A stretch of 64,000 bases of DNA from Lachnospiraceae bacterium (GTDB lineage Bacteria; Bacillota; Clostridia; Lachnospirales; Lachnospiraceae): contig SVFJ01000003.1 in NCBI GenBank assembly GCA_015056925.1, positions 1-64,000 of the forward strand. Reading direction: 5' to 3'. A model generated the notes under the pieces. That model ran no database searches, had not been told where the DNA came from, and saw only the letters and a program-made list of their open reading frames with translations. Position 1 is the stretch's first letter, and the number at the start of each line of letters is the position of its first letter. The translations under genes were made by a program, and so were the position numbers. Positions 1-64,000 of this stretch are shown piece by piece.

Positions 1-1737
1 GGTGTTACTCTGGGGCTGGCACAAAGGCGTCTCTCCATTTTGGATTTGTCGCCATTAGGACATCAGCCAATGCATTCTTCTAATGGAAGAGTCAGCATTG
101 TATTTAATGGTGAAATATACAATTATCAGGAATTAAAGAAGGAGCTGGCAGATTATCCGTATGTATCGACTTGTGATACAGAGGTTATATTGGCAGCTTA
201 TTTGAGATGGGGAATACAGTTTGTAGAAAGAATAAAGGGAATGTTTGCGATTGCTCTTTATGATAGAGAAGTAAACGAGTTGTATCTCATTAGGGATAGA
301 ATTGGTAAGAAACCACTATATTTTTGGAATGACAGTGAGCATTTTGTGTTTGCATCTGAACTAAAGCCTATTATGGCATATCCGTACTTTCAGAAGCAGA
401 TTAATCAGGAGGTTTTGGGACGATATTTGTATCAACAGTATCTGACAGGACCGGAAGCAATCTTTCAAAAGGTATACAAGGTATCACCGGGAGGTATTGT
501 AAAGTACAAAGACGGCGTTGTTACCCAGTGGAAATATTGGGATATTAAGACGGTGTATCATAAGAAGAAAGGTACCGGCCCCAAGGATTATGAAGAGGCT
601 AAGTTTGAGTTAAAGAGGATTTTGGAAGCATCGGTAAGGCAGAGAATGATAGCAGATGTACCATTGGGGAGCTTTTTAAGCGGTGGATATGATTCTTCTT
701 TGGTATCGGCAATTGCCCAGTCTGTGTCGGAACAGCCTGTTAAGACTTTTTCGATTGGTTTTCATGAAGAGAAGTATAATGAGGCAATTTATGCGAAGGA
801 AGTCGCAAAACATTTGGGAACGGAGCATACAGAAATGTATATCGATGAACAGGATATGCTTCGTTTGGTAGATTCGATTCCAAAGTACTTTGATGAGCCG
901 TTTGCAGATAGTTCCCAGATTGCAACGATGCTTGTATCGGAACTGGCAAAGAAGCATGTTACGGTAGCACTCTCAGGTGATGGCGGAGATGAGTTTTTTT
1001 GTGGTTACAATTTATATACAAAGGTTTTACAGGCACAGAAGCTGGATAAGATAGGTGCGATTGCTCATCAAATAGGTAGGATAGGCAATCTCGAGAAGCA
1101 TTATCCATTTAAAATGAGAGTAATTTCTAAGAATCGTAATAAGGATGCAAAGACACAGTTTGTTGGCGGTAATACTCTGAAAGTTGCTCAAAGTATGGTA
1201 CGTGAACCGGGAATATGCTGCTATTATGATAGGGAGACTGCCTACAATGAAGCTAATTGGCAGGAGCGCAGAATGCTTTTGGATATGGATACATATCTTC
1301 CGGGAGATATTCTTTGTAAAGTAGATAGAGCTTCTATGAAATATTCTTTGGAATCCAGATGTCCGATTTTGGATGTAGATGTTATGGAATTTGCATTTAG
1401 TATTCCTCATGAGTTTAAATATAAAGAGGGTATGAAGAAGAGGATTCTAAAGGATTTGACATACGAGTATATTCCAAAAGAATTGCTAGAGAGACCTAAG
1501 GTAGGTTTTGCAGTGCCGATGGACAAGTGGTTACGTGGACCTTTGAAGGAACAATTGCTTGAGATGGCAGATGTACAATATCTAAAAGAGCAGGGATTGT
1601 TTGAGGAAAACTATGTTTCGGATTTCATTACTAACTATTTAAATAAGGGCGATGCAGGGGCAGGAAGCGGCTCGAATTATTCAAGGATGATTTGGGCATT
1701 TTATGTGTTTCAACAGTGGTATCAGACTTATATTTAG
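1..1737 (+). CDS. Asparagine synthetase-like glutamine amidotransferase (5' partial)
   Basis: The gene runs off the left edge: the frame is open from base 1 and reads GVTLGLAQRRLSILDLS, the usual interior of the class II glutaminase domain, so the catalytic Cys2 lies outside. The visible 578 residues cover the rest of the glutaminase domain (FNGEIYNY, the SDTEV-like CDTEV) and the ATP-pyrophosphatase synthetase domain with the PP-loop SGGYDSS and the downstream SLSGDGGDEFF-type motif. The family transfers glutamine-derived ammonia to a carboxylate. Inside a glycan locus, such homologues are often thought to amidate uronic acids or amino-acid substituents rather than make free asparagine; that role is inference. 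The MBOAT gene follows after 25 bases, so the two are probably co-transcribed. A second homologue lies at 8544. Confidence 0.92.
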   Translation, partial: GVTLGLAQRRLSILDLSPLGHQPMHSSNGRVSIVFNGEIYNYQELKKELADYPYVSTCDTEVILAAYLRWGIQFVERIKGMFAIALYDREVNELYLIRDRIGKKPLYFWNDSEHFVFASELKPIMAYPYFQKQINQEVLGRYLYQQYLTGPEAIFQKVYKVSPGGIVKYKDGVVTQWKYWDIKTVYHKKKGTGPKDYEEAKFELKRILEASVRQRMIADVPLGSFLSGGYDSSLVSAIAQSVSEQPVKTFSIGFHEEKYNEAIYAKEVAKHLGTEHTEMYIDEQDMLRLVDSIPKYFDEPFADSSQIATMLVSELAKKHVTVALSGDGGDEFFCGYNLYTKVLQAQKLDKIGAIAHQIGRIGNLEKHYPFKMRVISKNRNKDAKTQFVGGNTLKVAQSMVREPGICCYYDRETAYNEANWQERRMLLDMDTYLPGDILCKVDRASMKYSLESRCPILDVDVMEFAFSIPHEFKYKEGMKKRILKDLTYEYIPKELLERPKVGFAVPMDKWLRGPLKEQLLEMADVQYLKEQGLFEENYVSDFITNYLNKGDAGAGSGSNYSRMIWAFYVFQQWYQTYI

Positions 1738-1762
1738 GTTGTATGGTTAGGGGGAGGTAACT

Positions 1763-3226
1763 TTGGATTTTAATTCATACATTTTTATTTTGCTATTTTT
1801 GCCATTGGTATTGTTGGGATATTATGTACTTCGATTGGTTCGAAGGGTTCCTTTGGCGCAATATTGGCTGATATTGGCCTCGTTGGTATTTATTGGTTAT
1901 GCAGATGTTGCATATTATTCGTTTTTGTTTGTTAGTGCAGGGGTGAATTTTCTTTGTGCATTCTTACAGCAAAAGATATCGGAGAAAAGTCTTCTTAAAA
2001 GGTTGCTAATGGCATTTGCAATTGTAGGTAATGTTGCAATATTAGGATATTTTAAATACTCCGGTTTTATACTTGCTAATTGGAATGCATATATGGGAAC
2101 CGAGTATATAGCAAAGACGCTTTTGGTACCGATTGGAATCAGTTTTTGGACATTCCAACAGATTGCATTTCAGGTGGATGTGAACAGGGGGACTATTTCC
2201 AAGCTAAGGCTATCTGACTATTTGTTTTATTCATTCTATTTCCCAAAGCTGGTGCAGGGACCAATTGCAAAATATCAGAATCTGGTGTCTGTATTTCACG
2301 ATGAAGAAAGAAGAAAGTTTAATACTGATATGTTTGCCTGCGGCTTATGGTTTTTTGTGGTCGGTTTGGCAAAGAAGGTATTGGTTGCAGATGTTCTTGC
2401 GGCAGCAGTGAAGTGGGGATATTCTACATCTGTAGATGTAATGACATCCATGGATGCGATGTTAGTGGTGTTGTGTTATTCACTTCAGATTTACTTTGAT
2501 TTCAGCGGATACAGTCATATGGCTGTGGGTGTTTCCAAAATGCTTAATATTGATATTATGGATAACTTTGATGCACCTTATCAGGCGAAATCGATTATGG
2601 AGTTCTGGAAAAGATGGCATATTTCACTTACTACCTTTTTGAGAGAATATATTTATTTCCCTTTAGGAGGGAGCAAGAAGGGAAAAGTTCGTACTTACCT
2701 GAATACCATGATTATTTTCCTGTTAAGTGGTTTGTGGCATGGAGCTTCGTGGACTTATGTTGTATGGGGAGCGATGCATGGTGTTGCAAGCTGTTTGAAC
2801 AGAATGTTTCATAAACAGTGGGAAAAGCTTAGTGGTGTAGTCAGATGGTTGTTCACATTTATATTTGTTAATATAACATGGACATTTTTCAGGGCTCCTT
2901 CTGTTGAATATGCAACAAAGATTTTAGGTAAGGTTGTAAGAGTAGATAATCGTGGTGTTAGCGATGGTTTGTTGGAGACTTTTCGAATTACGGAATTTAA
3001 GTATTTTGCAGCTAAGTTTGATTGGTTCAATGATATGCTTGCAGGCTGTAAAGGTTTAGAAATGGTAATATTTGTATTAACGGCACTTATTATTTCTCTA
3101 AATGTGAAAGACCGTGCAGAGCAGTTTAAGCCAACAGTGGTTAAGTGCGTTATGACAATGGTTCTTTTCCTATGGTCGGTTATTTCACTTGCAAACGTAG
3201 TGGAATATATCTATGGTAGCTTTTAG
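1763..3226 (+). CDS. MBOAT-family O-acyltransferase, subtype I (copy 1)
   Basis: This 487-residue polytopic membrane protein belongs to the membrane-bound O-acyltransferase family (AlgI/DltB type), which moves acyl groups across the membrane to a polysaccharide. Supporting motifs are the N-terminal FNSYIFILLFLPLVLLGYY, PIGISFWTFQQIAF, the QGPIAKY segment, EFWKRWHISLTTFLREYIY, and GLWHGASWTYVVWG with the invariant histidine near residue 326. The start is a TTG preceded by GGGGAGG at 1751-1757; no ATG fits better. The gene is followed at once by an SGNH-like partner (3240), the usual two-component arrangement. Closest relative in the window is the MBOAT at 13739, which has the same kind of partner. 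The acyl group and acceptor sugar cannot be read from sequence. Confidence 0.93.
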   Translation: MDFNSYIFILLFLPLVLLGYYVLRLVRRVPLAQYWLILASLVFIGYADVAYYSFLFVSAGVNFLCAFLQQKISEKSLLKRLLMAFAIVGNVAILGYFKYSGFILANWNAYMGTEYIAKTLLVPIGISFWTFQQIAFQVDVNRGTISKLRLSDYLFYSFYFPKLVQGPIAKYQNLVSVFHDEERRKFNTDMFACGLWFFVVGLAKKVLVADVLAAAVKWGYSTSVDVMTSMDAMLVVLCYSLQIYFDFSGYSHMAVGVSKMLNIDIMDNFDAPYQAKSIMEFWKRWHISLTTFLREYIYFPLGGSKKGKVRTYLNTMIIFLLSGLWHGASWTYVVWGAMHGVASCLNRMFHKQWEKLSGVVRWLFTFIFVNITWTFFRAPSVEYATKILGKVVRVDNRGVSDGLLETFRITEFKYFAAKFDWFNDMLAGCKGLEMVIFVLTALIISLNVKDRAEQFKPTVVKCVMTMVLFLWSVISLANVVEYIYGSF

Positions 3227-3239
3227 AAAGGGGGCAAGC

Positions 3240-4298
3240 ATGAAAAGTAAAACTTATATTATGATTTCAGTGATAGGAATGCTGGCTCTAGTACTGGGAT
3301 TTGTCGGACTTACTGTATATGTTGATCCGCTTTTTCACTACCATGCGCCTGTGGAAGGACTGGAATATCCTTTGTTTGATGAAAGATATATGAATGATGG
3401 TATTATTCGTCATTTTGATTATGATGCGGTAATAACTGGAACTTCCATGACACAGAATTTTAAAACATCTACTTTGGATTCGTTATTTGGAACCAATGCA
3501 ATTAAGGTGCCTATGTCAGGAGCTACATATCGTGAAATAAATGAGCTTTTGGAAGATGCATTTCGATATAATGATAATATTGAAATGGTGGTGAGAGGTC
3601 TTGACCTAACGATGTTGTTTACAGATAAGGATAGTATGAGCTATGATGAGTATCCGGAGTATTTGTATGATGACAACATATTTAATGATGTATATTATGT
3701 ATTGAATAAGGATATCTTTGTTACTTATACAGACTATGTATTTGAGTTCATGGAAAGTGGCGGTAAGTCATCCACCTTTGATGCATATAAGAACTGGCAT
3801 GGACAATATGAATATAATGCAAATGCTTTGAGAAAAGGGTATCAGAGAAAAGAACTTTCTGAGGAACAGTATGTTTTGACTGAGGAAGAGGAAGCAAAAC
3901 TGCGTGGGAATATGGAGCAGAATGTGATTGAACTGATTAAGGCGCACCCTGAAACGGAATTTTATTTGTTTATTCCACCATATAGCATATTGTATTGGGA
4001 TGATTTGCAGCGGATGGGGACTTATCAAAAGACATTGGAGGCACATAGGATTCAGGTAGAGATGCTGCTTCCGTATGAGAATGTTCATCTGTATTCTTTC
4101 TTTGATGATTATCTGATGATTTGTGATTTGGGCTATTATATCGATAGTTTGCATTATAATCAGTTTTACAGTGAAAAGATTCTTCAAAATATGAAGGATG
4201 GTATTGGATTATTATCAAAAGAGAACTATGAAGAATATTTTAAGATGCTGATATTCTATGATTTGTTTGATTATGAAGCATTCTTTGCATCTGAATAA
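3240..4298 (+). CDS. Membrane-anchored SGNH-like acyltransfer partner, subtype I (copy 1)
   Basis: A 352-residue protein with one N-terminal membrane segment (about residues 6-28) and an outward-facing SGNH-like domain. Block I is ITGTSM, putting the nucleophile at Ser69; the Asp/His block is DSLHYN, with Asp302 and His305. It sits 13 bases after the MBOAT stop. By analogy with DltD/AlgJ/AlgX-type partners it should take the acyl group from the MBOAT and place it on the glycan. I chose ATG 3240 because AAAGGGGG lies just upstream; an in-frame ATG at 3213 overlaps the MBOAT end and has no ribosome site. The paralogue at 15212 shares FDERY/HDERY, RHFDYDA and TGTSM motifs. Confidence 0.85.
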   Translation: MKSKTYIMISVIGMLALVLGFVGLTVYVDPLFHYHAPVEGLEYPLFDERYMNDGIIRHFDYDAVITGTSMTQNFKTSTLDSLFGTNAIKVPMSGATYREINELLEDAFRYNDNIEMVVRGLDLTMLFTDKDSMSYDEYPEYLYDDNIFNDVYYVLNKDIFVTYTDYVFEFMESGGKSSTFDAYKNWHGQYEYNANALRKGYQRKELSEEQYVLTEEEEAKLRGNMEQNVIELIKAHPETEFYLFIPPYSILYWDDLQRMGTYQKTLEAHRIQVEMLLPYENVHLYSFFDDYLMICDLGYYIDSLHYNQFYSEKILQNMKDGIGLLSKENYEEYFKMLIFYDLFDYEAFFASE

Positions 4299-4344
4299 AA
4301 AGCTTCAAAGATAATAGTATTTGTAGTTGAGAAATGAGGATAAC

Positions 4345-5433
4345 ATGAAAAAGATAGCACTATTTATCAGCTCTTTGCAGAAAGGCGGCTCGGAACGAGT
4401 AATGGTTAATCTTGCTGAGTATTTTCAGGCAAAAGGGTATGAAGTATTGCTGGTAACACAGTATCAGAGAGAAGTAGAATACGAGATATCTTCGGAGATA
4501 AAAAGAGTATATTCAGAGCCAGAGCCAGCGTTTGTGCAGGGGGGGCGTATTCATAACTTTTTGGTAAGATTCCAAACGATGAGAAAGATATGGAAAGATT
4601 TTGAACCGGATGTTATCTTATCTTTTATCGGTAAAAATAACTTTATGGCAATCATTACAGCACTAGGACTGCCTGTTAAGGTAGTGTCTTCTGTTCGAGG
4701 TGAGCCTCATATGGAATATCCTGGAAAGAACCGACAGCTGGCGAATATTTTGTTTTCTCTGGCTGATGGCGTTGTTTTGCAGACGGAACAATCCAAAGAT
4801 TTTTTTTGTCATCAGGTGGCAAAGAAAGCAGTTGTGTTACCTAATCCTTTAAATTTACAGTTCTTAAGAGAAAGATATACAGGAGAAAGAGAACCGGTTA
4901 TTATTGCAGCCGGACGATTGGATGAGAATAAGAATCATGCAATGCTGATACATGCGTTTTCAAAAATAGCGAATGATTTTCCGAAGATGCGTGTTGTAAT
5001 CTGTGGTGAGGGAGAAAGCCGTCTGGAGCTGGAAAAGTTAATTGCTGAGTATGGTTTGCAGGGTAGAGTTGAGTTACCCGGAAGTGTATCTGATTTGCCT
5101 GAACGCTTATATAAGGCAGCAGTTTTTACTTTGACTTCTAACACAGAAGGTTTGCCGAATTCACTCATGGAAGCAATGGCTTTAGGAGTACCTTGCGTTT
5201 CGACGGATTGTCCTTGTGGAGGGCCTGCCATGTTAATACGGAATGGAGAGAATGGATTGTTGGTTCCGGTGAGAGATGCAGATGCATTGGCAGAGGCGTT
5301 TAGAAAAATTTTATCTGATTCTAAGTTTGCGGACAAAATGAGTAATGGAGCATATGAAATCACAAAAGAGTTGCATCCGGACAAAGTAAACAGTGAATGG
5401 GAAAAATATTTTTTGAAATTATTAAAAAAGTAA
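4345..5433 (+). CDS. GT4-family glycosyltransferase
   Basis: A 362-residue GT-B fold retaining glycosyltransferase, presumably cytoplasmic and using a nucleotide sugar. The N-terminal SSLQKGGSERVMVNLAE glycine loop and the C-terminal EGLPNSLMEAMALG (the E-x7-E region) followed by STDCPCGG are typical of GT4. ATG 4345 is preferred to an earlier in-frame ATG at 4327 because GAGGA precedes it. It is close in sequence to the enzyme at 28669, which carries STDCPIGG and GENGLLVP at the same place. It ends the first transcription unit, just before a terminator. Donor and acceptor cannot be assigned. Confidence 0.93.
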   Translation: MKKIALFISSLQKGGSERVMVNLAEYFQAKGYEVLLVTQYQREVEYEISSEIKRVYSEPEPAFVQGGRIHNFLVRFQTMRKIWKDFEPDVILSFIGKNNFMAIITALGLPVKVVSSVRGEPHMEYPGKNRQLANILFSLADGVVLQTEQSKDFFCHQVAKKAVVLPNPLNLQFLRERYTGEREPVIIAAGRLDENKNHAMLIHAFSKIANDFPKMRVVICGEGESRLELEKLIAEYGLQGRVELPGSVSDLPERLYKAAVFTLTSNTEGLPNSLMEAMALGVPCVSTDCPCGGPAMLIRNGENGLLVPVRDADALAEAFRKILSDSKFADKMSNGAYEITKELHPDKVNSEWEKYFLKLLKK

Positions 5434-5441
5434 ACAATTAT

Positions 5442-5470
5442 AGGAGACCTTGTAAAGGGGTCTCCTTTTT
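5442..5470 (+). terminator. Rho-independent terminator after the GT4 gene
   Basis: A perfect 8-bp stem (AGGAGACC at 5442-5449 pairing with GGTCTCCT at 5459-5466) is followed by a T run to 5470. It starts 8 bases after the stop codon at 5433 and separates the first unit from the long operon downstream. Confidence 0.88.
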
Positions 5471-5488
5471 GGCGGAAGTGAGGCGTCA

Positions 5489-5517
5489 TTGAAAAATAAT
5501 AGTATTTGTGGTATTAT
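5489..5517 (+). promoter_or_regulatory. Sigma-A-type promoter for the main polysaccharide operon
   Basis: TTGAAA (5489-5494), a 17-base spacer and TATTAT (5512-5517) lie between the terminator and the MBOAT start at 5586, giving a start of transcription near 5524 and a leader of about 60 bases. No other convincing promoter or terminator was found until 39.9 kb. Confidence 0.7.
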
Positions 5518-5585
5518 CACAAAGATAAGGTAGAGTAGGTGTATTATGTTTACTTGAAAAAATTAGATATTAAGCGGGAGTTATT

Positions 5586-7055
5586 ATGGTATTCAATTCG
5601 TTTGACTTTTTAATTTTTTTCCCGATTGTTGTATTGATATATTATCTGATTCCACATAAAGTACGCTATATATGGTTGCTAATATCATCCTATTATTTTT
5701 ACATGTGTTGGAATGCTTCCTATGCGTTGTTAATATTGTTTTCTACTGTGATTACGTATTTAGGAGGATTGGTTACAGAGCGGATAAGTCAAAAGTGGAA
5801 GAAACCGGTTGTATTTTTGTGTATCGCTACGAATTTGGGTGTATTAGGGTATTTTAAGTATTTTAATTTTTTTATCAACAGTTTGAATGATGTGTTTGGA
5901 CAATGGAATATTCAGTGGGAAATAGCGCAAGTGGATGTTTTATTGCCGGTAGGTATTTCTTTTTATACATTTCAGGCTTTGGGATATATTTTGGATGTAT
6001 ATAGAAGGGCTGTAAGGGCAGAGCGTAATTTTTTGAGATATGCATTGTTTGTGTCGTTTTTTCCACAGTTGGTGGCAGGACCGATTGAACGTTCTAAGGA
6101 TTTGTTACCGCAGTTCAAGGAAAGGCATTATTTTTCACTTGTACAAGTCAGAGATGGACTGGTACTCATGCTTGGGGGATATTTTTTGAAGTTGGTGATT
6201 GGTGACAGGATAGCGGTTGTGGTGGATACTGTATATGCAAATCCGGAGAGTTACGGAGGATACTATATAGTGATTGCAACGATGCTATTTGCAATACAGA
6301 TTTATTGTGACTTCGGTGGATATTCAACAATTGCACAAGGCGCAGCCAAGGTTATGGGATTTCATCTGACGGATAATTTTGATTCTCCGTATTTGGCACG
6401 TTCGGTTGCTGAGTTTTGGAGACGTTGGCATATGACATTATCCGGTTGGTTTCGTGACTATGTATATATACCATTAGGCGGCAATCGTAAAGGGAAACTT
6501 CGTAAATATTTGAATTGTATCATTGTTTTTGGTTTAAGTGGATTATGGCACGGAGCTGAGTGGAACTTTGTGGTTTGGGGACTGTTGAATGGACTATATC
6601 AAGTAGTTGGTGATTTACTAAAGCCACTGAGACATAAAGCGTCGAGAGTTATGAGATTGAATGGAGCAACATTTAGTCATAAGCTGTGTCAGACGGTGGC
6701 AACATTTATATTAGTTGATTTTGCGTGGGTGTTTTTTCGAGCTGACAATATGACAGTTGCGTTGCAGATGATGGATAGTGTGCTGCATGCAGATAATCTT
6801 CATATTATCGCAGATGGTTCTCTGTACAAATTAGGATTGGATTGGAGAAACTATATGATTATGTTGTTGTCAATTGTTGTTTTGCTTGTTGTAGACTTTT
6901 TGAAGAAACGTGGAGTTTCTGTGCGGAGCTTCTTGTACAAACAAGAGCTATGGTTTCGCTGGTTGGTGTATATTGCAGGAGTATTAATTATTCTCATATT
7001 TGGAATGTGGGGAGTTGGTTATAATGAACAGGGATTTATATATTTTCAATTCTAA
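5586..7055 (+). CDS. MBOAT-family O-acyltransferase, subtype II (copy 1)
   Basis: A 489-residue multi-pass acyltransferase with FNSFDFLIFFPIVVLIYYL at the N-terminus, LLPVGISFYTFQALGYILDV, GPIERSKDLLPQ, EFWRRWHMTLSGWFRDYVYI and GLWHGAEWNFVVWG, the last carrying the invariant histidine near residue 322. The AlgI-like GPIERS block and FRDYVYIPLGG distinguish this subtype from the MBOATs at 1763 and 13739; its closest relative in the window is at 32988, including the same C-terminal IYFQF ending. It is the first gene after the promoter and is followed after 16 bases by its SGNH-like partner. It probably acylates the glycan made by this cluster; the acyl donor is unknown. Confidence 0.94.
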   Translation: MVFNSFDFLIFFPIVVLIYYLIPHKVRYIWLLISSYYFYMCWNASYALLILFSTVITYLGGLVTERISQKWKKPVVFLCIATNLGVLGYFKYFNFFINSLNDVFGQWNIQWEIAQVDVLLPVGISFYTFQALGYILDVYRRAVRAERNFLRYALFVSFFPQLVAGPIERSKDLLPQFKERHYFSLVQVRDGLVLMLGGYFLKLVIGDRIAVVVDTVYANPESYGGYYIVIATMLFAIQIYCDFGGYSTIAQGAAKVMGFHLTDNFDSPYLARSVAEFWRRWHMTLSGWFRDYVYIPLGGNRKGKLRKYLNCIIVFGLSGLWHGAEWNFVVWGLLNGLYQVVGDLLKPLRHKASRVMRLNGATFSHKLCQTVATFILVDFAWVFFRADNMTVALQMMDSVLHADNLHIIADGSLYKLGLDWRNYMIMLLSIVVLLVVDFLKKRGVSVRSFLYKQELWFRWLVYIAGVLIILIFGMWGVGYNEQGFIYFQF

Positions 7056-7071
7056 GTAAGAGAGGATGACC

Positions 7072-8520
7072 ATGAAACAAAGAATTTTGGGGATAATTAA
7101 GGTAGTGTGTTTTCTTTCTTTGTTGTTGTTATGTTTATGTGGGATAACAAGATTGTTTCAGAGAAAGACAAGTGTCATTAAATATGCAGATTTTTTTGCA
7201 CAGAAGGAAGATTTTGATGTTTTGTTTTTTGGTTCCAGCCATGTGGTCAACGGTATATTTCCTATGGAGTTATGGGAGGATTATGGGATTGTATCTTATA
7301 ATTGCGGAGGCCATGGACATCAATTAGCTACGACCTATTGGCATATGCAGAATATTTTGGAATATACAACACCAAAGCTGATTGTTTTGGATATTTTTGG
7401 TATGCATTATGAAACCAAATATGCAGCGGCAGAGCAGCTACATGAGTCATTTGATATTATGCCGATAAGTGAGACGAAGTATAGAGCGGTACAGGATTTG
7501 TTTGATAACCCGGAAAGCGAAGATTATGCAAGCAGATGGGCTTATTTTTGGGATTTTAGTGTATATCATTCAAGGTGGAATGATTTAAAGGCAGAAGATT
7601 TTAGCTATAAAGTGAATTGTCAGAAAGGTGCAGAAGCAAGAATTAATGTGGCAGAACCGATGGATTATACGATTATCGGGATAGATGAGGTTTATGCAGA
7701 GGATACTATTTCTCAGCAATATTTATGTCGGATTATTGAGGATTGTCAGGAAAGAGGTATAGAAATTTTACTGACTCATTTGCCTTATCCGGCAGTTGTG
7801 GAATATCAGCAGGCGGCTAATATGACCTATAAAGTTGCAGAGAAATATGATGTTCCGTATATAGATTTTGTTCATATGAATAGTGTAGTGGAGTATGATA
7901 CGGATTGCTATGATAAGGGGTCTCATCTAAACCCATCCGGTGCCAGAAAGGTAACGGATTATCTGGGAGAGTATATTATGGATAATTATGAGATACCGGA
8001 TAGAAGGAAGGATGAGGTATATGAGCAGTGGCATAAGGATTATGATGAATATACACAGTGGAAATATGAAAAGCTAAATGAGCAGACTGAACTAGATGAT
8101 TTGTTAATGCTGCTAAGGGACGAAGAATTAAGTGCGTGTATTTATATTGCAGGCAGTTCAGGATACCTTGAGGATGGGCAGGTTCATAGACTATTGGATA
8201 ATGCTGTTATAGAGGGAAGCTTGAAGAAGCTTGTACCTGCAACAGTTAATAAGAGTGATTATTTACTTGTGATTGACAGATTACAGGAGAAAATATGGGA
8301 TTTTGATTTGGCGCAGGACAAAGATACGTTAGATTCATCGATGGGACGGGTTGTTATTGATGATTTTTCATCGGGTGATAAGAAAATATGGATAGATAAA
8401 GTGAATATGCTTGAGAAAGAGTCAGCGGATGTTGAGGTATGGACCAAGGTACTGGTGTTTGATGCTTCTACGGGAGAAATCGTATCTGAGTTTGAACGAG
8501 CCGGAGAGCGTATGGAATAG
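7072..8520 (+). CDS. Membrane-anchored SGNH-like partner, subtype II (copy 1)
   Basis: A 482-residue protein with an N-terminal membrane anchor (about residues 7-27) and a DltD-like SGNH region: LFFGSSHVVNG supplies the nucleophile (Ser56 by alignment to GDS), and DKGSHLNPSG supplies Asp281 and His285. ATG 7072 is preferred over ATG 7066 because AGAGAGG sits 6 bases before it. A further 130 or so residues after the SGNH core are absent from the subtype I partners. The MBOAT immediately upstream and the very similar protein at 34547 next to another MBOAT support a paired function in glycan O-acylation. The C-terminal part has no family that I recognise. Confidence 0.82.
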   Translation: MKQRILGIIKVVCFLSLLLLCLCGITRLFQRKTSVIKYADFFAQKEDFDVLFFGSSHVVNGIFPMELWEDYGIVSYNCGGHGHQLATTYWHMQNILEYTTPKLIVLDIFGMHYETKYAAAEQLHESFDIMPISETKYRAVQDLFDNPESEDYASRWAYFWDFSVYHSRWNDLKAEDFSYKVNCQKGAEARINVAEPMDYTIIGIDEVYAEDTISQQYLCRIIEDCQERGIEILLTHLPYPAVVEYQQAANMTYKVAEKYDVPYIDFVHMNSVVEYDTDCYDKGSHLNPSGARKVTDYLGEYIMDNYEIPDRRKDEVYEQWHKDYDEYTQWKYEKLNEQTELDDLLMLLRDEELSACIYIAGSSGYLEDGQVHRLLDNAVIEGSLKKLVPATVNKSDYLLVIDRLQEKIWDFDLAQDKDTLDSSMGRVVIDDFSSGDKKIWIDKVNMLEKESADVEVWTKVLVFDASTGEIVSEFERAGERME

Positions 8521-8543
8521 TATGTTCATGTGAAGGAGAAAAA

Positions 8544-10427
8544 ATGTGCGGAATTGCAGGATTTTGTAATCGTCCAAGAAATTGGAAAGAAGATATAGAA
8601 AAGATGAATAAGCGAATGTATCACAGAGGACCGGATGCGGGTGATGTGTGGGCTTCTGATGATGCAAATATAGTATTAGGGCACAGAAGATTGTCTATTG
8701 TAGACCTTTCGGATACAGGAGCGCAGCCAATGCATTCAGCATCAGGCAGATATGTATGCGTTTTTAACGGTGAGATTTATAATTATAAGACAATCAAAGA
8801 TAGATTGATAGCAGACAATAAGGTGACTGCATTCCGAGGAACATCTGATACGGAAGTTTTGCTGGAAGCATTTGAGGCATATGGGGTAAAGGAAACGATT
8901 GCCATGTGCAAGGGAATGTTTGCAATTGCTTTATTGGATAAACATACCGGAAAGCTTACACTGGTGAGAGACAGAGTGGGTGAGAAACCACTATATTATG
9001 GTTTTGTAAACGGCAGTTTTGTTTTTGCGTCGGATTTGGGAAGTATTGCAGTATTGGATGGATTTCATAATCCAATCGATACGAAGGTATTGCAGATTTA
9101 TTTTGTGCATGGATATATTCCGGCACCATATTCTATCTATAAAGAGATATATAAGCTGGATGCAGGATGTATGTTGGAGATTGAAGCACCGTATCAAAAG
9201 CCGGAAATTAGTGCGTATTGGTCTATTCGTGATGTTGCTAAGTATGGAGAGGAGCATCCGTTCAAAGGTACCAGAGAAGAGGCAGCAGATGAACTGGAAA
9301 GATTATTGAAAGCTTCTATTAAGGAGCAGATGGTAGCAGATGTTCCGGTAGGTGCGTTTTTGTCTGCCGGAATTGACAGTAGTACAATTGTTGCTTTAAT
9401 GCAGGCGCAGTCCACCAATAAGGTCAAGAGCTTTACGATAGGCGTGGATGATTCGAAGTATAATGAAGCGGTATATGCAAAGGAGATTGCGAAGCATCTT
9501 GGGACAGACCACACGGAGTTATATATTTCCGAGAAGGATGCAAAAGAGGTCATTCCAAAGCTTGCAGGTATATTTGGTGAACCGTTTGCAGATTCATCCC
9601 AGATTCCGACGTATTTGGTAAGTAAGCTGACAAGAGAGCATGTAACAGTATCTTTGAGCGGAGATGCAGGAGATGAATTGTTTTGCGGATATCACACATA
9701 TTCCTCAATAGAGCGTATCTGGGGGAAGATGAAGATGGTACCATATCCTGTACGTAAGTTGTGTAGTTCACTCTTGTTAAATGCACCGTTTGGTAAGAAT
9801 AACAGGGTATATCAGGTTAAGTCACATTTATTAGGTGCCAAGGGACCGGAAGCTTTGTACGAGTTATCTTTGGAGCAAGAGCCTTTGAGTCATGAGGTAG
9901 CATTGGAAAAAGATGTGTATCAGTATAAGTATAATCAATATCCATACGGGCATTTAAAGGAACCGCAGAGCAGTATTATGCTTATGGACATGCAGATGTA
10001 TCATCCTGATGATATTCTTGTCAAGGTAGACAGGACAGCAATGGCTGTTTCGTTGGAGACCAGAGTTCCAATGCTGGATAAGGATGTGGTAGAGTTTGCT
10101 TGGACCTTACCGATAGAGTATAAGAAGCAGAATGGGGAAGGCAAACTGGTTCTTAAAGATGTGTTATATCGTTATGTGCCAAAGGAAATGATGGACAGAC
10201 CTAAGACGGGTTTTTCCATTCCGATTATGAAGTGGTTAAAGGAGCCGGAGCTTAGAGCATGGGCGGAGGCTTTGATAGACCGTAAAACTTTGGAACAGCA
10301 GGGGATTTTGAATCCGGATGTTGTGTGGAGGATATGGGAAGATTTTATTGAGAATGATATTTGGAGAGTTCAAATTTGGTACATTCTTATGTTCCAAAGC
10401 TGGATGTGTACAGAAAGAGTGTACTAA
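8544..10427 (+). CDS. asnB: Asparagine synthase (glutamine-hydrolysing)-like amidotransferase
   Basis: Full-length, 627 residues. MCGIAGFCN gives the processed N-terminal cysteine nucleophile; HRGPDAGDVW, HRRLSIVDLS, FNGEIYNY and SDTEVLLEAFE complete the class II glutaminase domain. The synthetase domain has LSGDAGDELFCGYH and KVDRTAM. The PP-loop reads LSAGIDSS instead of the usual LSGGxDSS, so one glycine is alanine. It lies inside the polysaccharide operon, so amidation of a sugar acid or an amino-acid decoration is as likely as asparagine synthesis; substrate residues were not analysed. The fucosyltransferase-like gene follows 20 bases later. Confidence 0.93.
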   Translation: MCGIAGFCNRPRNWKEDIEKMNKRMYHRGPDAGDVWASDDANIVLGHRRLSIVDLSDTGAQPMHSASGRYVCVFNGEIYNYKTIKDRLIADNKVTAFRGTSDTEVLLEAFEAYGVKETIAMCKGMFAIALLDKHTGKLTLVRDRVGEKPLYYGFVNGSFVFASDLGSIAVLDGFHNPIDTKVLQIYFVHGYIPAPYSIYKEIYKLDAGCMLEIEAPYQKPEISAYWSIRDVAKYGEEHPFKGTREEAADELERLLKASIKEQMVADVPVGAFLSAGIDSSTIVALMQAQSTNKVKSFTIGVDDSKYNEAVYAKEIAKHLGTDHTELYISEKDAKEVIPKLAGIFGEPFADSSQIPTYLVSKLTREHVTVSLSGDAGDELFCGYHTYSSIERIWGKMKMVPYPVRKLCSSLLLNAPFGKNNRVYQVKSHLLGAKGPEALYELSLEQEPLSHEVALEKDVYQYKYNQYPYGHLKEPQSSIMLMDMQMYHPDDILVKVDRTAMAVSLETRVPMLDKDVVEFAWTLPIEYKKQNGEGKLVLKDVLYRYVPKEMMDRPKTGFSIPIMKWLKEPELRAWAEALIDRKTLEQQGILNPDVVWRIWEDFIENDIWRVQIWYILMFQSWMCTERVY

Positions 10428-10447
10428 GGTATATTTGGAGAAGGAAA

Positions 10448-11344
10448 ATGATAATTGTTCATGTGATGGGCGGGCTTGGTAATCAGCTGTACCAATACGC
10501 GATGTATGAGAAATTGAAATCTATGGGGAAAGCGGTCAAATTAGATACCCATGCATATACGACGCAGAATGAGAATGATAAGGAATGGCGTAAGCTTGAA
10601 TTGGAGTGGCTGGAAGGTCTTTCGTATGAGGTGTGTTCGGAGGACGAGAGAACTGCATTTTTAGATAATAGCATGAGTATGCCCAACCGTATCAGGCGTA
10701 AGTTGTTTGGAAGAAAGAATCATACCGTTTCGGAAGAAAAGATGTATATGCCTGAGATTTATGAGATGGATGATGTTTATTTATATGGATATTGGGCATG
10801 CGAGAAGTATTATGAGGATATGATTCCCGTGTTACAGAGTAAGATACGTTTTCCGAAGAGTGATGATATAAGAAATCAGCAATGCATGGAACAAATGCAG
10901 AGAACAGAGTCTGTAAGTATTCATATTCGAAGAACAGATTATCTGTCAGTTGCTGATGGTGCCAGATATATGGGGATTTGCACGGATGCGTACTATGATG
11001 CGGCGATAGAGTATATGAGAAGTCATTTGCATAATCCGCAGTTTTATATTTTCTCGGATGATATCGCTTATGTAAGAGAGCATTATAGAGGAGAGGATAT
11101 GCATATTGTTGACTGGAATATCGGTGAGAATAGTATGTATGATATGCAGTTGATGAGTATGTGTAAGCATAATATATGTGCAAACAGTACATTTAGCATT
11201 TGGGGAGCAAGGTTAAATCAGAATCATGACAAATTGATGATTCGTCCTCTTCGTCATGATAATTACGAAACAGTTCCGGCAGAGCAGATGCAGGAATATT
11301 GGAAACAATGGATACTAATGGATAGTAACGGAAGACTGGTTTAA
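10448..11344 (+). CDS. GT11 alpha-1,2-fucosyltransferase-like enzyme
   Basis: A 298-residue protein with the three hallmarks of family GT11: the N-terminal MGGLGNQLYQYAMYE, the donor-binding HIRRTD motif at residues 159-164, and ANSTFSIWGARLN near the C-terminus, with FSDDI in between. The family adds L-fucose (occasionally another sugar) in alpha-1,2 linkage from GDP-fucose. ATG 10448 was chosen because it aligns with family N-termini and has GGAGAAGGA upstream; longer in-frame starts lie inside the preceding gene. No GDP-fucose synthesis genes are present in the window, so the donor would have to come from elsewhere. Confidence 0.9.
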   Translation: MIIVHVMGGLGNQLYQYAMYEKLKSMGKAVKLDTHAYTTQNENDKEWRKLELEWLEGLSYEVCSEDERTAFLDNSMSMPNRIRRKLFGRKNHTVSEEKMYMPEIYEMDDVYLYGYWACEKYYEDMIPVLQSKIRFPKSDDIRNQQCMEQMQRTESVSIHIRRTDYLSVADGARYMGICTDAYYDAAIEYMRSHLHNPQFYIFSDDIAYVREHYRGEDMHIVDWNIGENSMYDMQLMSMCKHNICANSTFSIWGARLNQNHDKLMIRPLRHDNYETVPAEQMQEYWKQWILMDSNGRLV

Positions 11345-11371
11345 GCTTCTGTTAAAATAGGGAGATAAAGA

Positions 11372-12370
11372 ATGCAGGATTTGATTTCGGTTATTGTGCC
11401 TGTTTATAATATGGAAAAATATCTGGATAGGTGTATGAAGTCGGTTTTGGAGCAGACTTACCGGAATTTAGAGATTATTTTGGTAGACGATGGTTCGACA
11501 GATGCATCGCCGCAGATGTGTGATGAGTATGCCATGAAGGATAATAGGGTAAAGGTGGTTCACAAGCAGAATGGTGGTTTGTCGGATGCCAGAAATGCAG
11601 GGCTTACCATAGCGACAGGTACTTATATAGGTTATGTGGATAGTGATGATTGGATAGAGTCCGACATGTACGAATGTATGTATTCAGCCTGTGTGGAGAA
11701 TCAGGCTGAAGTGGCTGTTTGCAGATATGCGTCGGTGTATCCGGACAGAACCGTGAAAGCAGGAACCGGTAATATATATGTTTTTAACAAGGAAGAATTA
11801 GTAGATAAATATATTAGCGATGACGATGAGATAATTATATATAATTCTGTGTGGAGTAAGCTTTTTCATCGAAGCATCGTAGAGGGAGAGCTATTTCCGG
11901 TAGGGCATAATTCAGAGGATATCATGTATACAACAAGAAGCTTTTGTAAGGCAGCAAGAGGTGTATATATAGATAGATGTTTGTATCATTATGTGCAGGA
12001 TAGAGAAGGAAGTATTATGAATACGAATCGGACTGAAAGAATGTTTCGTGATGAAATACCTTTTTGGAGAGCACATATTAAGTGTATCCGTGAGATGATG
12101 TCTTCTCATTTGGGAGATAAAGCGGCATATTGGTTTTATAGAAGAATGTTGGCATATTATCTGGATTTGGTAAGATGTGCAGACACAAAGGCTGCTGCTC
12201 GGCAATTAGCAGATATGATTCGGAGTGAGAAGCAGGAAGTAAAGCGGGTTTATAGACAGCTTGCCATAACCGGAGGAGATAAAGTCCGTATGCAAATATT
12301 TATGATGCGACCGGGTATCTATTATTGGGTTAACAGAATTTATGGATTTCTTCGGACGGGTACTGTTTAG
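11372..12370 (+). CDS. GT2-family glycosyltransferase
   Basis: A 332-residue inverting GT-A enzyme. The N-terminal SVIVPVYNMEKYLDRC, LVDDGSTDASP, GGLSDARNAG and the metal-binding YVDSDDW motif are classical for GT2 enzymes that extend lipid-linked repeat units. The last 100 residues are less conserved and probably set acceptor choice. It lies between the fucosyltransferase-like gene and a large membrane protein, all on one apparent message. The donor sugar cannot be predicted. Confidence 0.94.
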   Translation: MQDLISVIVPVYNMEKYLDRCMKSVLEQTYRNLEIILVDDGSTDASPQMCDEYAMKDNRVKVVHKQNGGLSDARNAGLTIATGTYIGYVDSDDWIESDMYECMYSACVENQAEVAVCRYASVYPDRTVKAGTGNIYVFNKEELVDKYISDDDEIIIYNSVWSKLFHRSIVEGELFPVGHNSEDIMYTTRSFCKAARGVYIDRCLYHYVQDREGSIMNTNRTERMFRDEIPFWRAHIKCIREMMSSHLGDKAAYWFYRRMLAYYLDLVRCADTKAAARQLADMIRSEKQEVKRVYRQLAITGGDKVRMQIFMMRPGIYYWVNRIYGFLRTGTV

Positions 12371-12388
12371 TGATAAGGAGATAATTGG

Positions 12389-13735
12389 ATGTTTACATTG
12401 AGTGATAAGATGCGAAAGAGAATATTTTATCTGGCGGTAGTGATAAGCTTTGTTGCAATTTATGTATATAATGTTTTGACGCCGCTTGTATCGGATGATT
12501 TAGCATTAGACACATCGAAGTTTCATACTGTTTGGGATATATTGAAGGATGAATATCATAATTATATGAATTGGAACGGAAGAAGTGTTTTGCAATTTAT
12601 CATGAAATGTTTTTTGTGCGGACCTAAGTGGTTTTTTAATATATGTAACAGTGCGTGCTTTGTATATGTAACACTGTTGATATATTGGAATATAGAGAGA
12701 AGAAAGAGATATGATATTGTCTTATTTACACTAATCAATTTGATGCTGTGGCACTTTGGTGTTGCATTTGGACAAACTGTTTTGTGGATGAGTGGTGCAT
12801 GTAATTATCTGTGGGGCGTGATGATTATTCTGTCTATGGTGACACTCTATCGCTATAAGTTGGCGCATCAGGATACCATAAAGTATACGAAGCTTTTGGC
12901 AGTGGGGATGCTGATTTTAGGTGTTTTAAGCGGTTGGTGTAATGAGAATACTTCCGGAGGCGGATTGCTTTTGGTGTTGGTGTTCTTTTTAATATATTAT
13001 ATGCAGAATAAAAAGATAAAGCCGTGGATGATAACCGGGATTGCAGGAATGGTAATCGGTCTGACAGTTATGGTGTTGGCACCGGGTAATCGTGCACGAG
13101 CAACATTGATGTCCGGGGAGAATGAGGGGATTATGAGATATCTCGGACAGTTTCTCAAGATAAATCAAGCGGTTTATACTTATATGTTTATTATGCTGGT
13201 GATTATGGTTGTGATATTGGTATATCTTTATTTGAAAGGAGAAAAACTTTCGCAGATATATATGCCTTTGATATTTGCAGGTGCCGGAATTGCAACAGCT
13301 TATGCATTGATTGTTGCACCGCCTGATACCATGGACAGAGCATATTTTGGCGCTGTAGTGTTTGTTACCATAGCTTGTATACAAGCGATTGCATATATTC
13401 CGGAGAAAGAAGTGTTGTTTTGTACCCTGAAATATGCAGGTGTTATTTGCTTTATGGCGTATATGTTTTTCTCATATTGCGAGAATGGAGCGAATCTTAT
13501 GCGTATTATGAGAGAAGTAGAGGAAAGAGATGCTTATGTAGAGGAGCAGAAAGCACAAGGAAATTATGATTTGGTTGTGCCGATGATTCGTCCTCAGTTT
13601 GATAATAAATATACCTTTATTTATTTGAATGATGTAGAAGAAACTTCAGATGGATGGGGTAGTTATCTTTATAAAACATATTATGGATTGGATAGTATAA
13701 GAGGTGTTCCAAGAGAAGAGTGGACGGAGTATTAG
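12389..13735 (+). CDS. DUF6056-like polytopic membrane protein
   Basis: A 448-residue protein with about ten hydrophobic segments and no soluble domain. After the first membrane segment comes PLVSDDLAL, an acidic pair in the first outer loop, as in GT-C fold glycosyltransferases; MNWNGRSVLQF and GNRARAT-type motifs resemble the DUF6056 family often found in Firmicute and Bacteroidota surface glycan loci. AAGGAG precedes the ATG at good spacing. It could be a GT-C transferase adding side-chain sugars from a polyprenyl-linked donor outside the membrane. The family assignment is from memory of motifs, and the enzymatic role is inference. Confidence 0.7.
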   Translation: MFTLSDKMRKRIFYLAVVISFVAIYVYNVLTPLVSDDLALDTSKFHTVWDILKDEYHNYMNWNGRSVLQFIMKCFLCGPKWFFNICNSACFVYVTLLIYWNIERRKRYDIVLFTLINLMLWHFGVAFGQTVLWMSGACNYLWGVMIILSMVTLYRYKLAHQDTIKYTKLLAVGMLILGVLSGWCNENTSGGGLLLVLVFFLIYYMQNKKIKPWMITGIAGMVIGLTVMVLAPGNRARATLMSGENEGIMRYLGQFLKINQAVYTYMFIMLVIMVVILVYLYLKGEKLSQIYMPLIFAGAGIATAYALIVAPPDTMDRAYFGAVVFVTIACIQAIAYIPEKEVLFCTLKYAGVICFMAYMFFSYCENGANLMRIMREVEERDAYVEEQKAQGNYDLVVPMIRPQFDNKYTFIYLNDVEETSDGWGSYLYKTYYGLDSIRGVPREEWTEY

Positions 13736-13738
13736 AAG

Positions 13739-15202
13739 ATGTTATTTAATTCTTATATTTTTATTTTTCTGTTTTTGCCATTGGTATTGTTAGGATATTA
13801 TGGATTGAATCATTTTAAACAGAATAAGTTGGCAATAGTTTATGTGATTGGTATGTCATTTTGGTTCTATGGCTATAACAGTATAGAATATTTGTGTATC
13901 TTAGTGTTTAGTATACTCATTAACTATCTGCTGGTAGAACTGATGAGTCGTCTGCAAAAGCAGGAGGTTCGCAGAATCCTGTTATTATTAGGTTTGGTAT
14001 GGAATATTGGTGCGTTATTTTATTATAAGTACTTTGATTTCTTTGTTGAGAATTTTAATAAGGTATTCCATACAGACATTGCGTTTCTTGAACTGGTATT
14101 GCCTCTTGGAATCAGCTTTTATACATTCCAACAGCTTTCGTATGTGATTGACTCCTATAAGAGGGATTGTGAGAAGTATAGTCTGGTTGAGTATGCGGCT
14201 TATGTATCTTTTTTTCCGCAGTTGATTGCAGGCCCCATTGTTTACCATGATGAGCTGATACCACAGTTAAGGGATGAGGCAAATAAAAAGTTGAATTTTG
14301 ATAATATGGCAAAGGGTATCTATGCATTTTCACTTGGCTTGGCAAAGAAAGTATTGCTGGCAGATACTTTTTCCAGATTAGTAGCGGTAGGATATTATGA
14401 TATCTATAAGTTGAATGCAACCAGCACTTTATTGGTTATGGTATGCTATTCTTTGCAGATATACTTTGATTTTAGCGGTTATTGTGATATGGCATATGGT
14501 ATTGGCTATATGTTCAATATAAAGCTACCGGTGAATTTTAATTCACCTTACAAAGCGGCTTCCATTACAGAGTTTTGGGATAGATGGCATATGACCTTGA
14601 CCAGATTTTTTACAAAGTATGTGTATATTCCTTTGGGTGGAAGCAGGAGAGGAAAGTGTAGAACCTATCTGAATATTTTTATCGTATTTGCAGTAAGTGG
14701 TCTGTGGCATGGTGCAAATTGGACATTTATTGTATGGGGGTGCATGAATGGCATAGCCAAGGTGCTTGACCGAATGTTTCATAAGGTGGTAGAAAAAATT
14801 CCAAGACTGGCAGGCATCATATTAACCTTTACTTTTTCAACGTTTGCATGGAGTTTGTTTCGTTCAAAAAGTGTGGCACATGCAAGAGTTTTGTGGTCAA
14901 ATTTCGCGAAAAAGCCATGGGGAGAGATTTATCCCCCGTTTATAGAAACATTTGACGAATTAATAGAAGCAGAGGTTTTGCAGCATTTTAATATAGGTGG
15001 AATCTTGACAATATATCCATGGTTATTGCTTGTATTGTTTGTAGTTGGTGTTACGATTGCATCTATGACAATGAGAAATACACAGGAGAAAGTAGCGGTT
15101 ATGAAGTTAACCACGAAGAAGGTATTGGTCGTTATTATTCTTCTTGTGTGGAGTGTTTTGTCATTATCACAGGTAAGTGAGTTTTTATATTTTAATTTTT
15201 AG
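13739..15202 (+). CDS. MBOAT-family O-acyltransferase, subtype I (copy 2)
   Basis: A 487-residue membrane acyltransferase, the same length as the one at 1763 and sharing its FNSYIFIFLFLPLVLLGYY opening. Other motifs are LPLGISFYTFQQLSYVID, FFPQLIAGPIVYHDEL, EFWDRWHMTLTRFFTKYVYI and GLWHGANWTFIVWG with the catalytic-site histidine near residue 324. The start overlaps the preceding stop region closely (3-base gap), suggesting translational coupling. The SGNH-like partner begins 9 bases after its stop. In this pair the aspartate of EFWDRW replaces the lysine or arginine seen in the other three MBOATs. Confidence 0.94.
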   Translation: MLFNSYIFIFLFLPLVLLGYYGLNHFKQNKLAIVYVIGMSFWFYGYNSIEYLCILVFSILINYLLVELMSRLQKQEVRRILLLLGLVWNIGALFYYKYFDFFVENFNKVFHTDIAFLELVLPLGISFYTFQQLSYVIDSYKRDCEKYSLVEYAAYVSFFPQLIAGPIVYHDELIPQLRDEANKKLNFDNMAKGIYAFSLGLAKKVLLADTFSRLVAVGYYDIYKLNATSTLLVMVCYSLQIYFDFSGYCDMAYGIGYMFNIKLPVNFNSPYKAASITEFWDRWHMTLTRFFTKYVYIPLGGSRRGKCRTYLNIFIVFAVSGLWHGANWTFIVWGCMNGIAKVLDRMFHKVVEKIPRLAGIILTFTFSTFAWSLFRSKSVAHARVLWSNFAKKPWGEIYPPFIETFDELIEAEVLQHFNIGGILTIYPWLLLVLFVVGVTIASMTMRNTQEKVAVMKLTTKKVLVVIILLVWSVLSLSQVSEFLYFNF

Positions 15203-15211
15203 AGGATATGA

Positions 15212-16273
15212 ATGAAACAGAATAGTGGGAAAAAATGGTTTATTAATTGCATAGTGATATTGGGAATTTTGTTAGGTTTGATTTGGTTAATGGTTTATAT
15301 TTTTGACCCGTATTTTCATTTTCATAAGCCTTATTCCTTTGTTTCATATCGATTGCATGATGAACGTTATTGTAATGATGGTATTACAAGACATTTTGAT
15401 TATGATGCGCTTATAACGGGTACTTCTATGTCTCAGAATTTTAAAGTAAGTGAGATAGATAATTTATATTCTGTGAATGCAATCAAACAGCCGTTTTCAG
15501 GTGCCGGCTATAAGGAGCTTTCTGAGAATCTTGACAGAGCATTACAGCGTAATGAGAAACTTCGCACAGTGTTTTGGGGAATAGATTATAATGCGATGAT
15601 TCGGGATGCCGATTGGGCTGCATATGAAGAATACCCAACATATATGTATGATGATAATGTATGGAATGATATCGCATATGTGTTTAATAAAGATGTATTA
15701 TACCATGGTGTACTGCCGAATATAAGGATGACACTGCTAGGACAAGAAAGTACTTCTATGGACGAGTATTCTGCATGGGACAAGGATACCGGACTTGAGT
15801 ATATTCTTAATAATTATGACAGAGATAATGTGGCAGATTATATTCCCTCTGAGCTTGGTGCGCAGGAGGAAGAGCTTGTAAGAGAGAATATTACTCAAAA
15901 TATTGTGCAATTGGTGAATAAATATCCGAATACAACATTTTATTTGTTTTATACACCGTACAGCATTTGTTATTGGGATAGTCTTTCGCAAGAGGGAAGT
16001 ATGCTTAGGCAGTTAGAAGCAGAGCTTATTACAACAGAGCTGTTATTGGAATGTCCGAATGTGAGATTATATAACTTTTTTGAAAAACATGAAGTGATTT
16101 GTAATACAGATTTATATAGAGATAAGGAGCATTATTCAGCAGAGGTAAACAGTATGATACTGGAATGGATGCTCAATGATGAATATTTGGTAACGAAGGA
16201 TAACTATAAGGCAAAGTTGCAGGCGGAGTATGGATTTTATATGAATTATGATTATGATTCTATATATGAGTAA
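15212..16273 (+). CDS. Membrane-anchored SGNH-like acyltransfer partner, subtype I (copy 2)
   Basis: A 353-residue paralogue of the protein at 3240. It has an N-terminal membrane helix (about residues 10-31), the DPYFHFHKP segment matching DPLFHYHAP, block I ITGTSM with Ser72, and DKEHYS with Asp304 and His307. Both copies share YDDNVWND/YDDNIFND and the YSICYWD/YSILYWD segment. It follows directly after the MBOAT at 13739, so the pair should function together at the outer face of the membrane. There is no signal-peptidase site, so it stays anchored. Confidence 0.85.
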   Translation: MKQNSGKKWFINCIVILGILLGLIWLMVYIFDPYFHFHKPYSFVSYRLHDERYCNDGITRHFDYDALITGTSMSQNFKVSEIDNLYSVNAIKQPFSGAGYKELSENLDRALQRNEKLRTVFWGIDYNAMIRDADWAAYEEYPTYMYDDNVWNDIAYVFNKDVLYHGVLPNIRMTLLGQESTSMDEYSAWDKDTGLEYILNNYDRDNVADYIPSELGAQEEELVRENITQNIVQLVNKYPNTTFYLFYTPYSICYWDSLSQEGSMLRQLEAELITTELLLECPNVRLYNFFEKHEVICNTDLYRDKEHYSAEVNSMILEWMLNDEYLVTKDNYKAKLQAEYGFYMNYDYDSIYE

Positions 16274-16285
16274 GGAGTAGAAAAC

Positions 16286-18028
16286 ATGGATATCTTTAAG
16301 AAGTTGAGTTATATATTTGACAAAAAGCAAAAAAAGCAATTTGCTGCTTTGACGGTGATGCTTTTGGTTGGAGGAATTTTGGAGACAATGAGCTTTGGCG
16401 CATTGATTCCTGTGATATCATTAATTATTAACGAAGAAGCTGTGGCTCAGAATGAGAAGGTGCAGAAGATTATGAATTTTCTGCATATTGAATCGATTGG
16501 TTCAATTATGATACCATTACTTTTTACAATTATGGTACTTTTTGTGTTGAAAAATATTTTTATATTATGGAGCGTTAATCAGAAAGCAAAGTTTATTGCG
16601 ACAAATCGTAATAAATTAATCAGCCGTGTTTTGCGAGAGTTCTTGAACAGACCATATGAATTTTATCTGGATGCGGATATTCCGACTGTGTTTCGATTGA
16701 CGGATTCGGATATACCAAATGTTTTTGGCATGCTTATGGCAATTACTTCTTTGATATCAGAGGCTGTGGTTGTGGTGCTGTTAGGTACGACTTTGGTGGC
16801 AATTGATTTTAAGCTGACTGTATTTATGGTAGTAGTTTTGGCGATTATGTCAGTTGTGGTTTCTAAGATTTTAGAACCGAGAGTAAATAAGATAGGACAG
16901 AAGAATCAGGAAACTCAGAGTAGAATTGCGAAGTGGAGAATTGAAGCGATTTATGGAATCAAGGATGTAAAGGTGTTACATAGAGAGAACTTCTTTGCAG
17001 ACAGCTATGAAGAAACCGGAAAGGTTGGAGCCGTGTATTCTAAGGATTATTCGGTTATGAATTCTCTTCCGAGATTATTGATAGAGACAGTATTTATTGT
17101 TTGTATTCTAGGATATATCATTGTGTATGAGCTGAGTGGTAACTCCGTAAGTCAGCTGGTTACGATGATTTCTGCTTTGGGTGTTGCAGGAATCAAGCTG
17201 CTACCAAGTGTAAATCGTATCAATACCTATTTAACAGAGATTGCTTATTACAGACCGTGCCTTGATTATGTATATGAGAATCTTAATATTAATGCTTTAA
17301 ATGAGAAAAATAATCCGATGATTGAGGCAAAGAACCCGGATGCAAAGCTTAGTTTGAAAAACGAGATTTCTTTGAGTGGAATTGTTTATGCATACCCGAA
17401 TACTGATAAGTTGATATTTGACCATGCCAAGATGAGCATACCATATGGCAAATCAGTTGGAATTATGGGACCTTCCGGTGCAGGTAAGTCTACTATTGTA
17501 GATATACTTCTTGGCTTGCTTAGACTGCAGGAGGGAAGCATTACCTGTGATGGTGTTGATGTGTTTGATAATTACCCTGCCTGGCTTGCTCAAATAGGAT
17601 ATATTCCACAATCTATTTATCTGATAGATGAGCCGATACGAAATAATATTGCATTTGGTATTGCAGATGAAGCAATCGAGGATGCGAGGGTTTGGCAAGT
17701 GTTAGAGGAAGCGCAGATGAAGGAGTTTGTAGAATCTCTTCCTCAGGGCTTAGACACTACAATTGGTGACAGAGGTGTTCGCTTATCCGGTGGACAAAGA
17801 CAGAGACTTGGTATTGCAAGAGCATTGTATCATAATCCGGAGATTTTGGTATTTGATGAAGCGACATCTGCTTTGGATAATGACACAGAGGCAGCTGTTA
17901 TGGAGGCAATTAACAGCTTCCATGGAAAGAAGACGATGGTAATTATTGCACACAGACTTAATACCATAGAGAAGTGTGATATAATTTACAAGGTTGATGA
18001 GGGAAAGATTACGGAAGTAACCTTATAA
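16286..18028 (+). CDS. ABC transporter, fused permease and ATPase (PglK/MsbA-like lipid-linked glycan flippase)
   Basis: A 580-residue half-transporter. The first 320 residues hold about six membrane helices of the type I exporter fold; the ATPase follows with Walker A GPSGAGKST (about residues 395-403), signature LSGGQRQ (500-506) and Walker B EILVFDEATSALD, then the IIAHRLNTI switch histidine. LETMSFGALIPVI in the first helix resembles PglK and other exporters of polyprenyl-linked sugars. It would act as a homodimer. The cluster also encodes a Wzx-like flippase (30491), so this protein may move a different lipid-linked intermediate; that is inference. Confidence 0.92.
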   Translation: MDIFKKLSYIFDKKQKKQFAALTVMLLVGGILETMSFGALIPVISLIINEEAVAQNEKVQKIMNFLHIESIGSIMIPLLFTIMVLFVLKNIFILWSVNQKAKFIATNRNKLISRVLREFLNRPYEFYLDADIPTVFRLTDSDIPNVFGMLMAITSLISEAVVVVLLGTTLVAIDFKLTVFMVVVLAIMSVVVSKILEPRVNKIGQKNQETQSRIAKWRIEAIYGIKDVKVLHRENFFADSYEETGKVGAVYSKDYSVMNSLPRLLIETVFIVCILGYIIVYELSGNSVSQLVTMISALGVAGIKLLPSVNRINTYLTEIAYYRPCLDYVYENLNINALNEKNNPMIEAKNPDAKLSLKNEISLSGIVYAYPNTDKLIFDHAKMSIPYGKSVGIMGPSGAGKSTIVDILLGLLRLQEGSITCDGVDVFDNYPAWLAQIGYIPQSIYLIDEPIRNNIAFGIADEAIEDARVWQVLEEAQMKEFVESLPQGLDTTIGDRGVRLSGGQRQRLGIARALYHNPEILVFDEATSALDNDTEAAVMEAINSFHGKKTMVIIAHRLNTIEKCDIIYKVDEGKITEVTL

Positions 18029-18075
18029 AAGTACTGTCTGTTCGGCGGACAGGTTGTTAGAGTTGGAGAAAGATA

Positions 18076-19029
18076 ATGGTATATGATTGTTTTCAATTTT
18101 TTAACGAACTGGATATCTTAAAGATTCGACTTCATGTTATGAGTCCGGTGGTAGATAAATTTGTCATCAGTGAGGCAACAGAGACTTTCTCTGGAATGAA
18201 GAAGCCATTGTATTATGAAGAGAATAAAGAGTTGTTTGCAGAGTTTGCGGATAAGATTATTCATGTGGTAGTGGATGATACGCCGCAAGGTGATACGCAT
18301 GATAGAGATACCTTCCAGAAAAATGCCGTTACACGCGGATTAAAGGAATGTACGGATGAGGATATCATTATTTTCAGTGATTTGGATGAAATTCCTAATC
18401 CTGAGAAGATAAAGGAAATCTTAAATGATTTCAAAGAAGATAAAATATATCATTTTGCACAGAGATTATTTTACTGTTATCTGAACATGGAGGAAGTGTC
18501 CGGAAATCTATTGTCTTATGCAGGAGAATTTGAAGGTGTAGAGCGTAAGAAATGGATAGGTTCTAAGATGTGCAGCTATAAACTGTTAAGGGAACAGGGG
18601 CTGTTGCTTGGAGAATTACGTTTCCCGGAACGTAAGGAGATAGGAATTCGGGTAGAGGATGGCGGATGGCACTTTGGTTATATGGGCGGTCACGGAGAGA
18701 AGGATATCCGTAAGCGAGTGAAGGATAAGGTAGTGTCAGCAGCGCACCAGGAGTATAATTCCAAGCGGGTGTTATCACAAGTAACAGACCAGATAAAAGC
18801 AGGGAAAGATATTTTTGGACGAGATGCAGAATTTGTTCGATGTGAGATAGATGATAGTTATCCGCTGTATATCAGAGAGCATCAAGCGGAACTGGAATTT
18901 CTGATAATGCCGAAAGAAAAAGCAGTTGCAAAAGGCCTTAGAGGAATCAAGATGGCTTTACGAGAGTGTGGTTATCGCATGTTGCTCTTAGGTAAGAGAC
19001 TGGCAAAAAAGATATTACGAAGAAGGTAA
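18076..19029 (+). CDS. GT17-family glycosyltransferase
   Basis: A 317-residue enzyme resembling family GT17, whose best-known member is the animal bisecting N-acetylglucosaminyltransferase. Supporting segments are YDCFQFFNELDILKIRL, VDKFVISEATETFSG, the DQ-type divalent-metal site SDLDEIPNP (Asp102, Asp104, Glu105) and the C-terminal GWHFGYMGG. Bacterial members are scattered in surface glycan loci and their donors are mostly unknown. A small hairpin (TGTTC-GGC-GGACA) lies in the 47-base gap before the gene. The gene ends one base before the next possible start codon, in the same tight operon. Confidence 0.85.
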   Translation: MVYDCFQFFNELDILKIRLHVMSPVVDKFVISEATETFSGMKKPLYYEENKELFAEFADKIIHVVVDDTPQGDTHDRDTFQKNAVTRGLKECTDEDIIIFSDLDEIPNPEKIKEILNDFKEDKIYHFAQRLFYCYLNMEEVSGNLLSYAGEFEGVERKKWIGSKMCSYKLLREQGLLLGELRFPERKEIGIRVEDGGWHFGYMGGHGEKDIRKRVKDKVVSAAHQEYNSKRVLSQVTDQIKAGKDIFGRDAEFVRCEIDDSYPLYIREHQAELEFLIMPKEKAVAKGLRGIKMALRECGYRMLLLGKRLAKKILRRR

Positions 19030-19035
19030 GTGGGA

Positions 19036-19992
19036 ATGGTTAAGGTATCAATCTGTATTCCGACATATAACAATGTGCAGGAAGTAAAGCATTTGTTAGA
19101 CTCTGTTTATGAGCAAAGTTATAAGAATATAGAAGTGAATGTGTCGGATGATTCTACGAATTCGGAGATTGAAGAACTGGCAAAGGTTTATCAGAAACGA
19201 TTTGAAGAAGAGCATATAGCTTTTCACTATGTTCATAATCATAAACCGCTTGGACATATATTCAATTGGAATGCGGCAATTGAAATGGCGACGGGAGAAT
19301 ATATTAAAATTATGTTTAGTGACGATTGGTTCACGGAAACGTCGAGTTTATCGGAGTTTGTTCGAATGCTGGAAGAGAATCCTACGGCAGATATTGCTTT
19401 TTCAGGCAGCAGACAGGTATTTCTTGCAGACGAGAAGATGGATAAGTTAAAGCAGCAAATAAATGCATCAGAGAAAAAGAACTATGACAGGTGGGCATCA
19501 GAAGAGTTTTTGACAAAGCTTCGCAAGGATTATCGACATTTGTTTTTGGGAAATCAAATAGGCGCGCCGAGTGCGGTGATATATCGAAGAAAGCAAGTGG
19601 CGGCGTTGTTTGATGAGGAAAGTAATTGGGCATCGGATATATTTTTATATTTTGATATTCTAAGAGAGAATCCAAGCTTTGTATCAACAAAGGCTCCTTT
19701 GATTTCCATAGGTGTTCATGAACATCAGTATACAGAGAGCTTTACAGACAAGGATATGCGTATTTATAACGATTATCGATATTTGTATACAAAATATGGA
19801 TTGCATGAGTCAAAAGATTGTAAGACATTTTTTTTAAAAAAATTTATTGTAAAGTACCGAATGGGCATGCAGGAGGCTGTGCGGCTTGAAATCGGCAGAG
19901 CGGCTTATGTTGTAGCATGCATTATGGAATTTACAGATACTTTAAAGTGTTTTATTTCAAGTAGAATAAAGCGGTGGTATAAGGTGGGATAG
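19036..19992 (+). CDS. GT2-family glycosyltransferase
   Basis: A 318-residue GT-A enzyme: VSICIPTYNNVQEVKHLLDS, VNVSDDSTN, PLGHIFNWNAAIEMATGEY and KIMFSDDWF (metal-binding acidic pair). The chosen ATG 19036 is two codons after a GTG at 19030 that directly abuts the previous stop; either start is possible. The C-terminal 100 residues carry VSTKAPLISIGVHEHQ, a form seen in GT2 enzymes with Thr/His-rich acceptor loops. It probably adds one sugar of the repeat unit. Confidence 0.92.
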   Translation: MVKVSICIPTYNNVQEVKHLLDSVYEQSYKNIEVNVSDDSTNSEIEELAKVYQKRFEEEHIAFHYVHNHKPLGHIFNWNAAIEMATGEYIKIMFSDDWFTETSSLSEFVRMLEENPTADIAFSGSRQVFLADEKMDKLKQQINASEKKNYDRWASEEFLTKLRKDYRHLFLGNQIGAPSAVIYRRKQVAALFDEESNWASDIFLYFDILRENPSFVSTKAPLISIGVHEHQYTESFTDKDMRIYNDYRYLYTKYGLHESKDCKTFFLKKFIVKYRMGMQEAVRLEIGRAAYVVACIMEFTDTLKCFISSRIKRWYKVG

Positions 19993-19993
19993 T

Positions 19994-21043
19994 ATGACAG
20001 TATTGGCAACTGAATTATTGAATGGACAAGGCTTGGGAAATCAATTGTTTTGTTATGTCACTACGCGTTGCCTTGCCTTGGATAAGGGATATGATTTTTG
20101 CATTCTGAATCGGGAAATCTTAGCAAATAACATTCATAGTAACAAAGGAATGTACTTTATGGATTTGGAGTGTGGTGTAGAACTTACGAAGGAGTTCTTT
20201 GATAAGGTATATCACGAGAAGGAAGATAGAATCTATGTAGGGAATTCGATTCATGATATTACCAAAGGCTGTTATATTACCGGAAAGGATACACACCTTA
20301 CAGAGCTCAAGGAATCCACGTTGCTTTATGGTAATATGCAGGATGAAGCATACTTTATAAAATATCGTGAGCAGATTAAACAATGGATGCGGGTAAAACC
20401 TGAGTTTGAGCATTATGAGTATTCAGCAGACAATATTTGTGTGATTAATATAAGGGGCGGAGAGTATTTTGGTAGTCCGGAATTGTTTTTGAGAAGAAAA
20501 TATTGGCTGGATGCTATGAAGCTTATGAGAAAAAAACGTGCAGATATGCAGTTTGTTGTTGTGACGGACGATTTGGAGGCGGCAGCAAAGATTCTGCCTG
20601 AAGTACCTGCGTATCATGGTGATTTGGCGACGGATTACACACGGATAAAGAATGCACATTATTTAATACTATCAAATTCTTCTTTTGCGTATTTTCCGGC
20701 AATCACAAGTGATACTCTTCAATTTGCGATTGCACCTAAGTATTGGGCAAGGCATAATGTATCGGATGGATATTGGGCTTCTGAGCAGAATATTTATCAG
20801 AATTTTATGTATTTGGATAGAAAAGGATGTCTTTTTACGGCGGAGGAATGTCGTAGAGAGCTGGAAGAATATAAAAAGAAATCTAAGAGATATCGGCAGA
20901 TAGGTATTAAGTTAAATAGATGGCAGAAGATAAAAGCCTGTGTCCGAATTAAGTATTTGCTTTATAAGGATTGGGCCGGCAGAATAATACGTTCTCTGTT
21001 GAGAAGAATAAAGAGGTTGACGCATGAAGGAAATGCAGGATAA
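19994..21043 (+). CDS. GT11-like (fucosyltransferase-related) glycosyltransferase
   Basis: A 349-residue protein that keeps the outline of GT11 but is divergent: GQGLGNQLFCYVTTRCLA at the N-terminus, INIRGGEYFG where the HxRRxD motif would be, FVVVTDDLEAA, and ILSNSSFAYFPAI in place of the NSTFSxW block. The histidine and second arginine of the donor motif are not conserved (N-I-R-G-G), so a donor other than GDP-fucose is plausible. Start ATG 19994 lies one base after the previous stop. The C-terminal 60 residues are basic. It overlaps the next gene by 20 bases. Confidence 0.75.
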   Translation: MTVLATELLNGQGLGNQLFCYVTTRCLALDKGYDFCILNREILANNIHSNKGMYFMDLECGVELTKEFFDKVYHEKEDRIYVGNSIHDITKGCYITGKDTHLTELKESTLLYGNMQDEAYFIKYREQIKQWMRVKPEFEHYEYSADNICVINIRGGEYFGSPELFLRRKYWLDAMKLMRKKRADMQFVVVTDDLEAAAKILPEVPAYHGDLATDYTRIKNAHYLILSNSSFAYFPAITSDTLQFAIAPKYWARHNVSDGYWASEQNIYQNFMYLDRKGCLFTAEECRRELEEYKKKSKRYRQIGIKLNRWQKIKACVRIKYLLYKDWAGRIIRSLLRRIKRLTHEGNAG

Positions 21044-21773
21044 ATTGCAGCTGCCACAAGTGACTTTGGTTGCTATGACAAGTGTCAATGTGAAAGCGAC
21101 GATTAAGGCAATGCAATATAGTATGAGAGGAATTGAATTTGGTGATGCGGTACTGATTACGCATAAGAAGCCGTTTGGGCTTCCTAAGCAGATTCGATAC
21201 AGCTATACCAGTCAATTGAAGACGATAGATGATTTTAATTACAAGATGGTGTATGAATTAGGTGACCATATTCAGACGGATTATGCGCTTATTGTGCATG
21301 CAGATGGTTTTGTTGTTCATCCGGAGATGTGGCGGGATGAATTCCTGGAGTATGATTATATAGGAGCACCATGGCCGTTGCCGCCGGAAGGTGATACAAC
21401 TACATATAGAGATATCTATGGTAATATATGTAGAGTGGGGAACAGTGCAGGTATTCGAAGTAAAAGGCTGATGGATTTCCCTAAGAAGGCTAATGTTCCA
21501 TGGGAAGGCGAGTATGCATACGGGCGAATGTGGTTTTATGAGGATGGTTTTATTTGTTGTAAGATACGTCATTTGTTAGAGGCAGAAGGCATGCGGATTG
21601 CACCGTTGGAAGTGGCTAAATATTATAGTCATGAGAAGATGATTCCGGAAGTGGAAGGAATTGTTCCGTTTGCTTTTCATAAATGGGAGGGAACGAATGC
21701 GCAATATCCGAATTTTTGTAGGCCATCGATAAAAGAACGATTTAAGAAATTCATTAGAAAAGTATTGTGTTAA
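21024..21773 (+). CDS. DUF5672-family protein (putative glycosyltransferase)
   Basis: A 249-residue cytoplasmic protein with the conserved features of DUF5672: TLVAMTSVNVKAT, YALIVHADGFVVHPEMW, FLEYDYIGAPWP, RVGNSAGIRSKRLMDF and a late HKWEG. The HADGF motif occupies the place of a GT-A acidic metal site. The start overlaps the upstream gene, with AAGAGG 7 bases before the ATG. DUF5672 genes sit mostly in glycan loci next to glycosyltransferases, so sugar transfer is the best guess, but I know of no characterised member that would settle it. Confidence 0.8.
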   Translation: MKEMQDKLQLPQVTLVAMTSVNVKATIKAMQYSMRGIEFGDAVLITHKKPFGLPKQIRYSYTSQLKTIDDFNYKMVYELGDHIQTDYALIVHADGFVVHPEMWRDEFLEYDYIGAPWPLPPEGDTTTYRDIYGNICRVGNSAGIRSKRLMDFPKKANVPWEGEYAYGRMWFYEDGFICCKIRHLLEAEGMRIAPLEVAKYYSHEKMIPEVEGIVPFAFHKWEGTNAQYPNFCRPSIKERFKKFIRKVLC

Positions 21774-21800
21774 TCGTGAATGATTGCGATAGGAGGCATA

Positions 21801-22640
21801 ATGAACAAGACAAAGAATTTTTTTGTAATACACAATTTTAATACGGTACCTGCGAATTTACTGGAATATTGCGAAGACTATGTTATTTATGATTGCTCTG
21901 ATGATGTCAAGGTGAAGGATGAGCTACATGATAGAAATTATAAGGTTGTTGATATTCCAAATACCGGACATAATATCACAACATATTTTTCCTATTTTGC
22001 AGAGCACTATGAAGAATTGCCAGAGGTAATGTGTCTGTTAAAAGGAAATATGATACCAAGACACTGTTCTAAGGAATTTTTTGAACAGGTGTATAATAAT
22101 CAATCTTTTACGTTTTTGTATGATGAAAAGCAATATTGGGATAAGTACAGTAAGTTTAATGCGGATAATCAAAAGAATGAGATTGGGCCTGCATACATTG
22201 CGATGGAGAATGTATATTTAGAGATAAATAATTCATGGTATGTGGAGTCAGAGAATCATCCAAAGAAATATTTTAATGATGTGGATGATTTGATGAGATT
22301 CATTTATAAGGAGCCTATGATTCCGCAGTATTATATGTTTTCGCCGGGAGCATGCTTTATCGTGAGAAAAGAGCAGGTGTTGCGACACAGTAAGGAATTT
22401 TACCTGAATCTTAACAAACTTATGAACTATGGTATGAATCCGAGCTTTCCATCAGAGGCGCATCAGATAGAGAGAATACTGCCGATTATTTTCAATTCAC
22501 TGTGTGAAGTGAATCCTTGGATGAATCATGAAGCAGAGTTTGAAGCGAAGCTTCCGGAGTGTAGCGCATATATTCAGTATAAATATGAAAACAGGCCGAG
22601 AAGGTTTGGAAAGCTTAGAAAGGTTTTAGGGTTGATATAA
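21801..22640 (+). CDS. DUF3431-like putative glycosyltransferase
   Basis: A 279-residue soluble protein. FVIHNFNTVPANLLEYC, IPNTGHNITTYFSYFAEHY, PEVMCLLKGNMIPRHCS and PGACFIVRKEQVLRHSKEFY resemble the DUF3431 group, in which proteins recognise a stretch like FLKGN before a metal-site-like region and are suspected glycosyltransferases. ATG 21801 is preceded by AGGAGG at 21791-21796; an upstream in-frame ATG (21780) has no ribosome site. It lies between DUF5672 and the polymerase. The function is uncertain. Confidence 0.65.
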   Translation: MNKTKNFFVIHNFNTVPANLLEYCEDYVIYDCSDDVKVKDELHDRNYKVVDIPNTGHNITTYFSYFAEHYEELPEVMCLLKGNMIPRHCSKEFFEQVYNNQSFTFLYDEKQYWDKYSKFNADNQKNEIGPAYIAMENVYLEINNSWYVESENHPKKYFNDVDDLMRFIYKEPMIPQYYMFSPGACFIVRKEQVLRHSKEFYLNLNKLMNYGMNPSFPSEAHQIERILPIIFNSLCEVNPWMNHEAEFEAKLPECSAYIQYKYENRPRRFGKLRKVLGLI

Positions 22641-22661
22641 AGAGATTATAAGGAAATGAGT

Positions 22662-23831
22662 ATGAAGAAAAGAGAAAAGAGTCTGGTGCCGGATATATGT
22701 TTTTATGTGGCACTTATGATTGAATTAATGATTGTTATTCTTGATAAAAGTGCATATATCATTCATTATGAGGGACAATGGTTTCGCTTAACTTTTTGTT
22801 TGTTTGGTGTAAAGGCTCTTTTTAACAGATATACATGGAAAGAGTGGTTAGGCTTTGTTACGGTAGGAGTTGTGGGCGTTATTTCATACTATGTAACGGG
22901 AAGAAATGAAATGCTGCGAATTATTATGTTGGTGGCAGCATGTAAGGGAATGAAGTCCGACAGAGTATTGAAAACTATTTTTTGGACAACTCTAGCCGGA
23001 TGTACGGTATTGGTGCTGCTTTCTCTTACCGGTATTATGGGATTGGTGTCAATCACAGCAGAGTTTAGAGTTGGTAGAGTGGAGACAAGATATTGTTTTG
23101 GTATGGGACATCCCAATGCATTTCATTGTATGGTATGGGCATTGGTTACATTAGGCTGTTATATTTATAGGAATAAGCTGAAGCTTTGGCATTATGCATT
23201 GTTGTTTGTTGGTAATATTGTGATATATATGTTTTCGCTGTCGAGAACAGCAGTAATAGTGACGGCGGTAGTGATTATCCTGTTTGCGATGGTTTGTTGT
23301 TGTAAGCAGATTGCTGACAGGAGACTGTTTTATGTTGGGTGTGCATTAACAATTGTAGCATGTGTGATTATGACAGTAGTTCTATGTGAAACTTTGGAAT
23401 ATTCTGCGCTTGTTCAAAAGATTGATGAGAAACTTTCTTTGAGAATATGGGTAATTAGTGTAGTAGAAAATGCCATGCCACATGATTGGACATTGTTTGG
23501 TTTGCCGGAAAATATAGAGTATTTTGATATGGGAATTGTAAGGCTTTTTTATTGGTACGGATGGATTCCGGCATGCATATATTTTGCAGTCAATTTTTCC
23601 TTGATTATAGTGGCATATAAGAAGAAGGATGCGTCATTGGCTGTTTTGGTTACGACGTTTATGATGTATACGGTAATAGAAGCGCACTTGATTTCGGACT
23701 ATTTGTTGCGTAATTATTTGTTTGTATTATACGGGTTGGCTTTGACAACATCAAAGGCTGATAAAGACAGGACAGCCGAGTATGCGTTGTGGGATATCAG
23801 ACGGATTAGAAGAGGGGTAAAGTGTGAGTAG
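22662..23831 (+). CDS. wzy: Wzy-like polysaccharide polymerase
   Basis: A 389-residue polytopic membrane protein with about ten hydrophobic segments. The FGMGHPNAFHCM motif in the middle, a long following loop with SLSRTAVIV, and a late LRIWVISVVENA segment match O-antigen-ligase/Wzy-like proteins of Firmicute exopolysaccharide loci. It would join lipid-linked repeat units on the outer side of the membrane. ATG 22662 was preferred to ATG 22656 because AAGGA is 7 bases upstream. The stop overlaps the GTG start of the initiating transferase by 8 bases, so the two are translationally coupled. Confidence 0.82.
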   Translation: MKKREKSLVPDICFYVALMIELMIVILDKSAYIIHYEGQWFRLTFCLFGVKALFNRYTWKEWLGFVTVGVVGVISYYVTGRNEMLRIIMLVAACKGMKSDRVLKTIFWTTLAGCTVLVLLSLTGIMGLVSITAEFRVGRVETRYCFGMGHPNAFHCMVWALVTLGCYIYRNKLKLWHYALLFVGNIVIYMFSLSRTAVIVTAVVIILFAMVCCCKQIADRRLFYVGCALTIVACVIMTVVLCETLEYSALVQKIDEKLSLRIWVISVVENAMPHDWTLFGLPENIEYFDMGIVRLFYWYGWIPACIYFAVNFSLIIVAYKKKDASLAVLVTTFMMYTVIEAHLISDYLLRNYLFVLYGLALTTSKADKDRTAEYALWDIRRIRRGVKCE

Positions 23832-25245
23832 TAATAAGAAATACAAAGTACTTGAAATGTATGGATTATTTTTTATCGATTTGGCAATGATTTTATTGTC
23901 GTATACAATTGCATATGCGATACGATATCATCAGTTGATTCATTATCAGCAGGTGTCATTGCATACCATAGTTTGCCTGATGCTGATGCTGGTATGCGTT
24001 GCATACAGGCTGCTGATTAATGGTGACCGTAATTTTGTGGGAAGAGACTGGGTAGTAGAGTTTATTGCTGTGTTTAAATATGAAGTGGCAATTCTGGTTG
24101 TGGTGATTTTTGCATTATATTTTGTGCAGCAGGCAGGAGAATACTCACGATTGGTGTTTGGTTATTTTGCCATTATCAATACCTTACTTACCTTTGTTTT
24201 ACATCAATGCTTCAAGACTATAATGAAGAAATATCTAAAGAGTGAGCATGCTAAGATACCTGTTTTGCTGGTTGCAGAGGTGAAGAATGTAGAGAAGATA
24301 TTAGACAATCTAAAGCAGAAGATGCCGATAAATTATGCAGTGACAGCTATTGTGCTTTTGGATGGAGATGGTCGTGCGACAGAGGTTGACGGGATAGAGG
24401 TGATTGCAAATCGTTCTAATATGCTTGCAAAGGTCAAACAGATAGCGCTTGATGAGGTATTTATCAGTGTAGAGAATGAGGATGCAGCATCGGTGCGTCA
24501 AATGATACGTGATTTTGAAATGATGGGTGTAATATGTCATTATGACCTTGCGATAGCAGAGTGGAGTGCCAATGCAAAGCAGGTTGGCGATTTTGCTAAT
24601 TATACGGTGGTTACGTATTCTTTGAATCGGCATGATGATAAAAGGTTAATTATAAAGAGAATGATGGATATTGCAGGCGGATTGGTGGGATTACTTGTAA
24701 CAGCAGTATTGACACCGGTTGTTGCATTAGCGATTAAGCTGGAGTCACCGGGACCTGTATTTTTCTCGCAGATTCGTATTGGAAAGAATGGAAGGCGTTT
24801 TAAGATATATAAGTTTCGTTCCATGTATCAGGATGCGGAAGCGCGTAAGAAGGAGCTTGAAGCCCAAAATGAGATGTCTTCAGGATTGATGTTTAAAATG
24901 GAGAATGACCCGCGTATTACAAAGGTTGGAGCATTCATTAGGAAAACAAGTATTGATGAGCTTCCGCAATTTTACAATATTTTGGTTGGAGATATGAGTC
25001 TGGTAGGGACAAGACCGCCGACTGCAAATGAATTTGAGCAGTACGACCCTTACTTTAGGCGTCGTTTGTGTATGACTCCGGGGTTAACCGGATTATGGCA
25101 GGTAAATGGAAGAGGAAGTGTATTTGACTTTGAGGATGTTATCAAGTATGATTTAGAGTACATAGATAATTGGTCCTTGGGGCTGGATATCAAAATATTA
25201 TTGAAAACGGTCTTAGTAGTACTGACAGCAAAGGGAGCTAAGTAA
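23824..25245 (+). CDS. Polyprenyl glycosylphosphotransferase (initiating sugar-1-phosphate transferase)
   Basis: A 473-residue WbaP/CpsE-type enzyme that loads the first sugar-1-phosphate on undecaprenyl phosphate. Four N-terminal membrane helices are followed by a nucleotide-fold central domain and, from about residue 278, the catalytic bacterial sugar-transferase domain: KRMMDIAGG, ESPGPVFFSQIRIG, YKFRSMYQDAE, DELPQFYNIL, MSLVGTRPP and PGLTGLWQVNGR. The GTG start lies inside the end of the polymerase gene. This is the natural initiation enzyme for the repeat unit assembled by region A. The donor is usually UDP-glucose or UDP-galactose in this family, but that is not readable here. Confidence 0.95.
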   Translation: MSSNKKYKVLEMYGLFFIDLAMILLSYTIAYAIRYHQLIHYQQVSLHTIVCLMLMLVCVAYRLLINGDRNFVGRDWVVEFIAVFKYEVAILVVVIFALYFVQQAGEYSRLVFGYFAIINTLLTFVLHQCFKTIMKKYLKSEHAKIPVLLVAEVKNVEKILDNLKQKMPINYAVTAIVLLDGDGRATEVDGIEVIANRSNMLAKVKQIALDEVFISVENEDAASVRQMIRDFEMMGVICHYDLAIAEWSANAKQVGDFANYTVVTYSLNRHDDKRLIIKRMMDIAGGLVGLLVTAVLTPVVALAIKLESPGPVFFSQIRIGKNGRRFKIYKFRSMYQDAEARKKELEAQNEMSSGLMFKMENDPRITKVGAFIRKTSIDELPQFYNILVGDMSLVGTRPPTANEFEQYDPYFRRRLCMTPGLTGLWQVNGRGSVFDFEDVIKYDLEYIDNWSLGLDIKILLKTVLVVLTAKGAK

Positions 25246-25273
25246 TTAAGAACGGAAAGGCAAGAATTGTTAT

Positions 25274-26410
25274 ATGAAAATTGCGATGTTAGGGCATAAA
25301 AGAATACCATCCCGTGAAGGTGGAGTAGAAATCGTAGTAGAAAACCTCGCAACTTCAATGGCCAGATTAGGGCATAGAGTTACTGTATATAATCGTAGAG
25401 GCTATCATGTGGCAGGAATTGATAATGGCAATGATTTTACAGATAAGGAATTTATGTATAAAGGCGTACGCATTATCAGTATTCCTACATTCCCGCAGAA
25501 GGCATTAAATGCGATTGTTTATTCAGCACTGGCAAGTATCAGGGCTGTGTGGAAAAAGTTTGATGTGATTCATTTTCATGCAGAGGGACCATGTGCTTTG
25601 ATTTGGTTACCGAAGCTATTTGGTGTAAAGACGGTTGCGACCATACACGGTTTGGATTGGAAAAGGGCAAAATGGGGTAAGTTTGCCTCGCTTTTCTTGA
25701 AGTTTGGAGAAAAATGTGCAGCAAAATATGCTGATGAGATTATAGTGTTATCAAAAAATATGCAGGAATATTTTAGGCAGACTTATGCAAGAGAGACAGT
25801 GTATATTCCAAACGGTGTACAGATATGCGAGAATCGAAAGGCAGATATTATAAAGGAGAAATATGAATTGGAAAAGGATTCGTATTTCTTGTTTTTGGCA
25901 AGAGTGGTACCGGAAAAAGGGCTGCACTATTTGCTGGATGCATTTGAACAGTTGGATACAGACAAGAAGCTGGTGATAGCCGGCGGATGCAGTCATTCTG
26001 AGGAATATTTTTCGCAGATACAGGATAGAGCAGAGAAGATGGACAATGTGATAATGACAGGATTTGTACAGGGAAGGGAACTGGAAGAACTCTTCTCTAA
26101 TTGTGTTTGTTATATTTTACCATCTGACGTAGAAGGTATGCCGATTAGTCTTTTGGAGGCTATGAGTTATGGATGTAGATGCATTGTAAGTGATATTCCG
26201 GAGAATACAGAGGTTGTAAAAGATTATGCATTAACGTTCAAGAAGTCTGATGCCGGAGATTTGAAGGAGAAGATGGAAGAATTATTGAAGGATTATTCAA
26301 ATTCAGCTATATGGAGTTCGGATAAGATAAAGAAGTACATTCGTCACGAATATAGTTGGGATGATGTGGCTAAGGAGACATTAAAGGTATATGAGAGTAT
26401 TATTGGTTAA
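25274..26410 (+). CDS. GT4-family glycosyltransferase (HKRIPSREGGVE type)
   Basis: A 378-residue GT-B enzyme. The N-terminal GHKRIPSREGGVEIVVENLA and VTVYNRRGYHVAG are typical of glycosyltransferases that act early in exopolysaccharide repeat synthesis, often right next to the initiating phosphotransferase as here. The C-terminal half has FLARVVPEKGLHYLLDAF and EGMPISLLEAMSYG, the donor-binding E-x7-E region. It overlaps the next gene by 20 bases. It is likely the second sugar-adding step; donor unknown. Confidence 0.93.
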   Translation: MKIAMLGHKRIPSREGGVEIVVENLATSMARLGHRVTVYNRRGYHVAGIDNGNDFTDKEFMYKGVRIISIPTFPQKALNAIVYSALASIRAVWKKFDVIHFHAEGPCALIWLPKLFGVKTVATIHGLDWKRAKWGKFASLFLKFGEKCAAKYADEIIVLSKNMQEYFRQTYARETVYIPNGVQICENRKADIIKEKYELEKDSYFLFLARVVPEKGLHYLLDAFEQLDTDKKLVIAGGCSHSEEYFSQIQDRAEKMDNVIMTGFVQGRELEELFSNCVCYILPSDVEGMPISLLEAMSYGCRCIVSDIPENTEVVKDYALTFKKSDAGDLKEKMEELLKDYSNSAIWSSDKIKKYIRHEYSWDDVAKETLKVYESIIG

Positions 26411-27593
26411 TAAGTTTCTATATCCTAACGGCGGTTCAGAGACTTATATTTTTCAGCTGGCAGAAATGCTCAAGTCTATGGGCCATGAAGTTGAGTTTTT
26501 TGGAATGGAGCATGAGAATAGAACTGTTGGTAATCGTGTGGGAAGCTACACGTCAAATATGGATTTTCATACGGGAAAGTTTCAGAAGCTGTTATACCCG
26601 TTTAAGATTATATATTCAAGGGAAGCGCGTAAGAAAATAAAGAATGTATTAGTGGATTTTAAGCCTGATATTGTGCATTTGAATAATTTTAATTTTCAGC
26701 TGACTCCCTCTATTATCTATGAGATAAAGAAGCATCATATTCCTATCATTTTTACGGCACATGACTATCAGTTGGTTTGTCCTAACCATTTGATGGTGAA
26801 TGGAAAAACCGGTAAGGTATGCGAAAAGTGCGTGGGTGGAAACAGTTTTCAGTGCACAAAGGATAAATGTATACATGGCTCATCTGTAAAGAGTTTGTTG
26901 GGAACGATAGAAAATAAGCTCTATGCGGCGCTTAAAACCTATCGTTTCATTGATGTTGTGATTTCGCCCAGTAGATTTAATCAGTGCCAGTTAGATAAGA
27001 ATCCTGCATTGAAAGGTAGAACTATGGTGTTGCGCAACTTTATTTCTGTAGAGAAGCCGAGTGAGATTGACAAGAAGCCATATGTTCTTTATTTTGGAAG
27101 ATATTCGGAGGAAAAGGGAGTAAAGACTCTGATAAAAGTATGTAAGAGATTAGAGAATATCCCTTTTGTGTTTGCGGGAAAGGGCGATTATCAGGAGGAA
27201 ATAGTAAAACTTCCGAATGTAAAAGAGGTTGGTTTTCAAAGTGGTGAAGCATTATGCAAATTGATTGCAGAGGCACAGTTTACTGTGCATCCGTCAGAAT
27301 GTCATGATAATTGTCCGTTTTCAGTTATGGAATCACAAGTGCTCGGAACACCGGTGATTGGTGCAGAGGTAGGAGGTATTCCGGAGCTCGTGGAGGAAGG
27401 CAAGACAGGATATTTGTTTGAGAGTGGTAATGTTGATGCTTTGGCAAAGCAGATAGAAAGCTTATGGCAAGACAGAGATGCGTGCCGCCGGATGGCAGAG
27501 CATTGTGACACTGTAGAATACATGAGTTGTTATGAATATTGTGTGGAATTACTTGAAATTTACAAAAAGGCAATAGAAAGGTATGGTAAATAG
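26391..27593 (+). CDS. GT4-family glycosyltransferase
   Basis: A 400-residue GT-B enzyme with NKFLYPNGGSETYIFQLAE at the N-terminus, HAHDYQLVCPNHL-like TAHDYQLVCPNHL, then four nearby cysteines (CEKCVGGNSFQC region, about residues 145-165) that may bind zinc, as seen in some GT4 enzymes of exopolysaccharide loci. The donor site is DNCPFSVMESQVLG followed by GGIPELVEEGKTGYLF. The start lies within the upstream gene. It is a likely side-chain or backbone transferase of the region A polymer. Confidence 0.92.
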   Translation: MRVLLVNKFLYPNGGSETYIFQLAEMLKSMGHEVEFFGMEHENRTVGNRVGSYTSNMDFHTGKFQKLLYPFKIIYSREARKKIKNVLVDFKPDIVHLNNFNFQLTPSIIYEIKKHHIPIIFTAHDYQLVCPNHLMVNGKTGKVCEKCVGGNSFQCTKDKCIHGSSVKSLLGTIENKLYAALKTYRFIDVVISPSRFNQCQLDKNPALKGRTMVLRNFISVEKPSEIDKKPYVLYFGRYSEEKGVKTLIKVCKRLENIPFVFAGKGDYQEEIVKLPNVKEVGFQSGEALCKLIAEAQFTVHPSECHDNCPFSVMESQVLGTPVIGAEVGGIPELVEEGKTGYLFESGNVDALAKQIESLWQDRDACRRMAEHCDTVEYMSCYEYCVELLEIYKKAIERYGK

Positions 27594-27594
27594 A

Positions 27595-28593
27595 ATGAAA
27601 AATAATTTACATGGTTCTATCATTATTACTTATAGATGTAATGCACGCTGTAATATGTGCGATTGCTTTAAGGACCCGACACGTCCTGAGGAGGAGATTG
27701 ATTTAGCAACACTTGAGAAGCTCCCACAGATGGCATTTACGAATATTACGGGCGGAGAGACATTTATTCGTCAGGATATTCATGATATTGTGGAGTTATT
27801 GTATAAGAAGACAGACCGAATTGTAATTAGTACAAACGGTTATTTTACAGATAGAATTATTCAGCTTTGTAAGGATTTTCCGGAGGTGGGAATCCGTATC
27901 AGTATCGAAGGGCTGGAGGAAACCAACAATGCAATCAGAGGGTTGCCGGATGGCTTTAACAGAGGTTATGGTACTTTGAAGCAGCTTGTGGAGATGGGGC
28001 ACAAGGATGTTGGCTTTGGTATGACTGTACAGGATATGAATGCCAAGGATTTGGTTCCTTTGTATGAGTTGTCTAATGAGCTTGATATGGAGTTTGCTAC
28101 GGCAACACTTCACAATTCTTTTTATTTTAGAAAGACAGATAATAAGATAGATGATAAGAGAATGGTTGCAGAAGCATTTGAAGATTTAATCAATGAGCTT
28201 CTGAAGTCGAAATCACCGAAGAAGTGGGCAAGAGCATACTTTAATCATGGTTTGATTAATTATATTTATGACCAGCCAAGACTTCTACCATGCGAGATGG
28301 GGACAAATGGATTTTTCCTGGACCCATATGGTAATGTGCTTCCATGCAACGGAAGTACACAGAAGATGTCTATGGGTAATTTGCATGAGAACACATGGGA
28401 TGAGATATGGAACTCTGAACAGGCTAAGAAGGTTCGTGAACAGGTAAAGCATTGTGATAAGAACTGCTGGATGATAGGTAGTGCTTCTCCTGCAATGAAG
28501 CAGAGAATTTGGGTACCGGGCTGGTGGATTATTAAGCATAAGCTGTTTATGGGTAATAAGTATAGTCTCAGTGAGAATAAGTTTATTCAGTAA
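27595..28593 (+). CDS. Radical SAM/SPASM-domain protein
   Basis: A 332-residue radical S-adenosylmethionine enzyme. The cluster motif CNARCNMC (Cys15, Cys19, Cys22) binds the [4Fe-4S] cluster; NITGGET is the SAM-contact glycine motif, and ISTNGY, RISIEG follow. A C-terminal region with LPCEMG, GNVLPCNG, MGNLHENTWDEIW and HCDKNCW is SPASM-like and would hold an auxiliary cluster. An in-frame ATG at 27583 is also possible (AAAGG directly before it, overlapping the previous gene). Its place among glycosyltransferases suggests radical modification of a sugar, a lipid-linked intermediate or a peptide substituent; no substrate can be named. Confidence 0.9.
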   Translation: MKNNLHGSIIITYRCNARCNMCDCFKDPTRPEEEIDLATLEKLPQMAFTNITGGETFIRQDIHDIVELLYKKTDRIVISTNGYFTDRIIQLCKDFPEVGIRISIEGLEETNNAIRGLPDGFNRGYGTLKQLVEMGHKDVGFGMTVQDMNAKDLVPLYELSNELDMEFATATLHNSFYFRKTDNKIDDKRMVAEAFEDLINELLKSKSPKKWARAYFNHGLINYIYDQPRLLPCEMGTNGFFLDPYGNVLPCNGSTQKMSMGNLHENTWDEIWNSEQAKKVREQVKHCDKNCWMIGSASPAMKQRIWVPGWWIIKHKLFMGNKYSLSENKFIQ

Positions 28594-28668
28594 GAGGATA
28601 GTTTGAAAATAAATGTTTATGCACAAGCATTGAGCCTATGACTCAATACTTATGAACTTCGGAAAGAC

Positions 28669-29724
28669 ATGGTTATTGATATGAAGGTTATTTTTTTGAC
28701 TGCCGGAATGGCAGGTGGAGGAACGGAAAGAGTCATTGCAGTTTTGGCTAATTATTTGATTGCCAAAGAGTATCAGGTTGATATTGTGATGACATCAAGA
28801 GATGATGTAGAGTATGAACTGGATAACAGAATCAATTTTTTTGCATTGAGCGGCAGAACCGGTGGCAGTATAAAGAAGCGCATGGAAAGAGTAAAGAAAC
28901 TACGGAAGATTATGAAAGAGAATCCGCAGGCAACCATACTTTCCTTTGGTACAGAAACAAATTGCTTTGCTCTTTTGGCAGGATTTGGTTTAAAGAAAAA
29001 GCTTGTTATTTCGGAGAGGAATGACCCTAATCAGTGTACTTATAAGATATTAAGGAATTTATTGTATCATTTGGCTGACAAGTTGGTTTTCCAGACGAAG
29101 GATGCGGTGCTGTGTTTTTCGGAAAAGATACAGAGAAAAGGTGTTGTGATACCGAATCCTATCAGTGATAATCTTCCGGAGCCGTTTGGTGAAGTGCGTA
29201 GTAAGGATGTTGTGGCGGTTGGAAGAATGCAGCCACAGAAGAATCACAAATTGTTATTGGATGCATTTGCATTGTTTCATAAAAAGCATCAAGAGTATAG
29301 GCTTGTGATTTATGGTAAGGGAGAGCTTCAGCCGGAGTTGGAAAAACAAGCTGAAGAACTTGGAATTGCAGAAAATGTAATTTTTGCCGGATTTGTGACA
29401 GATGTTTTACAGCAAATTCGTAACAGTGCTATGTATGTTTTATCGTCGGATTATGAAGGAATATCTAATTCTTTGTTGGAGGCTATGGGTATTGGTTTGC
29501 CGGTGGTTTCAACTGATTGTCCGATAGGCGGCTCTTCTATGTTGATTGAGTCAGGTGAAAATGGTTTGTTGGTGCCGATGAAGGATGCCAGAAGCTTAGC
29601 AGAAGCGATGGGGCGTATTGCAGATGATGAGGAATTCGCAAGAAGGATAGCAGCTAAAGCATATAGAGTTAAAGAAATGTATTCGACCAAAAAAATATGC
29701 GAAGAATGGGAAAAGGTATTATAA
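28669..29724 (+). CDS. GT4-family glycosyltransferase
   Basis: A 351-residue GT-B enzyme: FLTAGMAGGGTERVIAVLAN, VGRMQPQKNHKLLLDAF, EGISNSLLEAMGIG, STDCPIGG. It closely resembles the enzyme at 4345 and may make the same type of linkage. GGAAAG precedes ATG 28669; an in-frame ATG at 28681 better matches family N-termini but lies further from the ribosome site. The 75-base gap before it holds only a weak 6-bp inverted repeat (ATTGAG/CTCAAT). The stop codon abuts the start of the DUF4422 gene. Confidence 0.92.
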   Translation: MVIDMKVIFLTAGMAGGGTERVIAVLANYLIAKEYQVDIVMTSRDDVEYELDNRINFFALSGRTGGSIKKRMERVKKLRKIMKENPQATILSFGTETNCFALLAGFGLKKKLVISERNDPNQCTYKILRNLLYHLADKLVFQTKDAVLCFSEKIQRKGVVIPNPISDNLPEPFGEVRSKDVVAVGRMQPQKNHKLLLDAFALFHKKHQEYRLVIYGKGELQPELEKQAEELGIAENVIFAGFVTDVLQQIRNSAMYVLSSDYEGISNSLLEAMGIGLPVVSTDCPIGGSSMLIESGENGLLVPMKDARSLAEAMGRIADDEEFARRIAAKAYRVKEMYSTKKICEEWEKVL

Positions 29725-30477
29725 ATGAAGATATTTACAGTATGCCATAAGGATATTGTTTTTCCAAGAAAAAAAGGCTATGTACCCATAGCGGTAGGAA
29801 AATTATCAGAAAGTGAGAAGAGCACTATTATTTATAAAGATAATCAGGGGGACAATATTTCTTGGAAAAATTCTAATTATAGTGAATTGACAGCTCTTTA
29901 TTGGATATGGAAGAATTGCGATGAAGATATTGTTGGATTGGTTCATTATCGGAGGTTTTTTGCAAATCATTTTTTGTGGAAAACTGTATTGAGTGAAAGG
30001 AGGATTCTTGAAATATTAGAATCTAAAGATATCATTATTCCTAAAGCACGAGTGATGGATGTGACAGGACAGCTGCCGGACCAGACAATATGGGAGCATT
30101 TTGAAAAATGGCATAATATCGATGATTTGATTCAAACCAGAGAAATTATTAGAGAGAAATATCCTGAATATATGGATAGCTTTGAAGAGGTTTGTTCTAA
30201 AAAAACTATATGGCCATATAATATGATGATATGCAAAAAAGAGTTGTTTGATGAATATTGCCAATGGTTATTTGAGATTTTGTTTGAGTTAGAGAAAAGG
30301 GTAGACATAACAACATATGATTGGTATCAGAAACGATTGTTTGGATTTATATCAGAAAGGTTATTGAATGTTTGGGTTACGCATCACAGATTGCAATCTG
30401 TGGAAATGCCCATTTTAAATACAGCATTGAAGAGAAATAAATGTTTTACAATTATATCGAAAATAAGAAAGAGTTAA
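29725..30477 (+). CDS. DUF4422-family glycosyltransferase-like protein
   Basis: A 250-residue protein with the DUF4422 signature: YSELTALYWIWKNCDEDIVG, GLVHYRRFF, MDVTGQLPDQTIWEHFEKWH and WPYNMMICKKELFDEY. Members occur in capsule loci and are regarded as glycosyltransferases, possibly galactosyl- or galactofuranosyl-type; I cannot support a donor from sequence. The ATG follows the previous TAA without a gap, which implies coupled translation. No membrane segment or signal peptide is seen. Confidence 0.87.
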   Translation: MKIFTVCHKDIVFPRKKGYVPIAVGKLSESEKSTIIYKDNQGDNISWKNSNYSELTALYWIWKNCDEDIVGLVHYRRFFANHFLWKTVLSERRILEILESKDIIIPKARVMDVTGQLPDQTIWEHFEKWHNIDDLIQTREIIREKYPEYMDSFEEVCSKKTIWPYNMMICKKELFDEYCQWLFEILFELEKRVDITTYDWYQKRLFGFISERLLNVWVTHHRLQSVEMPILNTALKRNKCFTIISKIRKS

Positions 30478-30490
30478 GTTGCGATTTGTT

Positions 30491-31954
30491 ATGAGTAAGA
30501 GCATTAAAAAAAATTATATTTATAATGTAATATATCAGATGGTGATATTGTTTACACCGCTGTTGACGACACCATATATATCAAGAGTGTTAGGGGCAGA
30601 TGGAGTAGGAACACATAGTTATACGTATTCTATTAGTTCATATTTTGTATTGGTTGCGATTTTGGGAACTAATACATATGGACAAAGAGAGATTGCGTAT
30701 CAGCAAGATAATTCATATAATCTTTCGGTGGTGTTTTGGGAAAATATAATTTTTCGAATAACAACAGGTGGAATTAGTATATTGTGTTATCTTGTATATT
30801 CCTTCAATATAGCTGAGAATACACTAATTGCATTATTTCAGGGAATGTATATTGTGACAGCAGTGTTAGATATTGCATGGTTCTTTCAGGGTATAGAAGA
30901 GTTTAAGAAACTGGTTACTAAAAATCTTATAGTAAAGTTTATATTTTTGTTATTTATTTTTTTGTTGATAAATAGTAAAGAAGATATAACACTATATATT
31001 TGGGGACTTGCTTTTTTAAATTTGTGCGGAAGCCTATCGATGTGGTTTGTTTTACCTCAGCATATTGTTAAGGTGAAACTTCAAGATATTAAGCCTTTTA
31101 GAAATATAAAGACGATTATTCAGCTTTTTATTCCATCGATTGCGATGCAGGTTTATACAGTATTAGATAAGACTATGATTGGCCTTTATACGGATACAAA
31201 TTTTGAGAATGGATATTATGAACAGGCTGAAAAGCTGGTAAAGATGACTTTATCAATTGTAACTTCGCTTGGAACCGTTATGATACCAAGATTGGCGTAT
31301 ACATTTAATTCCGGAGATATGGAGAAGCTATGTCTTTACCTAAAGAGGTCTTTTAGATTTGTGTGGTTTATTGCTACACCTATGCTTATGGGATTGATAG
31401 GGATAAGTGACCTGATTGTTGTTTGGTTTTTTGGAGAAGGATATGAAAAGTGCGAAGTTTTAATTAAAGTTTTCAGCTTTTTGTTGATAGCAATTGGTTT
31501 GAATACAGTTTCCGGTAATCAATATTTGATTCCGACAAAGCATCAGAATGTATATACAGTCTCGGTTTTTGGTGGTGCAATTATTAATTTGGTGCTTAAT
31601 CTTGTTTTGATTCCCAAATATTTATCAGTTGGAGCAGCAGTTGCATCTGTATGTGCAGAATTGACGATTGCATTGATTCAATTGTTCTATATGAATTCCA
31701 TTCAAAAAATCTTAAAATGGCGTGAGTGCTTGTTTTGCGGATTTAAGTATATTATTTCAGCGGGAGTAATGCTTGCTGTAATAGAATGGATGAAAACAAT
31801 ATGGGTTTTAAATACAGTTGTAGGGACATTTGAAGCAATGTTTGTAGGAATGGTAGTATATTTTGGCTGTTTAATTCTTTTAAAGGATGCATTTATGATG
31901 AATATATTAAAAGATGCTTTAGAAATGTTTAAGGCACGACTGGTTAGAAAATAG
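30491..31954 (+). CDS. wzx: Wzx-like polysaccharide flippase
   Basis: A 487-residue protein with about 12-14 membrane helices. SIKKNYIYNVIYQMVILFTPL, TTPYISRVLGADGVGTHSYTYS and the absence of an ATPase domain are typical of MOP-superfamily O-unit flippases. It would move the lipid-linked repeat unit outward for the Wzy-like polymerase. ATG 30491 matches family N-termini; a TTG at 30479 with AAAGAG upstream is a possible earlier start. It is more AT-rich than its neighbours, common for wzx genes. Confidence 0.92.
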   Translation: MSKSIKKNYIYNVIYQMVILFTPLLTTPYISRVLGADGVGTHSYTYSISSYFVLVAILGTNTYGQREIAYQQDNSYNLSVVFWENIIFRITTGGISILCYLVYSFNIAENTLIALFQGMYIVTAVLDIAWFFQGIEEFKKLVTKNLIVKFIFLLFIFLLINSKEDITLYIWGLAFLNLCGSLSMWFVLPQHIVKVKLQDIKPFRNIKTIIQLFIPSIAMQVYTVLDKTMIGLYTDTNFENGYYEQAEKLVKMTLSIVTSLGTVMIPRLAYTFNSGDMEKLCLYLKRSFRFVWFIATPMLMGLIGISDLIVVWFFGEGYEKCEVLIKVFSFLLIAIGLNTVSGNQYLIPTKHQNVYTVSVFGGAIINLVLNLVLIPKYLSVGAAVASVCAELTIALIQLFYMNSIQKILKWRECLFCGFKYIISAGVMLAVIEWMKTIWVLNTVVGTFEAMFVGMVVYFGCLILLKDAFMMNILKDALEMFKARLVRK

Positions 31955-31981
31955 GAAGCAAGCAGAAAGGCAGGGTATCGT

Positions 31982-32998
31982 GTGAAAAGAATAGATAAGT
32001 TTATTATCCATGATTTGCTGAAAGTATTTAAAAAATGTGAGATTGCTTTTTATATAGAGGATAGAAGAACCTATGACAGTGTTCTTCCAAGCGTGAGAAT
32101 GCGTTGTCATGATATACTGACCTATTTGGAACAGGAAGGTATGGCAATAGAGTTATACAAACCATATAAGAAATATAAGGTAGTTATCTTTACTAAGGTA
32201 CGCGAAGACAAAGCGGTGCGATTGGCGCAAAAATTACATAAGCAAGGTACTATTGTGATTAGCGATAATTACTGTGAGTATTTAACGGATGAAACCAGGA
32301 AGGATGATTGGGAGCGCAGAAATATTTTATCCATACTTAAGGTTTCAGATTATGCTTTTGTATATTCGAAAACACAGTATGAACTGTTTTCGCAATATCA
32401 TGATAAGGTAATGGTAATGGAAGAATGTGTTCATGAAGACTATTTTATAAAACATAAGGTAAGTCAGGAGAATAGTAAGGTTACATTATTATATAGCGGT
32501 TTTTCACACAATGCATTGTATGTAAAGCTGATAGCAGATGTGATAGTACGTTTACAGGCTGAATTTGGATGTAAGATGCTCTTTCTGTGTGAAAAGGCCC
32601 CGGCATTTACAGAGTTTGATTATGAATATGAGAAGTATGACCAAAATAGTATTACAGAGCAGTTGTTAAAAGGAGATATTATGATTGCTCCAAGAACAAT
32701 GGTAGGGATAGAACAAATGGCACACACATTATCTAAGGTAGCAGGGCCGATGGCGCTGGGAATACCTGCTGTAGCAAGTCCTGTACCTTCTTATCTGGAT
32801 ACACCGGTAGTAATCTGTCATGATAATGAAGAGTGGTATCAGGCATTAAGAAAGTTAATTGTAGACGAACAGTACAGACAGGAATTGGGGGAGCAATCAA
32901 GGGAGTATATTCGTGCAAATTATTCCCGCAAGGTAATTGGTGAGAGGTATAAGGAATTTTTGAACGGGTTAATTGAGGAGAACAGGAATGCTGTTTAA
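31982..32998 (+). CDS. GT-B fold glycosyltransferase (GT1/GT4-like)
   Basis: A 338-residue protein read from a GTG start. The N-terminal half is divergent (AFYIEDRRTYDSVLPSVRMR, VIFTKVREDKAVRLAQKL); the C-terminal half has LLYSGFSHNALYVKLI, MIAPRTMVGIEQMAHTLSK and GPMALGIPAVASPVPSYLD, matching the donor-binding half of GT-B enzymes. VYSKTQYELFSQYHDKV also fits the linker region. The family is not firmly identified. It overlaps the next MBOAT start by 11 bases and so is in the same message. Confidence 0.75.
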   Translation: MKRIDKFIIHDLLKVFKKCEIAFYIEDRRTYDSVLPSVRMRCHDILTYLEQEGMAIELYKPYKKYKVVIFTKVREDKAVRLAQKLHKQGTIVISDNYCEYLTDETRKDDWERRNILSILKVSDYAFVYSKTQYELFSQYHDKVMVMEECVHEDYFIKHKVSQENSKVTLLYSGFSHNALYVKLIADVIVRLQAEFGCKMLFLCEKAPAFTEFDYEYEKYDQNSITEQLLKGDIMIAPRTMVGIEQMAHTLSKVAGPMALGIPAVASPVPSYLDTPVVICHDNEEWYQALRKLIVDEQYRQELGEQSREYIRANYSRKVIGERYKEFLNGLIEENRNAV

Positions 32999-34484
32999 TA
33001 GTTTTGGTTTTTTTGTTTTTTTACCGATTGTACTAATTATATATTATATAATACCACCAAAGGTCAGATACTTATGGCTTTTGGCGGCCAGCTATTTTTT
33101 CTATATGTGCTGGAATGCCAAATATGTAGTATTGTTATTGGGTTCTACGGTGGTAACTTACATTAGTGGTCTGGTGTTGGAGTGGATAAAGAAGCAGGAC
33201 TGGTCCGAAGTAAGGATATGCAGATGGAAAAAGACTTGTGTAGCGGCAAGCTTTGTGATTAATCTTTCGATATTGTTTGTGTTTAAGTATTTCAATTTTG
33301 TGATTGAAACTATTTCAGAGATATTGGCAGTGTTTCGGGCTGATGTTAATTTTACGGTTGTGAATCTGCTTTTGCCGGTAGGAATTTCTTTTTATATTTT
33401 TCAGGCATTAAGCTATACAGTGGATGTTTATAGGGATGAGATTTATGCAGAGAAGAACTTTTTCCGTTATGCATTATTTGTGTCCTTTTTTCCACAACTG
33501 GTATCAGGACCGATTGAACGTTCCAAGAATTTGTTAAAGCAAATCAATACTATGCCAACAGCAACTGGCGAGGATGTCAGAGATGGAATTCTGCTTATGA
33601 TATGGGGTTTTTTTCAAAAGATTGTGATTGCAGACAGAATCGGTATTTTTGTTGATACCATTTATGGGAATTATGCGGAATATACAGGCTGGTATTATAT
33701 TGTAGCGACGGTACTGTTTGCTTTTCAGATATACTGCGACTTTGCGGGATATTCGATTATTGCGATGGGCACTGCAAAGCTGATGGGATTTCGACTTATG
33801 GAAAATTTCAATGCTCCGTATTTGGCAAAGTCAGTTTCGGAGTTTTGGCGTCGCTGGCACATATCTTTAAGCTCATGGTTTATGGATTATCTCTATATTC
33901 CGTTAGGTGGAAATAGAAAAGGAATAGCCCGTAAGCAGATGAATAAGCTGATTGTTTTTGCAGTGAGCGGATTGTGGCATGGTGCGAACTGGACATTTGT
34001 TATTTGGGGATTGTTAAATGGATTATATCAGGTTGTCGCAGATGTGCTAAAACCGATAAGAAATAAAGTAAAGAAAATATGTGGTGTAAATGAAAAAAGT
34101 ATTGGATATAAAATAGTTGCGGTAGTATGTACATTTATTATGGTAGATATTTCATGGCTTTTTTTTAGAGCAAATGATATTGAGCAGGCAATGTATATGT
34201 TGAAGAGTATATTTACAGCACATAATCTGTGGATATTATTAGATGGTTCTTTGTATACCTGTGGATTGGATTCTAAGAACTTTATGTTGATGCTGTTGGC
34301 AATCGGTGTTCTTTTGGTTGCTGATATGTGTAAGTATAAGGGAATAACAATACGAAAATACATAGAACAGCAGGATGGTTGGTTCCGCTGGTTGTTCTAT
34401 GCAATGACAATTACATTTATTTTGTTGACCGGAATTTGGGGAACGGAATATAATGAGGCTAATTTTATATATTTTCAATTTTAG
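32988..34484 (+). CDS. MBOAT-family O-acyltransferase, subtype II (copy 2)
   Basis: A 498-residue acyltransferase closest to the one at 5586: FNSFGFFVFLPIVLIIYYI, YLWLLAASYFFYMCWNAKY, LLPVGISFYIFQALSYTVDV, GPIERSKNLLKQ, EFWRRWHISLSSWFMDYLYI and GLWHGANWTFVIWG with the invariant histidine near residue 331, ending in IYFQF. ATG 32988 is preceded by GAGGAGAA and matches the other MBOAT starts; a longer in-frame start at 32973 lacks such support. The two subtype II proteins differ by a short insert near residue 70. The SGNH-like partner follows after 62 bases. Confidence 0.94.
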   Translation: MLFNSFGFFVFLPIVLIIYYIIPPKVRYLWLLAASYFFYMCWNAKYVVLLLGSTVVTYISGLVLEWIKKQDWSEVRICRWKKTCVAASFVINLSILFVFKYFNFVIETISEILAVFRADVNFTVVNLLLPVGISFYIFQALSYTVDVYRDEIYAEKNFFRYALFVSFFPQLVSGPIERSKNLLKQINTMPTATGEDVRDGILLMIWGFFQKIVIADRIGIFVDTIYGNYAEYTGWYYIVATVLFAFQIYCDFAGYSIIAMGTAKLMGFRLMENFNAPYLAKSVSEFWRRWHISLSSWFMDYLYIPLGGNRKGIARKQMNKLIVFAVSGLWHGANWTFVIWGLLNGLYQVVADVLKPIRNKVKKICGVNEKSIGYKIVAVVCTFIMVDISWLFFRANDIEQAMYMLKSIFTAHNLWILLDGSLYTCGLDSKNFMLMLLAIGVLLVADMCKYKGITIRKYIEQQDGWFRWLFYAMTITFILLTGIWGTEYNEANFIYFQF

Positions 34485-34546
34485 TCCCATAAACAGTCCG
34501 ATGGAGCGGGCGGTATTTGGTGATAAAAGAATTAAGAGGATGAGGA

Positions 34547-35815
34547 TTGTTGAAAAAGAAAGTGTCAGCGTTATGCGGCGGAATAATTACAGTAGTGCTT
34601 CTTGTGTGTATGCTGGGCTATTGTTCTAATCTGGTTGAAAGAAAAGCAAGTACAAAGAAGTTTGAAGATTTTTATAACCAAGAGGAAGATTTTGACGTTT
34701 TGTTTTTTGGAACAAGTCATATGGTAAATGCTGTTTTGCCAATGGAGTTATGGAATGAATATGGAATGGTATCATATAATTACGGGATACATGGCAGTTC
34801 ACTTGCAGTAACGTATTGGAGTATTGTGAATGCATTGGATTATACGACCCCTAAGCTTATAGTGGTTGATACCTATGGTTTATCAACTGACAGGAAGCTT
34901 GGAATGTCATATGATAATGAAGAAAATGTAATGGAAAACAGAAGAGACCAAATGCATTTGGTGTTTGATTCTATTCCGCTCTCGGTGAATAAAATTACAG
35001 CTTGTGTAGATTTGTTTCGTGAGTATGATTGTATAGCAGAGTTTTTGTGGGATTTTATTATTTATCACAATCGTTGGTCGGAGCTGACAGAGGAGGATTT
35101 CAGACCTGCATCTTTATATGAAAAAGGAGCGGAACTGTTACTGGGTAAGGAAGATGCAAATGTAGAGAAAGATATAGGAACAGAGGTGTATCTGGAGCAG
35201 GATACGATAGCGATAGAGTACTTGTATAAGATTATTGAACTTTGCGAGGAAAAGGAAATTGAGTTGATGTTCACATACTTACCGTTTCCGGCTGCTGAAA
35301 ACGAGCAGAAGGAGGCGAACACAACCGCTTTGATAGCGCAGGACAAGGAGATTGAATTTATCAATTTCTTAGAGTTGGAGGGAGTGGTTGATTTTCGAAC
35401 AGATAATGCAGACCCCCATTCGCATTTGAATTACTTGGGTGCTTTAAAGGTAACGGAGTATCTGGGGGACTATCTTGTGAATCATTATGATATTCCGGAC
35501 AGGAAAGAGGAATCAGATTATAAGCAGTGGCATACAGATTACGAAGAGTATCTGGACGATAAGATTGAAAGATTAAAACAACAGAAAACAGTACTAACTT
35601 ATTTACTTGCATTAAGTGACCCGAATCTGTATTATGAAGTTGCGCTGCGAGAAGATTCATCCGTATTATATGATGGCGTTTTGGTAGGTATTCTTGAGGA
35701 ACATAGGGAAAAGAATAATTGGAGTATGTTACCGATTGGAAATACAGAGGCAGATATTAGTATTAAGGTTATTGATAAAAGAACAAATGAAGTGATAGAG
35801 ATACGTGAGTTTTAG
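34547..35815 (+). CDS. Membrane-anchored SGNH-like partner, subtype II (copy 2)
   Basis: A 422-residue paralogue of the protein at 7072: N-terminal anchor (about residues 9-27), EEDFDVLFFGTSHMVN with Ser57 in the nucleophile position, YTTPKLIVVDTYG, and DPHSHLNYLGALKV with Asp289 and His293. The C-terminal extension is about 60 residues shorter than in the first copy. The start is TTG (34547, or the adjacent TTG 34550) with AAGAGGA upstream, so initiation may be inefficient. It is expected to deliver acyl groups from the MBOAT at 32988 to the polymer outside the membrane. Confidence 0.82.
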   Translation: MLKKKVSALCGGIITVVLLVCMLGYCSNLVERKASTKKFEDFYNQEEDFDVLFFGTSHMVNAVLPMELWNEYGMVSYNYGIHGSSLAVTYWSIVNALDYTTPKLIVVDTYGLSTDRKLGMSYDNEENVMENRRDQMHLVFDSIPLSVNKITACVDLFREYDCIAEFLWDFIIYHNRWSELTEEDFRPASLYEKGAELLLGKEDANVEKDIGTEVYLEQDTIAIEYLYKIIELCEEKEIELMFTYLPFPAAENEQKEANTTALIAQDKEIEFINFLELEGVVDFRTDNADPHSHLNYLGALKVTEYLGDYLVNHYDIPDRKEESDYKQWHTDYEEYLDDKIERLKQQKTVLTYLLALSDPNLYYEVALREDSSVLYDGVLVGILEEHREKNNWSMLPIGNTEADISIKVIDKRTNEVIEIREF

Positions 35816-35831
35816 AGTATAGGAGAGAGTT

Positions 35832-36986
35832 ATGAGAATAAGAATTTTAGCATTGATGTGTGTGATTGTACTTGTCATGACAGCCTGTGGGAAGGAATCA
35901 CAAGAAGGAACCGGATGCCGGTGCTGTAGTAATGGTTGCTCTTGCTGTCGGTGTGCAGAGCAAACGATTGTGATTGAAGATGCCAATAAGGTGTTGGGAT
36001 TGACTACGGAAGAAACCAAGCCGATAGAGGGCATGACGCCTGCAACAGTTACAGATGAAAGCGAAAGTACAGAAGTGATGTCGGAGGTTCAGGAGAGTAC
36101 AAGTGAGGAAGAGCCTGAGGTTGCAACCACTGTAGAGCAGATACAAGAGCCTGTGGAAGTAAAGGATTTGACAGAGGGAGAAAAAGAAGCACGCAGACAG
36201 TTTGTTCAGCAGCTTGCGCAACAGAGAGAAACATTATATGCTTTACCCAATTCTGTTGATAAGATGAATCAGATTGCGCAAATTGATACGATGATTATAC
36301 AGAATAATCCATATGATTTTTCTGAAAAACATATCAGCTTTATAGGAGATAGTATCACAGAGAGCGTAGGCGGAAAAATTGACGAAAACGGAAAAAGAAT
36401 TAGTTATGTAGATTATGTACAGGACTATCTTAATATCGGAGAGGTGTTAAATCGTGGTTCGGCCGGTAGAATGTATACGGTGTATGGAGGAGAGGATTAT
36501 TCGTTTGTTAAAAAACTAGATTCTACTTTGTATGCGTTGTCAGATGCAACAGTTATCTTTTTGGGAGTAAATGATTATTTGTCGGAGCAGCAGGATAAGC
36601 GATATGGAGAACAGAATGTAGATTCTTACAGTGACGCGGGATATTGCGGAGCATTAAGAGCGACGATGAAGTACTTAAAGAATAATTTTGCAGATAGGGA
36701 TATCTTCTTTGTATTGGTGTATAATGTGGACAGGAATGTCAATGCAACTTATACAGATGCAACTCCGGCTCCAACATTGAAGGAGTTTATGGATATACAA
36801 AAGGCATATGCTGAGCATTATGGATTTCATGTAATTGATATTTATTCTACAGGAATTATGGATTTGTCAGATGCGGCAATAGAAGCGACATATACAGCGG
36901 ATGGATTGCACCCGAATGACAGTGGCAATGTAGCTTTGGCTCAGCATATTGCGGCGGAGCTGGTTTTATATTATAGTCAGAAATAA
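35832..36986 (+). CDS. SGNH/GDSL hydrolase-family lipoprotein with a cysteine cluster
   Basis: A 384-residue lipoprotein precursor: basic N-terminus, hydrophobic core, lipobox VMTAC with the lipid-modified Cys19. Mature residues 29-41 hold seven cysteines in thirteen positions (CxCCxxxCxCCxC). A Glu/Thr/Val-rich linker leads to an SGNH domain with FIGDSITESVGG (Ser174), RGSAGRMY, FLGVNDYLS and DGLHPN (Asp357, His360), so the full catalytic set is present. It could be an esterase that trims O-acyl groups from the polymer or a fifth acyl-transfer component. It follows the last MBOAT pair by 16 bases. Confidence 0.87.
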   Translation: MRIRILALMCVIVLVMTACGKESQEGTGCRCCSNGCSCCRCAEQTIVIEDANKVLGLTTEETKPIEGMTPATVTDESESTEVMSEVQESTSEEEPEVATTVEQIQEPVEVKDLTEGEKEARRQFVQQLAQQRETLYALPNSVDKMNQIAQIDTMIIQNNPYDFSEKHISFIGDSITESVGGKIDENGKRISYVDYVQDYLNIGEVLNRGSAGRMYTVYGGEDYSFVKKLDSTLYALSDATVIFLGVNDYLSEQQDKRYGEQNVDSYSDAGYCGALRATMKYLKNNFADRDIFFVLVYNVDRNVNATYTDATPAPTLKEFMDIQKAYAEHYGFHVIDIYSTGIMDLSDAAIEATYTADGLHPNDSGNVALAQHIAAELVLYYSQK

Positions 36987-37007
36987 CATAAGAAGAAAGA
37001 GTTTGAT

Positions 37008-37550
37008 ATGGAAGGGTTAAATCAATTAGAAGCAGGATGGTTATTGTGGATACAGGAGAATCTTAGAACGGAGATACTGGATGGAGTTATGCCATTGGTA
37101 TCAAAGGTAAATAATTCCGGGATTTTGGCTATTGTTGCAGTTATTATTCTGATAATTTGGAAGAAAACAAGAGGTATAGGAGTAGTTGCGTTTGTGTCTT
37201 TGGCATTGGAGTTTCTTGCAGTGAATGTGTGGCTGAAGCCAATGATAATGAGGACAAGGCCTTTTGTTGTAAATGAAGCGTTATGTTTATTGGGGGATTA
37301 TCCGACAGATTATTCTTTTCCATCAGGGCATACAGGATGTGCGTTTGCTGTTGCTTTTGTGTGTCTGATGTGTTTGCCAAGAAGATACGGTATATCAGCG
37401 ATAGTAGTAGCTGCTTTGATTGCTTTTTCCAGATTATATAATGCAGCTCATTATCCGACAGATGTATTGGCAGCTGTGATAATTGCGTTGATAACTGCTT
37501 TACTGGCAAAGCTTTCTGTTGGAAGATGGACATTGAATAGGAACAAATAG
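37008..37550 (+). CDS. PAP2-family phosphatase (probable undecaprenyl-diphosphate phosphatase)
   Basis: A 180-residue membrane phosphatase with about five helices and the three PAP2 signatures in order: KPMIMRTRP, SFPSGHTGCAF and SRLYNAAHYPTD. The arginine, the two histidines and the aspartate of the active site are intact. BcrC/PgpB-type enzymes hydrolyse undecaprenyl diphosphate outside the membrane, regenerating the carrier used by the glycan pathway; the locus context fits this, though other lipid phosphates are possible. RBS is weak (AAGAAAGAG). Confidence 0.9.
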   Translation: MEGLNQLEAGWLLWIQENLRTEILDGVMPLVSKVNNSGILAIVAVIILIIWKKTRGIGVVAFVSLALEFLAVNVWLKPMIMRTRPFVVNEALCLLGDYPTDYSFPSGHTGCAFAVAFVCLMCLPRRYGISAIVVAALIAFSRLYNAAHYPTDVLAAVIIALITALLAKLSVGRWTLNRNK

Positions 37551-37563
37551 GAGACAGAAGACG

Positions 37564-38607
37564 GTGGAGATTATTAACTGGGCTATTTTATTGTTTTTGG
37601 TTTGTATAATGCCGTTGGGATTAGGAATGATTCCGGTAAAATATATGGAAAAGGAACATAGAACACCCGCAATGCTATATGTATGCGGGTGGTTTGTGAG
37701 CTTTTCCGTATTTGAGCTGGTTTCCATTCCTTTTATTTTGTTGCAGAGAAGATTTTCAGAGTTGGCGGTATTTTATACGATTGCAGTATTTTTGCTATTT
37801 TTCATATCTGTATGGAGGGGTCGAGGTGTTGTGGCGGATTGTCTGAGGAAGTTTGGTAACTTTAAGGAACTTACTCTTTGGAGCAGAATCGGCTGGGGAA
37901 TCGGAATTGTATTGATTGCGGGACAAGTCTTGGCTGCAGTTTTTTTAGAATACTGGGATGGTGATGATTCTTATTATATGGCGCAGGCATTGATAGCCAA
38001 TACGTATGATGTTATGTATACAAGAGATGCGTATACAGGCTATGAGTTTGGTTTTGATATTAGGCATGCTTTGTCACCTGTACCGATATATTATGCATGG
38101 TTATCTGCTTTAAGTGGTATACATGCAGTAATCATCGCACATAGCGTGATAGCACCTATATGGATTCTTCTGATGTATAGCGTGTATGCTTTGCTTGCAG
38201 ATAAGCTGTTGGAACATCATAGAAGTTATAAGCCGTTATTTTTAATTTTGATTTCAATATGGTTATATTTTGGAAATGTATCAATTAATACGGCAGAGAC
38301 CTTTGCGATAACCAGGATTTGGCAGGGAAAGGGGCTTATGGCAGGTATTATTATGCCATTATTGTTCTTGTGCTTTTTTTATTTGCAAGAGGTAAAGGTA
38401 AGCAAGGGGATTTGGGTGCTGTTTGTGCTGACAATTACTGCATCCGGGTTAGCAACCAGTACATCATTGATGTTAGTGCCTACCGTGGTGGGATTGGCAG
38501 CGATATTAATAGGATATCAAAAAAGATGTCTTGGTTTTGCGGTTAAAATGTTATTGGGATGTCTGCCCTGTATTGTGTTAGGATTGATTTTTGTAGGCAT
38601 GAGCTGA
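37564..38607 (+). CDS. DUF6077-like membrane protein, N-terminal part
   Basis: A 347-residue polytopic membrane protein starting at a GTG 10 bases after AGGAG. After four helices it carries EYWDGDDSYYMAQALIAN, an acidic outer loop reminiscent of GT-C transferases, then HALSPVPIYYAWLSAL and ETFAITRIWQGKGLMAGI. These motifs fit DUF6077. The reading frame stops in a hydrophobic segment (LGLIFVGMS) after only about 350 residues, and the following small gene looks like the missing C-terminal half. It may be the first half of a split gene or a two-protein version of the family. Confidence 0.7.
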   Translation: MEIINWAILLFLVCIMPLGLGMIPVKYMEKEHRTPAMLYVCGWFVSFSVFELVSIPFILLQRRFSELAVFYTIAVFLLFFISVWRGRGVVADCLRKFGNFKELTLWSRIGWGIGIVLIAGQVLAAVFLEYWDGDDSYYMAQALIANTYDVMYTRDAYTGYEFGFDIRHALSPVPIYYAWLSALSGIHAVIIAHSVIAPIWILLMYSVYALLADKLLEHHRSYKPLFLILISIWLYFGNVSINTAETFAITRIWQGKGLMAGIIMPLLFLCFFYLQEVKVSKGIWVLFVLTITASGLATSTSLMLVPTVVGLAAILIGYQKRCLGFAVKMLLGCLPCIVLGLIFVGMS

Positions 38608-38630
38608 TGTGAAGAGGAAAAGAAGAAATT

Positions 38631-39422
38631 ATGATGGAAACAGTAAAGGCAATATGGGAAGATATTGTACTATATAATGGTGACAGTTTTTTGTTTGTGC
38701 TTTTCTTGGCAGTACTTTTGGTATTGTGTTTGGTGGAAAAGGATAAGGGACTAAAGACAATACTGGTATATTTGAGTGTTGCATTAATTGTTGTTTTTAT
38801 GAATCCGCTGTATGCATGGATTGCAATGAAGGTAGATGATGAGGTATATTATCGCGTTTGGTGGACATTGCCGATAGGGATAGGTATATGCTATTGTGTG
38901 GTGAAAGCAGCTATTTGTGTTCGGAATTTAGTAAGCAAGATACTGGTTGTGGTATTGGCAGTCATAGTGATTGTGATAAATGGAAAGTTTGTTTATACCA
39001 ATACAATATATTTTAAAGCATCGAATGCATACCATACACCGCAAATGGTGATTGATGTAGCTGAAGCTGTTCGAATGGAAAATTACAATCCAAAGGCAGT
39101 GTTTCCGGCAGAGCTTCTTCCGTTTATACGGCAATATACTGCAGAAATTATCATGCCATACGGAAGAAATATGGTAGAAACAAGATGGGGATTCTCAAGT
39201 CCTTTGTATGATTGCATGGAAGCTGATGTATATGTGGCAGAAGATATTGCGAAGTATGCAAGAGAGGAGATTTGTGTGTATGTAGTGTTGTCCTCTATAA
39301 AGCCAATGGAGGGAAAGCTGGAGGATTATCATTATACGTTACAGGGCTTAGTGAGCGGATATTATATTTACATGGATGATTACTGTTATGAAATATTAAA
39401 GGAGCAGGGATATATAGAGTAA
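38631..39422 (+). CDS. DUF6077-like membrane protein, C-terminal part
   Basis: A 263-residue protein with four or five membrane helices in its first 125 residues and a soluble C-terminal part (about residues 130-263: NAYHTPQMVIDVAEAVR, MPYGRNMVETRWGF, YVVLSSIKPMEG). It is 23 bases after the upstream stop in a different frame. GAGGAAAAG precedes the ATG, so it could be translated independently. The extracellular tail resembles the C-terminus of full-length DUF6077 proteins, which are about as long as both genes together; this is from memory. It is the last gene of region A. Confidence 0.65.
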   Translation: MMETVKAIWEDIVLYNGDSFLFVLFLAVLLVLCLVEKDKGLKTILVYLSVALIVVFMNPLYAWIAMKVDDEVYYRVWWTLPIGIGICYCVVKAAICVRNLVSKILVVVLAVIVIVINGKFVYTNTIYFKASNAYHTPQMVIDVAEAVRMENYNPKAVFPAELLPFIRQYTAEIIMPYGRNMVETRWGFSSPLYDCMEADVYVAEDIAKYAREEICVYVVLSSIKPMEGKLEDYHYTLQGLVSGYYIYMDDYCYEILKEQGYIE

Positions 39423-39427
39423 TGTAT

Positions 39428-39897
39428 CTTATAAGAAGTTGCGAAACAAATTCTTATAAAAGGCACATTTATGTGCCGTGCATCTGATTACAGGGTTCAC
39501 GAAGTGGTTCCTGTAATATAACTTATAAGAAGTTGCGAAACAAATTCTTATAAAAGGCACATTTATGTGCCGTGCATTTGATTACAGGGTTCACGAAGTG
39601 GTTCCTGTAATATAACTTATAAGAAGTTGCGAAGCAAATTCTTATAAAAGGCACATTTATGTGCCGTGCATCTGATTACAGGGTTCACGAAGTGGTTCCT
39701 GTAATATAACTTATGAGAAGTTGCGAAGCAAATTCTTATAAAAGGCACATTTATGTGCCGTGCATCTGATTACAGGGTTCACGAAGTGGTTCCTGTAATA
39801 TAACTTATAAGAAGTTGCGAAGCAAATTCTTATAAAAGGCACATTTATGTGCCGTGCATTTGATTACAGGGTTCACGAAGTGGTTCCTGTAATATAA
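39428..39897 (+). repeat. Five tandem 94-bp repeats, each with three hairpins
   Basis: Units start at 39428, 39522, 39616, 39710 and 39804, all exactly 94 bases. Each holds three inverted repeats: TTATAAGAA/TTCTTATAA (39429-39437 with 39451-39459 in unit 1), GGCACAT/ATGTGCC (39462-39468 with 39471-39477), and ATTACAGG/CCTGTAAT (39487-39494 with 39510-39517). The first and third have inner stems closed by a GAA triloop (TTGC-GAA-GCAA and CAC-GAA-GTG). Units differ at only three positions: GCGAAAC or GCGAAGC, CATCTG or CATTTG, and TTATAAG or TTATGAG. There are no spacers, so it is not a CRISPR. No coding potential was seen. The array covers most of the 611 bases between the genes ending at 39422 and starting at 40034. 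Confidence 0.95.
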
Positions 39898-39945
39898 GCT
39901 ATCAGAAAATAGAAAGCTATTTGATGCTTTGTGTGTGTAATTGTG

Positions 39946-39974
39946 TTGACATAAAATACTATGAAAGGTAAAAT
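39946..39974 (+). promoter_or_regulatory. Sigma-A-type promoter before the BspA-like gene
   Basis: TTGACA (39946-39951), 17-base spacer, TAAAAT (39969-39974). A TATAAT follows at 39975 but would give a 23-base spacer. Expected transcript start is near 39981, 53 bases before the ATG at 40034. Confidence 0.75.
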
Positions 39975-40033
39975 TATAATATAAGAATATATTTTTACGG
40001 AATGATATTCTGTTAAATAGGGAGGGAGATACG

Positions 40034-41032
40034 ATGAAAAAAATAATTAGCGTAATATGTTGTATTATATTACTGTGTATGCCACTAACGACTTGGGCCG
40101 CTCAGGAGAACGCCACATGGCAGAAGGTTGCCGGTAAACAGGAGTGGACATATCAGGATGCAGAGGGAACAAGCCTGACAGCAAAATTGAATGGATATAC
40201 TTTAACGATTGATGGAGTGGGAGAGATACCTGCATACACCAATAATTCACTAGGTAATAGACCATGGCACGGAGCAACCATAGTAGAGTTGGTGATTGGT
40301 AATGGTGTAACTGCAATTGGAGCAAATGCTTTTGCAGATTTCCAGTATATTTATCGAATTACGATTCCTGTAAGTGTATTGATTAAAGATAGTTCGGCAT
40401 TTAGAGGTATTAAAGAAGATGCATTTTTCATGGTAAAGGGAATGAATATTACAAATCATGGAGATGAGAAGGTACCATATACCAGTGCGGAGAGCTTTGC
40501 GAAGCTTATGGGAGATTATCCAAGCTATCGTTTCCAAGTTGATAATATGTATATGGTTCAGCTGTTAAAGAATTATTGTGATAACAAAAATGTTACCATA
40601 GCACCGTTAGATGCATTGACAAAGGATGCTAATTCTACATATCCATTGATTAATTATAGTAGTTCTATCTCATTGGCAGCAGAGGATTGGAAACCGGGTG
40701 ATTTGGTGCATGTGCAGCCTAAACAGCAGGGAGTATTGGCAAGAGAGGTGTTCTCAATTATGCTTGGCGTTATGCCTGAGTATCATTATGTATATTCATA
40801 TAATATGTCATCATATAATTTGTTGGGAGCGCCGATGACAGCAGAGGCGAAGACATATGTTATGACAATTCCGCCAGCGTATAGATTTGCCGGAAGAACA
40901 CATGCATTAATTCAGATAGGTAGTGGTGTGGTGAATATCTTAGAGGATGAAGATAATAGTACAGATACCATTACATTTACAACAGATATGCCAGCAAGTG
41001 TATTTGCTTTAGTTTATAAGGATAATTTTTAG
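40034..41032 (+). CDS. Secreted protein with a BspA/LRR_5-like segment
   Basis: A 332-residue exported protein. A signal peptide (Lys-Lys, hydrophobic core, cleavage after TWA near residue 22) leads to a TLTIDGVGEIPAY segment and a single leucine-rich element of the BspA type (VELVIGNGVTAIGANAFADF, about residues 79-98). The remaining 200 residues match nothing I recognise; they contain LAREVFSIMLGVMPEYHYVYS and a Gly/Val-rich C-terminus. There is no sortase motif or transmembrane anchor. It has its own promoter and a strong ribosome site (GGGAGGGAG), and ends at a strong terminator, so it is a single-gene unit. Function unknown; a role in surface adhesion is only a guess. Confidence 0.88.
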   Translation: MKKIISVICCIILLCMPLTTWAAQENATWQKVAGKQEWTYQDAEGTSLTAKLNGYTLTIDGVGEIPAYTNNSLGNRPWHGATIVELVIGNGVTAIGANAFADFQYIYRITIPVSVLIKDSSAFRGIKEDAFFMVKGMNITNHGDEKVPYTSAESFAKLMGDYPSYRFQVDNMYMVQLLKNYCDNKNVTIAPLDALTKDANSTYPLINYSSSISLAAEDWKPGDLVHVQPKQQGVLAREVFSIMLGVMPEYHYVYSYNMSSYNLLGAPMTAEAKTYVMTIPPAYRFAGRTHALIQIGSGVVNILEDEDNSTDTITFTTDMPASVFALVYKDNF

Positions 41033-41046
41033 AGTTGAAGCTAAAT

Positions 41047-41088
41047 AAAAATACTACACAATACTTTCGGGTATTGTGTAGTATTTTT
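41047..41088. terminator. Bidirectional Rho-independent terminator
   Basis: An uninterrupted 18-bp stem (41047-41064 with 41071-41088) with loop TTTCGG. The stem begins with a run of A and ends with a run of T, so it works in either direction and serves the convergent genes ending at 41032 and 41110. Confidence 0.95.
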
Positions 41089-41109
41089 GTTTTGGCAAAA
41101 GTCGACAAA

Positions 41110-42090
41110 TTATTCATAATATATTTTTTCTGTGATGGTTGTAATTAATTTATCAGCTATCATCTTTCGACCCTCACTGTTTGGATATGTGGAGCTTTCA
41201 GTCAGATAAGAATCGGCATTTCCAGCATGAATATTGATTCCCCAGTAGTTATCCAAATAGGTGACATTTTTTTGAACGGCAATATTCTTAGCAGCAATCA
41301 TGTAATTGGCAAGAGTAGCATTTGCATCATTTTTGCGGGTGTCGCCGGCTGAGAATGTTCCATCTTCTTCAGGGTAACAGCAGAAGGTAGGTGACATTAC
41401 AACAAACTGAATATGCGGATAAGCGTTACGTATCCAGTCTATTCCTTGTGCCAAGGCTTCAGTATAAACAGTTGAGCGATATGGTGTGGCAACCTCAAGA
41501 GTTTCAACCTCACGGCCGGAAAGATAATCTTCAGCACCATAGGAAACTACAACAATATCTATAGTGTTAAAGTCTATACCGGATAATAAATCCAATTTGT
41601 TAGCAAAGCTTTCGTCAGAAATAGATGCATTATCCAGGCCGAGACGCTGAATTTCGTATGTGTTATTCATGATACACATAGCCAGATAATAGAAACTGAA
41701 TGCATCATTGCCATAAGAACCGTCAAATCCTGTATTTAACGTGGACATGGTAGAGTTTGCAAAGCTGCAATTATAAACAGTTGCATCGGTTGCTTCCCGG
41801 ACAAGTGTTGGAATACCGCTTCCGTCGTTGTAATCATATAGTGAGCTGTCTCCCAGCATAAGAATGGTAGTTATGCCATCATCTGTATAATTTTCGATTC
41901 TGGATGGGGAGACGGTAGCGTAGAAATCTTCTGTTTCCGTATCAAAATCAGCTGCGTTAAAATCATCGGTCTGAATATCTGCGGATGATTTGTCCCATAG
42001 ATATAATTTGATAAAGGAGGCACTAAAAAGTATAGTTATAACACTTAGTAAGATAATGTGCATTAATGTGCCGGTTGTCATTTTTTTCAT
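41110..42090 (-). CDS. Membrane-anchored SGNH-like protein lacking the canonical His
   Basis: A 326-residue minus-strand gene, the only one against the flow. One N-terminal membrane helix (about residues 8-28) is followed by an SGNH-like domain with LMLGDSSLYDY, NCSFANSTMS, VVVSYGAEDYLSG and FVVMSPTFCCYP. The last block, normally DxxHPN, reads SSTYPNSEG here, so the aspartate and histidine of the triad appear to be missing. The start at 42090 has AAAGGA 9 bases upstream; a longer in-frame start (TTG, 42114) is less likely. It may be a non-catalytic or differently wired relative, perhaps binding the acylated glycan. Confidence 0.85.
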   Translation of the reverse strand: MKKMTTGTLMHIILLSVITILFSASFIKLYLWDKSSADIQTDDFNAADFDTETEDFYATVSPSRIENYTDDGITTILMLGDSSLYDYNDGSGIPTLVREATDATVYNCSFANSTMSTLNTGFDGSYGNDAFSFYYLAMCIMNNTYEIQRLGLDNASISDESFANKLDLLSGIDFNTIDIVVVSYGAEDYLSGREVETLEVATPYRSTVYTEALAQGIDWIRNAYPHIQFVVMSPTFCCYPEEDGTFSAGDTRKNDANATLANYMIAAKNIAVQKNVTYLDNYWGINIHAGNADSYLTESSTYPNSEGRKMIADKLITTITEKIYYE

Positions 42091-42125
42091 ATAATTATGT
42101 CCTTTCATATTCAAGTTCTTATTTT

Positions 42126-42154
42126 ATTATATCATAATTACTTTACCGTGTCTT
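42126..42154 (-). promoter_or_regulatory. Minus-strand promoter for the SGNH-like gene
   Basis: On the minus strand, AAGACA (42154-42149), 17 bases, then TATAAT (42131-42126), the latter preceded by TGA as in extended -10 promoters. It lies 36 bases upstream of the ATG at 42090. Confidence 0.6.
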
Positions 42155-42210
42155 AATAATGTTTAGTATTTACAGATTTTGCAAAAAATATTGGAAATAG
42201 GGGAATGGTG

Positions 42211-42239
42211 TTGTATTAAAAGTTTAACTTTGTTATAAT
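42211..42239 (+). promoter_or_regulatory. Plus-strand extended -10 promoter for the GH25 gene
   Basis: TTGTAT (42211-42216), 17-base spacer, TATAAT (42234-42239), with TG at 42231-42232 giving an extended -10. A transcript starting near 42246 would leave no room for a ribosome site before TTG 42249, which supports ATG 42279 as the start of the downstream gene. Confidence 0.75.
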
Positions 42240-42278
42240 GTTACAAAATTGTTGATTCACTTAGAATGGGAAACAAAG

Positions 42279-44948
42279 ATGAAAAAGAAAAAAACACATG
42301 GATTATTTGGAACAAATAAGAGAAAACTAAAGACAAAAGCACAGAAATTTGTGAATGAATATGAAGAGTACGAAGAATATGATGAGTATGAAGATGAATA
42401 CGAAGAAGAGTATTATGAGGAAGAATATTATGAAGAAGAATATTATGATGAGTATGAATCTGCATATGAGGATGAGGATGTCGTAGAGCAGATAGAGTTA
42501 GATGCACAAATGGCAGAGCAACCGGATGAATCGGAAGTGATAGAGTCAGAAGAGTATGACGAATATTACGATGAAGATGAATATTATGATAATGAAGAAT
42601 ACGATGACGAGTATTATGACGATGAGTATTATGACGACGAGTATTATGATGATGAGTACTATGATGAGTACGAGCGCCCAAGAGGTATTGTAGGATGGCT
42701 TCGTAGTCTGACTGCGTTTGATATCATACTTTGTGTCACAGGTCTTTTTCTGTTGTTGGCAGGAGGAGCTGTAGCGAGTATGTGGTTTGAAGCGCATGTT
42801 GTCGAGGAGCAGATTGAAGCGATTATTCCATTGGGTGAAGAATTGAGTAACGTGGGATATATCGGTCAGGATGGTATAGAGTCTTTGGAAGATATTCTTA
42901 GAGAACCGGATACTTTACAGACTGAAGAATCAAAAGTAAATGAAACAGGAAAAGAGACAACAGAGGTAATAGATGTTTCTGTAAATACATCTGCGAAGGT
43001 AAATGTTACATTTACCTCCGCAGAACGGGATTTGAAGATACGTTTCACGGATGCGGCAACAGGTGAATTGATTACAGGGACTGTCTTCGAGGTAGTACTT
43101 ACGAATACGAGGGGAAAGTCTTTTACTGTGCAGGATACAGACAAGGATGGTATTATATACGCTACCAATGTGAATGCGGGCGATTTTCAAGCGGTCGTTA
43201 CTTCTACGGATAAGTATAGATTTCCTACTACAGGTCAAACCGTAGTGGTTAAGGACAAGGTAGAGTATGTAGTTATTAATGTGCAGGATGAGATTAAGAC
43301 AGAGTCGCAGGTTAATGTAGCCATAGAGGACACAGAGAATCTGGATGCAAAGGAAGAAGAAGTTATACTGAAGGATACGGTAGAGTGGATAGAATCCGGG
43401 AAACAGCTGGTTAGCGGAACAGGAATTTATACTAAGCTTGATAAGCAGAGTATTCCAGACCCTACACTGACAGCATCAGCAAGCGTTGACAGATTATCTG
43501 TCGGAGCATTGGCTGTAACCCTGAATCAATCGGCTCTTAATTTGTTTATAGGAGAAGAGTATAAGTTAGAGGGAACTACTTATCAGAATTCTCAAGATGG
43601 CAACGTCAAGTATGAGTATTCGACAGAGTGGAAGACTTCCAATAAAGATGTTGCTACCGTAGAGAATGGTAAGGTAACGGCGAAGGGACAGGGAAGCGCA
43701 ACAATCAGTTACATTGTAACGAGAAAGACGATTACAACAGTGGAACCTGAGGTGGAGGAAACAGAGACAGAAACAGAGACATCTGTTGCGGAGGAGACAG
43801 AGATAGAAACAGAAACAGCTGCCGCAGAGGAAACGGAGCCGGAAACGGCAGAAGCTGCAGAATCGGTAACGGATGCCGAAACAGATGGCGCGTCAAAAGC
43901 ACCATCTGAGGTGGAATCGGACAGTGTTTTGGAGACAGAGGTTAGCTCGGAAGATGTTTCTAGTGAGCAGGTTGCAGAAATATCTGTAGACAGAATGAAT
44001 AAAACAGTGACCACAACAGAAACGACAGAAACAGCTACCGCTACCTGTGAAGTGAAAGTTTCTAACAAGCAGGCTTCAGATGTGAAGACTAAGCTTAAAG
44101 ATAAAAGTGGAAATCAGGTTTATATTAAAGATAGCAAAGGAAACTATATAGAGGCTGTTTATGCAGATTATTATACCCAACAAGAGTTTTATATTAAGAT
44201 TGAACCACAATATTATTATACAGGATGGCAGACAATTAATGGTAAGACATATTTTTATGATAAGACGGGAAAGCCGGTTGTAGGAGCGCAGACTATTCAG
44301 GGTGTAACCTACAATTTCGGAGCGGATGGAGCAATTCAGACCAATATTAACGGTACTACCTTTGGAATTGATGTGTCTAAGCATAATGGCAAGATTGATT
44401 GGAAGGCAGTTAAGAGCTCAGGAGTTGATTTTGCTATTATCCGATGTGGTTATCGCGGTTCTTCCACAGGTGTGATGATTGAAGACCCGAAGTTCCGTGA
44501 GAATATAAAAGGAGCAACAGATGCGGGCATCAAAGTTGGTATTTACTTCTTTTCGCAGGCGGTAGATGAAGTTGAGGCGGTTAAAGAAGCATCTATGGCA
44601 GTTAGTCTTGCTAAGGGGTATAACCTGGCATATCCAATATTTATCGATACGGAGTCTAGCGGAGGAAGAGGAGATAAGATTAGTAAGGAGGCAAGGACTG
44701 CAGTGGTAAATGCATTTTGTAAGACGGTGCAGGATGCAGGTTATCTGGCAGGCGTATACTCTTCCAAGACATGGTATGAGAAGTATCTGGATGTATCTGG
44801 GTTTGGAAGCTATAAGATATGGCTGGCTCACTATGCAGAGGTCCCTAATTATAGCGGCAGATTTGATATGTGGCAGTATTCCTGTAAGGGAACAATTAGC
44901 GGTATTAGCGGAAAGGTTGATTTGAATTACAGCTATTTGGGCTATTAA
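42279..44948 (+). CDS. Membrane-anchored GH25 muramidase with acidic Tyr-rich tail
   Basis: An 889-residue type II membrane protein. Residues about 25-135 are an Asp/Glu/Tyr-rich, low-complexity cytoplasmic tail including four DDEYY units; a membrane helix follows (about 147-170). Outside are a SpaA/Cna-B-like beta domain (about 251-310: RDLKIRFTDAATGELITGT, DKDGIIYATNVNAGD), a Big_2-like domain (about 410-484), a Thr/Glu/Ala-rich linker, choline-binding-type repeats (GWQTINGKTYFYDKTGKPV, about 644-689) and a C-terminal GH25 lysozyme domain (695-889) with GIDVSKHNGKIDW, FIDTES and KVDLNYSYLGY. It should cut peptidoglycan glycan strands close to the membrane. It has its own promoter and lies divergent from the minus-strand gene. 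Confidence 0.92.
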   Translation: MKKKKTHGLFGTNKRKLKTKAQKFVNEYEEYEEYDEYEDEYEEEYYEEEYYEEEYYDEYESAYEDEDVVEQIELDAQMAEQPDESEVIESEEYDEYYDEDEYYDNEEYDDEYYDDEYYDDEYYDDEYYDEYERPRGIVGWLRSLTAFDIILCVTGLFLLLAGGAVASMWFEAHVVEEQIEAIIPLGEELSNVGYIGQDGIESLEDILREPDTLQTEESKVNETGKETTEVIDVSVNTSAKVNVTFTSAERDLKIRFTDAATGELITGTVFEVVLTNTRGKSFTVQDTDKDGIIYATNVNAGDFQAVVTSTDKYRFPTTGQTVVVKDKVEYVVINVQDEIKTESQVNVAIEDTENLDAKEEEVILKDTVEWIESGKQLVSGTGIYTKLDKQSIPDPTLTASASVDRLSVGALAVTLNQSALNLFIGEEYKLEGTTYQNSQDGNVKYEYSTEWKTSNKDVATVENGKVTAKGQGSATISYIVTRKTITTVEPEVEETETETETSVAEETEIETETAAAEETEPETAEAAESVTDAETDGASKAPSEVESDSVLETEVSSEDVSSEQVAEISVDRMNKTVTTTETTETATATCEVKVSNKQASDVKTKLKDKSGNQVYIKDSKGNYIEAVYADYYTQQEFYIKIEPQYYYTGWQTINGKTYFYDKTGKPVVGAQTIQGVTYNFGADGAIQTNINGTTFGIDVSKHNGKIDWKAVKSSGVDFAIIRCGYRGSSTGVMIEDPKFRENIKGATDAGIKVGIYFFSQAVDEVEAVKEASMAVSLAKGYNLAYPIFIDTESSGGRGDKISKEARTAVVNAFCKTVQDAGYLAGVYSSKTWYEKYLDVSGFGSYKIWLAHYAEVPNYSGRFDMWQYSCKGTISGISGKVDLNYSYLGY

Positions 44949-44949
44949 C

Positions 44950-44978
44950 TTGCAAAATGTTGCATTTTAGGCTAATAT
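44950..44978 (+). promoter_or_regulatory. Possible promoter before rfbB
   Basis: TTGCAA (44950-44955), 17-base spacer, TAATAT (44973-44978); both boxes match the consensus at four of six positions. The spacer contains AAAATG-TTG-CATTTT, a small inverted repeat. It would start a transcript about 33 bases before the rfbB ATG. Weak evidence. Confidence 0.35.
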
Positions 44979-45017
44979 GTATGCAGATATAAACGAAATA
45001 CGGAGGCAGAGAAACGG

Positions 45018-46112
45018 ATGAATCAGACAGGGGTAAGAACTTATCTTGTAACAGGTGGAGCAGGATTTATTGGTTCTAATTATATTCATTATATGTTTAA
45101 GAAGTATGGCGATGCCATCAGAATTATCAATGTAGATGTATTGACTTATGCAGGTAATTTAGAGAATCTCAAAGCAGTTGAGGATAGAGATAATTACACA
45201 TTCGTTAAGGCGGATATCACAGATAAGGAAGCGATTTCCAAGATATTTGCAGAGAACGACATAGACAGAGTAGTACACTTTGCGGCAGAGAGTCATGTGG
45301 ATAGAAGTATCCGTAATCCGGAGGTGTTTGTACAGACAAACGTACTTGGTACAGCAGTTATGCTGAACTGTGCGAAGGCGGCATGGGAGTTGCCGGATGG
45401 CAGCTTCAAGGAGGGGAAGAAGTTCCTTCATGTATCAACAGATGAGGTATATGGTTCGCTTCCTGATGATGAGAATGCATTCTTCTATGAGACAACACCA
45501 TATGACCCACATAGCCCATATTCAGCAAGCAAAGCATCTTCAGATATGCTTGTAAAGGCGTATATGGATACTTATAAATTCCCGGCGAACATTACAAACT
45601 GTTCTAATAATTACGGACCATATCAGTTCCCGGAGAAGCTGATTCCATTGATTATTAATAATGCATTGCAGGGTAAGAAGCTTCCGGTATACGGTGACGG
45701 TAAGAATGTCAGAGACTGGTTGTTTGTAGAAGACCATGCTAAGGCAATCGATATGGTTCAGGAGAAGGGAAGATTATTTGAGACCTATAATGTAGGTGGT
45801 CATAACGAGAAGCAGAATATTCAGATTATTGAGATTATTCTGGAGACTCTTCAGGAGATGCTTCCTGAGAATGACCCGCGAAAGGCGCATGTTTCTAAGG
45901 ATTTGATTACTTATGTAGAGGACCGTAAGGGACATGACAGAAGATATGCCATTGCACCTGATAAGATTAAGGCTGAGATTGGCTGGGAGCCTGAGACCAT
46001 GTTTGCGGAAGGTATTAAGAAGACCATCGCTTGGTTCTTTGAGAATGAAGAGTGGATGAAGAATGTAACAAGTGGTGATTACCAGAAGTATTACGAAGAA
46101 ATGTATAAATAA
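45018..46112 (+). CDS. rfbB: dTDP-glucose 4,6-dehydratase
   Basis: A 364-residue extended short-chain dehydrogenase that converts dTDP-glucose to dTDP-4-keto-6-deoxyglucose. It has the NAD-binding VTGGAGFIGSNY, the DVLTYAGNLENL segment specific to RmlB, FAAESHVDRSI, STDEVYGSL and the catalytic YSASKAS (YxxxK). Length and motifs agree with RmlB throughout. GGAGG precedes the ATG. It opens the second polysaccharide locus and, with rfbA and rfbC, supplies dTDP-L-rhamnose or a related 6-deoxyhexose for the GT2 enzymes downstream. Confidence 0.97.
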   Translation: MNQTGVRTYLVTGGAGFIGSNYIHYMFKKYGDAIRIINVDVLTYAGNLENLKAVEDRDNYTFVKADITDKEAISKIFAENDIDRVVHFAAESHVDRSIRNPEVFVQTNVLGTAVMLNCAKAAWELPDGSFKEGKKFLHVSTDEVYGSLPDDENAFFYETTPYDPHSPYSASKASSDMLVKAYMDTYKFPANITNCSNNYGPYQFPEKLIPLIINNALQGKKLPVYGDGKNVRDWLFVEDHAKAIDMVQEKGRLFETYNVGGHNEKQNIQIIEIILETLQEMLPENDPRKAHVSKDLITYVEDRKGHDRRYAIAPDKIKAEIGWEPETMFAEGIKKTIAWFFENEEWMKNVTSGDYQKYYEEMYK

Positions 46113-46128
46113 GCATAAGCTATTATGT

Positions 46129-46191
46129 GGGGACGTTAAGGTCAGAGGAGGACTGATTTTGGCGTTCCCATTCGGCGTGTAATAAATGGGA
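46129..46191 (+). promoter_or_regulatory. Overlapping inverted repeats in the rfbA leader
   Basis: GGGGACG (46129-46135) can pair with CGTTCCC (46163-46169, one G-T pair). TCCCATT (46166-46172) can instead pair with AATGGGA (46185-46191). The two stems share TCCC, so only one can form. The second ends about 10 bases before the AGGAG of rfbA. There is no T run, so it does not look like a terminator. A similar arrangement lies before the GT2 gene at 61538. Confidence 0.45.
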
Positions 46192-46211
46192 GAGAAGAAA
46201 AGGAGAAACAG

Positions 46212-47090
46212 ATGAAAGGTATTATTTTAGCAGGAGGTTCGGGTACAAGATTGTATCCTTTAACAAAAGCAATTTCAAAGCAGATTATGCCGGTGTACGA
46301 TAAGCCAATGATTTATTATCCATTGTCAACATTGATGCTTGCAGGGATTAGAGAGGTATTAATTATTTCTACACCAAGAGATTTGCCGGTATTTCAGGAG
46401 TTACTGGGAGATGGTTCACAGCTTGGAATGCGCTTTGAATATGCGATTCAGGAGCAGCCAAGAGGTTTGGCAGATGCATTTATTATAGGTGAGGAGTTTA
46501 TTGGTGAGGATGCGGTAGCACTTGTGTTGGGAGATAATATCTTCTACGGACAGAGCTTTTCTAAGCTTCTTAGAACGGTTGCTGAGCGAACAGAGAAGGA
46601 AGAGGGCGCAACGATTTTTGGTTATTATGTAAGAGACCCAAGAGAGTATGGCGTAGTTGAATTTGATGAGAATGGTAATGCGTTATCTATTGAAGAGAAG
46701 CCAGAGAATCCAAAGAGTAATTATGCAGTACCCGGCTTGTATTTCTATGACAACAGTGTTATTGAGATTGCTAAAAATGTAAAGCCTTCTGCTCGTGGAG
46801 AGATAGAAATTACAAGTGTAAATAACGAATACCTTAACAGAGGTAATCTTAAGGTTGAAACTATGGGACGTGGGTTTGCATGGCTTGATACAGGTAATCA
46901 TGATATGCTTCTTGCGGCAGCAGATTTTGTTTCTGCGTTCCAGAAGAGACAGGGACTTTACATTTCGTGTATTGAAGAGATTGCGTACAAGCGTGGTTTT
47001 ATTAATAAAGAGCAGTTGATTGAACTGGCACAACCGTTGTTGAAGACAGAATATGGAAAATACTTGGTAGAGGTTGCAAATGGACTCTAA
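46212..47090 (+). CDS. rfbA: Glucose-1-phosphate thymidylyltransferase
   Basis: A 292-residue nucleotidyltransferase making dTDP-glucose from dTTP and glucose-1-phosphate. [13 protein letters not shown] is the nucleotide-binding loop; [27 protein letters not shown]-like [30 protein letters not shown] and [10 protein letters not shown] are standard RmlA motifs. AGGAG is 6 bases before the ATG. The glucose-1-phosphate could come from the phosphoglucomutase at 59737 in the same locus. The last 11 bases overlap the start of the next gene, a GH25 protein. Confidence 0.97.
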
Positions 47091-48381
47091 GACGAAAAGA
47101 ATTACCATATTACTTCTGAGTTTGGTTATTCTATTAGTGGTAGGTGCGATTGTATTAGTCAATTATCAGGAGCTTATTGGTAAAAAAGGTGTAAATGGTG
47201 AGGAAAATGCTCCGGTATATCAGAATATGGAGCAGGAGGCAGACGGAAAGGTGAAAGGTGCTGATTTATCAGCGTTTATGCAGGATAATACCTTTTTTGA
47301 TGCAGAGGAAAAGATATATGACGGTATTGTACAGGTTGTAGAAGAAACACAGGAAGCAGACGCATCGATGGCAGAGCTTACGATGATGGCAACCTCTATA
47401 GAGCGTGATATTCGTGTAAGGATTGTAGATAAGACGGGGAATATGGTAAAGGGACATGCCTTTAGAATCAGTGTAGAAGGTGTGGGGACCTATATGGATA
47501 TGGATGAAGATGGTATTATCTACGTGTCCGGACTTAAGGCTGGAGATTATAAGATTATTATGCAGGAGCAGGAGGGCTTTGATGAGGTGGCAGCACCATT
47601 ATCTGTCTCTGTTAAGGCAAATATTACTTATACTCCGGTGGAAGATATTGATTACCTGATTAAGGCAGAGTCTGAGATTGATACAGAGTCTGAAGATACA
47701 GATGCCAATGATGTACAGGATAAGGATGCAGATGAGACGCAGTATACGAAGCTGTTAGATACAGATGCTGATGGTGCTCCGATTCAGCTTGGGATTGATG
47801 TTTCCAAGTGGCAAAAGGAGATTGACTGGGAGCTTGTGGCAGCAGAGGGTGTGGATTTTGCGATTATCAGATGTGGATATCGTGGTTCATCCTCAGGCTA
47901 TCTTGTGGAAGACCCTTACTTTGCGCAGAATATTAAGGAAGCAACCGAGGCAGGTATTAAGGTTGGTGTTTATTTCTTTACGCAGGCTGTCAGCACGGTA
48001 GAAGCAGTAGAGGAAGCAAGTATGGTAATCAGCCTTTTGGGTGATTATGCATTAGATTATCCTATTTTTATTGATACAGAGGGTGCAGGTGGTGCCGGAA
48101 GAGCTGATGGGCTTGATGTAGAGACTAGGACTGCAGTTTGCGAGACCTTCTGCAAGACGATTGAGAATGCAGGTTATGAAGCCGGTGTATATGCCAGCCG
48201 TTCATGGTATTATACCATGTTAAATACGGATAAGATTAATGATTATACAATTTGGCTTGCTGAATACAGACAAACACCGCTTTACGATGACCACTACGAG
48301 ATGTGGCAATATACTTCCAAGGGAAGTGTTGCAGGTATCGAGGGCAATGTAGATTTGAATGTAAGCTATTTGGGCTATTAA
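47080..48381 (+). CDS. Membrane-anchored GH25 muramidase inside the rfb operon
   Basis: A 433-residue protein with an N-terminal membrane helix (about residues 7-27), an acidic extracellular linker, a SpaA/Cna-B-like domain (about 107-170: [36 protein letters not shown]), another acidic linker and a GH25 domain from residue 238 ([30 protein letters not shown]). Domain order and sequence mirror the large protein at 42279 without its tyrosine-rich tail, Big_2 and choline-binding-like parts. ATG 47080 has AGAGG 6 bases upstream and overlaps the end of rfbA. Its position suggests wall remodelling coupled to polymer export or attachment; that is inference. Confidence 0.92.
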
Positions 48382-48426
48382 TACGAAAAAAACTTATATC
48401 GAAGATTTTCGTAAATTATAAGTTTT
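48382..48426 (+). promoter_or_regulatory. Overlapping inverted repeats in the rfbC leader
   Basis: TACGAAAA (48382-48389) is complementary to TTTTCGTA (48406-48413); AAAACTTATA (48389-48398) is complementary to TATAAGTTTT (48417-48426). The two stems interleave, so they are either mutually exclusive or pseudoknotted. The second could act as a weak terminator (TTTTATG follows). Fills most of the 64 bases between the GH25 gene and rfbC. Confidence 0.5.
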
Positions 48427-48445
48427 ATGAGATGATGGAGGAAAT

Positions 48446-49003
48446 ATGGGAAAGATTACAGTGGAAACATGTGAAATAGAAGGATTAAAAATTATTACAC
48501 CAACCGTGTTTGGTGACAGCAGAGGATATTTTATGGAGTCTTATAATTACAATGACTTCAAGGAGGCAGGAATTGACCATGTATTTGTACAGGATAATCA
48601 GTCTGCATCTAAGAAGGGTGTATTAAGGGGACTTCATTTTCAGAAGAATTTCCCACAGGATAAGCTGGTTCGCGTGATTAAGGGTGAAGTTTATGATGTG
48701 GCAGTAGATTTAAGAGAAGGTTCTGCGACTTACGGTAAGTGGTATGGAGTATTATTATCAGAAGAGAATAAGAAGCAGTTCTTCATTCCAAAGGGATTTG
48801 CACACGGTTTCTTAGTATTATCTGATTATGCAGAGTTCTGCTATAAGTGTACGGATTTTTATCATCCAAATGACGAGGGCGGTCTGTTATGGAGTGACCC
48901 TGATATCGGTGTTGAGTGGCCGATTCCGGAGGGAATGGAGCTTACTTTATCAGAGAAGGATATGAACTGGAGCGGTATCAAAGCATATACAGAAGGGAAA
49001 TAG
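48446..49003 (+). CDS. rfbC: dTDP-4-dehydrorhamnose 3,5-epimerase
   Basis: A 185-residue cupin enzyme of the dTDP-L-rhamnose pathway, acting after RfbB. VFGDSRGYFMESYN, VFVQDNQSASKKGVLRGLHFQ (the histidine is the catalytic base), DVAVDLREGSATYG, FFIPKGFAHGFLVLSD and WSDPDIGVEWP are diagnostic. TGGAGG precedes the ATG. The reductase RfbD that completes the pathway is not in the window. Only 7 bases separate it from the ABC transporter permease gene, linking sugar supply to export. Confidence 0.96.
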   Translation: MGKITVETCEIEGLKIITPTVFGDSRGYFMESYNYNDFKEAGIDHVFVQDNQSASKKGVLRGLHFQKNFPQDKLVRVIKGEVYDVAVDLREGSATYGKWYGVLLSEENKKQFFIPKGFAHGFLVLSDYAEFCYKCTDFYHPNDEGGLLWSDPDIGVEWPIPEGMELTLSEKDMNWSGIKAYTEGK

Positions 49004-49010
49004 TCTTTCG

Positions 49011-50006
49011 ATGAAAGCAGGATTATCTAAGAGAACGAATAAAATAATAGTGACTGCGATTGCATTTATTTTTGCAGTGGTCATTGTATTACATCATAAT
49101 CCTTTGGCTGTTCAGCAGGAGGAGAATGTAAAGAAAGCAATTGCATGTGTGATTATTGCAGCTGCAGTGGCAGTATTCTGGCGTTTTTATGACAGGATAG
49201 TATCTTTGCCCGTAGAGCTTTGGCAGTCCAGACATTTGATATGGAAGCTTGCCAAGAATGACTTTAAGAACAGATATGCGGGGTCTTATCTTGGAAGAAT
49301 TTGGGCATTTGTGCAGCCGGTTGTGACAGTGGTTTTATACTGGTTTGTCTTTGACTATATTATGAATGCCAAGAAGGAGTTTTTGTCACAGGGGATAGAT
49401 GTTCCGTATTTGCTTTGGTTGATGGCAGGACTGGTTCCGTGGTTTTATTGCACAGAGGCCATTAATAACGGAATGACTTCTCTTTTGGAGTACAGTTATC
49501 TGGTAAAGAAGGTTGTATTTAAGATTAGTATTATTCCAATTATCAAGATTATTGCAGCGACATTTACACACCTATTTTTTGTGTGTTTCATGCTTGTAGT
49601 ATATTTTGTGTATGGGTACGAACCGAGTATTTATCTGATACAGTTGCCATATTACACATTTTGTATGTTTATGATTGTGCTTGCAATCAGTTACTCAACT
49701 TGTGCCATTGTAATATTCTTTAGGGATTTGACACAGATTGTAGGTATTGTGTTGCAGATTGGTATGTGGGCAACACCGATTCTTTGGAATATAAATAGAT
49801 TTGAGAATCCGTTGGTACAGACCATCATCAAAATTAATCCATTCTTTTATATTGTAAATGGTTATCGTAGTGCTATGTATGAGAAGACTTGGTTTTGGCA
49901 GGATTTTTATTCTACAATGTATTTTTGGATTGTAACAGTAGTTTTATTTGGTATTGGAGCAATTATTTTCCGCAGATTGAAGGTACATTTTGCTGATGTG
50001 CTGTAA
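49011..50006 (+). CDS. wzm: ABC-2 type polysaccharide exporter permease (Wzm/TagG-like)
   Basis: A 331-residue permease. The ABC-2 membrane domain (from about residue 75) has the usual LAKNDFKNRYAGSYLG amphipathic entry helix, WAFVQPVVTVVLYWFVF and INPFFYIVNGYRSAMY near the end. Two further hydrophobic helices at residues 11-27 and 43-57 extend the N-terminus beyond standard Wzm/TagG proteins of about 260 residues. Together with the ATPase at 50032 it would export a finished polymer on its lipid carrier. Polymers of this type are built completely in the cytoplasm. Confidence 0.93.
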   Translation: MKAGLSKRTNKIIVTAIAFIFAVVIVLHHNPLAVQQEENVKKAIACVIIAAAVAVFWRFYDRIVSLPVELWQSRHLIWKLAKNDFKNRYAGSYLGRIWAFVQPVVTVVLYWFVFDYIMNAKKEFLSQGIDVPYLLWLMAGLVPWFYCTEAINNGMTSLLEYSYLVKKVVFKISIIPIIKIIAATFTHLFFVCFMLVVYFVYGYEPSIYLIQLPYYTFCMFMIVLAISYSTCAIVIFFRDLTQIVGIVLQIGMWATPILWNINRFENPLVQTIIKINPFFYIVNGYRSAMYEKTWFWQDFYSTMYFWIVTVVLFGIGAIIFRRLKVHFADVL

Positions 50007-50031
50007 TGTGTGGATTTATGGAGATTAAGAT

Positions 50032-51357
50032 ATGAATCAAAAGCGTGAGGAAATCGCAATTGCGGTAGAAAACGTGAGTAAAATATATAAGCTGTATGAT
50101 AAGCCAATGGATAGATTAAAGGAGTCCTTAGGTTTAACAAAGCAAAAGAAGTATAGAGAGCATTATGCTCTTTCGGATGTGAGTTTTCATGTCAAGAAAG
50201 GTGAGTGCCTTGGAATTATTGGAACCAATGGTTCGGGTAAGTCTACTATTCTCAAGATTATAACCGGAGTTCTGAATCAGACCAGTGGTAATGTGAATGT
50301 GCAGGGAAGAATTTCTGCATTGCTGGAACTGGGAGCAGGCTTTAATATGGAATACACCGGTATGGAGAATATTTACCTCCAGGGAACCATGAATGGTTTT
50401 TCGAAGCAGGAAATAGATGCACGTTTACAGGATATTTTGGATTTTGCGGATATCGGAGATTTTGTAAATCAGCCGTGTAAGACCTATTCCAGCGGTATGT
50501 TTGTACGTTTGGCATTTTCGGTAGCGATTAATATTGAACCTGAGATTTTGATTGTGGATGAGGCTTTATCAGTAGGTGACGTATTCTTTCAGGCAAAGTG
50601 CTATCATAAGTTTGATGAATTTAAGGAGATGGGGAAGACCATTATCTTTGTAAGTCATGACTTAAGCAGTATTGCCAAGTATTGTGACAGGGTCGTTCTC
50701 CTGAACAAAGGTACTAAGCTGGGAGAAGGTTCTGCTAAAGAAATGATAGATGACTTTAAGAGAGTTCTGGTAGGACAGTATGAGCTGCCGGAATCTAAGT
50801 CGGAAAACAGTCTTTTGAATGATGCAGACATTCAGGCTGCGGTGAAAAAAGATAAAGTAGAGGAAGAGAAACCGAAGCTTTTGGAGTATGGTACTAAGAG
50901 TGCTGTCATAGAAGAGATTTATATCACCGATGATAGGGGAACACGTTCTACTTCAATTATTAAGGGGAGCGAATTTCACATTCATATGCGTGTACGTTTT
51001 GAAGAGAATCTTCCGGCACCTATTTTTGCATTTTCTATTAAAAATGCGAAGGGCACGGAGATTACAGGAACCAATACTATGTTTGAAAAGGCGTTTTTAG
51101 AGCCTGTTCAGGCAGGGGTGATAAAAGATATTACCTTTACACAAAAGATGTCTCTGCAGGGGGGAGAGTACCTGCTTTCCTTTGGTGTAACAGGTTATGA
51201 GGGCAATGATTTCCAAGTATATCACAGATTATATGATGCGTTAGATATAACGGTTATTTCAGACAAGAATACGGTTGGATACTACGATATGAATTCTGCA
51301 ATTACAGTGGAGGATGTTGTAGAGAAGAGTAATGTGATTCAATATAAAAAGGCATAA
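50032..51357 (+). CDS. wzt: ABC exporter ATPase with C-terminal glycan-recognition domain (Wzt-like)
   Basis: A 441-residue ATPase. Walker A GTNGSGKST (residues 64-72), signature YSSGMFVRLAFS, Walker B ILIVDEALSVGD and switch histidine VSHD make up the nucleotide-binding domain. The region after about residue 290 (IEEIYITDDRGTRSTSIIKG, LPAPIFAFSIKNAKGTEITG, GGEYLLSFGVTGYEG) is a Wzt_C-type beta-sandwich. In E. coli O8/O9a and Raoultella systems this domain recognises the capped non-reducing end of the chain before export. The WbdD-like gene next door fits this scheme well. Confidence 0.95.
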   Translation: MNQKREEIAIAVENVSKIYKLYDKPMDRLKESLGLTKQKKYREHYALSDVSFHVKKGECLGIIGTNGSGKSTILKIITGVLNQTSGNVNVQGRISALLELGAGFNMEYTGMENIYLQGTMNGFSKQEIDARLQDILDFADIGDFVNQPCKTYSSGMFVRLAFSVAINIEPEILIVDEALSVGDVFFQAKCYHKFDEFKEMGKTIIFVSHDLSSIAKYCDRVVLLNKGTKLGEGSAKEMIDDFKRVLVGQYELPESKSENSLLNDADIQAAVKKDKVEEEKPKLLEYGTKSAVIEEIYITDDRGTRSTSIIKGSEFHIHMRVRFEENLPAPIFAFSIKNAKGTEITGTNTMFEKAFLEPVQAGVIKDITFTQKMSLQGGEYLLSFGVTGYEGNDFQVYHRLYDALDITVISDKNTVGYYDMNSAITVEDVVEKSNVIQYKKA

Positions 51358-51369
51358 GGAGCATTCCAC

Positions 51370-53403
51370 ATGACAGAGAAGATAGGAAATGTTGTACTGG
51401 ATTTAACATATTATCCGGGAGAAGACAGATATTCAGATGGAGCGATAGAGGATGAGATGCTGGAGATTATTCAGAATCATCCGGTTGAAGAGTATCCTGA
51501 AATTATAGAGAAGAAGAAAAGCTGGCCGATATTTTATCATTTGTCGCCATTTAGAACCAATATTATAGACTGGCTTCCGATTAAGAAGACAGATAAGGTG
51601 TTAGAAATAGGTTCGGGATGCGGTGCGATTACAGGAGCATTGGCAAGAAAGGCAGCGCACGTAACCTGTATTGAGTTGTCTAAGAAGCGTAGTCTTATGA
51701 ATGCATATCGTCATAAGGATATGAGTAATATTACCATTATGGTTGGTAATTTCCAGGATATCGAGCCACAGCTTCCGTATGATTACGACTATGTTCTCTT
51801 AGTGGGCGTATTTGAATATGGACAGTCTTATATCGGTGGCAATACACCATATGAAGACTTCATGAGAATTTGTAATCAGCATCGTGGCAAAGATGGCAGG
51901 ATGATTATTGCAATTGAGAATAAGTTTGGTTTGAAGTATTGGGCAGGCTGCAGAGAGGACCACAATGCGCAATTTTTCTCAGGTATAGAAGGATATCCGA
52001 AGGGTGGTTCGGCTAGAACGTTTACGAAGAAGGGCTTAGAGAAGCTTATGCAGAGGGTAGGAATTGATGAGTATGCGTTCTATTATCCATATCCTGATTA
52101 TAAGTTTATGTCAACTATATATTCAGACCAATATCTTCCTAAGAAGGGAGAACTTTCTACGAATCTTAGAAATTTTGACAGAGACAGAATGCTTTTGTTT
52201 GATGAAAAGCGTGTCTTTGACCAAGTGATAGATGAAGAGGAATTTCCGTTGTTTTCAAATTCTTATTTGCTAGTCGTGGGCAAGGCTCCTGAATGTGTAT
52301 ATTGTAAGTTTTCCAATGACAGAGCTAAGCCATGGGCTATCAGAACTTCGATGATGAAGAATACCTTTGGTGATTTGCATGTGGAGAAAGCACCTGATAC
52401 TATGGCTGCGGTACCGCATCTGAAAAATACACGTAAAGCGTATGATTTATTATCTGCGCGTTACAAGGGAACTAAGATAGTGATTAATCAGTGCAAGACA
52501 ATGACCAGCGCACTTTATTTTCCATTCTGTAAGGGTAAGACATTGGAAGAATTACTGGATGAGTGCCTTGAGAATGGGGATGTGCAAGGTTTTAGAGCTT
52601 TAGTGGATGAATATATGCAGTGGCTTACCTATGGAGAGGGAGATAGTGTAAGCAATTTGGATTTTGTATTCCCGAATATTCTGGTGGATGAAAATAAGTG
52701 GCAGGTCATTGATTATGAGTGGACCTTCGAAAAGTTGATTCCTGCAAAGGAAATTGCATTCAGAGCATTTTATAATTATATGCTGGGCGGCGGTAATCGT
52801 GAAAAATGTCGTGAGATGTTGCTTGGAGATATTTTGCAGCTTACAGAGAGTGAAGTAGAAGAATATATTCAAAACGAAAAGGATTTCCAGAAGTATATAA
52901 CCGGTCAGCGTGCAGCAGTTGGTGATATGCGTGAATATATCGGTAATAAGGTATATGATATAGCGACTTTGGAGAGCATTTTTGAGGACAATGCAATCAG
53001 ACAGATTTCACAGGCATTCTTTGATTGCGGAGAAGGATTTTCGGAGGAGAATTCTGTTTTGATAAAGGATAGCTTTGTAGAAAAAGATACCATTGTTACC
53101 AAAGTGGCATTACCGGAGGGGATTAAGAGCTTTCGCTTCGACCCTTGGTCTTATGATGCAATTGTGCGAATTGAGGAGCTTTTGGTGGATGGAACACCAT
53201 ATACAAAGGAACAAATAGGGGTTAATGGACGCTGGTTGGATGACACATATATTGTGTTTGCGACACAGGACCCGAATATTGTGATAGCCTGCGAGGGAGC
53301 AAGGGAGGTTTCCTTAAGGTTAAAGATTTACGGACTTCCGAAAGATTTGATGGCGTTGCTTGTGCCGGCAGAGGAGTCTAAGAAGAAAAAGAAGCTGTTT
53401 TAG
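51370..53403 (+). CDS. Methyltransferase-kinase fusion, WbdD-like chain terminator
   Basis: A 677-residue multidomain protein. Residues about 60-240 are a SAM-dependent methyltransferase (VLEIGSGCGAITGALA at 77-92; CIELSKKR; VLLVGVFEYGQSY). Residues about 300-560 look like an aminoglycoside/choline-kinase fold: NLDFVFPNILV (Asp431 as base, Asn436 as metal ligand) and VIDYEW (Asp448 in the DFG position). A beta-rich tail (about 580-665) follows, then a lysine-rich end. The order methyltransferase then kinase, right after wzm-wzt, matches WbdD, which caps O-antigen chains with methyl phosphate and sets chain length. Function here is inferred from this architecture and context. Confidence 0.8.
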   Translation: MTEKIGNVVLDLTYYPGEDRYSDGAIEDEMLEIIQNHPVEEYPEIIEKKKSWPIFYHLSPFRTNIIDWLPIKKTDKVLEIGSGCGAITGALARKAAHVTCIELSKKRSLMNAYRHKDMSNITIMVGNFQDIEPQLPYDYDYVLLVGVFEYGQSYIGGNTPYEDFMRICNQHRGKDGRMIIAIENKFGLKYWAGCREDHNAQFFSGIEGYPKGGSARTFTKKGLEKLMQRVGIDEYAFYYPYPDYKFMSTIYSDQYLPKKGELSTNLRNFDRDRMLLFDEKRVFDQVIDEEEFPLFSNSYLLVVGKAPECVYCKFSNDRAKPWAIRTSMMKNTFGDLHVEKAPDTMAAVPHLKNTRKAYDLLSARYKGTKIVINQCKTMTSALYFPFCKGKTLEELLDECLENGDVQGFRALVDEYMQWLTYGEGDSVSNLDFVFPNILVDENKWQVIDYEWTFEKLIPAKEIAFRAFYNYMLGGGNREKCREMLLGDILQLTESEVEEYIQNEKDFQKYITGQRAAVGDMREYIGNKVYDIATLESIFEDNAIRQISQAFFDCGEGFSEENSVLIKDSFVEKDTIVTKVALPEGIKSFRFDPWSYDAIVRIEELLVDGTPYTKEQIGVNGRWLDDTYIVFATQDPNIVIACEGAREVSLRLKIYGLPKDLMALLVPAEESKKKKKLF

Positions 53404-53417
53404 TTTAGGGGGACTAT

Positions 53418-55484
53418 ATGATTAAGAAGGTAAAAGCAGCCATTCAGGATAAGATATATCAGAATTGTATCAATGAGTATCAGAGTGCTTTGCAGTGCCA
53501 GTCAGATGCATATTTAGCATGGGTACGTGAAACAGAGTTGATATCTGACAAAGAGGGGGCAGAGGAGTCTTACCCCTCTCTTTCTGTTGTGTATATGGAA
53601 CAGTGCACAGAGAACTTCAGACTTGCTGATGTGGGAAAAGAAATCGTAGTATTTGTATCGAGAGAGGGTAAGATTTCTGTACGTGCCTTTAAAGAGATTG
53701 TAAAATATTTTGATACACATCAGGATATTGATATTGTATATGCGGATGAAGATATCTGGATGCTTCCGGAGGGAGAGGATAAGGACCCGGATAATGAGAT
53801 TACTCATAGAATGTCGCCGTGGATGAAGCCTATGTGGTCACCGGATACCTTATTATCATTTCAGTATTTTGGTAATATCTTTGCGATACGAAAGTCGGCT
53901 TTTGTGGATTTGAAATGGTTGGCGCAGGAGGATTGGCGTCAGAATATTTATGATTTTGTATTGCAGGCTACCGGTCAGGGCAAGCGGGCAGGACATATTG
54001 AAAAAATTTTATTTCATGCATTTCGCAGAGGTATCGATAAGGAGCAGGTAGAGCAGGCGGTAATGTTGGAAAGAAATCTGTGGGGTGCAGATTCTGATTA
54101 TGACTTTATCAGAGAATTGGCATTTGACAGACGCAAGATTAAGGCAGATTTTACACGGGACGAGAAGACGGGATACTCATATCCTTTGTATCGAATAGAC
54201 GGGAAGCCTCTTGTCAGTATTATCATTCCGTCTAAGGACAATGTAGATGTGCTGAAACAGTGTATTCGTTCTATTTATGCCAAGACAGCTTATCAGAATT
54301 TTGAGATTATTGTCATTGATAACGGAAGTACGGCGCAGGCAAGAATGATGTTGGAAAGCTTTCGGGAAGAGTGTGCGTTTACTTATTTATATCAGCCGAT
54401 GGAGTTTAATTTTTCCAAGATGTGTAATATCGGATGGAAAAAGGCAAAGGGTGAATATGTACTTTTGTTAAACGATGATATGGAGGTTATTGAGGAAAGC
54501 TGGCTGACACGTATGTTAGGACAGGCAGCTCTTTCACATGTAGGTGCGGTAGGAGCAAAGCTTTTATATCCGAATACTACCTTGATTCAGCATGCCGGTA
54601 TTACCAATACCTGTGACGGACCGGGACATAAGCTTCGTAGGATGGATGATAAAGAAGTGTATTATTATGGTAGAAATAAGTTAATCTATGACATGATAGG
54701 TGCCACAGCGGCATGTCTTCTGATGAAGAAGTCTTTATTAGAGTCTTTGGGAGGCTTGTATGAGGGACTTAAGGTCGCTTATAATGATGTGGATTTATGC
54801 TTTAGAATTATCCAGAAGGGATTATATATCGTACAGAGAAATGATGTTATATTATATCATCATGAGTCCTTGAGTCGTGGAGATGACTTACAGGATAAAG
54901 CAAAGATTGCAAGACTTCTGGCAGAGAAAGATGTGCTGTATGGACGTCATCCTAAGCTCTATCGACAGGACCCTTTTGTTGGCTGGATTATGAACAGTGG
55001 AGAGCCTGAGTATGATTGCAGATGGATAGACGGCTATGAGTTGGCAGATATCATTGGTTATGAGGATAAGGTTATTCCAAGTAAGCCGTTGCCGAATATG
55101 AAGCGTATGAATCAGGCGATTATGATTACGATAGAGGAGTGTGGCAAGTCAGAGTATCAGAAGATTGGTAATAAACGTAAGGGTTACTATATGCTTAAGG
55201 GCTGGGCTTTTGTGCCGGGAGCGGATAATGCAAGATATGATATGAAGCTATTACTGCGCAATTCTAAGGGAAAAGTGTGGGAGATTCCGGTTGCTAAGCG
55301 TTACCGAAAGGATGTGGCAGCAATCATGGAGAATCAGATAAATGTAGAGATGACCGGCTTTTGCTGCTGGATTTATGAAGGCACACTTCCGGCAGATACT
55401 TATGAGATATGGATGACAGCGAAGGATGCATGTTCAAGGCAGCGTCTTTATAGGAGTGCAGAGAAGAGTCTTGTAATAGAATAG
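53418..55484 (+). CDS. Large GT2-family glycosyltransferase (rhamnosyltransferase-like)
   Basis: A 688-residue protein. The first 220 residues are GT-A-like but degenerate (VVFVSREGKISVRAFKEI, IVYADEDIWML, WSPDTLLSFQYFGN). The catalytic GT2 domain starts near residue 262: PLVSIIIPSKDNVDVLKQC, IVIDNGST, NFSKMCNIGWKKAKGEYVLL, LNDDMEVI (metal site), GATAACLLMKK and YNDVDLCFRI with HHESLSRG. The last 130 residues resemble a beta-type tail. It shares length and plan with the next gene, so the two are tandem duplicates that have diverged. In a locus with dTDP-rhamnose genes, rhamnosyl transfer is the best guess. Confidence 0.92.
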   Translation: MIKKVKAAIQDKIYQNCINEYQSALQCQSDAYLAWVRETELISDKEGAEESYPSLSVVYMEQCTENFRLADVGKEIVVFVSREGKISVRAFKEIVKYFDTHQDIDIVYADEDIWMLPEGEDKDPDNEITHRMSPWMKPMWSPDTLLSFQYFGNIFAIRKSAFVDLKWLAQEDWRQNIYDFVLQATGQGKRAGHIEKILFHAFRRGIDKEQVEQAVMLERNLWGADSDYDFIRELAFDRRKIKADFTRDEKTGYSYPLYRIDGKPLVSIIIPSKDNVDVLKQCIRSIYAKTAYQNFEIIVIDNGSTAQARMMLESFREECAFTYLYQPMEFNFSKMCNIGWKKAKGEYVLLLNDDMEVIEESWLTRMLGQAALSHVGAVGAKLLYPNTTLIQHAGITNTCDGPGHKLRRMDDKEVYYYGRNKLIYDMIGATAACLLMKKSLLESLGGLYEGLKVAYNDVDLCFRIIQKGLYIVQRNDVILYHHESLSRGDDLQDKAKIARLLAEKDVLYGRHPKLYRQDPFVGWIMNSGEPEYDCRWIDGYELADIIGYEDKVIPSKPLPNMKRMNQAIMITIEECGKSEYQKIGNKRKGYYMLKGWAFVPGADNARYDMKLLLRNSKGKVWEIPVAKRYRKDVAAIMENQINVEMTGFCCWIYEGTLPADTYEIWMTAKDACSRQRLYRSAEKSLVIE

Positions 55485-55490
55485 AAGGGT

Positions 55491-57536
55491 ATGGATATCG
55501 GTATGAATCAGAAGGCTTATCAGCAGATTCTTTTTGAACAGCAAACACCGTATTTGCAATTGCTTAAGGAATATAAAAGTGAATATGATTATGAGTCATT
55601 ATTTGGTCATGGAGAGGGAAGTGTATTATGGCTTCCCTTCTTTGCTTGCGTGGAGGACTTTAAAGAGCGATATGCGTTGGAGCTGGCAGAGAGTTCGGTG
55701 GTTTTATTGACTTCGGATTCAGGATATGTACATGAGAATATCAAACGTATTGTGACAAACTATTTTGAAAGCAATCAAGAGTTGGATATGATGTATGCAG
55801 ATGAGGATTACCTGGGCAGTCTTTGGGAGCTCTATGGAGTAGAGGAAACGGCGGAAGCGAAGGCATATTCTTTTCGTGACACCGGTTTATATCGGGGAAA
55901 TCCTTGGTTTAAGCCGGAGTATTCGCCGGATACATTGTTGTCCTTCTTTTATTTTGGCAATGTCATTGCTTTTAGAACGAAGCTTTTAGCAGAGGTAGAA
56001 TGGCTTGGAAGCATAAATACCTTTCATAATATATATGATGCTGTGTTGCAGATGACAGAGAAGACAGATGGGGTAGGACATCTGGCAGAGGTGTTGTTTT
56101 CTAACAAGAGCCTCGCAAGAGAAAAAGAGTTGCAAGGAGTGCAAGAAGAACTTGCAAAAATAAAGATAAATGCTCTTAGAAGACGAGGTTTAGAAGCGAA
56201 AAATTCAAAAGACAAAAAAGAACACGAAATATATCAAATTTCATACACAATTCCGAGCGTGTCAAAAGTGTCTGTTATTATTCCCAGCAAGGATAATAGC
56301 GATGTGTTGGAACGATGTTTGGAAACGCTCACCGCTAAGACACAGAGAGTAGAATATGAGTTGCTTGTGGTAGATAACGGAAGTAGTGACGAGCAGTGTG
56401 GTAAGCTACGCAGATTACGGGAGAGATATGGCTTTCAATATCTTTATGAGAGAGAGAATTTTAACTTTTCAAAAATGTGTAATCAAGGTGCAGCGGCAGC
56501 AACCGGTGATTATTTACTCTTTTTAAATGATGATGTAGAGATTATGGAAGACAGCTGGCTTGAAAGAATGCTTGGTCAGGCAGCATTGCCATGGGCAGGA
56601 GCTGTAGGAGCTAAGCTTTTATATCCGCAGGCGGAGTCAGGAACATATCTGATTCAGCATGTGGGAATCACCAATATGGGAATCGGACCTGCGCATAAGC
56701 TTGGAGGTATGAAGGATGAAGGAATTCTTTATCATGGACATAATTGTGTAAGCTACAATATGCTTGCTGTGACAGCGGCATGTCTTTTGGTGAAACGGGA
56801 GCGGTTCGAACAGGTTGGCGGCTTTGATGAGAGCCTGGCTGTTGCTTATAATGATGTAGATTTGTGTATGAAGCTTTATGAAGCAGGATACTATAACGTG
56901 ATTCGTAATGACGCAGTACTGGTTCATCATGAGTCGTTGAGCCGAGGACAGGATGATACACCAAAGAAGAAGGCACGTCTTGCCGGGGAGAAAGCAAAGC
57001 TGTATGAGAAACATGAAGTATTTCGAGGGTATGACCCGTTTTACAGCAGACATTTGGTTCAATATAAAAAGGATACAGATTATCACTGTCATTATTTGTA
57101 TCCATATGATATGATGGGAGAAATCGAAGAGGTAAAGACTCTGCCAAGAGTATTCAATAATAAGCTGATGAAAAAGCTAAGCGGTCAGTCACTTTCTATG
57201 GTCAGTATTGATGCAGTGGAAGAAGAGGAAGGTATAATTACTGTCAGAGGTTGGTATGTGCTACGCAAATATGATAATGCATTGCTTGACAGATACATCA
57301 TATTGCAGAGACAGAATGATGGTATGACGTTAAGAATACATGCAAAGCCTTGGCTGAGAGAAGATGTGGAAGTTATTTTTGCTGAGGATGAAGAAACGTG
57401 TCATACGAAGCTTTCAGGTATACAGGTTCACTTGGATAAGAAGCAATTACCGGAAGGAGAATACCGTATCGGTGTACTGGCAACGGGAGAGAAAAAGCAG
57501 ATGCTTTGTTGGACGCAGGAGCTGATAAAGCGATAG
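55491..57536 (+). CDS. Large GT2-family glycosyltransferase (rhamnosyltransferase-like)
   Basis: A 681-residue paralogue of the preceding protein: degenerate N-terminal half (MMYADEDYLGS, YSPDTLLSFFYFGN), then an active-looking GT2 domain with KVSVIIPSKDNSDVLERC, LVVDNGSSD, NFNFSKMCNQGAAAATGDY, LFLNDDVEIM, VTAACLLVKRERF and YNDVDLCMKL plus HHESLSRG. A basic, coiled stretch (about residues 205-250: KSLAREKELQGVQEELAK) links the halves. ATG 55491 has AGAAGGG directly upstream; ATG 55503 is an alternative. The C-terminal 110 residues form a beta-rich tail like that of its neighbour. Confidence 0.92.
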   Translation: MDIGMNQKAYQQILFEQQTPYLQLLKEYKSEYDYESLFGHGEGSVLWLPFFACVEDFKERYALELAESSVVLLTSDSGYVHENIKRIVTNYFESNQELDMMYADEDYLGSLWELYGVEETAEAKAYSFRDTGLYRGNPWFKPEYSPDTLLSFFYFGNVIAFRTKLLAEVEWLGSINTFHNIYDAVLQMTEKTDGVGHLAEVLFSNKSLAREKELQGVQEELAKIKINALRRRGLEAKNSKDKKEHEIYQISYTIPSVSKVSVIIPSKDNSDVLERCLETLTAKTQRVEYELLVVDNGSSDEQCGKLRRLRERYGFQYLYERENFNFSKMCNQGAAAATGDYLLFLNDDVEIMEDSWLERMLGQAALPWAGAVGAKLLYPQAESGTYLIQHVGITNMGIGPAHKLGGMKDEGILYHGHNCVSYNMLAVTAACLLVKRERFEQVGGFDESLAVAYNDVDLCMKLYEAGYYNVIRNDAVLVHHESLSRGQDDTPKKKARLAGEKAKLYEKHEVFRGYDPFYSRHLVQYKKDTDYHCHYLYPYDMMGEIEEVKTLPRVFNNKLMKKLSGQSLSMVSIDAVEEEEGIITVRGWYVLRKYDNALLDRYIILQRQNDGMTLRIHAKPWLREDVEVIFAEDEETCHTKLSGIQVHLDKKQLPEGEYRIGVLATGEKKQMLCWTQELIKR

Positions 57537-57564
57537 TAAGTAAAATAGAAAACGGAGGTCCGGC

Positions 57565-59556
57565 ATGGAGAAGGAATGGAATACACCGGAGGAAGAGCTT
57601 TCCTTTTATAAGGAGGCATATCAGCAGGAGAAGGTAAGGAGTGCGTCTCTTGCAGGGAGGCTGGCGGATGCAAAGAATGAAGCGGACAGCCTTCAGTTTC
57701 AATTAGACAGAATTAAGAATAATCCTATGTGGAAGGCATCGGCACCGCTAAGAATGGGCATGCACAGAGGAATTAATCTGTACCGCAGGGTAAGGAATGT
57801 GGGAGGACCACGTAATATCGTAAGAAAGCTGAAGCAGAAGCAGAGGGATAAAGGAATCAGATTACAGCATGGAACAGCAAGCTTTCCAACGCCTGAAGAA
57901 GCTGCGATACAGCGCAAAACAAGATTTGAGAATCCTGTAAAGATTAGTATTCTTGTACCTTTATGGAATAATAAGCGGGAATTTCAGATTGAGATGCTGG
58001 ATTCAGTGATGAATCAGACTTATGAGAACTGGGAGCTTTGTCTGGCGGATGGTTCTGATTCCGAACACAATTATATTGAGGAAATCTGCAAAGAATATGC
58101 AGCAAAGGCAAACGGACGAATTGTTTATAAGCGTTTGGAGAAGAATGGCGGTATTGCCGGTAATACCAATGAATGCTTAAAGCTCGCAACGGGAGAATAT
58201 ATCGGCTTGTTTGACCAAGACGATATCTTACATCCGTCTGTATTATACGAGTATGTAAAGGTAATCAATGAACAGAATGCAGATTATATTTATTGTGATG
58301 AGACTACCTTTAAGGGAGACAGCATTAATCATATGCTGACCTTGCATTTTAAACCGGATTTTTCTATTGATAATCTGAGAGCGAATAATTATATTTGTCA
58401 TTTTAGTGTGTTCTCAAGAGAATTATTAGATGGAACAGAGCTTTTTAGAAGCGGCTTTGACGGCAGTCAGGACCATGATATGATACTGCGCCTTACAGCG
58501 AATGCCAAGCATATTGTACATGTTCCAAGAATTATGTACTATTGGAGAAGTCATGCAGGTAGTGTGGCAAGCGGTATTGATGCAAAGCCATATGCAGTTC
58601 CGGCGGCGAAGGGGGCAGTGGCAGAACATCTTCATAAATGCGGGTTTGCGAATTTTGAGATTAAGAGTACACGTGCGTTTGATACTATCTTTGAGATAAA
58701 GTATGAGATTAAGAGTGAGGATAAGATATCCATTCTGATTCCGAATAAGGACCATGTAGAGGATTTGAAGCGTTGTATTTCTTCGATTATGGAGCGTTCT
58801 ACCTATGAGAATTATGAGGTTATTATTATCGAGAATAATAGTACAGAGAAGGCAACCTTTGATTATTATAAAACGCTTGAGGGTAACTCAAAGATTCGTG
58901 TGGTTACGTATGAGGGTGAGTTTAATTACTCTAAGATTAATAATTTTGGTGCCGGATATGCAGAAGGTAAGTATTTGCTGCTGTTGAATAATGATACACA
59001 GGTTATTACGATGAATTGGCTTGAGGCTATGCTGATGTATGCACAACGTGAGGATGTTGCTGCGGTGGGAGCGAAGCTCTACTATGAGGATAAGTCTATT
59101 CAGCATGCAGGAATTGTACTTGGCCTTGGTGCGCACAGAACAGCCGGTCATACTCATTATAAGATGGGAAAGGATAACCTCGGATATATGGGAAGACTTT
59201 GCTATGCACAGAATGTTACGGCAGTGACAGGAGCCTGTCTGATGGTGAAGAAAGCATTGTACGACGCAGTAGGCGGATTGGACGAAGGCTTTAAGGTAGC
59301 ATTGAATGACGTAGACCTTTGTCTGAAGTTTAGAGAGCAGGGATACTTAAATGTATTTACACCGTTTGCGGAACTGTATCATTTCGAATCAGCATCGAGA
59401 GGCAGTGATGTACAGGATGCAGCAAAGGCAGAACGCTATAATGAAGAGTGTGCAGTGTTTAAGGAGAAATGGGCAAAGGTGCTTGAACAGGGCGACCCAT
59501 ATTATAATCCGAATTTTTCTCTGGACCATAGCGATTATTCATTAAGAGCGTTTTAA
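57565..59556 (+). CDS. Bifunctional GT2-GT2 glycosyltransferase with N-terminal coiled coil
   Basis: A 663-residue protein with a short N-terminal coiled coil (about residues 5-50), a basic linker and two complete GT2 domains. Domain 1 (about 128-360): KISILVPLWNNKREFQ, LADGSDSEH, GGIAGNTNECLKLATGEY, LFDQDDILHPS. Domain 2 (about 388-640): KISILIPNKDHVEDLKRC, IIIENNSTEKAT, NYSKINNFGAGYAEGKY, LLNNDTQVI, VTGACLMVKKALY and LNDVDLCLKF. Both metal-binding acidic motifs are intact, so it may add two sugars or make alternating linkages. GGAGG lies 7 bases before the ATG. It ends the rfbB-led gene run before a promoter-containing gap. Confidence 0.94.
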   Translation: MEKEWNTPEEELSFYKEAYQQEKVRSASLAGRLADAKNEADSLQFQLDRIKNNPMWKASAPLRMGMHRGINLYRRVRNVGGPRNIVRKLKQKQRDKGIRLQHGTASFPTPEEAAIQRKTRFENPVKISILVPLWNNKREFQIEMLDSVMNQTYENWELCLADGSDSEHNYIEEICKEYAAKANGRIVYKRLEKNGGIAGNTNECLKLATGEYIGLFDQDDILHPSVLYEYVKVINEQNADYIYCDETTFKGDSINHMLTLHFKPDFSIDNLRANNYICHFSVFSRELLDGTELFRSGFDGSQDHDMILRLTANAKHIVHVPRIMYYWRSHAGSVASGIDAKPYAVPAAKGAVAEHLHKCGFANFEIKSTRAFDTIFEIKYEIKSEDKISILIPNKDHVEDLKRCISSIMERSTYENYEVIIIENNSTEKATFDYYKTLEGNSKIRVVTYEGEFNYSKINNFGAGYAEGKYLLLLNNDTQVITMNWLEAMLMYAQREDVAAVGAKLYYEDKSIQHAGIVLGLGAHRTAGHTHYKMGKDNLGYMGRLCYAQNVTAVTGACLMVKKALYDAVGGLDEGFKVALNDVDLCLKFREQGYLNVFTPFAELYHFESASRGSDVQDAAKAERYNEECAVFKEKWAKVLEQGDPYYNPNFSLDHSDYSLRAF

Positions 59557-59639
59557 GTTTAATTATTGTACAAAATGGGTAAAGAAGTTGACATAATGAG
59601 CTTAAAAACTGTCGAAATAGTCTTTTTATAGATATTTTA

Positions 59640-59668
59640 TTGAAAAAGTGGAAATTTTTTGGTTTAAT
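59640..59668 (+). promoter_or_regulatory. Sigma-A-type promoter before the phosphoglucomutase gene
   Basis: TTGAAA (59640-59645), 17-base spacer, TTTAAT (59663-59668) in the AT-rich 180-base gap between 59556 and 59737. A transcript would start near 59675. No hairpin terminator was seen for the upstream genes, so read-through is also possible. Confidence 0.55.
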
Positions 59669-59736
59669 GAATTATGAAATAAAAAGAGGGAATTTAATAG
59701 TCTATGTGAAAACATAATAAAAATGGAGGGCGTAAT

Positions 59737-61461
59737 ATGAGCTATATGGATGAATTTAAATTTTGGTTGGAAGATGATTATTTTGACCAGGATACTAAGA
59801 ATGAATTGTTAGCGATTAAGGATAATGAGGCAGAGATAGAGGACCGCTTCTATAAGGAGCTCGAGTTTGGTACAGGTGGACTTCGTGGTGTTATCGGAGC
59901 AGGTACAAACCGTATGAACCTTTATACAGTTAGAAAGGCTTCACAGGGACTTGCTAATTATATTATTAAGGCAAACGGACAGAAGAAGGGCATTGCAATT
60001 GCATACGATTCACGTTTCATGTCTCCTGAGTTTGCAGATGAGGCGGCTCTTTGTATGGCAGCTAACGGAATCAAGGCATATGTGTTTGAGTCATTGAGAC
60101 CAACGCCTGAGCTTTCCTTTGCTCTTAGAAAGCTTGGCTGTATTTCAGGTATCGTAATTACAGCAAGCCACAACCCGCCAGAGTATAACGGTTATAAGGT
60201 TTACTGGGAGGATGGCGCACAGATTACAGCACCTAAGGATAAGGAGATTATCGCAGAGGTTCAGGCAGTAACAGATTACCATACAGTAAAGACTATGGAT
60301 AAGCAGGAAGCGATTGCAGCAGGCTTATACGAAGTAATCGGTAAGGAAATCGATGATGCTTACATGGTAGAGCTTAAGAAGCAGATTATTCATCCGGAGG
60401 TTATTAAGGAAGTTGCGGATGATATTAAGATTGTATATACACCACTTTGCGGTACAGGTAACAAGCCTGTCAGAAGAATCTTAGAGGAGTTAGGTTTTAA
60501 GAATGTATATGTAGTACCTGAGCAGGAGAATCCTGACCCTAAGTTTACTACACTGGATTATCCAAATCCTGAGGACCCTAAGGCATTTACTTATGCGTTA
60601 AGACTTGCTAAGGAGAAGAATGCGGATATCGTTCTTGCAACTGACCCTGATGCAGACAGACTCGGAATCTATGCTTATGACACAGCAAGCGGTGAATACA
60701 AGGCATTTACAGGTAATATGTCAGGTATGCTGATTGCAGAGTACATCTTGAGAGAGAGAACTGCAACAGGAACAATGCCGGCGAATCCTGCACTTGTTAC
60801 AACGATTGTAACAACTAATATGACAGCACCGATTACGAATGCTTATGGCGTGAAGTTAATCGAGGTATTAACAGGCTTTAAGTTCATTGGTGAGCAGATT
60901 AAGTGGTTTGAAGAGACAGGTTCTAATAATTATGTATTTGGCCTTGAAGAAAGCTATGGATGTCTTGCAGGTACTCATGCAAGAGATAAGGACGCTGTTG
61001 TTGCAGTTATGTGTCTGTGTGAGGTTGCAGCATATTGTAAGAAGCAGGGTAAGACCTTATATGATATGATGCTTGAGATTTATGAGAAGTATGGCTACTA
61101 TAAGGAGACACAGTATGCAATTACCTTAAAGGGAATTGATGGTTCAAAACAGATTGCAGAGATGATGGATAAGTTAAGAAGTAATCCTCCAAAGCAGTTT
61201 GGTGAATTAGAGGTAGTAAGAGTACGTGATTATGAGAATGATAAGATTGTAGAGCTTGCTTCAGGTAAGGAATACACTACAGGACTTCCAAAGTCTAATG
61301 TACTTTACTTTGACTTAACAAATGATTCATGGTGTTGTGCAAGACCTTCAGGTACAGAGCCAAAGATTAAGTTCTATATGGGTGTTAAGGGAACAAATCT
61401 TGAGGATGCAGAAGCTAAGGTAGCAGCACTTACAGATGCTGTAAAGGCAGTAATCGAATAA
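59737..61461 (+). CDS. Alpha-phosphoglucomutase/phosphomannomutase
   Basis: A 574-residue cytoplasmic phosphohexomutase interconverting glucose-6-phosphate and glucose-1-phosphate (possibly mannose phosphates too). ELEFGTGGLRGVIGAGTNRM opens domain 1; the phosphoserine loop is TASHNPPEYNG (Ser144); the metal-binding loop is DPDADRLG; the sugar loop is GLEESYGCLAG; and the phosphate-binding loop is RPSGTEPKIKFY. Length fits the PgcA/PgmB type of Firmicutes. AT-rich promoter and GGAGGG ribosome site suggest strong expression. It supplies glucose-1-phosphate for RfbA, and its codon usage is more optimised than that of the GT genes around it. Confidence 0.97.
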   Translation: MSYMDEFKFWLEDDYFDQDTKNELLAIKDNEAEIEDRFYKELEFGTGGLRGVIGAGTNRMNLYTVRKASQGLANYIIKANGQKKGIAIAYDSRFMSPEFADEAALCMAANGIKAYVFESLRPTPELSFALRKLGCISGIVITASHNPPEYNGYKVYWEDGAQITAPKDKEIIAEVQAVTDYHTVKTMDKQEAIAAGLYEVIGKEIDDAYMVELKKQIIHPEVIKEVADDIKIVYTPLCGTGNKPVRRILEELGFKNVYVVPEQENPDPKFTTLDYPNPEDPKAFTYALRLAKEKNADIVLATDPDADRLGIYAYDTASGEYKAFTGNMSGMLIAEYILRERTATGTMPANPALVTTIVTTNMTAPITNAYGVKLIEVLTGFKFIGEQIKWFEETGSNNYVFGLEESYGCLAGTHARDKDAVVAVMCLCEVAAYCKKQGKTLYDMMLEIYEKYGYYKETQYAITLKGIDGSKQIAEMMDKLRSNPPKQFGELEVVRVRDYENDKIVELASGKEYTTGLPKSNVLYFDLTNDSWCCARPSGTEPKIKFYMGVKGTNLEDAEAKVAALTDAVKAVIE

Positions 61462-61479
61462 CGTAATATAACAATATAG

Positions 61480-61530
61480 CTTATGGGACGGCGGCATATC
61501 GCGGTCCCATAAGGTGCGTATATGGGAAGG
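61480..61530 (+). promoter_or_regulatory. Alternative hairpins that could mask the ribosome site of the next GT2 gene
   Basis: A perfect 10-bp stem, CTTATGGGAC (61480-61489) with GTCCCATAAG (61504-61513), has a 3-bp inner GCG/CGC stem. A second perfect stem, TCCCATA (61505-61511) with TATGGGA (61521-61527), uses the same bases and takes in GGGA of the GGGAAGG ribosome site (61524-61530). The two stems exclude each other. No T run follows. Confidence 0.55.
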
Positions 61531-61537
61531 TAAAAAA

Positions 61538-62893
61538 GTGTCTGTTATTCAGAATATTAAGAAAACAATTAATTACAGTAAGAAAAATGGATATAAGGAA
61601 GCTTTTTTTGCAGCATGTGAACGTGTGATTGCAAAGTATCATGCGGATTACCGTTATGAAGAGCCAACCAAAGAAAGACTTCTTTGGCAGAAGGAGGAAC
61701 AGGAAGCATTTTCGACGAAATTCTCTGTGATTGTGCCTGCTTATGAGACAAAGCATGAGTATCTGGTTGCATTGATAGAGAGCTGCCTTGGCCAAAGCTA
61801 TGAGAAGTGGGAACTGATTATAGCGGATGGAAGCGAAAGTAATGTTGTGGCGGATTGTATGGCAGGATATCAGGATGCACGTCTTCGTTATGAGCGTTTA
61901 CCTGAGAATGGTGGTATTTCAGTGAATACCAATCAGGCACTTGCTTTTGCAACGGGAGATTATTGTGGTTTATTAGACCATGATGACTTGCTGACACCGG
62001 ATGCACTGTTTGAAATGGCGAAAGCAATTCATGAAGCGAAAGCAAAGGACACGGAGCCGGTACTGCTGTATTCGGATGAGGATAAGTGTGATTTCAAGGG
62101 TGAGCATTATTTTGAACCACATTTTAAGCCTGATTTTAATCCCGATTTGATTTTGAGTAATAACTATATTTGTCATTTTTGTATGATTAAAACTGAGTTG
62201 TTGCAGAAATTGAAGATTCGCAAGGAGTATGATGGAGCGCAGGATTACGATTTGGTGCTTCGTATTGTAAGCGGTATATGGCAGCGGGAGAAGGAAGGCA
62301 GCATCAGCCGCATGGAGGATGCGATTGTGCATATTCCCCGGGTATTGTATCACTGGAGATGTCATGATGCTTCCACCGCAGTGAATCCGCAGAGTAAGAT
62401 GTATGCTTATGAGGCCGGAAGAAATGCACTGACGGATTTTGTAAAGAGAATGGGCTGGAAAGCAGATGTACGTCATGGCAAACATCTTGGATTTTACAGA
62501 ATCGCATATCGTGAAGAAATCTTTTCTCATAGAGAGGATGTGGCAGCGGTGGGCGGTTATGTTGTAAGCAAGGGAAAGGTAGCAAGCGGTATTTATAAGG
62601 GGCAGCCAATTATTTACGCGGGCTATATGAATAGAATGGATTTGTATCAGAATGTGAAATTTTTGGATATCCGCAATCTTGCAGTGAATGAAAGATATCA
62701 GCAGGTATATGAAGAAGTAACAGGACAGCCTTATGTCAGTACTTTGGACATGCCGGTAAAAGAGCAGCCACAGTGGCTACAGGATATGCCTGCCGATGAG
62801 ATAAATACTCTTAGTAAGACACTAAGTAAGCGTTTGAGAGCTGAGGGAGGCAGATTTGTGCTTGACCCTGAGGTGATAGTAAAGGTGAAATAA
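61538..62893 (+). CDS. GT2-family glycosyltransferase with an incomplete second domain
   Basis: A 451-residue protein starting at GTG 61538, 7 bases after GGGAAGG (an earlier in-frame GTG at 61514 falls inside the hairpin region). The GT2 domain has KFSVIVPAYETKHEYLV, IIADGSES, GGISVNTNQALAFATGDY, LLDHDDLLTPD and VLYHWRCHDAST, very like domain 1 of the protein at 57565. After it, SHREDVAAVGGYVVSKGKV and IIYAGYMNRMDLYQN echo the later part of a second GT2 domain, but the nucleotide-binding N-terminal half and acidic motif of that domain are missing. So only one active site is expected. Confidence 0.9.
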   Translation: MSVIQNIKKTINYSKKNGYKEAFFAACERVIAKYHADYRYEEPTKERLLWQKEEQEAFSTKFSVIVPAYETKHEYLVALIESCLGQSYEKWELIIADGSESNVVADCMAGYQDARLRYERLPENGGISVNTNQALAFATGDYCGLLDHDDLLTPDALFEMAKAIHEAKAKDTEPVLLYSDEDKCDFKGEHYFEPHFKPDFNPDLILSNNYICHFCMIKTELLQKLKIRKEYDGAQDYDLVLRIVSGIWQREKEGSISRMEDAIVHIPRVLYHWRCHDASTAVNPQSKMYAYEAGRNALTDFVKRMGWKADVRHGKHLGFYRIAYREEIFSHREDVAAVGGYVVSKGKVASGIYKGQPIIYAGYMNRMDLYQNVKFLDIRNLAVNERYQQVYEEVTGQPYVSTLDMPVKEQPQWLQDMPADEINTLSKTLSKRLRAEGGRFVLDPEVIVKVK

Positions 62894-62925
62894 GCGTTTA
62901 AAGTTACGAAAGGCGGATTGTTGAA

Positions 62926-63891
62926 GTGGCGCAGACGACAGTAGTAATACCTAATTATAACGGAATAAAGTATATTGCGGCATGTCTCGACAGTCTGTAC
63001 GCAGGTACAGTCAGAGATATGGAGGTCATTGTAGTGGATAATGCCTCCAAGGATGGTAGTTTGGAACTTGTGAAGGAGCATTATCCACAGGTGACTCTGA
63101 TAGAAAATGCTGAGAATATGGGCTTTTCCTATGCTGTGAATCAAGGTATACAAGCGGGCAGGACACCATACGTTTTCCTGTTAAATAATGACACAGAGGT
63201 TGAAGCGGATTGTATAGAGCAGTTGGAGAACCTTATGCAGTCAGATGAGAGAATCTTTTCTGCAAGTGCCAAAATGATAGCCTTACATGATAAAGAAAAA
63301 CTCGACGATGCAGGAGATTATTACTGTGCATTAGGCTGGGCTTTTGCAAGAGGTAAGGGAAAGCATCCTTCATTATATCAGGAGAATTGTGATGTGTTTG
63401 CAGCCTGCGCGGGAGCAGCGATATACCGAAGAGAGTATTTTGATGAGATTGGTTTGTTCGATGTAAGACATTTTGCATATTTGGAAGATATTGATATAGG
63501 TTATCGGGCAAGAATTTATGGTTATCGCAATTGCTATGCGGCAGGTGCGGTGGTGTATCATGCGGGCAGTGCTACCAGCGGTTCGCGATATAACACGTTT
63601 AAGACATCTTTGGCTTCACGTAATAGTGTTTATATCGTATATAAAAATATGCCCATACTACAGTTGATATTGAATCTCCCTTTTTTACTGGTAGGTTATG
63701 GAATCAAAGCAGCATTCTTTGTACGAAAAGGAATGGGACGTGATTATGTCAAAGGATTATGGCAGGGAGTAAAACTATGTCTTGGGAGTGAAGGCAAAAG
63801 CAATAAAGTGCGGTTTTGCGCAAAAAGGTTGCAAAATTATGCAAAGATACAAGTCGAATTGTGGATAAATTTGTTTAAAATGCTTTTTTGA
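62926..63891 (+). CDS. GT2-family glycosyltransferase (rhamnosyltransferase-like)
   Basis: A 321-residue enzyme from a GTG start with AAAGGCGG upstream. TTVVIPNYNGIKYIAACLDS, VIVVDNASKDGS, NMGFSYAVNQGIQAG, LLNNDTEVE (metal site), CAGAAIYRREYFDEIGLFD and YLEDIDIGYRARIYGY are typical of RfbF/WbbL-like rhamnosyltransferases; a C-terminal hydrophobic segment (about residues 242-265) may tether it to the membrane. It is the last complete gene of region C. Rhamnose as donor is suggested by the rfb genes, not proven. Confidence 0.93.
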   Translation: MAQTTVVIPNYNGIKYIAACLDSLYAGTVRDMEVIVVDNASKDGSLELVKEHYPQVTLIENAENMGFSYAVNQGIQAGRTPYVFLLNNDTEVEADCIEQLENLMQSDERIFSASAKMIALHDKEKLDDAGDYYCALGWAFARGKGKHPSLYQENCDVFAACAGAAIYRREYFDEIGLFDVRHFAYLEDIDIGYRARIYGYRNCYAAGAVVYHAGSATSGSRYNTFKTSLASRNSVYIVYKNMPILQLILNLPFLLVGYGIKAAFFVRKGMGRDYVKGLWQGVKLCLGSEGKSNKVRFCAKRLQNYAKIQVELWINLFKMLF

Positions 63892-63904
63892 GATAAATTT
63901 GAAG

Positions 63905-63933
63905 TTGTACTTTTTGTATAAATCATGTAAAAT
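63905..63933 (+). promoter_or_regulatory. Promoter for the gene leaving the right edge
   Basis: TTGTAC (63905-63910), 17-base spacer, TAAAAT (63928-63933). An inverted repeat, ATCATG (63922-63927) and CATGAT (63944-63949), brackets the -10 box and the expected start site and could be an operator. Both are readings of short motifs. Confidence 0.5.
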
Positions 63934-63978
63934 GAATCGTGTGCATGATGGTGTTGCGCAAAGTAAGGGTGATTTATA

Positions 63979-64000
63979 TTGATAAAAGATAATCAGAAAT
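63979..64000 (+). CDS. Probable start of a polyprenyl glycosylphosphotransferase gene (3' partial)
   Basis: A TTG at 63979, preceded by AAGGGTGAT, opens a frame reading MIKDNQK to the window edge. That opening is one I recall for initiating undecaprenyl-phosphate sugar transferases of Lachnospiraceae, and such an enzyme would fit after region C. Seven residues are too few to be sure of the gene or the product. Confidence 0.35.

Follow-up and report, generated by a model that had tools for sequence, protein, structure and literature searches.

Small interspersed repeats of bacterial genomes are usually tied to IS elements with inverted ends or to Y1 transposases, and the non-autonomous derivatives of IS200/IS605 are, we presume, those that go by the name of PATEs. 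The bcr4-type repeats of Bacillus cereus are interspersed and have a conserved fold, a trait that recurs in the Lachnospiraceae family described here. BOX of Streptococcus pneumoniae, together with RUP and SPRITE, is portrayed in passages of PMC3049150 as a set of small intergenic stem-loop repeats with variable tandem modules, probably parasitic and non-autonomous. The REP/BIME/REPIN repeats with RAYT (TnpAREP) are, in the portions of PMC3733652 and PMC8266576 that treat them, extragenic palindromes that occur in many copies, form tandem clusters and touch the ends of ORFs. The array considered here lies at 39428-39897 of a 64,000-nucleotide stretch of DNA from a Lachnospiraceae bacterium (contig SVFJ01000003.1; hereafter the window), and it is probably a place where one family of mobile elements has inserted, elements that are short, non-coding and non-autonomous and have a repeat period of about 94 nt, in other species mostly 93-97.

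The array consists of five contiguous units of exactly 94 bases, as the original prediction held, and TRF reports the same period over 39419-39897 (5.1 copies, 97% matches, 0% indels, score 909). The units differ by the few substitutions anticipated, which fall at three positions: position 6 (A or G, with the variant in unit 4), position 19 (A in units 1-2, G in units 3-5) and position 57 (C or T across the array). The predicted fold of a single unit has three hairpins and an energy of -33.8 kcal/mol, whereas shuffled sequences average -18.1 (z -5.34; none of 200 shuffles does as well); for the opposite strand z is -4.91. Delimited by TRF, folding and alignment (A1) and all read on the + strand, the units are unit 1 at 39428..39521 (hairpin 1 39429-39459, hairpin 2 39462-39477, hairpin 3 39487-39517), unit 2 at 39522..39615 (39523-39553, 39556-39571, 39581-39611), unit 3 at 39616..39709 (39617-39647, 39650-39665, 39675-39705), unit 4 at 39710..39803 (39711-39741, 39744-39759, 39769-39799), in which an A to G change in the stem of hairpin 1 gives a G-U pair, and unit 5 at 39804..39897 (39805-39835, 39838-39853, 39863-39893). 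The triple hairpin that had been proposed is thus present; the GAA triloop ascribed to each hairpin holds for hairpins 1 and 3, and hairpin 2 has the loop TTTA. GCGAAGC, a heptamer known for forming an exceptionally stable DNA mini-hairpin, occurs where it was predicted, in units 3-5, with GCGAAAC in its place in units 1-2, but as a conserved feature the heptamer does not hold up, occurring in 19 of 119 family units. The natural order of a unit is TAATATA-AC-hairpin1-hairpin2-hairpin3, terminating in TAATATA, and at the junctions within the array a single TAATATA is common to both adjoining units (39514-39520 at the end of unit 1; the terminal copy in unit 5 is at 39890-39896). The corresponding left end, placed by sequence and by left-end conservation over 88 left-most units, is TAATGTA at 39420..39426 (+ strand). 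The unique spacers of a CRISPR array are absent, the units being contiguous and near-identical across all 94 bases, and an Rfam cmscan of 39000-40300 gave three matches with E values of 0.23-1, all far under the gathering scores.

The left end of the array overlaps the stop codon of an ORF of 263 aa without a Pfam match (38631..39422, + strand), that stop codon being the TAA of TAATGTA. A promoter-like site (11/12 matches) separates the array from the next ORF, at 40034, and the array is therefore placed downstream of the co-directional ORF run. On the minus strand, hairpin 2 and the TTTTAT after it look like a terminator, at five sites in the array, and may thus have a local side effect on termination. 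Farther along the window, an 18-pair terminator-like hairpin (41047-41088, - strand) lies between the convergent ORFs 40034-41032 and 41110-42114, and an 899-aa ORF (42249-44948, + strand) has a repetitive N-terminal part rich in Asp, Glu and Tyr (TRF arrays at 42355-42667) and a C-terminal part which we take to resemble a GH25-type lysozyme.

The search of the genome for further copies that had been proposed was productive: BLAST located 11 places, and R1, a covariance model built from 34 units of genus copies (alignment A1), identified 22 units in 11 loci: five arrays (of 5, 3, 3, 3 and 2 units), four units standing singly and two that are degraded. Within the genus, presumably GTDB 'COE1', 12 of 38 genomes match R1 at E<=1e-3 and 26 have no match. 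A pattern scan of named genomes yielded 12 stretches, with carriers that include Lachnospiraceae bacterium COE1 (G010), UBA7179 (G003), Anaerocolumna sp. MB42-C2 (G062), Clostridiales bin_249 (G063) and Lachnospiraceae ABMPRH_302_1 (G064, the same assembly as G427, with the same coordinates); R1 matches number 16 in G062, 60 in G063 and 16 in G064. In a sample of the Lachnospiraceae spanning 397 genomes and 334 genera, matches at E<=1e-6 come from 10 genomes and 9 genera, and under the strict filters used for a sample of the class Clostridia the single match among 391 genomes is the source genome itself; stricter filters were applied in searches over 40 genomes, and since R1 was built from genus copies, other genera are under-counted. 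L050, a weak double listing of L018, was excluded from the unit set. Within the samples searched the family is restricted to the Lachnospiraceae, and its host range is several gut and soil bacteria. Two family patterns gave 0 matches each in viral contigs, and one unit gave no match in plasmids and phages. Several carrier contigs terminate inside arrays, and the arrays thereby explain assembly breaks in carriers. A literature search returned no paper describing the family; an unnamed earlier listing is possible among the thousands of candidate RNAs in the supplements of PMC8040213.

The structure has been conserved while the sequence has changed. In alignment A1 (34 genus units) 93.3% of cells pair, and double-sided changes occupy 96 cells against 20.4 (sd 3.5) when shuffled and at most 29 in slid-partner controls; in A3, an independent MAFFT alignment of 36 units from outside the genus, 92.6% of cells pair, with 143 double-sided cells against 41.0 (sd 5.5) shuffled and at most 39 in slid-partner controls. 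The covariance check suggested by the original prediction therefore gave strong compensatory change within the genus and, separately, in other genera, and since compensatory changes occur in all three stems, its view of a functional structure rather than a coding sequence is upheld. Between species the stem sequence is fully exchanged (hairpin 2 variants are GGCAC, GGCGC, GCCCT, GGGGC, GGTGC and GGCGG), and the linkers AAAAGG and CCG-n-ATC-n-GATTA are kept. Median Watson-Crick stem lengths over 119 units from 19 genomes are 13, 6 and 12, and the subterminal hairpins 1 and 3 are present in the 119 listed units. The + strand is the more stable in 105 of these 119 units under RNA parameters and in 92 under DNA parameters, and distinct cases of G-T versus A-C in stems stand at 42:19 (p 0.004; 39:19 minus the source genome). 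It therefore seems that a single strand is the one that folds, which may be as RNA or as single-stranded DNA. Private substitutions are rarer in stems (79/5303) than at unpaired positions (69/2141; p 3.5e-6), and 42 of the 79 in stems still pair (26 Watson-Crick, 16 G-U), a pattern that exceeds plain neutral decay and would fit either selection on single copies or palindrome repair. Covariation alone cannot decide for one or the other, and strong covariation in a repeat need not imply a host-selected RNA.

The unit is also discrete. Among 88 left-most units conservation starts at A|TAATATA and drops almost to background in the one or two bases beyond, and over 82 right-most units information falls across the last bases of TAATATA; the period of 119 units ranges from 87 to 99, mostly 93-97. 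Terminal inverted repeats are absent from these 119 units (mean end identity 0.316 versus 0.306 shuffled). Strict target duplication, judged from the left and right 7-mers, at first appeared well supported over 101 units (120 differences versus 140.6, 0/2000), but these included array units. In 47 isolated units the likeness of left and right TAATATA beyond chance is weak, with 80 differences versus 85.6 and 327 of 5000 shuffles as low. In G064 the two end 7-mers are altered together (TAATAGA). Identity within arrays is 0.968 (20 pairs) versus 0.924 between loci (170 pairs), with 0 of 2000 label shuffles as high, and this closer likeness within an array suggests that the window array grew mainly by local duplication. 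We infer that this duplication followed a first insertion; the common junction TAATATA would also permit insertion beside an existing copy.

Two empty sites bear on movement: in relatives the site is unbroken and contains one TAATATA, and where it is filled it is longer by one unit and has a TAATATA on each side. At the first, the element of G010 lies directly downstream of a TTGACA-17-TATACT promoter, in the leader of a gene with the domains Put_DNA-bind_N and CoA_binding, which we assume to be Rex-like; G006 and G011 have no element and keep one TAATATA, and G031, G035, G027 and G024 have neither element nor TAATATA. The difference between G010 and G006 is 90 nt, that is, one 95-nt unit minus a 5-nt change beside the element. 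At the second, the element sits in G021 at the end of a MatE gene, G060 and G015 hold a single ATAATATAACC, and the difference between G021 and the empty site is exactly 95 nt, the period of the inserted unit; the element is also absent from G014, G017 and G007. With outgroups lacking the element, loss is less likely than insertion. Three species have a copy at a third site (L033), which shows decay: the copy is intact in G028, whereas G016 retains hairpin 1 alone and the copy of G019 has diverged. In G028 this site also holds, adjoining the intact unit, a fused remnant made of the 5' half of hairpin 1 and the 3' end of hairpin 3. One further locus, with the same left flank, is common to G028 and G016. 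In G010 a fragment with hairpin 3 only (L025:1440-1550) lies between two copies of TAAAGATGAAGT.

The position of copies relative to genes speaks against the role in termination or transcript stabilisation at operon ends that had been read from the window array. Neighbouring ORFs were script-called at >=80 aa, ORFs of <600 nt that overlap an element by >60 nt being dropped, and 95 of 117 loci could be classified, the other 22 having one side with no neighbour within 600 nt or running off the end of the stretch. Copies occupy every intergenic type on either strand, with 61 loci co-directional, 25 divergent and 9 convergent, and the co-directional ones comprise 25 on the gene strand and 36 opposite (p 0.20). 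On this gene context an operon-end signal was rejected. Under the same context rules no copy lies inside a large ORF. Judged by local GC skew and gene bias, 80 loci show no replication-strand bias (40 on the G-rich strand, 40 opposite; 38 versus 37 in clear cases). Given the 25/36 and 40/40 splits, the directions of transcription and replication are immaterial, which argues against operon-end, untranslated-region and lagging-strand models alike. At L003, L008 and L023 copies run into or create ORF ends, and they may thus change protein termini. A copy in G003 (L026:1514-1714) stops 9 bases short of a tRNA-Ser gene with the anticodon cga (1623-1714). The flanks of elements in G063 repeatedly contain another, unlike interspersed repeat, about 50-165 bp long (L155:1943-2149, L163:1843-1991, L167, L168, L169, L187 and L192).

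These data leave a mobile repeat as the most likely explanation, rather than a special operon-end signal, because the triple hairpin has spread into TAATATA-like intergenic sites of several bacteria. The original interpretation is partly supported, as regards the functional structure and the further copies but not the operon-end role. Mobility is supported by the discrete, sharp-ended unit with TAATATA at both ends, by the compensated hairpins, by dispersal in both orientations and by the two empty sites. Set against it, movement would be read from sequence comparison, with a mobilising gene that is putative and clean empty sites that number two, and private stem changes are fewer, and more often still paired, than neutral decay predicts, as selection or palindrome repair would allow. 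That rarity, with the strong covariation and the strand asymmetry of folding, would be expected if each copy were under selection as a structured RNA used by the host, be it a cis element or a repeated small RNA. Such a role is unlikely, however, in view of copies that favour neither an orientation nor a position with respect to genes, neighbour genes that are unrelated, orthologous sites that are empty or truncated and an occurrence so patchy that 26 of 38 genus genomes have no match. If an intergenic palindrome had simply been duplicated in tandem on the spot, without moving at all, the likeness of units within one array would be accounted for, but this is hardly credible beside eleven dispersed loci in one genome, sharp common ends and empty sites. 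A Y1 HUH system, in which TnpA or RAYT moves REP/BIME-like or IS200/IS605-derived (PATE type) single strands, agrees with the hairpins at both ends, the lack of inverted ends, the retention of a short target on the 5' side of the insertion, the better folding of the + strand (105/119 RNA, 92/119 DNA; stem G-T versus A-C 42:19) and the Y1 genes found in 20 of 38 genus genomes. Y1-mediated movement is nonetheless disfavoured, and we hold it to be quite unlikely. Pfam Y1_Tnp has no match in 12 of 21 carriers, several of the 12 genomes being incomplete; these are 6 of 12 genus carriers, the source genome included, and 6 of the remaining 9, including G063 with its 60 matches and the single-contig Anaerocolumna (the count leaves out one further carrier, G272, and as a control the profile matches 5 of 14 known genomes, E. 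coli among them). The stretches around 50 Y1 loci (30 + 20) contain no element, the lagging-strand bias is absent (40:40), and GTAG occurs in 5 of 119 units, in one of them within the first 13 bases. Guide pairing of the foot of hairpin 3 with the left target was tried and rejected, there being no association (3 and 5 versus 11 and 36, p 0.41). CGTC is found at any position in 22 of the 119 units.

Site-specific recombination, in which TAATATA would serve as the 7-bp overlap and arrays would be built by repeated integration of tyrosine-recombinase-like or integron-cassette-like circles, is a possible but doubtful route. It would accommodate the one TAATATA of the empty site and one per end after insertion, the gain of exactly one unit, head-to-tail arrays with a common core, the absence of inverted ends and of strand bias and the joint alteration of the G064 end 7-mers. 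Yet inverted core-binding sites were not recognised around TAATATA, no recombinase is linked to the copies, and the likeness within arrays favours local duplication over independent integration. More generally, clustering of 249 flanking ORFs from 86 loci revealed no recurrent neighbour recognised, by eye, as a transposase. For the mobile element that we favour, an enzyme encoded elsewhere, and not of the Y1 kind (IS200/IS605 or RAYT), would recognise the hairpins (perhaps as they form in a single strand), and the unit would be inserted at a pre-existing TAATATA. Each insertion would in this way add exactly one period and leave another TAATATA at the right end, so that arrays would stay head-to-tail and keep an exact period; the window array would then have been enlarged mainly by local duplication, inserted copies would decay later and effects on neighbouring genes would be incidental. 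A more specific proposal, which we put forward tentatively and with greater doubt than confidence, is that this is a distinct mini-element, an RNA-like triple hairpin with no ORF, inverted ends or Y1 partner, inserted at a pre-existing TAATATA through the 7-bp likeness of end and target, one period each time. Its boldest form, SINE-like movement through a folded RNA, would explain both the better folding of one strand and the lack of replication-strand bias, and is very unlikely.

Comparison with the known systems places the family apart from each of them. BOX (PMC3049150) is the closest in habit, being an interspersed, tandem intergenic repeat with stem-loops; it is modular (boxA, tandem boxB, boxC) and has been likened to the ends of ISSpn2. 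In the Lachnospiraceae family, by contrast, the whole three-hairpin unit repeats, the ends are direct TAATATA copies with no inverted ends, and the hosts are others. With REP/RAYT it has in common extragenic palindromes, many copies, tandem clusters and contact with ORF ends, and it differs in having no Y1 gene in 12 of 21 carriers, no GTAG tag and three hairpins in a fixed 94-nt order. The non-autonomous derivatives of IS200/IS605 resemble it in their hairpins near both ends, their lack of inverted ends and a target kept on one side, whereas the Lachnospiraceae family has no lagging-strand bias and no Y1 gene in copy-rich G063. Classical MITEs are likewise short, non-coding and highly base-paired, with AT-rich ends and a repeated sequence at both ends, but unlike them the family has no terminal inverted repeats. 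With no Rfam match, and lacking the inverted ends of MITEs, the Y1 gene (in 12 of 21 carriers) and GTAG of REP/RAYT and the strand bias of IS200/IS605 mobility, it is a new family within the small interspersed repeats: widespread in the Lachnospiraceae, with unusually clear covariation and with defined ends and target, it fits neither the inverted-end IS type nor the Y1 type, and Anaerocolumna sp. MB42-C2, cultured and with a single-contig genome, offers a model for the movement of elements without inverted ends.
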